Positions 1 through 39,753 of a stretch of 39,753 bases of DNA are shown here, in pieces. Source of the stretch: Candidatus Egerieousia equi (GTDB lineage Bacteria > Bacteroidota > Bacteroidia > Bacteroidales > UBA932); contig JAGHUC010000136.1 in assembly GCA_018065035.1 (NCBI GenBank), positions 1-39,753 on the forward strand. Direction: 5' to 3'. The notes beneath the pieces were generated by a model. That model searched no databases. It saw only the letters and a program-made list of their open reading frames with translations, and was not told the DNA's origin. The translations under genes and the position numbers were made by a program. Each line of letters begins with the position of its first letter. Positions within the stretch are counted from its first letter, which is position 1.

Positions 1-248
1 CCCTTGTAGTTGCCATCGTAGGTCTTCTTCAGGCTTTTCTGAATCATTTTGCCAACGTTTGTGCTGGACTCCGCAATGCTGTCACTGTTGTTCTTCCATT
101 GAGAATCCATGTTCTCAACCTTTTTGATCTGCCGCACTAAGACCGACTTGCTTGTGCCGTTATTATTCTGTGCGCGAAGCGCACCACCGCTGGCCATGGC
201 TGCAAGAACAATCAGCAGAACATTCCTCAAGATATTGTTTGATTTCAT
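1..248 (-). CDS. Partial secreted protein of unknown function (N-terminus only)
   Basis: The reverse strand reads from an ATG at 248 down to the window edge without a stop, giving about 82 residues. The N-terminus (MKSNNILRNVLLIVLAAMAS...) is a typical signal peptide with a basic start and a hydrophobic core; a likely signal peptidase I site is the Ala-Gln junction near residue 31. The mature part seen is polar, rich in Asn, Ser and Lys, with no recognisable domain. The C-terminal part lies outside the window, so function cannot be called. It is divergent from the membrane protein at 408. A TAnnTTTG-like element on the minus strand (272-279) lies about 24 bases upstream but has no matching -33 box. 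Confidence 0.6.
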   Translation of the reverse strand, partial: MKSNNILRNVLLIVLAAMASGGALRAQNNNGTSKSVLVRQIKKVENMDSQWKNNSDSIAESSTNVGKMIQKSLKKTYDGNYK

Positions 249-407
249 AGCCCGAATCTTTCTCTTTTCAGCAAAGGTAACTCTTTCCTCCAAATTATCT
301 CTTCCCAGCCCTGTTTTTTTTCCACCGGCGATAGTTCCACCAGCGTTGAAAAGGATTTGCAAATGTTTGCGGATGGAAGTAATTTAGCGTCATATATTTG
401 AACCATC

Positions 408-1100
408 ATGAAAACTGAAATGAAAAAAGAGCATAGGGATTTGCGCAACGCATTCATATTGAATTTCCTGGCCGTTGTGCTGGGTATAATCATAACTTTT
501 GGAGGAAACGCAATAATTGAGAGGAACAAGGAAGTGAGGAACCTCAACAGCTGCCTTGAACTCGTTTCAAGTGAATTGAAGGAGGACCTGAAATGGATTG
601 ATTACGGAGATTCACTTCTTGGCAGGCAGGTTGAAGCCGCAGACTTTCTGGCAAGATATGAAAACGATTACAGCAAGGCGCCTGCAGACAGTCTCCGGAT
701 GATGGCCAATGAGCCATTGTTCATTTGCGAACTTTCATTCTACACCGATGCGTTCGAACTGCTCAAGAATTCCGGAGTGCTGGCAAAGATAGACGACCAG
801 GAACTGGCGCTCGAGATCTTCCAGGCATACGGACACATGAGGGATTATCTCACCTTCTTCAAGATGTTCCACGAACACAAGAAACAATATCTTGAGCCTG
901 CAATGAACGCCAAGGTCACAGACCTGCTGGCAAAGGACGAATTTGGTGCAGAAGAACTCTGGAGCCTCATAAGTTCCTCAAAAGAAGGCAAACAGTTCCT
1001 CAGAGAGATACAGCGCTTCCTTTATATGTACAACGATTCTGAAACTGTCGCCAGTATAAAAAACACAATAGACAGAATAGACGCCTATATTGGCAGGTAA
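408..1100 (+). CDS. Hypothetical single-pass membrane protein
   Basis: This 230-residue protein has a short basic cytoplasmic start, one strong membrane helix at about residues 14-34, then a charged, largely helical domain (Glu/Lys/Leu-rich). The plan resembles the short N-anchored proteins called DUF6090 in Bacteroidetes, but I assign that only tentatively by layout. No catalytic motif is visible. Two in-frame ATGs (408 and 420) could start translation. A TATATTTG -7 element at 393-400 would place the transcript start near 404, so the first ATG would have almost no leader. A TTTG at 366-369 is 23 bases upstream of it, slightly outside the usual 19-21. It converges on the flavodoxin gene with only two bases between the stops. 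Confidence 0.7.
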   Translation: MKTEMKKEHRDLRNAFILNFLAVVLGIIITFGGNAIIERNKEVRNLNSCLELVSSELKEDLKWIDYGDSLLGRQVEAADFLARYENDYSKAPADSLRMMANEPLFICELSFYTDAFELLKNSGVLAKIDDQELALEIFQAYGHMRDYLTFFKMFHEHKKQYLEPAMNAKVTDLLAKDEFGAEELWSLISSSKEGKQFLREIQRFLYMYNDSETVASIKNTIDRIDAYIGR

Positions 1101-1102
1101 TG

Positions 1103-1627
1103 CTAAAGGCCTTTCACAAAGGCGGCAATGTCCTCATCCGTGGCGTTGTTGAGCAGCTTGCCTGAACGGATGTCCAGCTCTGGATATGCCTTGCGGAGGT
1201 CATCACAGGCTTTGGCTATATCGCTGCTGCCGGAAGTGGCGAAAAGTATTACAGTCTTGCCGGCAAGGTCATTCTCCTCAAAGAATGTATTGATGATGGT
1301 AGGTGCCGTGTACCACCATATAGGGAAGCCTACATATACCTTGCTGTATGATTCCGGATTCTCAATCTTCCTTGCAATGGCAGGACGGGACGAAAGGTCC
1401 TTCATCTCCACGCTGCTGCGTGAGGTGCTGTCACGCCAGTCAAGGTCAGCCTCCGTGTAAGGAACGGACGGCTCAATCTTGAACAGTTCAGCATTGTCCG
1501 CTTCAGAAATTCTCTGAGCAACAGCTTCAGTTGTGCCCGTGGCCGAGAAATATGCCACAAGGGCCTTTTCATTGTTTGTACATGCGGTAGCCATAATCAA
1601 AGCAAAAATAGTGATAAGGTGTTTCAT
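1103..1627 (-). CDS. Flavodoxin-like lipoprotein
   Basis: The protein is a flavodoxin (Flavodoxin_4-type), expected to bind FMN and carry electrons in an unidentified redox step. Right after the export signal comes the FMN phosphate-binding loop (AYFSATGTTEAVAQ), followed by VGFPIWWYTAP, the conserved loop that packs against the flavin, and a later LFATSGSSD segment. The start at 1627 is chosen because MKHLITIFALIMATAC forms a lipoprotein signal with the modified Cys at about residue 16; the frame stays open upstream to 1672, but that would bury the signal. Length is about 174 residues, normal for the family. Export of a flavodoxin as a lipoprotein is seen elsewhere in Bacteroidales. It is divergent from the TlpA-like gene, which is also an exported redox protein. 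Confidence 0.85.
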   Translation of the reverse strand: MKHLITIFALIMATACTNNEKALVAYFSATGTTEAVAQRISEADNAELFKIEPSVPYTEADLDWRDSTSRSSVEMKDLSSRPAIARKIENPESYSKVYVGFPIWWYTAPTIINTFFEENDLAGKTVILFATSGSSDIAKACDDLRKAYPELDIRSGKLLNNATDEDIAAFVKGL

Positions 1628-1682
1628 TGAATCGAAATTATTTCTTTCTGTAAAGTTACCCATTATTTCCAAAAAAAGTATC

Positions 1683-1690
1683 TAAATTTG
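1683..1690 (+). promoter_or_regulatory. Candidate -7 box for the TlpA-like gene
   Basis: TAAATTTG matches the Bacteroidetes -7 consensus TAnnTTTG. It would start transcription near 1694, giving a leader of about 50 bases before the ATG at 1743. No TTTG lies 19-21 bases upstream, so the call rests on one box only. A minus-strand counterpart (TATTTTTG, 1722-1729) could serve the flavodoxin gene. Confidence 0.35.
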
Positions 1691-1742
1691 TTCCGGCTGT
1701 ACTACCAGTATATGCAGAATGCAAAAATAATTACCACACAAT

Positions 1743-3146
1743 ATGAAAACTATTAAAAATCTGATGATTGCAGCGCTAGCGGTTCTGGCGCTCGCTTCAT
1801 GCTCGAATGAGAGGAAAGTCTGCGGTCCTGTTGTGCTTCTTGGAGAAGTTGACAATGACAGCGCAAAAGTTGTGATTCTCACGTACCAGGTGGGAGAAAG
1901 GACAAACTACATCACGCCGGAAGTCGTGAACGGCAAGTTTGAGTTCAAGATTGACAGCGTTGAGAATTTCGTTGACCTTGGCGTTGCCGCCGACGAGGAC
2001 GTTCACGGAGCAAGAATCAACGCTCTCGACACACTCAGAATGAAGTTCACCAAGGAGGCGGAGGGCAAGTATTCAGTTGAATATGTTGGCAATACGGAAA
2101 AGGAGAGCCGCATATTCACAGACTTCTACAACACATACTGCTACTATGGACAGTATGGTCTTGGGAAATATGACCCGAATGCGGATTTTGCCGGTAATCT
2201 TGCACTTCTCAACAGGAACGATTCATTGTTCAGGGCCAGTCACAAGGGCGAGCTCGATGAACACTTCACCCATTTTGCAGACCTCATGGGCAATTTCATC
2301 AAGACCGTGCTTATCGAAACCCGGAGCTATGCACAGGATGTTGAGCCGACTGAAGATCCTGAATACAACACAATAATGGAGTCCGTTGATCCCAATGACC
2401 CATACGCTATCACGGCCCCTATGATCTCAAGATGGATAAGCTGGAAATTCTCAAAGGAATTCAACGAGGACGAGGAAAATGTAAAGATTGAATCAGTGCA
2501 GGCATTCATTGATGATTGCGACAAGAATATCACTTACGCCAAAACAAGGAAGCTTGTTGCAGGCGATATGGCTGAGATGGTGTTCAACAGCCTCAAGGAG
2601 GCCAACGATGAGCAGTACTATGCTTTCATGGAGCGTTTGAAAGCCTTTGTTCCTGAGGACAGCAAGCTGGTTGAGAAATATACCGGCATGTACGAGGCCT
2701 TCAAGGCCACAACCAAGGGCAACCCTCTCCCTGACACGGAATTATCCACCATCGACGGTTCCACAACCCAGCTCTCCTCGCTCTTTGGAAAAGTGCTCTA
2801 CATTGATGTATGGGCTACCTGGTGCGGTCCTTGCCGTGGCGAGATTCCATATCTTGCAAAGCTGGTTGAGCATTACAAGGGGAATGACAACATAATGATT
2901 CTCAGCGTTTCAGTTGACAGGGACAAGGAGGATTGGGTGAAGATGATAAGCGAGGAGAAGCCTGCATGGGCTCAGTACTGGCTTGATGAAAACTGCCACA
3001 AGGAATTCGGCGAGAAGATGAACATACGATACATTCCACGCTTTATCATAGTTGACAAGGAGGGAAAGATATATGATGGCGATGCCGCACGCCCTTCCGA
3101 TGATAAAATCATTGAAATCCTCGACAAGGCAATTGCCGGGGAATAG
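1743..3146 (+). CDS. TlpA-like thioredoxin-fold lipoprotein
   Basis: A 467-residue exported protein with a C-terminal thioredoxin domain of the TlpA/ResA/AhpC-TSA type. The N-terminus is a lipoprotein signal ending in LALASC with Cys20 as the lipid-attachment residue. Residues about 25-120 look like the beta-rich DUF4369-type domain that often precedes TlpA domains in Bacteroidetes. A long helical linker follows. The thioredoxin fold starts near residue 330 with the redox motif W-C-G-P-C (Cys361, Cys364) in an ATWCGPCRGEIP context, then the cis-Pro segment RYIPRFIIVD. The likely role is thiol-disulfide exchange in the periplasm; the partner is unknown. It is divergent from the flavodoxin lipoprotein and convergent with dtd. 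Confidence 0.9.
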   Translation: MKTIKNLMIAALAVLALASCSNERKVCGPVVLLGEVDNDSAKVVILTYQVGERTNYITPEVVNGKFEFKIDSVENFVDLGVAADEDVHGARINALDTLRMKFTKEAEGKYSVEYVGNTEKESRIFTDFYNTYCYYGQYGLGKYDPNADFAGNLALLNRNDSLFRASHKGELDEHFTHFADLMGNFIKTVLIETRSYAQDVEPTEDPEYNTIMESVDPNDPYAITAPMISRWISWKFSKEFNEDEENVKIESVQAFIDDCDKNITYAKTRKLVAGDMAEMVFNSLKEANDEQYYAFMERLKAFVPEDSKLVEKYTGMYEAFKATTKGNPLPDTELSTIDGSTTQLSSLFGKVLYIDVWATWCGPCRGEIPYLAKLVEHYKGNDNIMILSVSVDRDKEDWVKMISEEKPAWAQYWLDENCHKEFGEKMNIRYIPRFIIVDKEGKIYDGDAARPSDDKIIEILDKAIAGE

Positions 3147-3170
3147 TTTCAATACTATCGCAGTGGAAAA

Positions 3171-3623
3171 TTATTCCCGGAGTCTGGAGTCAATGATAAT
3201 GGTAACAGGGCCGTCGTTGAGAATGGAGCATTTCATATCGGATCCGAAGACTCCCTGCTTCACAGGCCTTTGGGCCGCAGTTGAAAGCAGTTCGCAGTAT
3301 TTTTCATAAAGCGGAACAGCAAGTTCGTGACCGGCTGCCCTTATATAGGACGGCCGGTTTCCTTTTCTGGTGGAGGCGGTGAGCGTGAACTGGGAAACGG
3401 CCAGAAGCTCTCCTCCGGCATCCACAACACTAAGGTTCATCACTCCGTTCTCATCGTCAAAAATACGCATTCCGGCAGTCTTGGAAGCCAGCCAGGAGGC
3501 ATCGGCCTCGGTGTCACCCACCTCAACGCCCACAAGTATGAAAAGGCCTGGGCCAATGGCTGAATGCAGCTGGCCGTCTATTGTAACGGAGGCCTCTCTC
3601 ACTCTTTGAATAACCAGTCTCAT
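3171..3623 (-). CDS. dtd: D-aminoacyl-tRNA deacylase
   Basis: Dtd hydrolyses D-aminoacyl-tRNAs (and Gly-tRNA-Ala) in the cytoplasm, recycling tRNAs charged with the wrong stereoisomer. The protein has the family's exact size (150 residues) and both signature motifs: SQFTL at residues 77-81 and the Gly-cis-Pro motif NDGPVT at 136-141, which gives chiral selection across the dimer. The start (MRLVIQRVREASVTI) is the standard one. It lies downstream of the MgtC-like gene with a 41-base gap, probably in the same transcript, and converges on the TlpA-like gene. Confidence 0.96.
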   Translation of the reverse strand: MRLVIQRVREASVTIDGQLHSAIGPGLFILVGVEVGDTEADASWLASKTAGMRIFDDENGVMNLSVVDAGGELLAVSQFTLTASTRKGNRPSYIRAAGHELAVPLYEKYCELLSTAAQRPVKQGVFGSDMKCSILNDGPVTIIIDSRLRE

Positions 3624-3664
3624 TTCTGAATCTTTCCTTTATTTTCAGGCAGCCTCAGGCAGCC

Positions 3665-4180
3665 TCAGTCATCATCGCGCCAGCCTTCCTCACAGATCGG
3701 TTCCTCCTCTTTCCGAGAGTCCTCCTTCTTGCCGCTGATCTTGTTTGTCTGCCTTGTTTTCTCATATTTTTTCACTGCCGATAGCATAAGAACCGCAAGA
3801 ACAATCACCGTAACCGCTGTTGCAACCAGCAGCATGCCTGTTCCCGCTGCCAGACCTATGATAGCGGTGGTGAATACAGTAGCGGCGGTTGTAAGACCTG
3901 AAATACCATCCTTATTCTGCATTATCAGACCGGCTCCGATGAAACCCACGCCGGTGAGCACCTGGGCGGCGATTCGTCCTGGGTCACCATTGAGCAGGTT
4001 CAGATTCTGCTGGCAGATATAAATTGAAACCAGCATGGCAAGCGTTGAACCGATGCATACCAGTGTGAAGGTACGGACACCTGCCTGATGCTTGTGGCGT
4101 TCCCTCTCAATGCCAATGCTCAATCCGAGCACAAGGCTCACCCCTATCCTTATAAGTGCTGTTGTTTCAGTGATTTCCAT
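3665..4180 (-). CDS. MgtC/SapB family membrane protein
   Basis: A 171-residue integral membrane protein of the MgtC/SapB family. The family signature GIERERHKHQAGVRT follows the first helix (about residues 22-36), and further hydrophobic helices lie near 38-55, 70-90, 95-110 and 115-135, including the Gly-rich segment LTGVGFIGAGLI. The C-terminal tail, from about residue 140, is highly charged and cytoplasmic. MgtC proteins are linked to growth at low Mg2+ and to F-ATPase regulation in some pathogens; the role of this one cannot be inferred further. It starts 8 bases after the L,D-transpeptidase gene ends, so the two are probably co-transcribed. Its TGA stop lies inside a 10-base tandem duplication (3647-3666). 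Confidence 0.9.
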   Translation of the reverse strand: MEITETTALIRIGVSLVLGLSIGIERERHKHQAGVRTFTLVCIGSTLAMLVSIYICQQNLNLLNGDPGRIAAQVLTGVGFIGAGLIMQNKDGISGLTTAATVFTTAIIGLAAGTGMLLVATAVTVIVLAVLMLSAVKKYEKTRQTNKISGKKEDSRKEEEPICEEGWRDDD

Positions 4181-4188
4181 AATACAAG

Positions 4189-4842
4189 TTACTCGTGATA
4201 AATGCAGATTTTGAATGCTGTACCCTTGTCTGTAAGCATTCTTTTCATGAAAGGCTCGTCAACGGCAACACAGCCGAATGTATAAGGAAGTTTGCCCTTG
4301 CAATGCAGGAATATTGAATTTCCCAGCGGGTACTCGTGATTCGGATTGTAATTTATATGCAGGCCGTAGTTGTAGTCCGGCGCCACTTCTATCATGTGCT
4401 CACCGTTCACGGCATGACCTACGGTGTCTATGTCAACTATGCGGTTGTAGTTCTCACCCTCATCTTCGCAGGCCCAGATGCTGTCTGTGATATCAATATA
4501 CTCGAAATCCGTTCCCGGATTCGGAAGTATTCCGTAAGCCTGCCAGAAGCCGAACTCGCCCTCAGGTGTTTTCATGTCACCGTCTATGGTCTTGCCCAGG
4601 CCGTTCTTGCCAATGTCCGCAGTGCCTGATTCCTGGAGTTCCCATTTGCCCTCAACTTTTGTGTAATACTCGGCGAAAGCCTTGTAGCCGTCGCCGCATT
4701 TGACGAGCAGTATCCTGTCAACGCTGTCATCCTGTGCGTATTTGTCAAGAACGCCTGTCCAGAAGTCTGTTTTGTTTCCAGCGCATCCCATAATTCCTGA
4801 AGCAATAGCCATACAAGCAATAAATTTAAAAAGTCGGTTCAT
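4189..4842 (-). CDS. L,D-transpeptidase (YkuD) catalytic-domain lipoprotein
   Basis: A 217-residue exported protein with a YkuD-type L,D-transpeptidase fold of the YafK-like branch. The N-terminus MNRLFKFIACMAIASGIMGC is a lipoprotein signal with Cys20. The catalytic region has the conserved His (IFLHCKG, about residue 180) and Cys in YTFGCVAV (about 191), and the upstream GKTIDGDMKTPEGEF segment typical of the family. Such enzymes make or edit peptidoglycan cross-links, or attach proteins to peptidoglycan, in the periplasm. I chose the ATG at 4842 rather than the one at 4860: the signal begins there, and a -7 box at 4865-4872 would place the transcript start near 4861. It heads a run with the MgtC-like gene and dtd. 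Confidence 0.88.
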   Translation of the reverse strand: MNRLFKFIACMAIASGIMGCAGNKTDFWTGVLDKYAQDDSVDRILLVKCGDGYKAFAEYYTKVEGKWELQESGTADIGKNGLGKTIDGDMKTPEGEFGFWQAYGILPNPGTDFEYIDITDSIWACEDEGENYNRIVDIDTVGHAVNGEHMIEVAPDYNYGLHINYNPNHEYPLGNSIFLHCKGKLPYTFGCVAVDEPFMKRMLTDKGTAFKICIYHE

Positions 4843-4864
4843 AGTTCTGTTTTTATCCATTTCC

Positions 4865-4872
4865 CAAATTTA
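4865..4872 (-). promoter_or_regulatory. Candidate -7 box for the L,D-transpeptidase gene
   Basis: The minus strand reads TAAATTTG, matching TAnnTTTG. Transcription would start near 4861, about 20 bases before the ATG at 4842. No clear TTTG is found at the right distance upstream. Confidence 0.35.
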
Positions 4873-4918
4873 CGAAAAATTGTGATTGATTTTCATACAA
4901 AAATTGCAGGCACCTCAT

Positions 4919-4950
4919 TTACACGTTTATAAACGTTTATAAACGTGTAA
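4919..4950. promoter_or_regulatory. Perfect 32-base palindrome built from two overlapping operator-like units
   Basis: The stretch is a perfect inverted repeat over all 32 bases. It consists of the self-complementary unit CGTTTATAAACG repeated with a 10-base period, so two identical 12-base palindromes share a central CG, flanked by complementary ends (TTA.../...TAA). The 10-base period puts the two units on the same face of the helix, as expected for cooperative binding of a dimeric regulator. It lies between the divergent L,D-transpeptidase and DUF4493 lipoprotein genes, just upstream of a -7 box at 4978-4985. It has no T-tract and so does not look like a terminator. Confidence 0.6.
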
Positions 4951-4977
4951 TCTGGTAGTGGCTACACTGTCCTGCAC

Positions 4978-4985
4978 TATATTTG
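4978..4985 (+). promoter_or_regulatory. Candidate -7 box for the DUF4493/DUF6359 lipoprotein
   Basis: TATATTTG matches TAnnTTTG. The transcript would start near 4989 and its leader of about 57 bases would carry the octamer repeats at 5003-5042. No TTTG lies 19-21 bases upstream; the 32-base palindrome ends 27 bases before the box, which would suit a promoter that needs a bound activator. Confidence 0.4.
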
Positions 4986-5002
4986 CCGCATGCGGAAGCG
5001 CA

Positions 5003-5042
5003 TGAATGAACGAATGAACGAATGAACGAATAAACGAATAAA
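5003..5042 (+). repeat. Five tandem octamers directly before a start codon
   Basis: The stretch is five uninterrupted 8-base units: TGAATGAA, two of CGAATGAA, then two of CGAATAAA. It ends three bases before the ATG at 5046, so it occupies the place of the ribosome-binding region. The first three units each contain an ATG that runs into a TGA within a few codons, making a chain of tiny overlapping reading frames. A change in unit number would alter leader length and the number of upstream ATGs. Confidence 0.8.
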
Positions 5043-5045
5043 TAT

Positions 5046-6215
5046 ATGGAGAGTATGAGAAAGAGATTCATCAATTACGCGTCATTGTGCATCATATCAT
5101 GCACAATGATGGCAAACTGTGCCAAAATGCCTGCTGAAAACAACGGAGCCGGCCCGGAATCTGAAAAAGAAAAAATTACCGGGAGCGGATGCTTTTCCGT
5201 AAGAATCCACGACCCTGCTGTTCCGGATGGAAATCATCGCAACTTCAAGGAAGGGTCCAAGACCCTGTCACTTACAGGAATGGACACCAGCAATTTCATT
5301 CTGAGCATTTATTCGCAGGATGGCAGTAAAGTCTATGACGGGAAGTATGGGAAAAGGCCTGAATCATTTACAGTGAAAAGCGGATGTTATAATGTAAAAT
5401 TACTATCAAAGGAATTCGGCGTTCCTGAATTCAATAATGAAATAGTTGGAGATTCGCAGGACATTGTCATTGAGAAAGGCAAAACCTTTACTGTGGAATT
5501 GTTATGCAGGCAAATGAACTCCGGCATAAAATTCAATTTCTCCGGCGATTTCAAGAAGCACTTTCCAGGCATTGGTCTGTTCCTGCAGGACATTGCCGGC
5601 GGCATACAATATGCATACGATGAGAAGCGTTTCTGCTATGTAAATCCTGGAACCGTTGATTTCTATTTGAGACGCAAGTCGGCCGCAACGGGTAATGACT
5701 GCTTTCTTCAAGCTTCTGACACGCTGTTGTTCAGCCGTAATCTGAATGCGGCCGATATGCTAAGCTTCAATTTCGAATGGTCGGAGAATACCACCAGATC
5801 AAATTTCTCGGTCAGAATTGACACAAGCAGAAACTGGCAGACAGACAGGTACAACCCCGGAAGCATCATTCCAGAAGGGGCGCTTACAATAGAGCAGGCA
5901 AAGGAGAAACTAGGACAGAAAAATATTACCGTCTTCGGTTATATTCTAGGTGGTGATGTGAAGGAAAGCTCCTTCCGCACAGGTCCTCCGTTCTCTGTGA
6001 GCAGCAATCTGCTCCTTGCGCCATCGATGAGTGAAAGATACAGGAACAACTGCTTTGCAATAGAATTGCCCAGCGGTGCTGTGAGGGATGCCCTGAACCT
6101 TGTTGTACATCCTCAGCTCATTGGCAGCGCCATAACGGTTACAGGCACAATCGTTGAGCAGTACTTCGGCTACATAGGAATGAAAAGCACCAAAGCCTGC
6201 GAAATCCTGAAATAA
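5046..6215 (+). CDS. DUF4493/DUF6359-type surface lipoprotein
   Basis: A 389-residue exported protein. The N-terminus carries a lipoprotein-like signal with a candidate modified Cys at residue 25 (MMANC). Residues about 47-200 resemble DUF4493: SVRIHD, then MDTSNFILSIYSQDGSKVYDG, a SGCYNVKLLS strand and a KGKTFTVELLC strand. Residues about 278-388 resemble DUF6359: ALTIEQAKEKLGQKNITVFGYILGG, SNLLLAPS, and GTIVEQYFGYIGMKS. Both are Bacteroidetes domains of unknown function, usually found on cell-surface or adhesin-like lipoproteins. No enzyme motif is visible. An in-frame ATG at 5055 is an alternative start. The gene stands alone behind an unusual upstream region: a 32-base palindrome, a -7 box and five octamer repeats. 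Confidence 0.75.
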   Translation: MESMRKRFINYASLCIISCTMMANCAKMPAENNGAGPESEKEKITGSGCFSVRIHDPAVPDGNHRNFKEGSKTLSLTGMDTSNFILSIYSQDGSKVYDGKYGKRPESFTVKSGCYNVKLLSKEFGVPEFNNEIVGDSQDIVIEKGKTFTVELLCRQMNSGIKFNFSGDFKKHFPGIGLFLQDIAGGIQYAYDEKRFCYVNPGTVDFYLRRKSAATGNDCFLQASDTLLFSRNLNAADMLSFNFEWSENTTRSNFSVRIDTSRNWQTDRYNPGSIIPEGALTIEQAKEKLGQKNITVFGYILGGDVKESSFRTGPPFSVSSNLLLAPSMSERYRNNCFAIELPSGAVRDALNLVVHPQLIGSAITVTGTIVEQYFGYIGMKSTKACEILK

Positions 6216-6246
6216 TTTGCGTTAGTCAACTAATTAGTTAACTTTG
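6216..6246 (+). promoter_or_regulatory. higBA promoter with overlapping operator
   Basis: TTTG (6216-6219), a 19-base spacer and TAACTTTG (6239-6246) form a complete Bacteroidetes promoter. A near-perfect 20-base inverted repeat (6224-6243, centred on AATT, one mismatched pair) covers the spacer and the start of the -7 box. That is the usual site where an antitoxin represses its own operon. The predicted transcript start (about 6250) falls essentially on the ATG at 6249. Confidence 0.65.
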
Positions 6247-6248
6247 CT

Positions 6249-6605
6249 ATGGAAAGAGAATTCAAAAGATCCATTGTTGTTTTTGAAGATCATTTCAAAG
6301 AATTCAGAAAGACTTTGCCGAGAAATGATTTGAAGAAATTATATCAGGTATTAGAATACATAATGTTAGTGGACATCATTCCTTTAAGATTTCTCAAATC
6401 GATAGAAGGCGTAGACGGTCTTTTTGAGATAAGGATTGATGCTGGAAACAATTCATACAGAATCTTCTGCTGTTTCGACGAAGGGAACCTTGTGATTCTT
6501 TTCAATGCATACCAAAAGAAGTCACAAAAAACATCTGCAATACAGATAAGAAAAGCAAAAGTGTTAATGGAAAGGTATTTTGAACAAAAAGCGCAAAACA
6601 AATGA
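6249..6605 (+). CDS. higB: HigB/RelE-superfamily toxin
   Basis: A 118-residue basic protein with the layout of HigB-type (phage Gp49-like) toxins, which are mRNA interferases of the RelE superfamily. Visible family features are the LPRNDLKKLYQVLEYI helix, the LKSIEGVDGLFEIRID strand pair, SYRIFCCFDEGNLVILFNAYQKKSQKT, and a C-terminal basic helix. Toxin-first order and the following HTH gene with a four-base ATGA overlap are typical of higBA. The next in-frame Met is at residue 39, inside the fold, so the start at 6249 is firm even though it almost coincides with the predicted transcript start. Gene symbol is by family and arrangement, not by close homology. Confidence 0.87.
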   Translation: MEREFKRSIVVFEDHFKEFRKTLPRNDLKKLYQVLEYIMLVDIIPLRFLKSIEGVDGLFEIRIDAGNNSYRIFCCFDEGNLVILFNAYQKKSQKTSAIQIRKAKVLMERYFEQKAQNK

Positions 6606-6913
6606 AATCGGAAACTAGATTATGCCCTGCTTCATGCACACCAGTTGAAGAACTGATTACAGAGGATTTCGGGCACATTGGTACTGAGGAACGTAATCAA
6701 TTTGAAATGGAATGCGATGTGTTCATTATTGGCGAAAGGCTCAAGGATGAACGATATAAAGCGGGACTGACACAGAAAGAACTTGCCTCCAGAATTGGCA
6801 CAAAGAAGAGTTATATATCAAGAATTGAGAATGGGAAAGCCGATGTTCAACTTTCCACATTAGTCAAACTGTTTAATGGTCTTGGAAGGCAAGTCCACAT
6901 CAGAATCCTATAA
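6602..6913 (+). CDS. higA: HigA-type antitoxin, XRE-family HTH
   Basis: A 103-residue protein with a helix-turn-helix of the XRE/Cro type at about residues 45-100 (LKDERYKAGLTQKELASRIG, then KKSYISRIENGKADVQLSTL). It should bind and neutralise the toxin encoded just upstream and repress the operon through the palindrome at 6224-6243. The ATG overlaps the toxin's TGA, implying translational coupling. The first 40 residues, before the HTH, are acidic and could be the toxin-binding part. It converges on the gene ending at 6920. Confidence 0.88.
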   Translation: MKSETRLCPASCTPVEELITEDFGHIGTEERNQFEMECDVFIIGERLKDERYKAGLTQKELASRIGTKKSYISRIENGKADVQLSTLVKLFNGLGRQVHIRIL

Positions 6914-6919
6914 ATCCAG

Positions 6920-8113
6920 CTATTTGTCACTCAAATGAGCTTGCATCCTGGTGCGTGAGAATGGTTTGATGTTCTCAACAATCCACTCGCGCATGGCCTT
7001 GCCGTCAGGAGTTTCCTGTTTGTAGCTCATGAAATCAAGCTTGATGTCCAGAGCGTCGGCAACCCTCTTTGCGAATACAGGCCATATCATGCCAATGTCG
7101 CCGATTACAGGAAGGCTGCCCTCGTGACGGGCGAATGCCGACATTTCCATTCTGAAAGGTATCTTGGAAATCTTTGTCTTAGGCAGGCCCTTGTTGATTG
7201 CCTCCTGAATCATTGCACTCTGCTTCTGCAGATCCTGAGCCTTGCGGAGATTCTCATCAAGGTCAAACCTGATGAGTGTTTTCTCCTTCAGGCTGTAAAC
7301 AGGCTGCTTCTGCCACCAGCTCCATATTCCGTGGCCAGTATAAGTTTCGAACGGGCCATCGTGTATCTCCTGGGTGAGGGCAACAGCTGATTCAAGAATG
7401 ACATCGGCACTTCCCATAAGAGCGGCTATACGACGTGAACGCTGGGCAACCGGAATACTGTCTGCAACTGCAAGACCAACGTGACCGCCGCCCACCAGCT
7501 GCGGAATTGTAACAAGTACAGGCACGCCCTTGGCTGCACCTGCACCAAGCATTGTACGCTCATCACAGCCCCAGCCGGCTACGGTTTCAAAAGGCAGACC
7601 TGTCTGGCGGCAGATGGAATGAATTTCATCGGCCAGCATTTCAGTCCTCAGACCCATAGGGTATGCCATGTTTGCGGCCGCCTTTATTATAACGTGGCCT
7701 TCTGCATTGTGTCTCTTTGCAAGCAGTTCCTTGTCAAGAATCATTTCCTTTGAAAGTTCCTCAAGCTGCTCGTCGGTCATATCTGTGAACTCGAACACAT
7801 TGCCCCTTGGCATTCTCTCCTCCTCGAAACCGAACTGTGAAGCCGGACACATCTTAACTCTGTCAAGCGTACCGCCCATTTCATGGTTTACAACCGCTGA
7901 ACTGGTTGTAACGCCATCGACTATTCCCTTATTGATAAGTTCGGCAATCAAGGTGGTAACTCCCTCGTGTATGTTAGGGCCGCTGCCTGTCACAACCACG
8001 AATTTGCCTCCGCGTTTCTTTGCAGCAATCACTTTTTCTATTGCAGTGTCAAGAGTCTGTTTTGAACGATCATCAAGTTCAGAGTAGAATTTATCAATAA
8101 GTTCTGTGTTCAT
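6920..8113 (-). CDS. Conserved protein of unassigned family, possibly nucleotide-binding
   Basis: A 397-residue soluble protein with no signal or membrane helix. I do not recognise the family with confidence. Near residues 36-48 a beta strand runs into a glycine loop (GKFVVVTGSGPNIHEG), followed by LIAELINKGIVDGVTTSSAVVNHEMGG, a pattern that recalls the NAD-binding cores of deoxyhypusine synthase or LOR/SDH-type proteins. Later segments look like an active site: AGWGCDERTMLGAGAAKG, PQLVGGGHVGLAVADS and GPFETYTGHGIWSWW. The sequence is even and well formed, so it is a real, conserved enzyme-like protein. It has its own -7 box (8140-8147), converges on higA and is divergent from rfbC. Confidence 0.75.
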   Translation of the reverse strand: MNTELIDKFYSELDDRSKQTLDTAIEKVIAAKKRGGKFVVVTGSGPNIHEGVTTLIAELINKGIVDGVTTSSAVVNHEMGGTLDRVKMCPASQFGFEEERMPRGNVFEFTDMTDEQLEELSKEMILDKELLAKRHNAEGHVIIKAAANMAYPMGLRTEMLADEIHSICRQTGLPFETVAGWGCDERTMLGAGAAKGVPVLVTIPQLVGGGHVGLAVADSIPVAQRSRRIAALMGSADVILESAVALTQEIHDGPFETYTGHGIWSWWQKQPVYSLKEKTLIRFDLDENLRKAQDLQKQSAMIQEAINKGLPKTKISKIPFRMEMSAFARHEGSLPVIGDIGMIWPVFAKRVADALDIKLDFMSYKQETPDGKAMREWIVENIKPFSRTRMQAHLSDK

Positions 8114-8139
8114 ATTCGATTATCATTTATTCTGTATAA

Positions 8140-8178
8140 CAAAAATAGAGTATTTCACGCTATATTTCACTAATTTTG
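8140..8178. promoter_or_regulatory. Divergent -7 boxes between the unassigned gene and rfbC
   Basis: The minus strand has TATTTTTG at 8140-8147, about 27 bases before the ATG at 8113. The plus strand has TAATTTTG at 8171-8178, about 50 bases before the rfbC ATG. Both match TAnnTTTG, but neither has a TTTG at the correct distance, so these are moderate calls. Confidence 0.35.
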
Positions 8179-8228
8179 TAAAGATTTTTCAAAACCCGGC
8201 AACAGGACCGGAATTTTTCAAGCACAAG

Positions 8229-8795
8229 ATGGAGATAGTAGAAACCGGAATACAGGGATTGCTCATACTGGAGCCTAAGGTTTTCCAGGACAGCAGAGGT
8301 TATTTCTTTGAATCGTTCTCGCAGCGTGATTTCGACAGACTTGTTTCAATTCCGCTTTACGGTCACAGCATCAGTTTCGTTCAGGACAATGAGAGTCTCT
8401 CTTCCTACGGTGTTGTCCGCGGTCTCCATTTCCAGCGCCCTCCATACGCCCAGAGCAAGATTGTAAGATGCGTCCTCGGCAAGGTTCTTGACGTTGCCGT
8501 TGACCTCAGGCGCAATTCGCCAACCTACCTGCAGCACCGTGCGGTCGAGCTGTCCGCTGAGAACCACAGGCAGCTTTTCATTCCGAAAGGCTTTGCCCAC
8601 GGTTTCTCCGTCCTTTCCGAAAAAGCGCTTTTCCAGTACAAATGCGATGAGTTCTTCCATCCAGAAGCAGACTCAGGCATCCAGCTTTCAGATCCTTCAC
8701 TGGCGATAGACTGGAAAATCACCCTTGAAAACGCCATCATATCTCCGAAGGACCAGGTCCGCCCTCTTCTGAAAGACAGCGTAATAGAATTCTAG
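8229..8795 (+). CDS. rfbC: dTDP-4-dehydrorhamnose 3,5-epimerase
   Basis: RfbC/RmlC epimerises C3 and C5 of dTDP-4-keto-6-deoxyglucose on the way to dTDP-L-rhamnose for surface polysaccharide. The 188-residue length is standard. Motifs visible are FQDSRGYFFESF (about residues 19-30), RGLHFQ with catalytic His67, DVAVDLRRNSPTY (88-100), FIPKGFAHGF (117-126) and the Tyr in FQYKCDEF (about 137). The start at 8229 (MEIVETGIQG) matches the family; the frame is open upstream to 8106, but that part contains the promoter. The other rml genes are not in this window, so the gene stands alone here. Confidence 0.95.
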   Translation: MEIVETGIQGLLILEPKVFQDSRGYFFESFSQRDFDRLVSIPLYGHSISFVQDNESLSSYGVVRGLHFQRPPYAQSKIVRCVLGKVLDVAVDLRRNSPTYLQHRAVELSAENHRQLFIPKGFAHGFSVLSEKALFQYKCDEFFHPEADSGIQLSDPSLAIDWKITLENAIISPKDQVRPLLKDSVIEF

Positions 8796-8805
8796 ACCGG
8801 GAATA

Positions 8806-9372
8806 TCAGAACTGCTTAACTTCCGCATGGCCTGACCAGTCAAGCCTGATATTGTTGCCATTGGAGTACTGAAGCTGCAGAGTAGCCTTGAAACTTTGTA
8901 CTGTCTCCTGCGTAACGCAGAATTTCCCTTGCTGTATTGTAAAGCTCTGCGGTTCCCAATTGTTATTTACTATTACGGGTGCGGCTTCACCAAAGGTATA
9001 GTATGCGCCTATTAAGTTCTCATTGCTGTTCAGGAAAGAATGAACGGCCCATTGTGGAATGAAGTTGCTTGGAATGGCCTCATACTGTTTTGTCATGTCT
9101 ATCTCCTTTCCAAGGAACATTTTAGGGAAAGTTATCTGTATGCGCTCGGCATTCGGTTCGTTTCCGGACGTGAAGAGTATCTGGAAGCTTTCCGTTCCGG
9201 GATATTCCTGATCAGCTTCGCTCAGATATACATTCACTGCGCTTATCTTATAAACATTTGCATTCTTCACAATGCTGTTCTTTTCATCCACCGGCTCCGG
9301 CTTGCCGCCATCACTTTTACTGCACGACACCAGACAGAGCGCAGCAGCAATTATCATCAGGACATTTTTCAT
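8806..9372 (-). CDS. Hypothetical lipoprotein
   Basis: A 188-residue exported protein with a lipoprotein signal ending in LCLVSCSK (Cys near residue 18). The mature part is beta-strand rich with no recognised domain and no catalytic motif. The start at 9372 is preferred over an in-frame ATG at 9396 because the promoter's -7 box lies at 9396-9403. It converges on rfbC with a 10-base gap and is a single-gene unit bounded upstream by the terminator at 9416-9452. Confidence 0.7.
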   Translation of the reverse strand: MKNVLMIIAAALCLVSCSKSDGGKPEPVDEKNSIVKNANVYKISAVNVYLSEADQEYPGTESFQILFTSGNEPNAERIQITFPKMFLGKEIDMTKQYEAIPSNFIPQWAVHSFLNSNENLIGAYYTFGEAAPVIVNNNWEPQSFTIQQGKFCVTQETVQSFKATLQLQYSNGNNIRLDWSGHAEVKQF

Positions 9373-9395
9373 AAAACTTGAGTAATCAATTTGCA

Positions 9396-9427
9396 CAAAG
9401 ATAACTGATTATTGCAAAAAAAATCAA
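9396..9427 (-). promoter_or_regulatory. Promoter of the hypothetical lipoprotein gene
   Basis: On the minus strand, TTG (9425-9427), a 21-base spacer and TATCTTTG (9396-9403) fit the Bacteroidetes consensus. The transcript would start near 9392, giving a leader of about 20 bases. The -33 box overlaps the end of the upstream gene's terminator hairpin, an economical arrangement. Confidence 0.55.
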
Positions 9428-9452
9428 GGGTGACTTGTGAAAGCCACCCTTG
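9416..9452 (-). terminator. Rho-independent terminator after the membrane-anchored unknown
   Basis: CAAGGGTG and CACCCTTG pair as an 8-bp stem (9425-9432 with 9445-9452), which may extend by CTT/AAG past one mismatch. On the minus strand the stem is followed after one base by a run of eight T (9416-9423). It lies 22 bases past the stop of the gene at 9475. Confidence 0.85.
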
Positions 9453-9474
9453 GAATATATGCTTGACTGAAATA

Positions 9475-10155
9475 TTACTCCCAGTTACCTGCGTTGTTGT
9501 TAGGAGCGTCGATGCTACCAACCTTGAGGCCAGGATATCTGCCCTGCTCGGTTCTCTCAGCAACGATGTTGATGATAAGCTGACGTGGCTCGATACCAAC
9601 GAGGAGTGATTTGTAAGGCATGCAAGCCTCGAACAGAGGAACATCCACACCTGATACCTGCTTGATTGCTGCGTTCAGAATTACAGGCTCGCCGCAGAAA
9701 GGAATAAGTTTGAGTGAATCAACAACGAAGTTAGGACGGTCATTGAACAATGTATCCTTTACAGGAACGTCCTTGTCAATCTTGAATACGAGATTCTCAC
9801 CCTGCTCATAAAGAGCCATCATCTGCTCAGGAGTGATCTTTGGATTTTTCTTCTTGATCTTTGCTGTGTTGTCTACTGCAAGTGAGTCATCATTTGAACC
9901 GATCTGCTTTGAAATAAGGATTGTACCCTCGTTGTAGAACCAGATAAGAGAGTCAACTGTAGGGGCGAATCTTGCGAATTTGCTCTTGAAGGCGACCTGA
10001 AGTGTTCTGATATCCTTGAGTCTCTGGATAGCAACAGCTTCTCTTTTCTCTTTCTGTTTGTTGAATTTAACCGGCGATTCAATGCTGGCGTAGATTGCGT
10101 ATCCCAACAATACTATGATGATAGGGAGTACGATGAAAGTGATAATCTTTTTCAT
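9475..10155 (-). CDS. Conserved membrane-anchored protein, pseudopilin-like layout
   Basis: A 226-residue protein with an N-terminal membrane helix (about residues 4-25), then a basic amphipathic segment that continues as EAVAIQRLKDIRTLQVAFKS. That pattern, a helix followed by a residue run like R-L-x-D-I-R-x-x-Q-x-A-F, resembles the long N-terminal helix of pseudopilins, but there is no clear prepilin peptidase site, so this is inference. The rest is mixed alpha/beta with no catalytic motif, ending in an Asn-rich tail. The gene has a complete promoter (10196-10226) and its own terminator (9416-9452), so it forms a single-gene unit. Function unknown. Confidence 0.72.
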   Translation of the reverse strand: MKKIITFIVLPIIIVLLGYAIYASIESPVKFNKQKEKREAVAIQRLKDIRTLQVAFKSKFARFAPTVDSLIWFYNEGTILISKQIGSNDDSLAVDNTAKIKKKNPKITPEQMMALYEQGENLVFKIDKDVPVKDTLFNDRPNFVVDSLKLIPFCGEPVILNAAIKQVSGVDVPLFEACMPYKSLLVGIEPRQLIINIVAERTEQGRYPGLKVGSIDAPNNNAGNWE

Positions 10156-10195
10156 TTAATATTTGATTTTTTATAATTATTCAATTCTAACACGC

Positions 10196-10226
10196 AAATT
10201 TAACAATTATATCTTTCCTTTCAAAC
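10196..10226 (-). promoter_or_regulatory. Promoter of the membrane-anchored unknown
   Basis: On the minus strand TTTG (10223-10226), a 19-base spacer and TAAATTTG (10196-10203) give an exact match to the Bacteroidetes consensus. The transcript would start near 10192, giving a leader of about 37 bases before the ATG at 10155. Confidence 0.75.
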
Positions 10227-10305
10227 AAAAATTGTCTTTTAGATGCAAAAAGTTGGAGCAGTGCAAAACTTTGGTGCAGTTGTAGGAAATATAAATTGTA
10301 AGTCT

Positions 10306-10313
10306 TAAATTTG
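10306..10313 (+). promoter_or_regulatory. Candidate -7 box for the DHH-FKBP-rsmD run
   Basis: TAAATTTG matches TAnnTTTG and would start transcription near 10317, about 22 bases before the ATG at 10339. The nearest upstream TTG (10280-10282) is 23 bases away, longer than usual. Confidence 0.4.
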
Positions 10314-10338
10314 AAGTTTGAATTATTTTGCACGATTT

Positions 10339-11421
10339 ATGGAGTTGAATTTAGTGAGCAAATCAAGCGCGGAAAAGTTCCTCGGGTATTTCCAAGGTGC
10401 CGGGAGGGTTGTGCTTGTTGGCCATGCGAACCCCGACGGAGACTGTCTGGGCTGCACCAGCGCCATGCTTCACTATCTGGAGGATATGGGCATTGCTGCG
10501 AATGTGATAGTTCCCGGCAAGGTTCCTGAGTTCCTGAGGTTCCTGTTCAGCGAAAGGAATGGCGTGCACAAGGAAGACGCATTGGTGGAGTTTGACAAGC
10601 GCCCTGAATACAGTGCGGAACTGGTTCAAAAGGCGGATCTTATCATCTGTATGGATTTCAATGCGTTGCACAGGGTTGATGATCTGGCCGGCATTCTTCA
10701 GAGCGCTTCAGTTCCCAGACTGCTCATTGACCATCATCCGCATCCCCAGGAGCAGGATTTCAACCTTATGCTGCTGGAAACTGAAATCTCGAGTGCGAGC
10801 GAACTCACTTTCTGGCTCATAAGGTCAATGAATGAGCTGACAACCATCGCCAGTGGAAAAAAGAAAGAGATAAGCATGCCTCAGGCTGTGAGTCTGTATA
10901 CAGGCATGATGACAGATACAAATAATTTTGACAACTCAGTATTCCCTTCAACTCATAGGATGGCGGCGTATCTGCTTGAACTGGGTGTGAACAGCGAGGC
11001 CATCCAGTGGGCTGTGTTCAATTCCTACAGGGAGAACAGGATCAGGCTCATAGGCTATCTCACCGGCAGCAACATGAAGGTGGATTACCGCCTGAAAGCC
11101 GCCTGTATGACCCTTTCCAGGGAGCAGCAGGAGAATTTCGACTTCAAGGATGGCGACACCGAGGGAGTTGTGAACATGCCTCTTGCCATAAAGGATGTGA
11201 TGATAAGTGCATTCTTCACCGAAGGGAAGACAATGACAAGGGTATCGCTGCGCGCCAAGGGCAATTTTGTGGTGAACGCATTTGCGGCAAAATATTTCAA
11301 CGGAGGCGGTCATCCAAGAGCTGCCGGCGGCAGAATTCAGGACATTCCGTTCAAGGACATTGAAACATATTTCTTCAAATGTCTGGCGGAATACATTGAC
11401 CATATGGAAATCGACAATTAA
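10339..11421 (+). CDS. DHH-family phosphoesterase (NrnA-like)
   Basis: A 360-residue cytoplasmic protein of the DHH/DHHA1 family, most like NrnA-type enzymes that degrade nanoRNA or pAp. Metal-binding motifs are in order: VGHANPDGDCLG (about residues 28-38), ICMDFN with Asp106, and DHHPHP (131-136). The C-terminal DHHA1 domain has the substrate loop GGGHPRAAGGR near residue 326. The ATG at 10339 is preferred to a TTG at 10318, which lies at the predicted transcript start. It heads a plus-strand run with two FKBP-like lipoproteins, a DUF3822-like protein and rsmD; the next gene starts 13 bases after its stop. Whether it cleaves nanoRNA, pAp or a cyclic dinucleotide product cannot be told from sequence. 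Confidence 0.9.
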   Translation: MELNLVSKSSAEKFLGYFQGAGRVVLVGHANPDGDCLGCTSAMLHYLEDMGIAANVIVPGKVPEFLRFLFSERNGVHKEDALVEFDKRPEYSAELVQKADLIICMDFNALHRVDDLAGILQSASVPRLLIDHHPHPQEQDFNLMLLETEISSASELTFWLIRSMNELTTIASGKKKEISMPQAVSLYTGMMTDTNNFDNSVFPSTHRMAAYLLELGVNSEAIQWAVFNSYRENRIRLIGYLTGSNMKVDYRLKAACMTLSREQQENFDFKDGDTEGVVNMPLAIKDVMISAFFTEGKTMTRVSLRAKGNFVVNAFAAKYFNGGGHPRAAGGRIQDIPFKDIETYFFKCLAEYIDHMEIDN

Positions 11422-11434
11422 CGGTGATGCGGAA

Positions 11435-11989
11435 ATGAAAATCAAGGAGGCTATAAGGAAAGCGGATTCAATGATATGGGTGCTTGCAGTCATTGCAGTG
11501 TCATTCAGTGTGTTCGCGTGTCAGAAAGAGGATCTGAAATCCGCCATCGCAGACCAGGACAAGGAGATAGAGCGTTTCGTGAACAGCCTTGCCGGTATGG
11601 ATTACAGGATTGAGAGGCATGAAGGAATAGTAAGGGCTGTTGTTGAGGAGGGAAGCGGCGAGGAGGCACAGAACGGAGACAGCCTGCACTTTATTTACTC
11701 CGGATACATATTCAGCGGTGGTCCCGGCACGTTATTTGTAACGAATGACACCATCATGGTTGACGATACAACATTTTTCCCTGCCTGCCAGGCTCCTGAA
11801 AGAATATGTCTGGGAAGCACTCCTCTGATTGAAGGTCTGGCCGAAGGTTTGAAAGGTGTTAAGAAAGGAGAGCATTGCTATATCTTCTTTTCTGCAAAAT
11901 ATGGTTTCTACAACACTATCGTTTACGGTGTACCAAAATTAAGTCCGCTGTTTTACGACATAGTGGTTGAAGATGTGATAAAGAACTGA
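11435..11989 (+). CDS. FKBP-type peptidyl-prolyl isomerase lipoprotein (divergent)
   Basis: A 184-residue exported protein with a lipoprotein signal (Cys in VFACQKED, about residue 29). The FKBP-like fold spans about residues 65-180: VEEGSGEEAQNGDSLHFIYSG at the start, LIEGLAEGLKGVKKGEHCYIFF in the middle, and LFYDIVVEDV at the end. Several canonical active-site positions are altered, including the FDSS segment, which is replaced by an insert, so isomerase activity is uncertain. The frame is open further upstream into the DHH gene, but ATG 11435 matches the signal peptide. It is followed after 11 bases by a second FKBP-like lipoprotein. Confidence 0.82.
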   Translation: MKIKEAIRKADSMIWVLAVIAVSFSVFACQKEDLKSAIADQDKEIERFVNSLAGMDYRIERHEGIVRAVVEEGSGEEAQNGDSLHFIYSGYIFSGGPGTLFVTNDTIMVDDTTFFPACQAPERICLGSTPLIEGLAEGLKGVKKGEHCYIFFSAKYGFYNTIVYGVPKLSPLFYDIVVEDVIKN

Positions 11990-12000
11990 TAATTTGAAAA

Positions 12001-13077
12001 ATGAGTAGAATATATATGTACAGGAGATTCATTTATTGTTTGGCGGCAGTGTTAACAGTCTTTTCTGCTTCGCAGTGTGCGAAGGAGGCGAGCAGGTCCA
12101 ATGACGATGTCCAGAAGAAGATACTTGACGCCTATATCGAAGTTTATTGCCCCGGTGCTGAAGTGACCTCCTCCGGTCTGGTGATTCTCAGTGAGGAACC
12201 GGGCACAGGCGCTCAGATGGAATGGGAGAAAGCTGCATACACTATTACGAATGTATGGGATCTGAACAATTCCTGCCTCGAGAGCCAGGACAAGGAACTT
12301 GCAAAGGAACTTGGAATGTACGAAAGCAAGAATTATTACGGACCAAGATTTCATACCGCAGGTTATGGTTCAGAACAGCTTGGTTTCTCGGAAGCATTGT
12401 GCAGAATGAGGGAGGGTGGCAGGATAAAGGTCATATTACCACCGTGGCTTTCATACTTCGACTACTATGCAAATGGTCAGAACAAGTCGGAGAACAGCGG
12501 TGTGAACCTTATGTATGACATAAAGATGCTGACCGTAATAACCGATCTCACCGAATACCAGAACGATTCCCTGAGGTCATACGCAAGACGCTTTGACATC
12601 AAGGATCCGGAAGTTGAAGCGTTCTACTTCAAGAAGATCTCAGGCACTCAGGAAGATACGATCAAGCAGGGCAAGACAGCGAAAATCCGTTATGTGGGCA
12701 AACTGCTCGACGGCTATGTATTCGATACCAACATTGCCGACACAGCAAGAAAGTACGACATTTACGATGCATCCAATTCGTACGACGCACTTTCCGTAAC
12801 ATACGAATCAACATATCAGGAAATGTCCACATACACCTACGCATCCGGCCAGGCAGCTTATGAATCAAGTTCGTTGTCATCCAGCGGTGGTGACTCCGAC
12901 AAACTGATTCCAGGCTTTGCAAAGGCATTGAAGCACCTTACATATGGAGACCACGGCATCACCTTCTTCGGTTCGCAGTGGGGCTACGGTTCAAAGGGAA
13001 CAATGTCCGGAAGTTCAGGTGTACCAACATACTCAATGCTTTTCTTTGATATCTACATAGAGGAGAAAGATGATTAA
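12001..13077 (+). CDS. FKBP-type lipoprotein with two FKBP-like halves
   Basis: A 358-residue exported protein with a lipoprotein signal (Cys in SASQCAK, about residue 27 from ATG 12001; an in-frame ATG at 12016 is also possible). The C-terminal half is a clearer FKBP domain: KQGKTAKIRYVGKLLDGYVFDT, then LIPGFAKALKHLTYGDHGITFF and YSMLFFDIYIEE. An insert of about 50 residues, rich in Ser, Tyr and Thr, interrupts it where the flap normally lies. The N-terminal half (about 50-185) has a weaker FKBP-like pattern (EALCRMREGGRIKVILPPWLSY). It probably acts as a periplasmic or surface folding factor. The stop overlaps the ATG of the next gene by 8 bases, implying coupled translation. Confidence 0.82.
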   Translation: MSRIYMYRRFIYCLAAVLTVFSASQCAKEASRSNDDVQKKILDAYIEVYCPGAEVTSSGLVILSEEPGTGAQMEWEKAAYTITNVWDLNNSCLESQDKELAKELGMYESKNYYGPRFHTAGYGSEQLGFSEALCRMREGGRIKVILPPWLSYFDYYANGQNKSENSGVNLMYDIKMLTVITDLTEYQNDSLRSYARRFDIKDPEVEAFYFKKISGTQEDTIKQGKTAKIRYVGKLLDGYVFDTNIADTARKYDIYDASNSYDALSVTYESTYQEMSTYTYASGQAAYESSSLSSSGGDSDKLIPGFAKALKHLTYGDHGITFFGSQWGYGSKGTMSGSSGVPTYSMLFFDIYIEEKDD

Positions 13078-13528
13078 AGCCAGCTTCACCGGCAAATATC
13101 TGTGCGCGCCAGCGCAGTTCCAGGATGCTTCTTATTTTTCACAGTTGTATCCCGGCAGCACTTGCGTTTGCGTGAACATTCCACAGTACGATATGGTTCT
13201 CTCATACGAACCGGACGGTGAAGGCCTTCAGCACATTTTTGAAATACTTCTTTCCAGACTGGAACTCATCAAGGACTACAACAAGCTTCTCATAAGCTGC
13301 AAGGATAACAGAACCTATGTCACTTTTGCAACCGGAGAGAAACTTCTTCTTGTAAATTCATTTTCCACCGGCGATAGTGTTTCAATCCTTTATTATCTGC
13401 TGCTTGCATTGCAGCAGTCTCAGGTCAACCCCCAGCAGACCATAGTCCATTGCCTTGGTTTCAAGGAAAAGGTGGATGAAAAGCTTATCCGCACATATTT
13501 CAAGGATTTTGTATTTACGACAGATTGA
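13070..13528 (+). CDS. Short DUF3822-like protein
   Basis: A 152-residue cytoplasmic protein. The segment LLISCKDNRTYVTFATGEKLLLVNSFSTGDSVSILYYLLLALQQSQVNPQQTIVHCLG looks like the C-terminal half of DUF3822, a Bacteroidetes family with an actin-like (ASKHA) layout that is often encoded next to rsmD, as here. Family members I know are roughly 250-280 residues, so this copy appears to lack much of the N-terminal half; no remnant of it is seen upstream, where the FKBP gene overlaps by 8 bases. Function of the family is unknown. rsmD follows after 22 bases. Confidence 0.7.
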   Translation: MIKASFTGKYLCAPAQFQDASYFSQLYPGSTCVCVNIPQYDMVLSYEPDGEGLQHIFEILLSRLELIKDYNKLLISCKDNRTYVTFATGEKLLLVNSFSTGDSVSILYYLLLALQQSQVNPQQTIVHCLGFKEKVDEKLIRTYFKDFVFTTD

Positions 13529-13550
13529 TTAATCGTAGGAATTAAGTCAA

Positions 13551-14093
13551 ATGAGAATTATCGGAGGAGAACTCAGAGGAAAGACAATAGTACCGCCCAA
13601 TGGTTTTGCGGCAAGACCAACCACCGATTTCGCGAAAGAAGGCCTGTTCAACGTCCTTCTCAACGAATTCGACTTTGAATCAATAAGCGTACTGGACCTT
13701 TTTTCAGGAACCGGCAGCATCAGTTACGAATTCGCTTCAAGAGGCTGTAACGATATCATAAGCATTGAAATGAACCCGCTTCACGCCAACTTCATAAAGA
13801 AGACGTCCATGATGCTCGGGATATCAAAGAAAATTCAGTCAATCAGGCACAATGTCTTTGATTTCATTCCTCTGTGCAACAAACAGTTCGATATAGTATT
13901 CGCAGATCCGCCCTACAGCATCGAAGGCCTTGACACCCTGCCGGAGAGGGTGCTTGGCGAAAAATGTCTTGTAAAAGAAGGAGGCTACTTCATACTTGAG
14001 CATCCAAAAGAGTTCAATTTTGAATCACACCCCTTTTTCGTGAAAGAGAAGAAGTACGGCAACGTACACTTCAGCTTCTTCAGACCCCGATAG
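13551..14093 (+). CDS. rsmD: 16S rRNA (guanine(966)-N2)-methyltransferase
   Basis: RsmD methylates G966 of 16S rRNA using S-adenosylmethionine during 30S assembly. The 180-residue protein shows the family start MRIIGGELRGKTI, the segment RPTTDFAKEGLFNVL, the SAM-binding motif LDLFSGTGS (48-56) and the catalytic DPPY (119-122). It closes the plus-strand run from the DHH gene and is followed by a hairpin terminator at 14107-14139. Confidence 0.95.
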   Translation: MRIIGGELRGKTIVPPNGFAARPTTDFAKEGLFNVLLNEFDFESISVLDLFSGTGSISYEFASRGCNDIISIEMNPLHANFIKKTSMMLGISKKIQSIRHNVFDFIPLCNKQFDIVFADPPYSIEGLDTLPERVLGEKCLVKEGGYFILEHPKEFNFESHPFFVKEKKYGNVHFSFFRPR

Positions 14094-14106
14094 ATCACTG
14101 GAATAT

Positions 14107-14139
14107 AAAAAAATTCGCCCCGAAAAGGCGAATTCTTTT
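14107..14139. terminator. Bidirectional hairpin terminator between rsmD and recA
   Basis: AATTCGCC (14112-14119) pairs with GGCGAATT (14127-14134) around a 7-base loop. A run of A precedes it (14107-14113) and CTTTT follows, so it can end transcription from rsmD on the plus strand and from recA on the minus strand. Confidence 0.85.
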
Positions 14140-14197
14140 AGATGAAGTGACTGCCGCCACCAAGCAAAGGCAACATGCCTGCCGCATCAAGCGGTTA

Positions 14198-15226
14198 TTA
14201 ATCCTCGGCGGAAGCAAGACGCTCGCGAATGCGACCCTCTATCTCCTCGGCCAGCTCCGGATTGTCAAGCAGAAGCTGCTTGACGGCATCACGCCCCTGA
14301 GCAAGCTTGCCCTCGTTATAACTGAACCAGCTGCCGCTCTTCTTGATTATCTCGAACTCAACGCCCATATCAATGATTTCACCAATCTTTGATATGCCCT
14401 CGCCGTAGATAATGTCAAACTCGGCCTTCTTGAAAGGAGGAGCCATCTTGTTCTTGACAACCTTCACGCGGGTACGGTTACCGGTAGCATCATCGCCATC
14501 CTTCAACTGCGTAAGCTTGCGTACATCAAGACGTATTGACGCATAGAACTTGAGAGCGTTTCCACCGGTTGTGGTCTCAGGATTTCCGAACATCACTCCC
14601 AGTTTTTCCCTAAGCTGATTGATGAAGATGCAGCAAGTGTTGGTCTTGCTTATGTTGGCTGTGAGCTTTCTCAAAGCCTGGCTCATAAGACGTGCCTGAA
14701 GGCCCATCTTTGAATCTCCCATCTCCCCCTCAATCTCCGCCTTTGGTGTAAGAGCCGCAACAGAGTCAATTACAATAATGTCAATTGCTCCGGAACGGAT
14801 AAGGCTGTCTGCTATCTCAAGTGCCTGCTCACCGCAATCCGGCTGGGAAATAAGCAAGGTATCCACGTTCACACCCAGATTCTTTGCATAAGTCCTGTCA
14901 AATGCGTGCTCGGCATCTATGATTGCTGCAATTCCGCCGGTCTTCTGTGCCTGCGCAATTGCGTGAATAGCAAGCGTTGTTTTACCGCTGCTCTCAGGTC
15001 CGTAAATCTCAATGACCCTGCCTTTAGGGTAACCTCCTATTCCAAGGGCGTGGTCCAAAGCAATTGAACCGCTTGGAATCACAGGGACCTCCAATACAGG
15101 TTTGTCACCAAGTTTCATGATTGTACCTTTACCAAAATCCTTCTCGATCTTGGCAAGGGTAGCTTGCAAGGCTTTCATCTTTCCTTCCTGGACACTAAGG
15201 TCCATTTCATCTACATCTTTAGCCAT
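14198..15226 (-). CDS. recA: Recombinase RecA
   Basis: RecA forms filaments on single-stranded DNA, drives strand exchange and triggers self-cleavage of LexA-like repressors. The protein is 342 residues, slightly shorter than E. coli RecA. The Walker A motif GPESSGKT is at residues 76-83, and the conserved segments [27 protein letters not shown] and [21 protein letters not shown] follow. It is intact. The gene lies downstream of trpS on the same strand, with a 180-base repeat element filling the space; the element ends 16 bases before the ATG. I found no clear -7/-33 promoter or LexA box in that space. Confidence 0.98.
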
Positions 15227-15242
15227 AGTAATAAGTTATTTG

Positions 15243-15422
15243 CTCAAGTTTCGCAAGCATTAATTTAATTATTTTCAAGAACTTGCGGGAGGCTTGCGAA
15301 ACTTCTTCCCACCGCACTTTCCTGATGTTCTACCCTCTCCCTAAATCCCTCTCCAAGAGAGAGGGACTTTTTCATCGGCATAAATGCCTCTAAAATAGGT
15401 GTTTCGCTATGCGAAACTTGAG
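15243..15422 (-). repeat. Intergenic hairpin-ended repeat, copy 1 (180 bases, upstream of recA)
   Basis: This element is shared with 36368-36665. Its ends are inverted (CTCAAGTTTCGC and GCGAAACTTGAG). The left arm folds on itself through a perfect 13-bp stem (15246-15258 with 15292-15304), and the right end is a hairpin (GTTTCGC-TAT-GCGAAAC, 15401-15417). The middle contains a REP-like hairpin (CCCTCTC / GAGAGGG). It fills almost all of the trpS-recA gap: the last base touches the trpS stop codon and the first base is 16 bases from the recA ATG. It encodes no protein. Confidence 0.88.
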
Positions 15423-16532
<1,110 letters not shown>

Positions 16533-17795
16533 CTATGCTCCAAAATTATCGTACAGAATATTCTCAGGAGCAACGCCGAGGTTGTCAAGCAGGTCTACAA
16601 CAGACTTGGTCATCATAGGAGGGCCGCACATGAAGTACAGGCTGTCCTCAGGTGACTCATGCTGTTTGAGATAGGTCTCGTACATAACATTGTGAACGAA
16701 GCCTGGAACATACTTTACTCCAGCTGCATCTGCCTCAGGGTCCGGACGGTCCAGTGCAAGATGGAAGTGGAAGTTAGGGAATTCCTCCTCAAGCGCCTTG
16801 TAGTCCTCGAGATAGAAAGCTTCCTTGAGTGAACGTGCTCCATAGAAGAAGTTCACTTTCCTTGTGGTTCTCTCTGTCTTGAACAGATGCATGATATGGC
16901 TTCTCATAGGAGCCATACCTGCGCCACCGCCAACGAATACGAACTCCTGGTCTGCAGGGCAGTTGTCAGGAACGAAGAACTCACCGTAAGGACCGCTGAT
17001 GGTAACCTTGTCACCCGGTTTGAGTGAGTAAATGTATGAAGAGCAGATTCCAGGGTTAACGTTAACGAACTTGCGTGTTGCCCTGTCAATAGGAGGTGTA
17101 GCAATTCTTACGTTAAGCTTGATGATATTGCCCTCTGCAGGGTATGTAGCCATTGAATAAGCCCTGATGGTCTTGGTAGGGTTGACCATCTTGAGGTCGA
17201 AGACACCCATCTTCTCCCAGTCCGCACGGTACTCAGGATCAACGTCAATGTTCTTGTAATCGATTGTACAAGCAGGAACATCAACCTGAATGTATCCGCC
17301 TGAACGGTAGTTGAGAGTCTCTCCATCCGGAATCTTGACACAGAACTCCTTGATGAATGTGGCAACATTCTTATTGGAGATAACCTCGCACTCCCATTTC
17401 TTTACGCTGAGAGCTGACTCTGGAATCACAATGTCAAGATCCTCCTTGACCTTGACCTGGCAGCCGAGTCTCCAGTTGTTCTGTATCTGTTTTCTGTTGA
17501 AGTGAACAACCTCTGTAGGAAGGATTGTACCACCACCGCTGAGAACGCGGCATTTGCACTGACCGCAGCTTCCTTTTCCGCCACACGCCGATGGCAGGAA
17601 AATCTTCTCATTGGCAAGAGTTGCCAGCAATGAGGAACCGGGAGCAACCTCAACCTGCTTCTTTCCGCCGTTGATGTTGATCTTTACTGTTCCTCCAGGG
17701 GTAAGTTTGGTTTTTGCAAACAAGAGCAGAGCCACAAGTACAAGAAGTACTATGAGGAAGACTGCTACTGAAACTATAATCAATTGTGTATCCAT
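16533..17795 (-). CDS. nqrF: Na+-translocating NADH:quinone reductase subunit F
   Basis: NqrF is the NADH-oxidising entry subunit of the sodium pump. The 420-residue protein has an N-terminal membrane helix (about 5-27), a 2Fe-2S ferredoxin domain with Cys71, Cys77, Cys80 and Cys112, an FAD domain with RAYSMA, and an NADH-binding domain with FVGGGAGMAPMRSH and the C-terminal YFMCGPPMM. All cofactor ligands are present. A real Shine-Dalgarno GGAGG lies about 7 bases before the ATG, overlapping the end of nqrE. trpS follows three bases after its stop. Confidence 0.98.
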   Translation of the reverse strand: MDTQLIIVSVAVFLIVLLVLVALLLFAKTKLTPGGTVKININGGKKQVEVAPGSSLLATLANEKIFLPSACGGKGSCGQCKCRVLSGGGTILPTEVVHFNRKQIQNNWRLGCQVKVKEDLDIVIPESALSVKKWECEVISNKNVATFIKEFCVKIPDGETLNYRSGGYIQVDVPACTIDYKNIDVDPEYRADWEKMGVFDLKMVNPTKTIRAYSMATYPAEGNIIKLNVRIATPPIDRATRKFVNVNPGICSSYIYSLKPGDKVTISGPYGEFFVPDNCPADQEFVFVGGGAGMAPMRSHIMHLFKTERTTRKVNFFYGARSLKEAFYLEDYKALEEEFPNFHFHLALDRPDPEADAAGVKYVPGFVHNVMYETYLKQHESPEDSLYFMCGPPMMTKSVVDLLDNLGVAPENILYDNFGA

Positions 17796-17806
17796 TGCGA
17801 ATCCTC

Positions 17807-18421
17807 CTATAAGCTAATACCCATGAAGCTCATGAACGCTATACCCATGAGACCTACAACTATGAATGAAATACCCAGACCCTTGAGAGGTGCAGGTACG
17901 TTTGAATAAGCCATCTTCTCCCTGATAGCAGCAAGGGTTACAATTGCGAGCATCCAGCCGAAGCCGCTGCCAAGACCGTAAACCGTTGCCTCACCGAGTG
18001 AAGCGTAACCTCTTTCCTGCATGAAGAGCGATGCTCCGAGAACAGCGCAGTTCACAGCAATGAGAGGAAGGAATATACCGAGAGATGCATAGAGGGAAGG
18101 TGAATACTTCTCAACCACCATCTCAACAATCTGAACTATTGATGCAACAACCGCAATGAACACTATCAGGCTGAGGAAGCTCAAATCAATGCCGGCATAC
18201 TCCTCACCGAGCCATGCAAGAGCGCCCGGGCTGAGAATGTAAGTATTGAGCAGATAGTTGATAGGCAGTGTGATACCAATCACGAATACAACGGCAATAC
18301 CAAGTCCGGTAGCCGTTTTCACGTTTTTGGAAACAGCAAGGAAAGAACACATTCCCAGGAAGAATGAGAAGACCATGTTGTCCACAAAAACGGACTTTAC
18401 AAATAAGTTTATCAAATCCAT
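17807..18421 (-). CDS. nqrE: Na+-translocating NADH:quinone reductase subunit E
   Basis: A 204-residue integral membrane protein with six hydrophobic helices and the family start [32 protein letters not shown]. NqrE, with NqrD, forms the membrane part that binds an intersubunit iron centre and takes part in Na+ movement. It is the fifth gene of the operon, 15 bases after nqrD and 11 before nqrF. Confidence 0.97.
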
Positions 18422-18436
18422 AATCTGAGTGTGTTA

Positions 18437-19048
18437 TTATTTTTCCTGTAAATCCTTGTTCATGCTTCTGTGAATCCAAACGAAACAGCCAACGAGAATG
18501 AGGGCCATTGGAGGAAGGATGCACAGACCGTTGTTCATGTAACCTGCATCGTAGAAAGACTGAGGAATTACCTTGAAACCGAAGATGGAACCACTGCCGA
18601 GCAGTTCGCGGAAGAATGCAAGGGCAATGAGTATCATACCGTAACCTGCGCCGTTTGCAATACCGTCAACGAATGATGGGAAAGGTTTGTTTCCAAGTGC
18701 AAAAGCCTCGATACGGCCCATGATGATACAGTTGGTGATAATCAGGCCTACGAATACTGACAGCTGCTTGCTCACCTCATAAACGTATGCCTTGAGCACC
18801 TGCTCAACGAGGATTACGAACAAAGCGGCAACAACAAGCTGAACTATGATTCTGATTCGGTTAGGAATGGTGTTTCTCAAACATGAAACCAGAAGGCTTG
18901 AGCAACCTGTAACCAATGTCACTGAAATAGCCATGACACAGGCTGCCTCAAGTTTGACTGTAACAGCCAAGGCTGAACAGATACCCAGGACCAGAACCGT
19001 GATAGGATTGGCCTTCCAAAGAGGTTGTAAATAAATATTCTTATCCAT
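18437..19048 (-). CDS. nqrD: Na+-translocating NADH:quinone reductase subunit D
   Basis: A 203-residue membrane protein homologous to NqrE and RnfE. It shows the family features NPITVLVLGICSALAVT, the helix region NCIIMGRIEAFALGNKP and NGAGYGMILIALAFFRELLGSG. It pairs with NqrE in the membrane core. Nine bases separate it from nqrC. Confidence 0.97.
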   Translation of the reverse strand: MDKNIYLQPLWKANPITVLVLGICSALAVTVKLEAACVMAISVTLVTGCSSLLVSCLRNTIPNRIRIIVQLVVAALFVILVEQVLKAYVYEVSKQLSVFVGLIITNCIIMGRIEAFALGNKPFPSFVDGIANGAGYGMILIALAFFRELLGSGSIFGFKVIPQSFYDAGYMNNGLCILPPMALILVGCFVWIHRSMNKDLQEK

Positions 19049-19057
19049 AGCCTTGAA

Positions 19058-19798
19058 TTAGTTTAAATTTTTGATTGACTCAATGTAAGGCATGTAAGCC
19101 TTCAACCATGTCTCGATTGTTGAATCAAGCGCGCGGCTTGTCATTGTACCACCTGTGATGGCATCAACTCCGTGAATGTCATCAGGAGCTGCGCCGCCTT
19201 TTATGACTCTCACTGAGGTGAACTCATCACCCTCGAAGATCTTCTTTCCGTTGAACTGTGCGCTGAACCATTCGGTAGCTATCTCTGCGCCAAGGCCAGG
19301 AGTCTCTCCCTTGTGTGCGAATAGTGTTCCGTGAACGGTATCCATATCGCTTTCGAGAGCAATCCAGCCCCAGATAGGTCCCCAGAGACCTGCACCGTAG
19401 CAGGAAAGAATATAAACCTTTGAACCGTTGTCCATGGTACATACGAAAACAGGGAGCTGCAAGTCTGCGGTATTGCCTGCCTTCATGAGATCGTTCTGGG
19501 TCTTCAAATCAACGGAGAAGCCCTTTACACCTTCTATTACCTGGCCTTCAGCATTGACTGCTATGTCCTCGGTAACGTATTTCTCATACTGCTGTTCAAC
19601 GAATGCGCTCTTGTTTGAAGCGGTCTCCATGCCCTGTGTGAGAGCAACCGCTCCAAGAATCTTTGATTTGGTATCAACCTCAGCGTTCTGAGTCTGCTTG
19701 CCTTTCAAAGATGAAGAAACGAATGCAAGAACCGCAGCCACAACTATAACCATTACAGCTGTGTATATAATTGTATATGAATTTTTATTTGTATCCAT
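19058..19798 (-). CDS. nqrC: Na+-translocating NADH:quinone reductase subunit C
   Basis: A 246-residue protein with one N-terminal membrane helix (about 9-27) and a periplasmic FMN-binding domain. FMN is joined covalently by a phosphoester to a Thr in a motif usually written SGATxTS. Here the segment is ITGGTMTS with Thr218 in the acceptor position, so the usual Ala before Thr is Gly and the usual Ser is Thr. The segment GLWGPIWGWIAL is also conserved. Attachment needs the flavin transferase ApbE, which is not in this window. Confidence 0.96.
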   Translation of the reverse strand: MDTNKNSYTIIYTAVMVIVVAAVLAFVSSSLKGKQTQNAEVDTKSKILGAVALTQGMETASNKSAFVEQQYEKYVTEDIAVNAEGQVIEGVKGFSVDLKTQNDLMKAGNTADLQLPVFVCTMDNGSKVYILSCYGAGLWGPIWGWIALESDMDTVHGTLFAHKGETPGLGAEIATEWFSAQFNGKKIFEGDEFTSVRVIKGGAAPDDIHGVDAITGGTMTSRALDSTIETWLKAYMPYIESIKNLN

Positions 19799-19808
19799 AA
19801 TGTAATCT

Positions 19809-20999
19809 TTATTTAACTACAGCTCTTTTTACTCTTCTTCTGATATTCCTTGAAACCACGAAGTGGTCAATGAGAGGAGCGAATGTATTCATAAGAAGTA
19901 TTGAAAGCATCATTCCCTCAGGATAACCAGGATTCCACAGACGGATTACAACGGCCATTGCTCCAACGAGGAAGCCGTAAATCCATTTGCCGCATTCTGT
20001 CTGGGCGCTGGTTACAGGATCTGTTGCCATGAAAACTATACCGAATGCAAAACCTCCCATGATCAGATGGTAGTAAGCAGGATAAGCGGCCAATGTTCCT
20101 TCCTGGGCACCGATTCCGCCAAGGAATGCTACGAACAAAGCGCCGGCAACGCCTGAAACCATGATCTTCCAGCTTGCTATTCCAGTATATATGAGGATGA
20201 GAGCGCCTATTGCAATTGCAATCACTGATGTCTCACCAATTGAACCGGCCATATTACCGATAACCATCTGCATTGCATCCATAGGCTGTCCTGCAACTGT
20301 GTGAAGTGCGTCAGGAGCAATGCCTGCACCTGCCTGTGACAGTGCAGTTGCGCCTGAGAAGCCATCAACGAGTTCACCGGCCGCAGCCTTGCCAACGCCT
20401 TTGATCCAGATTACATCACCGGAAATCTTTGTAGGATATGAGAAGAACACGAATGCTCTTGCCAGAAGTGCAGGGTTCCAGATATTCATACCTGTTCCAC
20501 CGAAGATTTCCTTGCCTATGATAACTGCGAAAGCAACTGCCACTGCAAGAATCCAGAGAGGAACGTCAACAGGCATGATCATTGGAATTATCATTCCGGA
20601 AACAAGGTAACCCTCGTTGACTTCATGACCGCGTATCTGTGCTGAAGCGAACTCAATGCCAAGACCTACAACGTATGATACTATTATGAGAGGGAGAACT
20701 CTGAGGAAGCCATACCAGAACTTGCCCCAGAAGCTCATGTCAAGTCCGAAAGCGAGCGAATGCTGCTCACCTACGTTCCACATACCGAAAAGCATTGCAG
20801 GAGCAAGAGCCACAATGACTACTGTCATGACTCTCTTGAGGTCCATGCAGTCCCTTACGTGAGCACCGCAACATGTCTTTGTCTTTGGCACAAAAAGGAA
20901 TGAGTCAAAGGCATCGAAGGTTGAGTGCAACCAAGCGTATTTGCCACCTTTCTCAAAGGAAGGTCTCAAATTGTTTACAAAATCTATCAATCCTTTCAT
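19809..20999 (-). CDS. nqrB: Na+-translocating NADH:quinone reductase subunit B
   Basis: A 396-residue integral membrane subunit holding a covalent FMN on the Thr of SGAT (residues 215-218, in VDGFSGATALSQ). The N-terminal segment STFDAFDSFLFVPKTKT and the helix GKEIFGGTGMNIWNPALLARAFVFFSYP are family hallmarks. NqrB also binds riboflavin and quinone and forms much of the Na+ path. The ATG is preceded at about 7 bases by GGAGG, a canonical Shine-Dalgarno that most genes here lack. Confidence 0.97.
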   Translation of the reverse strand: MKGLIDFVNNLRPSFEKGGKYAWLHSTFDAFDSFLFVPKTKTCCGAHVRDCMDLKRVMTVVIVALAPAMLFGMWNVGEQHSLAFGLDMSFWGKFWYGFLRVLPLIIVSYVVGLGIEFASAQIRGHEVNEGYLVSGMIIPMIMPVDVPLWILAVAVAFAVIIGKEIFGGTGMNIWNPALLARAFVFFSYPTKISGDVIWIKGVGKAAAGELVDGFSGATALSQAGAGIAPDALHTVAGQPMDAMQMVIGNMAGSIGETSVIAIAIGALILIYTGIASWKIMVSGVAGALFVAFLGGIGAQEGTLAAYPAYYHLIMGGFAFGIVFMATDPVTSAQTECGKWIYGFLVGAMAVVIRLWNPGYPEGMMLSILLMNTFAPLIDHFVVSRNIRRRVKRAVVK

Positions 21000-21010
21000 A
21001 AACTTCCTCC

Positions 21011-22381
21011 TTATGCCATTTCTTTAATCATGGTAGCAATACCATTGGAAACAATATTCTGAACATCGATCTTTGAAGGGCAGACGTACTCGCAGAGAGC
21101 GAGGTCCTCTTCAATGACCTCATATATGCCAAGCTGCTCCATCTTGTCAATGTCGTTGGCAAGAATGGCCTTGAGCAGATATACAGGGTAAATGTCCATA
21201 GGAACAACCTTCTCATAGAGGCCTGTTACAACAAAGGCTCTCTTGCCTCCGTTGAGGTTGGCATCCATATTGTACTTCTTTCCTGGTGTGAGCCATGAGA
21301 AGTATGAACGCTGAACGCTGAACTTGCCCGGACGGAAAGGTTTGCACCATCCGAACGCTTCATAATAATCACCCTCTAGAATTGCGGTGAACTGGAAATC
21401 GTAGAAACCGAGAGAGCCCAGGAATCCTACGTTCTTTCCTGTAAGTACGTTACCGCTTATGTATCTTGTATCAACGTGCTGGCCGCATACCTGACCTCCG
21501 TCATTGACGAACATTGAGGAGAGAGCCTCAACACATACGCCAGGGAGAACCTTCACATAGCAAGGATTGCTTGCCTGCGGACCTGCAACAGCTATAGTTC
21601 TTGCAACGTCATATACGCCCTTGTTGAAAAGACGTCCTATTGCAGCAAGGAAGTTAGGATTGATTGTCCATACAACCTCGCCCTTTCCAATAGGTGAAAT
21701 GTGGTTGATCTGCACGCCTACGTTTCCTGCAGGATGAGGGCCGTTGAAAACATATGCCTTAACTCCGTTGAGTTTTGCAAGCACCGATGACTCGCTTGCC
21801 ACTCCGAGGTAAACCTCACCGCCGGTGAGTTTCCTGATGGCGTCAACACCTGTCTGAATGTCCTGGATATCACTTGCGAGAGTGAAATTGTAGTCAGGAG
21901 CAAGAGGTGCTGAATCGAAAGCTGAAACAAAAATGGCCTTAGGTGTATCTGCCGGGTTGGCAATAATACCGTAAGGTCTCTGAATGATAGCCGGCCAAAG
22001 GCCGCTTGAAAGCAATGCCTTCACAATCTCTTCCTTTGAGAGTTTTGAAGGAGTCCCCTTTGCAAACTGCAAATACTCGGTAACAGCATCCTGCTTGATG
22101 CGGATTTCAAGAAGTTTCCTCTTTTCACCGCGTACGATTGCCTCAACTGTACCGCTGCAAGGTGAAGTGAAACATACATCCTGATGGAACTTGTCAATGA
22201 ACACTACGGATCCAGCCTGAACCTTGTCACCTTCCTTGACCATAAGTTTAGGAACAAGGCATCTGAAATCAGTAGGTTTCATCACAATTACACCAGGAGC
22301 AGGTTCCTGCCCCATCTTCAAAGCTGCCGCACCCGCCATTGGGATGTTCAGTCCTTTGTGTAATCTTACTTGATTCAACAT
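21011..22381 (-). CDS. nqrA: Na+-translocating NADH:quinone reductase subunit A
   Basis: A 456-residue cytoplasmic-face subunit at the head of the operon. It starts MLNQVRLHKGLNIPMAGAA; a longer in-frame start exists at 22435 but its extra residues cover the promoter. Family segments include GIIANPADTPKAIFVSAFDSAPLAPD and YFSWLTPGKKY. Near the C-terminus is CEYVCPSKIDVQ, the Cys-Pro segment shared with RnfC-type proteins. With nqrB-F it makes a complete pump that couples NADH oxidation and quinone reduction to Na+ export. Confidence 0.97.
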   Translation of the reverse strand: MLNQVRLHKGLNIPMAGAAALKMGQEPAPGVIVMKPTDFRCLVPKLMVKEGDKVQAGSVVFIDKFHQDVCFTSPCSGTVEAIVRGEKRKLLEIRIKQDAVTEYLQFAKGTPSKLSKEEIVKALLSSGLWPAIIQRPYGIIANPADTPKAIFVSAFDSAPLAPDYNFTLASDIQDIQTGVDAIRKLTGGEVYLGVASESSVLAKLNGVKAYVFNGPHPAGNVGVQINHISPIGKGEVVWTINPNFLAAIGRLFNKGVYDVARTIAVAGPQASNPCYVKVLPGVCVEALSSMFVNDGGQVCGQHVDTRYISGNVLTGKNVGFLGSLGFYDFQFTAILEGDYYEAFGWCKPFRPGKFSVQRSYFSWLTPGKKYNMDANLNGGKRAFVVTGLYEKVVPMDIYPVYLLKAILANDIDKMEQLGIYEVIEEDLALCEYVCPSKIDVQNIVSNGIATMIKEMA

Positions 22382-22439
22382 TGATTTTAGTTTATAATTA
22401 TTAAAAATTAATTCGGATTTCCATAAAAATCGCAATCTG

Positions 22440-22476
22440 CAAATATAATCAATATCCCGCTAAAATCCAGCTAAAA
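22440..22476 (-). promoter_or_regulatory. nqr operon promoter with a tandem 11-base site
   Basis: The minus strand has TATATTTG (22440-22447), matching TAnnTTTG, with the transcript start near 22436 and a leader of about 55 bases. No TTTG is found at 19-21 bases. Instead two direct 11-base copies (TCCCGCTAAAA and TCCAGCTAAAA on the plus strand, 22455-22476) cover the -20 to -40 region, suggesting a bound regulator. Confidence 0.45.
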
Positions 22477-22482
22477 GATAAT

Positions 22483-22513
22483 TTTGAAATGTTCTTTTTG
22501 CTTTTTAGTTTTG
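22483..22513 (+). promoter_or_regulatory. pcrA promoter
   Basis: TTTG (22483-22486), a 19-base spacer and TAGTTTTG (22506-22513) match the Bacteroidetes consensus. The transcript would begin near 22517, leaving a leader of only about four bases before the ATG at 22521. A second -7-like box, TAATTTTG at 22479-22486, would give a longer leader but lacks a -33 box. Confidence 0.55.
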
Positions 22514-22520
22514 CCAAGTT

Positions 22521-24983
22521 ATGGAAGAGAAAAAAGAGTTGATATTCGAGGGGTTGAACAGCGCGCAGGCAAGTGCGGTTGAGAATTTCGAGGGCCCTGG
22601 CCTGATCATTGCCGGAGCCGGCAGCGGAAAGACAAAAGTTCTTACTTGCAGGATAGCGAACATCATACAGCACGGCGTTCCACCGGAGCAGATACTGGCG
22701 CTCACTTTCACCAACAAAGCCGCCCAGGAAATGCGTCAGAGGATAACTGCGGCCGTTGGCAGGAAACTCACCTTCAATCTGCTGGCCGGAACATTCCATT
22801 CGATTTTCATAAAATTCCTCAGGGAGGAGTCCGAACTCATAGGTTTCCCAAAGGACTTCACCATATATGACACATCGGACAGCAAGGCGCTCATCAAGGC
22901 ATGCATAAAGGAACTTCAGCTGGACGACAAGACATATAAACCGGCTGATGTACTCAGCAGAATTTCCAAGGCGAAAAACAATCTTGTTACATACCAGGCA
23001 TACGCAAACAATGCAGCGGCCATCCAGGCGGACAAGGCTTCCAAGAGGCCTCTGCTTTATCAGGTTTACGAATTGTACGCCCGGAAGTGCAGGCAGAACG
23101 GAGCAATGGACTTCGATGACATCCTGCTGTACACCAACATCCTGTTCCGTGACCATGAGGATGCCCTCAAGCGCATCGGCTCAAGATTCCGCTACATCCT
23201 TGTTGACGAGTACCAGGACACCAACTTCGCACAGTACATAATCGTAAAGAAACTGGCCTCCTTCCATCACAACATAGCTGTTGTGGGCGATGACGCACAG
23301 AGCATATACTCATTCCGTGGAGCGCGTATCGAGAATATCATAAACTTCAGGAAGGACTACCCCGACTGCAGCGAATACAGGCTTGAGCAGAACTATCGCA
23401 GTACAAAGACAATAGTGAATGCTGCGAACTCCGTGATATCCCACAACCGCATGCAGCTGAAGAAAACCTGCTTTTCAAAAGGAGATGAAGGCGAGCTCAT
23501 AGAGCTGCTTGGGGCCTATTCGGAGAAGGAGGAGGGGATGATGGTGGCTTCTTCCATCGCCAGTGCAATATACAGGAACAGAGAGCCTTACAGCCACTTT
23601 GCAATCCTGTACCGAACCAATGCGCAGAGCCGCGTCATAGAGGAGGAACTGCGCCGCAGGAACATGCCTTACCGCATCTACGCAGGCCACTCATTCTATG
23701 AAAGGCAGGAGATCAAGGACATGATAGCCTACATAAAGCTCATTGTGAACCCGCGTGACAACGAATCCTTCAGGAGAATAATAAATTTCCCTACCAGGGC
23801 GATAGGCGATACAACCCAGGAGAGGCTCATGGCCACAGCAGGAGCGGCTGGAGTCTGCGCTATGGAATTCATCTTCCGCGATGCCAGGAACAAGGAGAAG
23901 CCCGGAGCCGCAATGATTGCAGCCGGCATAAAGGAAGCCACGGCAAGGAAGATAATGGACTTTGCCAGGAACATTGTAGAGCTGCGAAGCAGGCTTCTTA
24001 CCGAAGACGCCTACGCCATGGCCGGCGAGATAGACAGCAGATTCGGGATAATCGCATCGCTCAAGGCGGAGAATACAATTGAGTCCGAGTCAAGGGCGGA
24101 GAACATAGAGGAACTTTTCAATTCCATACAGGACTTTGTTGACAACGGGCAGGAGGAGAACGATGAACTTGTGGCACAGGGATATGAGCCTGTGCTGGTC
24201 ACACTTGACATGTACCTGCAGAACGTTTCGCTCATAAGCGACCTTGACGTTGACGAGGACAAGGACCAGGACTGCATCTCGCTCATGACGGTGCATTCAT
24301 CCAAAGGCCTGGAATTCGAGCATGTATATATCATGGGAATGGAGGAGAATCTTTTCCCCGGCCAGGCGGCGGTGAGCATGCTGGCATACGCCGACAACAC
24401 AGAGATGGAGGAGGAAAGGCGTTTGTTCTACGTTGCTCTCACACGCGCGAAGAAGGACGTGAAGCTCTCATACGCCCATCAGCGCAAGAAATTCGGAGAA
24501 ACCGTTTCAAATTCCCCGAGCCGTTTCATAAAGGAGATAGATCCGGAATACGTTTCAAACCCAATACCAGATTACGAGCGCGAGCTGTCCACGGATTCCG
24601 CCTCACGCTCCGCATTTCTCCATCGCGGTACATCATGTGCTCCCACAAGGCCGTCCTTCACAGCCCGTGACATGTTCTCAACACCGCGCAGCGCCTCTTC
24701 CGGAAACGGAACGGCTAATGGCAGAAGCAGCTATGGCAACAGCAAGCCTGTGCAAACAAATGCTACTCAACAGAAAAATGCGCCTGGTGCTGCAAGGAAC
24801 TTCATGGCGGATTCACCTGCAAAAATAAAACCGGGGCACACCGTGGAGCACCCCAGATTCGGTATCGGGGAAGTACTTTCCCTTGAAGGCGACATTATGG
24901 GCAGAAAGGCCATAGTCCGGTTCAGCGACGGCAGCACCAAGACTCTGGTGCTTGCCTATGCCAAACTCAGGATTGTCCAGTAA
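22521..24983 (+). CDS. pcrA: ATP-dependent DNA helicase PcrA/UvrD
   Basis: An 820-residue superfamily 1 3'-5' helicase that acts in nucleotide excision repair and removes protein blocks from DNA. Motifs in order: Q-motif region LNSAQASAV, Walker A GAGSGKT (32-38), LTFTNKAAQEMRQR (Ia), VDEYQDTN (II), GDDAQSIYSFRGA (III), QNYRST (IV), MTVHSSKGLEFEHVYI (V) and EEERRLFYVALTRAKK (VI). A low-complexity linker (about 690-765, Ser/Asn/Ala/Thr-rich) joins a C-terminal Tudor-like fold (HTVEHPRFGIGEVLSLEGD, about 773-820) that in PcrA binds RNA polymerase. The gene is divergent from nqr and converges on the porin with one base between the stops. Confidence 0.97.
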   Translation: MEEKKELIFEGLNSAQASAVENFEGPGLIIAGAGSGKTKVLTCRIANIIQHGVPPEQILALTFTNKAAQEMRQRITAAVGRKLTFNLLAGTFHSIFIKFLREESELIGFPKDFTIYDTSDSKALIKACIKELQLDDKTYKPADVLSRISKAKNNLVTYQAYANNAAAIQADKASKRPLLYQVYELYARKCRQNGAMDFDDILLYTNILFRDHEDALKRIGSRFRYILVDEYQDTNFAQYIIVKKLASFHHNIAVVGDDAQSIYSFRGARIENIINFRKDYPDCSEYRLEQNYRSTKTIVNAANSVISHNRMQLKKTCFSKGDEGELIELLGAYSEKEEGMMVASSIASAIYRNREPYSHFAILYRTNAQSRVIEEELRRRNMPYRIYAGHSFYERQEIKDMIAYIKLIVNPRDNESFRRIINFPTRAIGDTTQERLMATAGAAGVCAMEFIFRDARNKEKPGAAMIAAGIKEATARKIMDFARNIVELRSRLLTEDAYAMAGEIDSRFGIIASLKAENTIESESRAENIEELFNSIQDFVDNGQEENDELVAQGYEPVLVTLDMYLQNVSLISDLDVDEDKDQDCISLMTVHSSKGLEFEHVYIMGMEENLFPGQAAVSMLAYADNTEMEEERRLFYVALTRAKKDVKLSYAHQRKKFGETVSNSPSRFIKEIDPEYVSNPIPDYERELSTDSASRSAFLHRGTSCAPTRPSFTARDMFSTPRSASSGNGTANGRSSYGNSKPVQTNATQQKNAPGAARNFMADSPAKIKPGHTVEHPRFGIGEVLSLEGDIMGRKAIVRFSDGSTKTLVLAYAKLRIVQ

Positions 24984-24984
24984 T

Positions 24985-26529
24985 CTAGAAACGGAATCCC
25001 AGTGTGAGATAAATCTTGCTTCTTCCCCATTCTGTGTGTCCTCCCGGAGCATCCGGCATATCATACAATGAGAAGACTTCCTCCTGTTTGGTTAGATATC
25101 TCTGGTATGTTGCGTCAATGAAGAATCCGCTTGGAGAAGCCCATCCAATACCCAGGGAGCCTATTGAGAAGTTATCCTCAACGCCTGCATATTCCTTCTT
25201 GACGCCTGTGGAATAATTCTGATAACCTGCCCTTACGCTGATGTTTTCAGGGAAAGTCACCTCAGCACCTGCTCTGAAAACGCTTCTGGAGGTACAGTAA
25301 TCCTTGATAAGTGCGTTTTCGTAATCGAAGAGGGAGGTATTGTTGTTTCTGTCAGAGAGCTTCATGGTAGAATAATCCTCCATCTGATAATCCACGCTTA
25401 TCACTGCCATTTTGGCAATGGTGAGAGCCGCGCCTACATTCCATTTGAAAGGAGAGCGGAGCCTGTAGTCGAAACTCTGGAGAGGTGACCACTTGTGATA
25501 GGCATCACCATCCGAGAAGCTGCTGCTCATACCCATTTCAGAATCTTCCGTGAGCCACATCCAGGTTGGAGTCTGAATGGAAGCGCCGAATCTCAGTTCA
25601 GGAATAGGAGTACAGATGACACCTACTTTGAAATTCACTCCACTGCCTACAGTACGCTGTGAAAAGGATTGTGTGAAAGCACTCAATTTTGACTCGCAGG
25701 CCAGTTTGTCAGTCGGCATTTCAGTATAGTCATTGCTTTGCTTGTAGTACAAGGTCTGTAAACCTATATTGGCTCCAAGATAAACTATATTGTCAATGTT
25801 CATTGAGCAGTTCAGGTCAGCCTCATAATGATATCCTCTCTGATATGAGTGATAGAACTGGTCAACAGGAGATGCCAGATAGATTTCCCTGGTCAGATGG
25901 TCCAGATTCTCCGTTGCGGCAAAATAATCGCAGTCGGAATCAGGAAGCGGATCAATAAGGAATGTCTTGTAGGCAAGGACACCGTTCCACGGAGCATCGG
26001 TATAGAATGCATTGTCTGATTCAAGAACGGACTTGTCTATTCCCTGGCACTGCATGGCCACCGCCTGCAGCCAGCTGCTTCCAACGGCATGGCCCCTGGC
26101 TGACTGAGCGCTGCTGAAGTCCTTCATCCTGTTGAATACAAGTCCGAATGAAATGCTTCTTATTCCTACAGGGTCGATGTTCACACTCCCGAGATAGCCT
26201 ATGTTGGCTATATTGAAATTGGTTCTGTCATCCTTTGTACTGGTTCCTGCATAAACGGTGCTTGAATTGGCCAGTGTGAGTGCAGGTGTTATTGACGCTT
26301 CATTGAAATTGTTCACTGCGGAACCGGCAGGATTGAGCCAGATTGAACCCATATCGCCTCCAAGTGCCGTGAATGCATTTCCCATTGCAACGCTTCTTGC
26401 CGTACCGTCGGGGTTCTGCGCGCTGAATCTGTATGCGTCCCACAGACCTTGAGCCTTTGCTCCTGGAATTGCAAATACCATAAAAGCGGCACATGCTATG
26501 AAAGTCCTTTTAAAAATATTCCTCTTCAT
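24985..26529 (-). CDS. FadL/OMPP1-type outer membrane porin
   Basis: A 514-residue outer membrane protein with a cleavable signal peptide (cleavage near AKAQG, about residue 26). The mature N-terminus DAYRFSAQNPDGTARSVAMGNAFTALGGDMGSIWLNPAG is the marker segment of the OMPP1/FadL/TodX family in Bacteroidetes. The rest is alternating strand pattern ending in YLTLGFRF, with a terminal Phe for barrel assembly. Such proteins transport hydrophobic compounds; the substrate here is unknown. It lies 55 bases downstream of the Trp-rich lipoprotein gene on the same strand, so the two may be co-transcribed. Confidence 0.88.
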   Translation of the reverse strand: MKRNIFKRTFIACAAFMVFAIPGAKAQGLWDAYRFSAQNPDGTARSVAMGNAFTALGGDMGSIWLNPAGSAVNNFNEASITPALTLANSSTVYAGTSTKDDRTNFNIANIGYLGSVNIDPVGIRSISFGLVFNRMKDFSSAQSARGHAVGSSWLQAVAMQCQGIDKSVLESDNAFYTDAPWNGVLAYKTFLIDPLPDSDCDYFAATENLDHLTREIYLASPVDQFYHSYQRGYHYEADLNCSMNIDNIVYLGANIGLQTLYYKQSNDYTEMPTDKLACESKLSAFTQSFSQRTVGSGVNFKVGVICTPIPELRFGASIQTPTWMWLTEDSEMGMSSSFSDGDAYHKWSPLQSFDYRLRSPFKWNVGAALTIAKMAVISVDYQMEDYSTMKLSDRNNNTSLFDYENALIKDYCTSRSVFRAGAEVTFPENISVRAGYQNYSTGVKKEYAGVEDNFSIGSLGIGWASPSGFFIDATYQRYLTKQEEVFSLYDMPDAPGGHTEWGRSKIYLTLGFRF

Positions 26530-26584
26530 GATTTCAGTTTTTCAGTTGGTAATTAAACAAAAGTTGTAAACTGGTCCGGAAGTT

Positions 26585-27682
26585 CTATCTGCGTCTTCCG
26601 CCACCGCCGCCACCGGAATGTGAAGGTGATGAGAAACCTCCGCCACCCGTTCTTCTGTATTGTGAACCACCGCTGTTTCCGCTGTTATTGTAGGTGTTGC
26701 TGTTGTTGTAAATTGTGCTGCTGCGCTGACGGCTGCCGTTATTTGTATTGTAGTTGCTGCTTGAGCTTGAACTTGTGCTGGTGCTTGAATTCGAGTTAGA
26801 GCGTCCTTTTGTATAACTGCTGCCTGATGAACTGCCGCTTGATCTTCCAACACTTCCGGTTCTCCTGTAACTTGTAGTACCGCCGGTATTGCCGTGGGTA
26901 TAGTCATACAGGCGCTCCTTGTCCATATTGTTGCCATTCCTTATGTTGGCCGAATAGGACTTGGTATTCGAATAGGCATTACGTGAATATGAGCTGTTCG
27001 TGCGGCTGGCTGTGCCGGAGTTGCCTCTTATATAGGTGGACCCGGCTGTTGTACGTCCGTATCTCGAGCCTCCTGAAATGCCACCGCCTCCCCAGGATGA
27101 TGAAGTCCTTGATGCATACCTTGCTTCACGGACATACACAGGAACTATGATTGCAGGCCTCCAAGGGTTGTATGGATAATATGGATGATACCAAGGTCTT
27201 GGCCACCAAGGGTCATGCCAGTATGGTCCTATATGAATGCTTATGTATGGTCTTGGCCACCAAGGATCCCAATACGGGTCCCAGAATGGATCCCAGAACG
27301 GATCCCACCATCTGTAACTGTATGAATACCACCAAGGATTGTAATTGAGGTAGTTGTTCACCACTGTCACATTCACCGGCTTTTCATACTTTTCCTTATC
27401 GAACTGCCTGAGTTTCATCTCATAACTGTCCGGAGCGGGTATGTATGTGGAATCGTTCAGATACTTGGCCAGCGAATCAGGCAATTCCCTTATGACATTC
27501 TGCTCCTGACCGCCTGACTTTGTTGAACTTGACTGCGAAGCTTTCTGCGTCATTCTCTCGGAACGACCATATATTCCGTTAACATAAGAAGTTGATGAGG
27601 CATTGTACGTGCCGCATCCATAGAAAATTACCACAGCCAGAGCGCCCAAGGACATTTTACAAAATGTTGTGAACTTTTTCAT
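26585..27682 (-). CDS. Trp/Asp/Pro- and Tyr-rich low-complexity lipoprotein
   Basis: A 365-residue exported protein of unknown function. The lipoprotein signal ends in VIFYGC (Cys23). Residues about 116-175 are an extreme aromatic block in which W-D-P-F/Y-W units repeat four times and tryptophan, tyrosine and proline dominate. From about 195 to the end the protein is almost only Ser, Gly, Asn, Thr, Tyr and Arg, ending in a Gly-rich [10 protein letters not shown] tail. This looks like a flexible surface or adhesive protein, not an enzyme. The start at 27682 is fixed by the signal and by an AGGAGG Shine-Dalgarno eight bases upstream. Confidence 0.78.
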
Positions 27683-27690
27683 GATTTTAA

Positions 27691-27696
27691 CCTCCT
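27691..27696 (-). promoter_or_regulatory. Strong Shine-Dalgarno before the Trp-rich lipoprotein
   Basis: The minus strand reads AGGAGG, eight bases before the ATG at 27682. Most genes in this window have no such site, so its presence decides the start and hints at high or differently controlled translation. Confidence 0.75.
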
Positions 27697-27713
27697 GTGC
27701 TTGATTTATTTTG

Positions 27714-27721
27714 TACTTTTG
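27714..27721 (+). promoter_or_regulatory. Candidate -7 box for the proS run
   Basis: TACTTTTG matches TAnnTTTG; the transcript would start near 27725 with a leader of about 54 bases. There is no TTTG at the expected upstream distance. Confidence 0.35.
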
Positions 27722-27741
27722 CAATTAAAATTAATTACACA

Positions 27742-27772
27742 CAAACGTAATCAAAAATTATACCAAAAACAA
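27742..27772 (-). promoter_or_regulatory. Promoter of the Trp-rich lipoprotein (and possibly the porin)
   Basis: On the minus strand TTG (27770-27772), a 20-base spacer and TACGTTTG (27742-27749) fit the consensus. The transcript would start near 27738, with a leader of about 56 bases that contains the AGGAGG site. Confidence 0.6.
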
Positions 27773-27778
27773 TCGCAT

Positions 27779-29257
27779 ATGGCAAAAGAGGTTACAAACA
27801 GGGAAGATAACTACTCACAATGGTACAATAATCTGGTTGTCAAAGCCGATCTGGCAGAGCAGTCAGCAGTAAGAGGATGCATGGTAATCAAGCCTTACGG
27901 CTACGCAATATGGGAGAAAATGCATGACCAGCTTGACAGAATGTTCAAGGAAACTGGTCACGTGAACGCATATTTTCCATTGTTCATTCCAAAATCCTTC
28001 CTCAGCAAGGAAGCTGAGCATGTTGAAGGATTCGCAAAGGAATGCGCCGTTGTAACTCACCACAGGCTCATGACCAATCCGAACGGCCCAGGTGTTGTAG
28101 TTGACCCTTCAGCCCGTCTTGAGGAGGAACTGGTTGTAAGACCGACTTCAGAAACCATCATCTGGAATACATACAAGAACTGGATAACATCATACAGGGA
28201 CCTCCCTATTCTTTGCAATCAGTGGGCGAACGTAGTACGTTGGGAAATGAGGACAAGGCTCTTCCTGCGTACCGCTGAATTCCTCTGGCAGGAAGGCCAC
28301 ACTGCACATGCAACCAGAGAGGAAGCAATGGAGGAGGCCAGCAGAATGATAAATGTTTACGCCAAGTTCGCAAGGGAGTACATGAGCCTCCCTGTAGTAG
28401 TAGGCACAAAGAGCGAGACCGAACGTTTTGCAGGTGCCCTCGACACGCTCTGCATAGAGGCTATGATGCAGGATGGCAAGGCGCTTCAGGCAGGCACATC
28501 GCATTTCCTCGGACAGAACTTTGCAAAGGCCTTTGACGTGAAATTCTCAAGCAAGGAAGGAACCCTGGACTACGTATGGGCTACCTCATGGGGCGTTTCA
28601 ACACGTCTTATGGGTGCTCTTATCATGGCTCATTCGGACAACAACGGTCTTGTACTTCCTCCGAAACTCGCTCCTATCCACGTAGTAATGGTTCCTATCT
28701 TCAAGACCGCCGAAGAGAATGCGGCCATCATTGAGAAGATGGAGGCTCTAAAGAAGGAGCTCGAGGCCAAGGGACTTACAGTTAAGATAGACAACAGGGA
28801 CACCGTAAGAAGCGGATTCAAGTTCGCAGAATGGGAGCTCAAGGGCGTTCCGGTAAGAATTGCCATAGGACCTAGAGACATGCAGAACGGCACTGTTGAG
28901 ATAGCAAGGAGAGACACCCTTACCAAGGAATCAATGAACATTGACGTCTGCGTGGAGCACATAGTTGCACTTATGGATGAAATCCAGCAGAACATATATG
29001 CAAAGGCGCTCGATTATCGTGCCAGGAAGACTGTAAAAGTGGATACCTGGGAGGAGTTCAAACAGAAGATAGAGGAAGGCGGATTCCTTCTCTGCCACTG
29101 GGACGGCACAGCGGAAACCGAGGAGAAGATCAAGGAGGAGACAAAGGCTACCATCCGTTGTATTCCTATGGATTCATTCGTATGCGAGGAAGAAGGCAGA
29201 TGCGTTTACAGCGGCAAGCCTTCGAAACGCAGGGTGATTTTTGCAAGAGCTTATTAA
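27779..29257 (+). CDS. proS: Prolyl-tRNA synthetase, archaeal/eukaryotic type
   Basis: A class II synthetase that charges tRNA-Pro. The 492-residue length and the C-terminal extension ending in an aromatic residue ([10 protein letters not shown]) mark the archaeal/eukaryotic-like branch rather than the longer bacterial type with an editing insert. Motif 2 is in [26 protein letters not shown], and the anticodon-binding domain starts near [12 protein letters not shown]. The ATG at 27779 ([10 protein letters not shown]) is chosen over an upstream in-frame start in the promoter. It heads a plus-strand run with an unknown, a DUF3078 protein and tilS. Confidence 0.96.
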
Positions 29258-29281
29258 TCCAATAACAAACATAGAACCTAT

Positions 29282-29995
29282 ATGGACGCAGACCCGTGTA
29301 AACAGAACCAGATTCTTTCAACACTTACAACCAAAGCCAGCACCAAGGCCATAGTGTTTGACAAAACGCTCGAGGCCTTCAATCTTCTCAAGGAAATTCT
29401 GAGCGAAATGAGCAATGACCTCAACGATCTCCTTGAGGAACAGCAACTTGAAGTTGCAGAACGCAGACTCAGGCTCGAATATAGAGACCGCGGGAAATTC
29501 GAGGCGGAACTTAAATTTGCAGACGATGTTCTTGTATTCAGCATGCATAGTGACATATTCCAGTTCGACAGGGACAGCACTGTATGGAAATATCCTTACG
29601 CCAAGGACAACAGGATGAATTCATACTGCGGCATTGTGAATGTTTACAATTTCCTGTCCGACTCAATGAAGTACGGCAGGAATGAGGACCTGGGATATCT
29701 GGTTGCAAGGCTGTTCGTGAACAGGGAGAACAGATTCTTCGTTGAAGGAAAGAGGCAGAAAAGGAAAAGAGTCTCAGAGTTCGGAAAATACGAGCTTACC
29801 CGCGAGGAGCTGGTTTCCTTTGTAGAGGCTGCCATGGAGTACACCTTGTCATTCGACCTGCTGGTACCTCCATTTGATATTGTCAAGGTTGCATCTGTTG
29901 ACCAGATCAATGCAAAGATTGAAAGTTCAAAGATGATGACCGGCAAACGTATGGGTTACAAATACAATTCAGACGACGTTCTCGACAACGAATGA
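29282..29995 (+). CDS. Conserved hypothetical cytoplasmic protein
   Basis: A 237-residue soluble protein without signal or membrane helix. The N-terminal third is helical and likely coiled-coil (FNLLKEILSEMSNDLNDLLEEQQLEVAERRLRLEY). The rest is mixed alpha/beta: KFADDVLVFSMHSDIFQFDRDS, then MNSYCGIVNVYNFLSDSMKYGRNEDLGYLVARLFVNRENRFFVEGKRQKRKR. I do not recognise a named domain. Its even codon use and its place between proS and a DUF3078 gene (24 and 22 bases away) suggest a real, co-transcribed gene. Confidence 0.7.
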   Translation: MDADPCKQNQILSTLTTKASTKAIVFDKTLEAFNLLKEILSEMSNDLNDLLEEQQLEVAERRLRLEYRDRGKFEAELKFADDVLVFSMHSDIFQFDRDSTVWKYPYAKDNRMNSYCGIVNVYNFLSDSMKYGRNEDLGYLVARLFVNRENRFFVEGKRQKRKRVSEFGKYELTREELVSFVEAAMEYTLSFDLLVPPFDIVKVASVDQINAKIESSKMMTGKRMGYKYNSDDVLDNE

Positions 29996-30017
29996 TGAAT
30001 TGAACAAAAATGCTGAA

Positions 30018-31058
30018 ATGATGAAAAACCTGATCAAAATTCTGTTGACCGTAATGATTGTGGCATCATGTGCCAGTTCTGCGAGCGCGCAGTTCTGGTC
30101 AAGGAAGAAAAACAAAGCCGCAGAGGACAGTGTCTTTGTTTCCGGCCTGAATGATGAGCAGGAACTTATCAGGTCTCTTGTTGCACGTTACGCTATTCCT
30201 ACAATCCAGTACGAGCCGGTCACACCGCCCAAGTTCTGGAAATGCGGAATAATGAACCAGCTGGGATTCTCGCAGGTTGCCCTCTCCAACTGGGCTGCCG
30301 GTGGATCCAATTCACTGGCATTCAACGCCTATATCAATGCAACGGCAAACTACAACAAGGGCAATGTAAGCTGGGAGAACAGATTGCAGACCGCATACGG
30401 ATTCATTGAGTCCGCAAAAGATGGCCATAGAAAGAGTGACGACCGTCTGATAATTGACAGCAAGTTCGGATACAGGACTGTAAAGGATCTGTATATGTCG
30501 GCCACATTCAACTTCAGCTCGCAGTTCACTCCGGGATATGACTATCCTTCCGGTGAGAATGCAAGGCTGGTGTCAAGATTCCTGGCGCCAGGCTACTTCA
30601 AGCTCGGTCTTGGTATGGAGTACAAGAAAGGCACATGGCTTTCCTTGAACTTCTCACCTCTCACCGCCGGAGCCACAGTTGTGACCGATGAGGACTTGAG
30701 GAAGAAATATGGCAACGAAATTGATGAAGAGATAAGATACCAGCTTGGTGCGCAGTTGAACCTGAGGAACAATTTTGTAATAGCAAAGACCTTCAAGATA
30801 AGTTCCGCGCTCACCCTCTTCTCGGATTACAAATACAAGCCAAAGAACTTTCAGGTCAAATGGGACTTTCTTGCGGAATTGCAGATCAACAAATATTTCT
30901 CCACAATCCTCAACATAAACATGATTTATGATGACAATGTGAAGAACATAGAGAAAGATGAAATCACAGGTCTTGATGTGATCCGCGGACCAAAGCTCCA
31001 GACCATGGAGATGCTCAGCGTTGCATTCACATATACCTTTGGCACATACACCAAATAA
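30018..31058 (+). CDS. DUF3078 protein, probable outer membrane barrel
   Basis: An exported protein of about 346 residues. The signal peptide (MKNLIKILLTVMIVASCASSASAQ) ends with an ASA-Q signal peptidase I site. The mature part starts with a short charged stretch, then the DUF3078 hallmark PKFWKCGIMNQLGFSQVALSNWAAGGSNSL and a series of alternating strands ending in AFTYTFGTYTK, which suits a beta barrel of the outer membrane. Function of the family is unknown. ATGs at 30018 and 30021 are both possible starts; an upstream TTG at 30000 is unlikely. Its TAA shares a base with the tilS ATG (TAATG). Confidence 0.83.
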   Translation: MMKNLIKILLTVMIVASCASSASAQFWSRKKNKAAEDSVFVSGLNDEQELIRSLVARYAIPTIQYEPVTPPKFWKCGIMNQLGFSQVALSNWAAGGSNSLAFNAYINATANYNKGNVSWENRLQTAYGFIESAKDGHRKSDDRLIIDSKFGYRTVKDLYMSATFNFSSQFTPGYDYPSGENARLVSRFLAPGYFKLGLGMEYKKGTWLSLNFSPLTAGATVVTDEDLRKKYGNEIDEEIRYQLGAQLNLRNNFVIAKTFKISSALTLFSDYKYKPKNFQVKWDFLAELQINKYFSTILNINMIYDDNVKNIEKDEITGLDVIRGPKLQTMEMLSVAFTYTFGTYTK

Positions 31059-32434
31059 TGCTGTACAAGTTCAGGAAGAACATAGAAAGAATTCTGGCTT
31101 CGCAAAGCCTTTCCGGCTCCGAAGCCGGAATTCTTGTTTGTGTAAGCGGCGGACCTGATTCAATGGCCCTCCTGGACCTCATGCGGCAATGCCCAGTGAA
31201 AATAGCAGCGGCCCACGTGAACTTCCATCTTCGTCCGGAGGAATGTGACAATGACCAGAAACTCGTTGAAGACTACTGCAATCTTCACCGCATTGAATTG
31301 CATGTCAAGCATTTCAACACAATGGAGTATGCACGTGACAACGGCGTTTCCGTTGAGATGGCGGCACGCGAACTCCGCTATTCGTGGTTTGAGGAAATCA
31401 GGCGGTCACTCGGTCTTGCTTTCATTGCCGTTGCGCATAATGCCAACGACAATGCTGAAACTCTTCTCCTCAATCTCACAAGAGGCACAGGCCTTCGCGG
31501 AATCTGCGGAATGAAAGGGAACGGCGGTTCATGCTCAAGGATTATCAGACCATTGCTCGGTATTGAAAGGAAATCCATAATCGACTACCTCAACAATCAC
31601 GGCGTGGGATATGCAGTTGACAGCACCAACGCCTCCAACGATTACAAGAGAAACAAACTGCGCAATTCGGTATTCCCTCTTCTGAAGGAGATGAACAGTT
31701 CCATCATTGCTACAATGAACTCCAACGCGGCGAATTTCAATGCAGCAATGGAAGTCCTTGACGGTCTCCGCCCTCATATCCTTGAAAAGATATGTATCAA
31801 CTCTCCAGAAGAATATATCCGCAGAGCATACTGTACCGATGTTTCAGTTCCCACCGAATGCCGCACACGTTCCCAGAGGATTGCAAGTTTCACCTATATG
31901 GCATTGAAGGACATATTTGCAGGTGCAATGGATATCAAGGAACTTAGAGGTGAACGGGGCTGGAAATTCTGGCTTCACGAGTGGATCTCAGGTTTCGGAG
32001 CCAATCCCGCCCAGACTGCGGAACTTGCCGCAATGATTGAATCGGAGCAGCCGAAAAGCGCTCCCGGACGAATGGTTTTCCCGGAGCACATTGCCATAAT
32101 CGAGAGAGGCTTCATAAAAATCTTCAAGGCCGGCGTGTCCCCCCTTGCTTCCCGGGTGAACATCGAGGACAAAGGCACGCACTACAGAGCAACTTTCCAG
32201 GGAAGCCTTCCTCTGGAATTCCGGAAAGGCACATCACCATACATCATCAGGATTCCCCACCCGGGCGATAGTTTCACGGCTTTCGGCCGTAACAGCGGCA
32301 GGAAAAGTCTCTCCGACTATCTGACCAATCTCAAGATTGAAACCGTTCTGAAAAACATCATGCCGCTGATCTGCATCAATGATGAGATAGCGGCCATAGC
32401 GGGCATAGAGATTTCCAACAAGTTCAGGATTTGA
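31058..32434 (+). CDS. tilS: tRNA(Ile)-lysidine synthetase
   Basis: TilS adds lysine to C34 of tRNA-Ile2 (CAU anticodon), switching it from Met to Ile decoding; it is essential in most bacteria. The N-terminal PP-loop VCVSGGPDSMALLDLM has the SGGPDS motif at residues 30-35. Further conserved parts are AAHVNFHLRPEE and AVAHNANDNAETLLLNLTRGTGLRG. The C-terminal TilS domain (about 375-450) has IRIPHPGDSFTAFGRNSGRKSLSDYLTNLKI. At 458 residues the length is normal. It starts on the stop codon of the DUF3078 gene, implying reinitiation, and converges on wbqC. Confidence 0.96.
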   Translation: MLYKFRKNIERILASQSLSGSEAGILVCVSGGPDSMALLDLMRQCPVKIAAAHVNFHLRPEECDNDQKLVEDYCNLHRIELHVKHFNTMEYARDNGVSVEMAARELRYSWFEEIRRSLGLAFIAVAHNANDNAETLLLNLTRGTGLRGICGMKGNGGSCSRIIRPLLGIERKSIIDYLNNHGVGYAVDSTNASNDYKRNKLRNSVFPLLKEMNSSIIATMNSNAANFNAAMEVLDGLRPHILEKICINSPEEYIRRAYCTDVSVPTECRTRSQRIASFTYMALKDIFAGAMDIKELRGERGWKFWLHEWISGFGANPAQTAELAAMIESEQPKSAPGRMVFPEHIAIIERGFIKIFKAGVSPLASRVNIEDKGTHYRATFQGSLPLEFRKGTSPYIIRIPHPGDSFTAFGRNSGRKSLSDYLTNLKIETVLKNIMPLICINDEIAAIAGIEISNKFRI

Positions 32435-32438
32435 TTTA

Positions 32439-33083
32439 CTATCGCAGGTAGGAAATGGAATTAGGGCCCTCGTGACAAAGCAGGTCCAGAATGGACAGGT
32501 TCGGTATGAAGCCGTGCTTGGAGCTGAAAACCTGCCAGTACTGTCTGTTCAAGCCCCACTCCTCAAGGAGGCTCGGTCCCTTGTATTTTGGATTGATTCT
32601 AGTGCGCAGATCAAGCATTTCTTCAGGCACTTTGTCAATGTATTCCTCAGTAAAGTTTATTTCCTTCTCCACTCCTATCAGCTTCAGACAGAGTTCAAGT
32701 ATCCTTGTATTCAGTTCAAGAAGAGAAGCGGGCCTGGAATCCAGAATATCAAAGAAATAATCCTTGTAGTAATCAAAGAAAGGTGTGAGGCCGTAAGCCG
32801 AGGTGATTGCTGTCCTGTGCTGGTGCAGCCAGCCCTTTGAATAATCCAGACCTATAAGTTTTATAGGCAGGTGATGAGTCCTTTCATCATTTTCGCCGGC
32901 AGCTCTCCTGGCAGGAAGGTTCAAAGCAAGCAACCCGCCCTCAGCATAAATGTGAGCGCGGGTTCTGTATGTCTGTTTCTGGAAATTCTCCTGGCTCTCA
33001 ATGTACACGCAATCCGCTTTCAGAATTGCGGCGAAATACTCCAAAGGAGGGAAATATGCAGTTGAGAGCAGAACGCTTTTCAC
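32439..33083 (-). CDS. WbqC-like family protein
   Basis: A 214-residue cytoplasmic protein of the WbqC family: the N-terminal VLLSTAYFPPLEYFAAILKAD, then ENFQKQTYRTRAHIYAEGGLLALNLPA and KGWLHQHRTAITSAYGLTPFFDYYKD are characteristic. WbqC-like proteins occur in surface-polysaccharide loci, but their biochemical role is not established. It starts two bases after lpxA ends, making it the last gene of the lipid A operon. Confidence 0.88.
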   Translation of the reverse strand: MKSVLLSTAYFPPLEYFAAILKADCVYIESQENFQKQTYRTRAHIYAEGGLLALNLPARRAAGENDERTHHLPIKLIGLDYSKGWLHQHRTAITSAYGLTPFFDYYKDYFFDILDSRPASLLELNTRILELCLKLIGVEKEINFTEEYIDKVPEEMLDLRTRINPKYKGPSLLEEWGLNRQYWQVFSSKHGFIPNLSILDLLCHEGPNSISYLR

Positions 33084-33085
33084 AG

Positions 33086-33883
33086 CTACTTGTCTTTCTT
33101 GCGAGGGCGTATGATTCCTCTGTTGCTGGCCTTGATGAAATCAAGAATAATACGTTTCTCGTTGCACTCAGGGAACTCTTCCTCAACCTTCCTGCAGGCC
33201 TGTGTGGTATTGAGATTGCTGTTGTAGATGATGTCGTATATGGCCTTGATATTGTCTATCTGCTCTGCAGTGAAGCCTCTTCTGCGCAAACCTACAATGT
33301 TGATACCCTCGAAGAGAATAGGGTGTGCGCCGGCTGCCATTGCAAATGGAGGAACGTCCTGACCTATCAGGGTTCCGCCTCCGATCATTGCATGCATTCC
33401 AACCTTTGAGAACTGATGAGCCATTGTGTTTCCACCAATGATTGCCCAGTCATCAATGTCGGTTTCGCCTGCGAGGCCGCTGAAACTTACTATTATACAG
33501 TTCTTTCCAATCTTGCAGTCGTGAGCAACGTGAGCATATGCCATGATGAGGGTGTTGTCATCAATGGTGGTGATTCCCTTTCCGCTGGCTTCGGTACCAC
33601 GGTGAACTGTTGCACACTCGCGGATTGTAACGTTGTTGCCTATCTTCACGTAGGAAACTTCGCCCTTGAACTTCAGATCCTGCGGTATACCGCCAACAAC
33701 CGCACCCGGGAACACCTTGCAATTGTCACCGATTGTGACATAATCATATATGGTGGCATGAGGTCCGATAACGCAATTGTCACCGATTTCAACATTCTCC
33801 GCAATGTAAGAGAAAGGCTCTATTTTTACGTTCTTTCCTATTTTGGCATTAGGATGAACAAATGAATTGATATATTCTGCCAT
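33086..33883 (-). CDS. lpxA: Acyl-ACP--UDP-N-acetylglucosamine O-acyltransferase
   Basis: LpxA carries out the first step of lipid A synthesis, moving a 3-hydroxyacyl chain from ACP to O3 of UDP-GlcNAc. The 265-residue protein is a left-handed beta helix built of hexapeptide repeats (pattern I/V/L-G-x-x-x-x, for example IGKNVKIEPFSYIAENVEIG). The catalytic His lies in MAYAHVAHDCKIG (about residues 114-126). The C-terminal helical domain holds RRGFTAEQIDNIKAIYDIIY. It sits ten bases downstream of fabZ, whose product competes for the same 3-hydroxyacyl-ACP. Confidence 0.97.
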   Translation of the reverse strand: MAEYINSFVHPNAKIGKNVKIEPFSYIAENVEIGDNCVIGPHATIYDYVTIGDNCKVFPGAVVGGIPQDLKFKGEVSYVKIGNNVTIRECATVHRGTEASGKGITTIDDNTLIMAYAHVAHDCKIGKNCIIVSFSGLAGETDIDDWAIIGGNTMAHQFSKVGMHAMIGGGTLIGQDVPPFAMAAGAHPILFEGINIVGLRRRGFTAEQIDNIKAIYDIIYNSNLNTTQACRKVEEEFPECNEKRIILDFIKASNRGIIRPRKKDK

Positions 33884-33893
33884 ATATTTAATA

Positions 33894-34379
33894 TTATTCT
33901 GATTTTCTTGCTATTTGAACTGTAAGGTCTCCGCTGCATACCAGAGTGTCACCCACAAATGCCTCGCCATGCATAGTAACCATTCTATGTCTTGGCTCCT
34001 CGGGAACTGTAAGGCGGCACACAAGTACATCACCCGGAACAACCTTACCCCTGAATTTCACCTTGTCAACTTTTGTAAAATAACTGGTATACAACTTAGG
34101 ATCCTCAACGTACTTGCTGGCGATGAGGACTCCGCCTATCTGTCCCATTGTTTCTATTATAAGCACTCCCGGCATCACAGGCTCGCCAGGGAAATGGCCC
34201 TTGAAGTAATATTCATTCTCAGAAACCATCTTCTCGCCAACAATAAAGTTGTCACCCATTTCCGAGATCCTGTCCGCAAAAAGAAAAGGCGGACGCTGTG
34301 GCAGCATTTCCTTTATGGCATCACCACTGAATAACGGTTCGTCCGAAGGATTGAAATATGGGACATCCAGTTCTTTCAT
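33894..34379 (-). CDS. fabZ: 3-hydroxyacyl-[ACP] dehydratase
   Basis: FabZ dehydrates 3-hydroxyacyl-ACP in fatty acid elongation. The 161-residue hot-dog-fold protein has the catalytic His62 in FKGHFPGEPVMPGV and Glu76 in IIETMGQ. In many Bacteroidetes this domain is the C-terminal half of one LpxC-FabZ polypeptide; here it is a separate gene with its own ATG two bases after the lpxC TAG and in a different frame. The two together total about 468 residues, close to the fused enzymes. It precedes lpxA by ten bases. Confidence 0.95.
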   Translation of the reverse strand: MKELDVPYFNPSDEPLFSGDAIKEMLPQRPPFLFADRISEMGDNFIVGEKMVSENEYYFKGHFPGEPVMPGVLIIETMGQIGGVLIASKYVEDPKLYTSYFTKVDKVKFRGKVVPGDVLVCRLTVPEEPRHRMVTMHGEAFVGDTLVCSGDLTVQIARKSE

Positions 34380-34381
34380 AC

Positions 34382-35305
34382 CTATTTCATCAATGATTGT
34401 TTGTATGCCTCCCTTATCATTCCGGCAACCTGGGTGTTGATTCCGTGTCCGCTCTTGTACCCTATGATCTTTGCGCGTACAGGAACTCCAACCAGTGAGA
34501 AATCGCCCATTATGTCAAGAAGCTTGTGCCTTGCGCACTCGTTGGTGAATCTCAGTTCCAGATGATTGAGATAACCCTCAGGTGCTCTTTCCAGACTCTT
34601 CACATTGAATATGTTGGCAAGCCTGTCCAGCTCCTCCTGAGGCACAGGATGCTCAACAATCACTATTGCGTTGTCAAGGTCTCCTCCCTTGATGAGATTG
34701 AGTTTGAAAAGCGGCTCAATCTCGTGGAAGAACACAAAAGTTCTGCAAGGAGCTATGTCCGTCACGAAGTTTGTGTTCCTGTTATATCTTGCATACTGGT
34801 TGCCAAGCACTTTCGAGTTGAAATCCAGCATGAGGTCTATAGAGAAATCATCGTCAGGAAGCAAGGTGACCTCCGAACCGGATTCGTTGGTGTATGTGAT
34901 TTTCTTCTTGAGGACGAATATCTTCCTTGGTGCAGGCTGCTCCTTGAGACCGGCGGCAACGAACTGCTCCATATAAGGTTTTGCGCTGCCGTCAAGGATA
35001 GGAACCTCCTGAGTGTCAATGTCAATGAGAGCATTGTCTATCTGGAGGCCGCTGAGCGCCGCCATCAGATGTTCGAGTGTGGAAATCTTGACCTCGCCTT
35101 TCTCCAGGGTAGTTCCCCTGGCCGTTGTGGTTACATAATCCACAATGGCGTCTATGATTGCATCCTCTCCGAGATCAATCCTTCTGAACTTGATACCGTG
35201 ATCCACCGGAGCCGGATTCACTGTCATTGTAACTTTCCTGCCTGTATGGAGGCCTTTGCCGCAAAAAGTGCAGGCTGACTTCAATGTATGCTGTTTTGTG
35301 TACAT
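34382..35305 (-). CDS. lpxC: UDP-3-O-acyl-N-acetylglucosamine deacetylase
   Basis: LpxC is the zinc-dependent, committed step of lipid A synthesis. The 307-residue protein starts MYTKQHTLKSACTFCGKGLHTG. Metal and catalytic residues are present: Glu78 and His79 in TLEHLMAALSGL, and His260 and Asp264 in RHKLLDIMGDFSLVG. It ends YKQSLMK with a TAG, so it has the length of the stand-alone enzyme and no FabZ fusion. It lies three bases after lpxD and two before fabZ. The fused form common in Bacteroidetes is absent here. Confidence 0.97.
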   Translation of the reverse strand: MYTKQHTLKSACTFCGKGLHTGRKVTMTVNPAPVDHGIKFRRIDLGEDAIIDAIVDYVTTTARGTTLEKGEVKISTLEHLMAALSGLQIDNALIDIDTQEVPILDGSAKPYMEQFVAAGLKEQPAPRKIFVLKKKITYTNESGSEVTLLPDDDFSIDLMLDFNSKVLGNQYARYNRNTNFVTDIAPCRTFVFFHEIEPLFKLNLIKGGDLDNAIVIVEHPVPQEELDRLANIFNVKSLERAPEGYLNHLELRFTNECARHKLLDIMGDFSLVGVPVRAKIIGYKSGHGINTQVAGMIREAYKQSLMK

Positions 35306-35308
35306 TCT

Positions 35309-36352
35309 CTATTTGTGTATTTCTTTTTCAATGGCATCGAGCCTTTCTGTAAGTTCACTGTAGAATTCAGGCATGTTCTTGAACAGAGCATATGCCTTCA
35401 TATAAACCTTATGATCGATTGCAGGCGATCCAAGCAGGATCTGACCCGGTTTTCTCACATTGTTCGTAAGTCCTGTCTGAGCTGCCATTGTGGTGTTGTC
35501 CGCAACTGTCAGATGCCCTGCCAGACCTGTCTGACCGCCGAACATGCAATGCTTTCCAACCTTTGTGGAACCTGCCACTCCGCACATTGCAGCCATCACG
35601 GTGTCCTCCCCTATTTCAACATTATGCGCAATCTGAACAAGATTGTCAACCTTTGCACCCTTGTGTACTATTGTGGAACCCATGGTTGCCCTGTCAACTG
35701 TTGTGTTCGCACCTATCTCAACATCATCCTCTATGATAACGTTTCCGGTCTGAGGAATCTTCTTGTAATGGCCTTCATCAGTAGGGGCGAATCCGAAGCC
35801 ATCGGCACCTATCACACAGTTGGCATGCAGAATACAGTTGTTTCCAATCTTGCAGCCGTCATATACCTTCACACCCTGATAGAGAATCACATTCTCTCCT
35901 ATCTCCACGTTGGCTCCGATGTAAACCTGCGGATATATCTGGCTTCCTGCTCCGACCTTGGAGCGTTTTCCTATACATGCGAATTCACCAACGTAAACGC
36001 CCTTGCCCAGCTTGGCGCTGAAAGCAATCGAGCTCCTCCAGCTTCTGCCGCTTCTCTTTGCCGCCTTGAGCGAGTTGAGAAGATCAAGCAGGGAAGCAAC
36101 CGCGCTGTAAGCGTTGTCCACCAGGATGAGGGTAGGTTCGTATTTGTAGTCAGGTTTGTAGAAGCTTCTGTTGAGAATTATCACGCTTGCCTTGCAAGTG
36201 TACAGATACTGCTCGTATTTCGGATTGGCAAGAAAACAGATATTGCCTTTCTTTCCGTATTCTATCTTGTTGACGGACGACACTTTGGTCATAGGGTCAC
36301 CCACAATCTCTCCATTGAACTGGGCGGCTATCCTCTCCGCTGTAACTTCCAT
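35309..36352 (-). CDS. lpxD: UDP-3-O-(3-hydroxyacyl)glucosamine N-acyltransferase
   Basis: LpxD N-acylates the LpxC product in the third lipid A step. The 347-residue trimeric enzyme has an N-terminal uridine-binding domain ([36 protein letters not shown]) and a left-handed beta helix of hexapeptide repeats from about residue 110. The catalytic His is expected in [16 protein letters not shown] (near residue 245). It is the first gene of lpxD-lpxC-fabZ-lpxA-wbqC. Its leader is predicted to be about 340 bases and to contain repeat copy 2, which ends 15 bases before the ATG. Confidence 0.97.
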
Positions 36353-36367
36353 AAGAATTTCAATTTA

Positions 36368-36665
36368 CTCAAGTTTCGCAAGCATTCTATTTATTACTTT
36401 TCAAGAACTTGCAGGAGGCTTGCGAAACTTCTCCCCACCGCACTTTCTTGGTGTTTTACCCTCACCCTAAATCCCTCAGTCAAAAAGTAACACTTTTTGG
36501 CTGAACTTGAACTTTAACCCCCGCTGCACATGGCAGCTGCCCCCAGGGGCATTGCGCTTCCACTGCGTTTCAGCGGGCACCTTAAGGTGCCTTGGCTAGT
36601 CAGGGACTTTTTCATCGGCATAAATGCCTCTAAAATAGGTGTTTCGCATAAATGCGAAACTTGAG
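36368..36665 (-). repeat. Intergenic hairpin-ended repeat, copy 2 (298 bases, upstream of lpxD)
   Basis: The first 109 bases and last 64 bases match copy 1 (15243-15422) closely, including the inverted ends, the left-arm stem and the right-end hairpin (GTTTCGCAT / ATGCGAAAC). The middle differs: where copy 1 has 11 bases, this copy has about 125 (36477-36601) containing four hairpins, among them a 12-bp stem with a 3-base loop (36477-36503) and a perfect 16-base palindrome (36576-36591). The rest of the 36353-36750 gap holds only the promoter at 36700-36730; no protein-coding gene is seen. Confidence 0.88.
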
Positions 36666-36699
36666 TCAGTTTATTGTTAAAAAAGTCCTTCAAATTTTA

Positions 36700-36730
36700 C
36701 AAAGATAACAAATTACGGCAAATACACAAA
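36700..36730 (-). promoter_or_regulatory. Promoter of the lpxD-lpxC-fabZ-lpxA-wbqC operon
   Basis: On the minus strand TTTG (36727-36730), a 19-base spacer and TATCTTTG (36700-36707) match the consensus exactly. Transcription would begin near 36696, giving a leader of about 340 bases that reads through repeat copy 2. Confidence 0.7.
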
Positions 36731-36750
36731 CAACTTGATTGAATGAGGAA

Positions 36751-37341
36751 TCATATTTTTGACATTTCAAGTGGCTTCACGTCCTCGACCTCCTCACCGG
36801 ATTTGATTATGGACATTATGCCGTAGAAGTGATAGCTGAGAGTCCTGCTTACCTCCTCATTCGGAAAATTCTCCGGATGCCTGACACACAGTGCTGCTAT
36901 GCCGCAAGCAACAGGCCACATCTGCCGGAACAGAATCCCTGCTTTTTCCGATGTGAGACCATAACCCTGCCCGACCGAACCCAGACACTCCCTTGCAATG
37001 TTTTCTGCAATTTCAGGGCGGGCATCCTTTCCGAGAAAAAGCATCTGGAAAACATTCGGATCCTCCTTAGCAAATGCTACAAGCCTCAAACCGAATTCCT
37101 TGAACGCGGGGAAATAATCGGTGACACCCTTCATCCTTGCAACGAAAGCCTTCTCCGCTGCCATGCGAATGGCTTCCATCACCTCGTTCATATCCTTGAA
37201 CATCGTGAACATAGGGCTGGACGAGGTACCTAGTTCCTTTCCAAGAGCCCTGGCACTGACAGCCTCGAATCCGCTGGTCCTCACTATCCTGAGGCCTGCG
37301 GCAACTATATCATCCTTGGAGAACCGCGGTTGTCTTGGCAT
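36751..37341 (-). CDS. TetR/AcrR-family transcriptional regulator
   Basis: A 196-residue regulator. The N-terminal HTH (FSKDDIVAAGLRIVRTSGFEAVSARALGKELGTSSSPMFTMFKDMNEV, about residues 8-55) is typical of TetR. The C-terminal ligand and dimer domain (about 70-180) is helical. The recognition helix is slightly unusual, with SSSPMFTMF where most members have a Tyr-x-His-Phe pattern. The gene is divergent from a three-gene run at 37507 and separated from it by 165 bases with palindromic sites, so it probably represses that run and itself. The ligand is unknown. Confidence 0.9.
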   Translation of the reverse strand: MPRQPRFSKDDIVAAGLRIVRTSGFEAVSARALGKELGTSSSPMFTMFKDMNEVMEAIRMAAEKAFVARMKGVTDYFPAFKEFGLRLVAFAKEDPNVFQMLFLGKDARPEIAENIARECLGSVGQGYGLTSEKAGILFRQMWPVACGIAALCVRHPENFPNEEVSRTLSYHFYGIMSIIKSGEEVEDVKPLEMSKI

Positions 37342-37370
37342 ACATCAAACAATTGTCATGTAACAGCTTG

Positions 37371-37454
37371 CAAAGATACAACATAATAACAAAGGATAAA
37401 ATAACAAATGTAAGATAACAGCTGTTATTTTATAAGAAATTCTTTTTATCTTTG
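37371..37454. promoter_or_regulatory. Divergent tetR control region with palindromic operator
   Basis: The two directions carry the same -7 box, TATCTTTG: minus strand at 37371-37378 (toward tetR) and plus strand at 37447-37454 (toward the transglutaminase gene). Between them lies a perfect 14-base palindrome ATAACAGCTGTTAT (37415-37428), placed where the -33 box of the plus-strand promoter should be. The half-site ATAACA also occurs near 37385 and 37401. A regulator bound here would block the plus-strand promoter. Confidence 0.55.
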
Positions 37455-37506
37455 CATCGTTTTTCAAAAGAACAATCTGAATCTGGCAATAATCGTAATA
37501 AAGGCC

Positions 37507-38451
37507 ATGACTATGAAAGCAGCATTCAACATCCTAAGGAATATCTTTGCTGTCATAGGTTTGATTCTGACCATTGCGCTGGTCATCATCCTGTGCAGCG
37601 ATGAATATGCATCCATCAGGGGCGGAGCCAATCAGGAACCGGCCAGTCACATTGAAACCCTGAAATTGTCGGGTCCGTACGGCAAGGACACGGTCAAGTT
37701 CAACATCCACCCGGTCATCAACGCGGAAAGGGCGGCAGAAATACGGGAATATTTCCAGCTTGACACTCTGTATGACGGAACGGCGTCAACCTGGGAGAAG
37801 ACATTGGCTATTGCCCGTTTCGTTGCAACCAACATACCTCATGCCAACCAGACAATCCAGCCCGAAAAGAGAAATGCCATCTACCTGTGGGAATACACAA
37901 GGAACACCGAGCCGGCATTCAACTGCAGACTCCACAGCATAATGATGTTTGAGATGCTTTCATCTGTGGGAATAGCAGCCACCTATATCACCTGTATGCC
38001 CGAAGACTGCAATGACACTGACTGCCACGTGGTCAATCAGGTCTGGCTTCCGGAACTTGGCAGGTGGGTGATGATAGACTCCGACTCAGGAGGATTCTAT
38101 GCAACTGACGACGGAGGAAATCCGCTTTCGTTGCAGGAAATCAGGGAGTCATATATTCAGGGAAAGCCTGTTATATATCACCCGCAGTTTGCTGAAACCG
38201 GAGGCTCCGACAACTGGTATTACGATTATATGGCCAAGAACACTTATTGGTTCTCCTGCTGGGAGTCCATACATTTTGACCAGGAACCTGCTATGGGTAA
38301 AGATTCCGGCAGGTATATTCATCTTGTTCCTGAAGGTTTCAAGCCATTCGGCGTCAACGGCAAAGACATAGTGACAAGTGATGCCGGACAGTTCTGGGCT
38401 GCTCCGCCAGTAAGTTTGTCTCCTATCTGCTCACCTGAGTCGTGCAGATGA
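37507..38451 (+). CDS. Transglutaminase-like membrane-anchored protein
   Basis: A 314-residue protein with one N-terminal membrane helix (about 8-30) and an extracytoplasmic transglutaminase-like domain. The cysteine-protease-type triad can be read in order: Cys140 in FNCRLHSIMMFEML, His174 in CHVVNQVWL and Asp191 in WVMIDSD. Such domains act as peptidases, amidases or cross-linking enzymes; the substrate here is unknown. The C-terminal part (about 195-314) is Trp/Tyr-rich and lacks a known domain. It is the first gene of a run divergent from tetR and is probably repressed through the palindrome at 37415-37428. ATGs at 37507 and 37513 are alternative starts. Confidence 0.82.
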   Translation: MTMKAAFNILRNIFAVIGLILTIALVIILCSDEYASIRGGANQEPASHIETLKLSGPYGKDTVKFNIHPVINAERAAEIREYFQLDTLYDGTASTWEKTLAIARFVATNIPHANQTIQPEKRNAIYLWEYTRNTEPAFNCRLHSIMMFEMLSSVGIAATYITCMPEDCNDTDCHVVNQVWLPELGRWVMIDSDSGGFYATDDGGNPLSLQEIRESYIQGKPVIYHPQFAETGGSDNWYYDYMAKNTYWFSCWESIHFDQEPAMGKDSGRYIHLVPEGFKPFGVNGKDIVTSDAGQFWAAPPVSLSPICSPESCR

Positions 38452-38507
38452 TTCCGGGGATGAAGGCAGTATTGTGAAGCCTTTTTATTGATAAAGAATG
38501 AAACTGA

Positions 38508-39383
38508 ATGATTAATATGAACATCAGACTTGAAACTCCTGAAGATTACCTCAAGGTTGAAGAACTTACCCGCGAAGCATTCTGGAACGTATATGCGCCT
38601 GGATGCGTAGAGCATTTCGTGCTGCACCAATACCGGAACAATCCCGACTTTATCCATGAACTTGACTTTGTTATGGAAGAAGACAACAGAATCATCGGCC
38701 ACGTTATGTATTCCAAGGCAGAATTATTCCGAGAGGATGGCAGCTCAATTCCAGCCTGGACATTCGGTCCCATCAGCATTCACCCGGATTACAAGCGCAA
38801 GGGCTATGGCCTTAAATTGCTGAACTATTCCATTGAGAAGGCGCGTGAGATGGGAATAGGAGTATTATGTATGGAAGGAAACATAGATTTCTACAAACAT
38901 GCTGGATTTGTTCTTGCCAGTTCCCTCAACATACATTATCATGCGGAACCGAAGGAGTCCGAGGTGCCGTATTTCCTCGCCCAGGAACTGATTCCGGGTT
39001 ACCTGAAAGGAGTCGAGTGCACATATCATACTCCGAAGGGATACTTTGCCGCCGATGATGACCCGGCAAGCTTTGAGAACTATGAGGCAGCCTTCCCGGC
39101 AAAAGAGAAGCATTTCCAGGAAGGGCAGTTGCCTCAGTTCTGTCAAAGTTGCGGTATGCCGATGTCGTCCGATGACTTGTGCGGCACCAATGCTGACGGA
39201 AGTGCCAACTTCGATTACTGCAAATACTGCTATCAGGACGGAGAATTCGTTGATAAGGTGTCAATGGAGGAATATATCGAAATGTGCTCGCTGTTCGGTG
39301 CGCAGGCTGGGATGAGCAACGAGCAGATGAGGGAACATTGCCAAAAGCTTTTCCCAATGCTGAAGCGCTGGAGAAGAGAATGA
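38508..39383 (+). CDS. GNAT acetyltransferase fused to a zinc ribbon
   Basis: A 291-residue two-domain protein. Residues about 5-150 are a GNAT N-acetyltransferase; the acetyl-CoA loop is in FGPISIHPDYKRKGYGLKLLNYSIEKA, followed by a GNIDFYKHAGF segment. Residues 207-247 are a zinc ribbon with Cys212, Cys215, Cys225, Cys238 and Cys241 (FCQSCGMPM ... DYCKYCYQDGEF), like the zinc_ribbon_2 type. A short helical tail follows. The acceptor is unknown. An in-frame ATG at 38517 is an alternative start. The stop overlaps the next gene's ATG (ATGA). Confidence 0.87.
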   Translation: MINMNIRLETPEDYLKVEELTREAFWNVYAPGCVEHFVLHQYRNNPDFIHELDFVMEEDNRIIGHVMYSKAELFREDGSSIPAWTFGPISIHPDYKRKGYGLKLLNYSIEKAREMGIGVLCMEGNIDFYKHAGFVLASSLNIHYHAEPKESEVPYFLAQELIPGYLKGVECTYHTPKGYFAADDDPASFENYEAAFPAKEKHFQEGQLPQFCQSCGMPMSSDDLCGTNADGSANFDYCKYCYQDGEFVDKVSMEEYIEMCSLFGAQAGMSNEQMREHCQKLFPMLKRWRRE

Positions 39384-39753
39384 GCCCTGTTCCTAACATT
39401 ATTTCCTCATCCAGAGGCATCGCTGGATTCGCAATGCTACTTTTTCCCGTCTTCAGCCCTTGGTTCTGGACGCTGTATTGCTGGGGAGGGGTCTCCGATA
39501 TGATTGACGGACCTCTGGCAAGGAAACTCGTGGCGGTCAGCAAGCTCGGTTCGAGGATTGACAGCCTTGCGGATATCGTATTTGCCGTATGTGCGTGGAT
39601 AAAGATCCTTCCGTCATTAACTCTTCCTTTATGGATATGGTTATGGGTGACAACAATAGGTATTGCAAAAGCCGTCGGCATCAGCATCAACTCAAAATGG
39701 AATCACTGTTTCACAGTATCGCATTCCTTTCTTAACAGGCTGACTGGCTTGCT
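39380..39753 (+). CDS. CDP-alcohol phosphatidyltransferase (partial, cut by window end)
   Basis: From an ATG that overlaps the GNAT stop codon, the frame stays open for about 124 codons to the window edge. It contains the exact CDP-alcohol phosphotransferase signature DG-x2-AR-x8-G-x3-D-x3-D (residues about 43-65, beginning DGPLAR). The family includes phosphatidylglycerophosphate and phosphatidylserine synthases, membrane enzymes that join a CDP-alcohol to an acceptor; hydrophobic helices surround the motif. Which alcohol it uses cannot be told from this part. The overlap shows it is translated with the GNAT gene in the tetR-linked run. Confidence 0.85.
   Translation, partial: MSPVPNIISSSRGIAGFAMLLFPVFSPWFWTLYCWGGVSDMIDGPLARKLVAVSKLGSRIDSLADIVFAVCAWIKILPSLTLPLWIWLWVTTIGIAKAVGISINSKWNHCFTVSHSFLNRLTGL

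Follow-up and report, generated by a model that had tools for sequence, protein, structure and literature searches.

Short repeats before recA, lpxD and other genes of Candidatus Egerieousia equi are probably MITE copies with ISPepr1-type ends

Two repeat copies before recA and lpxD

Bacterial repeats of the MITE kind tend to settle behind genes, where they do the least harm. The window analysed here (the whole stretch of 39,753 nucleotides, contig 24 of the host assembly) carries two copies of a repeat, E1 and E2, situated just before the start codons of recA and lpxD and reading in the direction of these genes. This raises the question of whether they constitute a 5' leader element or reflect an insertion preference for such sites, the two possibilities offered by a first-pass annotation of the sequence, or whether their placement arose in another way. 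The reading preferred here, to which a joint probability of about 0.7 is given, is that they are non-autonomous MITE copies, dependent on a transposase made elsewhere and amplified in this species only, and that their sense-only bias results from selection. The features of the two copies (window coordinates) are as follows.

15243..15422, minus strand: E1, 180 bp, with the short middle, located between trpS and recA and sense to the latter
36368..36665, minus strand: E2, 298 bp, long-middle type, in the lpxD 5' region, sense to lpxD
15236..15242, minus strand: E1 target duplication, recA side, CAAATAA
15423..15429, minus strand: E1 target duplication, trpS side, TAAATAA, taking in the trpS stop codon, 6/7 identical
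36360..36367, minus strand: E2 target duplication, lpxD side, TAAATTGA
36666..36673, minus strand: E2 target duplication, upstream side, TAAACTGA, 7/8 identical
15243..15255, no strand: E1 gene-proximal terminal inverted repeat, exact 13-mer, partner 15410-15422
15410..15422, no strand: E1 distal terminal inverted repeat, exact 13-mer
36368..36380, no strand: E2 gene-proximal terminal inverted repeat, exact 13-mer, partner 36653-36665
36653..36665, no strand: E2 distal terminal inverted repeat, exact 13-mer
15246..15304, minus strand: E1 gene-proximal hairpin, 13-bp stem 15246-15258 / 15292-15304
36371..36430, minus strand: E2 gene-proximal hairpin, 13-bp stem 36371-36383 / 36418-36430
15219..15260, minus strand: E1 mini-ORF, stop beginning 5 nt past the A of the recA ATG
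36365..36385, minus strand: E2 mini-ORF, MLAKLE*, stop 15 nt ahead of the lpxD ATG
15346..15374, plus strand: E1 antisense intrinsic-terminator-like hairpin, TCCCTCTCCAAGAGAGAGGGA CTTTTTC, facing transcription in the opposite direction to the gene's
36478..36601, minus strand: E2 alternative GC-rich, REP-like middle, also present in copies C51 and C97
36700..36707, minus strand: likely lpxD promoter -7 box, TATCTTTG, of the Bacteroides TAnnTTTG type (consensus from PMC7366714), upstream of E2
14198..15226, minus strand: recA (TIGR02012), gene downstream of E1
35309..36352, minus strand: lpxD (TIGR01853), gene downstream of E2
15423..16532, minus strand: trpS (TIGR00233), gene upstream of E1, its stop codon abutting E1

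The sequence that the first-pass annotation described as shared by E1 and E2 is real and beyond chance (E = 4e-36), with two aligned blocks of 111 bp (91% identity) and 64 bp (95%) and a 124-bp alternative middle in E2; 21 matching stretches were returned from the genome by DNA search. Read gene-wise, both copies start with CTCAAGTTTCGCAT and finish with GCTTGCGAAACTTGAG, the final 13 bp being the inverted repeat of the initial 13 bp. The annotated matching ends (CTCAAGTTTCGC/GCGAAACTTGAG) were recovered at both edges of each copy, and the annotated 13-bp stem was found to be AAGTTTCGCAAGC/GCTTGCGAAACTT in both. The identity of the downstream genes was upheld by the profile matches, as was the spacing, with E1 and E2 ending 16 and 15 bases before the ATGs on the strand of the genes. 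As the upstream boundary of E2 is preceded by the likely lpxD promoter box, E2 would lie inside a transcribed leader.

Ends, target duplications and empty sites

Each end of the element carries a 13-bp terminal inverted repeat, CTCAAGTTTCGCA, of which 14 exact matches were counted, against none in the control reading. Copies of 180-298 bp are too short to hold a transposase, and the only coding feature noted in them was a mini-ORF. Target duplications of 7-9 bp, rich in AT, were identified around seven copies; three were perfect (C39, TATGAATTA, 9 bp; C150, TTATAGTG, 8 bp; C51, TAATGACA, 8 bp), while those of recA, lpxD, C13 and C63 (before rpoD), of 7-8 bp, showed 1-2 mismatches.

Relatives, in which the first-pass annotation had suggested that copies be sought, did not yield them. 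The exact end 13-mer was not found beyond chance in 38 congeners, and in the nearest relative, UBA1751 (G042), the seven orthologous sites before recA, lpxD, pth, the C150 gene, purA, the sigma-factor gene and the C40 gene were free of the element. UBA1751 was seen to hold a dispersed palindrome of its own, GGCCAGACACGGGC..CCCGTGTCTGGCC (10612-10647; 5536-5573; 152-185), unrelated to the family described here.

Elements of the REP/BIME class are palindromes with a GTAG/CGTC-type tag, moved by TnpA-REP. Only the variable middle of the present element is REP-like, and its boundaries and duplications would indicate DDE transposition instead.

The family in the host genome

The host assembly is a 1.92-Mb draft of 150 contigs with 95.7% completeness. 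An exhaustive pattern search with a 20-mer of the right end (up to 3 mismatches, 0 hits in the control) returned exactly 13 right ends in the genome, along with a few remnants. Eight copies are complete: five are of 180-184 bp (short) and three of 296-298 bp (long), the latter with a GC-rich middle that was complete only within these three and partial in a fourth. The right end alone is kept in C56, C143 and C69, and its last 25-26 bp alone in C76 and C40. Furthermore, C21 was identified as a degenerate whole copy, C18 as a left-half remnant and C17 as a copy truncated at the edge of a contig.

The modules lying between the two arms are exchanged among copies, with three unrelated middle sequences; the third kind of GC-rich middle was observed in C56 (12387-12520), before the sigma-factor gene. 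In C63 (1663-1692), 59 nt before rpoD, the two ends are joined in a 30-bp remnant flanked by an imperfect duplication of 8 bp; it looks like the product of an internal deletion between GCGAAAC stretches that recur in both ends. The same contig carries, at 14669-14913, apparently intergenic hairpin units (CGAGCAGGTT..AACCTGCTCG) in five tandem repeats.

Copies E3 (C36, 14480-14663) and E8 (C97, 134-430) share nearly the same ssb 3' flank with few differences, E3 leading into a HAD phosphatase gene and E8 into purA. E8 is probably the original site, because UBA1751 has ssb directly before purA; E3 may then derive from recombination between copies or from a misjoin, an assembly chimera, as repeats at contig edges can be chimeric in a fragmented draft. 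Conclusions were unchanged when E3 was left out. No description of this MITE family was found in the open-licence literature.

A likely parent element

The end 13-mer was found in 44 of 393 Bacteroidales genomes; it clusters clearly in some families, and the control reading gave few matches. In these genomes it bounds unrelated MITEs of 28 to 347 bp, many of which have AT-rich duplications of 7-9 bp (e.g. TTAATAA, TCAATTA, TTATCAA). A complete but broken IS of 1624 bp (G229:C30) has the ends CTCAAGTTTCGCA/TGCGAAATTTGAG and the duplication TTAATTA. Its transposase piece was assigned to NF049925 of the IS4 family (287 bits, cut-off 250), and a YREK motif (YQIRWSIEVFFKESK) could be read in its sequence. 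An apparently intact IS (1573 bp, both 13-bp ends perfect) was identified on a Tenacibaculum finnmarkense plasmid, its flanks giving only a partial duplication match, and near-identical ends were found for Segatella and ISBf8 elements. The transposases of the Tenacibaculum, Segatella and ISBf8 elements likewise belong to NF049925, giving four elements above the cut-off with G229:C30.

Members of the ISPepr1 subgroup of the IS4 family have ends of the form YT-AA-YTT---A with 5'-CT, lengths of 1500-1600 bp and AT-rich duplications of 7-8 bp (PMC2266710). Every fixed position of the end consensus YT-AA-YTT---A is matched by CTCAAGTTTCGCA. The likely parent is an ISBf8-like IS of the IS4 family, of 1.57-1.62 kb and with an NF049925 transposase, which is filed as ISPepr1-type because its ends, size and AT-rich duplications closely fit the published subgroup. 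The window element would thus be a MITE of an ISPepr1-type IS, presumably mobilised by such a transposase. The non-autonomous, MITE-like origin proposed by the first-pass annotation is strongly supported by the terminal repeats, target duplications, empty sites and a parent IS with identical ends.

The absence of a transposase near the copies, also noted in that annotation, extends to the whole draft genome, in which no parent IS was found (0 PF01609/DDE_Tnp_1 matches). On this ground the transposase source may be missing from the draft or already lost. Draft genomes often lose multicopy IS, and a parent IS in the same genome is usual for MITEs, although not required for old or orphaned ones. 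Among the other candidates, PF01609 transposases of 10 genomes were rejected as parent for having other ends, and following up fragments at contig ends in G036 and G344 led to no parent transposase. The right-arm pattern had no match in the genome and viral contig collections, and end 16-mer matches in viral contigs, mostly inside genes, look like chance.

Otherwise unrelated MITEs of 73-347 bp were observed with the same ISPepr1-type ends in several Bacteroidales families, and such elements may together form a wide and apparently undescribed superfamily. In another Bacteroidales genome (G395; 1511-1538, 1673-1700), dispersed 28-bp perfect or near-perfect palindromes consisting of the two ends only (CTCAAGTTTCGCATTTGCGAAACTTGAG) were observed.

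Position and direction relative to start codons

All 13 right ends were found to be sense to and upstream of an ATG, 12 of them within 20 nt, so that the fixed position seen in the window holds genome-wide. Listing of distance and orientation, as proposed with the first-pass annotation, showed copies neither randomly placed nor randomly oriented. Distances to the ATG were 16 nt (recA), 15 (lpxD), 12 (C36), 1 (pth), 6 (C13), 68 (C150), 2 (C51), 2 (purA), 2 (sigma factor), 2 (mnmG), 20 (ugd), 2 (mtnN) and 15 (C40); recA and lpxD were named by profile match and the other downstream genes by eye from sequence. Most copies stand in short gaps between codirectional genes. A promoter box of the TAnnTTTG type (consensus from PMC7366714) was found upstream of the element at lpxD, C150 and mtnN, and the element there would therefore be in the leader. 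The left-half remnant C18 is a counter-example to the sense-only rule, being antisense and approximately 95 nt from rpsP.

Ordinary scatter in a compact genome could force copies close to starts, with direction a matter of luck or ascertainment, and the median codirectional gap of 16 nt shows that closeness is partly forced. Against this, a null was built from 296 gene gaps in 358 kb of the host genome using simple ORF calls, a sample enriched for element-bearing contigs, so that its values are estimates: the per-gap probability of sense placement was 0.53-0.58 (13 of 13 sense, p ~3e-4 to 8e-4), and that of sense placement within 20 nt was 0.09-0.25 (12 of 13, p < 5e-7). Copies in longer gaps were also found near the start, with 85 nt on one side and 15 nt on the other at lpxD, and 73 and 1 nt at pth. 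Scatter is considered very unlikely.

A choice of target by the machinery itself, which would insert one way after recognising start regions (for example by TAATG-like sites, or because the DNA is open or transcribed), is unlikely as the whole explanation. It agrees with the five copies exactly 2 nt before the ATG, with duplications such as TAATGACA, and with duplications that are AT-rich and often begin with TAA or TTA. However, direction choice by the transposase is improbable because both ends are the same 13-mer, from which it should be unable to read the direction of the element. In other Bacteroidales, MITEs sharing these ends are found 0-320 nt from genes in gaps of all three kinds (codirectional, divergent, convergent), with no uniform placement. 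The insertion preference suggested by the first-pass annotation is consequently retained in part, AT-rich target choice and short operon gaps accounting for some of the placement but probably not for the orientation.

The other suggestion of that annotation, a 5' leader element, is borne out as regards the fixed position, a dedicated leader function remaining hypothetical. A domesticated cis-acting RNA switch or attenuator governing recA, lpxD and the other genes jointly would agree with the strong predicted structure (-58 to -107 kcal/mol), with the element lying downstream of a promoter and ahead of the start codon at lpxD and C150, and with a single compensatory change in the right stem, read from the alignment. 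Neither a known RNA family (no Rfam match in the window) nor a covarying conserved structure was found, and the REP-like middle is swapped among copies in three unrelated versions. Moreover, the genes (recA, lpxD, pth, purA, mnmG, ugd, mtnN, an ABC permease and a sigma factor, mostly named by eye) share no obvious pathway, and the copies are species-specific, missing from all orthologous sites checked. Such a role is considered very unlikely.

Probable selection after insertion, possible antisense termination and the mini-ORF

Selection after insertion is the simplest and most likely cause of the sense-only bias, and a better reading than insertion preference alone. An IS4-family transposase (ISPepr1-subgroup, ISBf8-like) would move the MITE in trans into AT-rich targets of 7-9 bp, which in a compact genome would lie mostly in codirectional gaps and in short leaders behind promoters. 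Direction would be random at first, with antisense insertions then lost. Of the 8 complete copies, 7 have on the antisense strand a hairpin of -12.8 to -18.3 kcal/mol with a T tract behind it, and a flipped element would for this reason tend to stop transcription; such an intrinsic terminator ahead of the downstream gene would silence it. On the sense strand of complete copies terminator-like hairpins are absent or weaker, and a sense copy would be read through, joining the leader or intercistronic RNA. Movement by this transposase, a selective origin of the bias, termination and translational coupling are inferred from the sequence.

Copies are absent between convergent genes, which make up approximately 19% of gap length, an absence that is weakly informative with 13 copies. 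As these gaps are vacant even though an antisense terminator would be harmless there, polarity alone is an insufficient explanation.

The last 18 bases of the right end read ATG CTT GCG AAA CTT GAG (mini-ORF ATGCTTGCGAAACTTGAG), and 12 of the 13 copies conserve this ATG. In 11 of 13 the frame terminates within the interval from 15 nt before to 5 nt past the A of the gene's ATG, for which the null given the distances is ~0.003, a value confounded by the tendency of duplications to begin with TAA. Bacteroidota are without Shine-Dalgarno sites. Initiation in this phylum relies on A at positions -3, -6 and -12/-13 of the start site and on low structure (PMC6847099). In copies 1-2 nt from the ATG, the start context of the gene is poor (9th-16th percentile) and that of the mini-ORF ordinary (27th-67th), and for this reason ribosomes may plausibly restart from the mini-ORF, which usually ends at the gene start. 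The C76 and C40 remnants (25-26 bp) retain exactly the mini-ORF module. At the sigma-factor junction, where the genes overlap (ATGA) in UBA1751, the element recreates a TAATG overlap in the host. A further idea, more doubtful than not, is that of a portable translation-restart module, in which translation of a six-codon ORF, preceded by an A-rich start of the Bacteroidota type, would open up the terminal hairpin and stop at the start codon of the gene, keeping operons coupled when the element lands between their genes.

Folding revealed no consistent difference in start-site accessibility among sense, flipped and empty versions, and start sequestration was dropped as an argument since folding did not separate the directions. 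Position-matrix scores at the gene's own start did not favour sense over flipped. Right-arm stops in all three frames ahead of the mini-ORF were dropped after a hand check, and no TAnnTTTG box that could form a hidden sense promoter in the element was seen by eye in the aligned copies.

Comparison with known systems

A sense-only family before the starts of genes in housekeeping operons (recA, lpxD, purA, pth, mnmG) offers a natural experiment on the tolerance of leader insertions in Bacteroidota, and it reveals a wide, apparently undescribed set of Bacteroidales MITEs with ISPepr1-type ends. With the ISPepr1 subgroup of the IS4 family the window elements share their ends and AT-rich duplications of 7-8 bp; the parent type is 1.5-1.6 kb with YREK, whereas the window elements are of 180-298 bp without a transposase, the parent not being found in the same draft. 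The BrickBuilt, MITE293 and MITE700 elements of Porphyromonas gingivalis (PMC4596501) are likewise short, intergenic and multicopy, with IS-derived ends, and found in Bacteroidales. BrickBuilt, however, differs in its ends and in its distance from genes (49-591 nt), while the family described here is mostly within 20 nt of starts and in one direction.

The BOX, RUP and SPRITE repeats of Streptococcus pneumoniae (PMC3049150) are alike in their IS-like ends, exchangeable modules (BOX), terminator-like hairpins (SPRITE) and small ORFs (BOX), but they are over-represented between convergent genes, whereas the window family lies upstream of genes. Rickettsia palindromic elements (PMC10969869) are also mobile repeats that accommodate the translation of host genes; they are found in frame inside genes, in contrast to the window element, which stands before the start with a separate mini-ORF.
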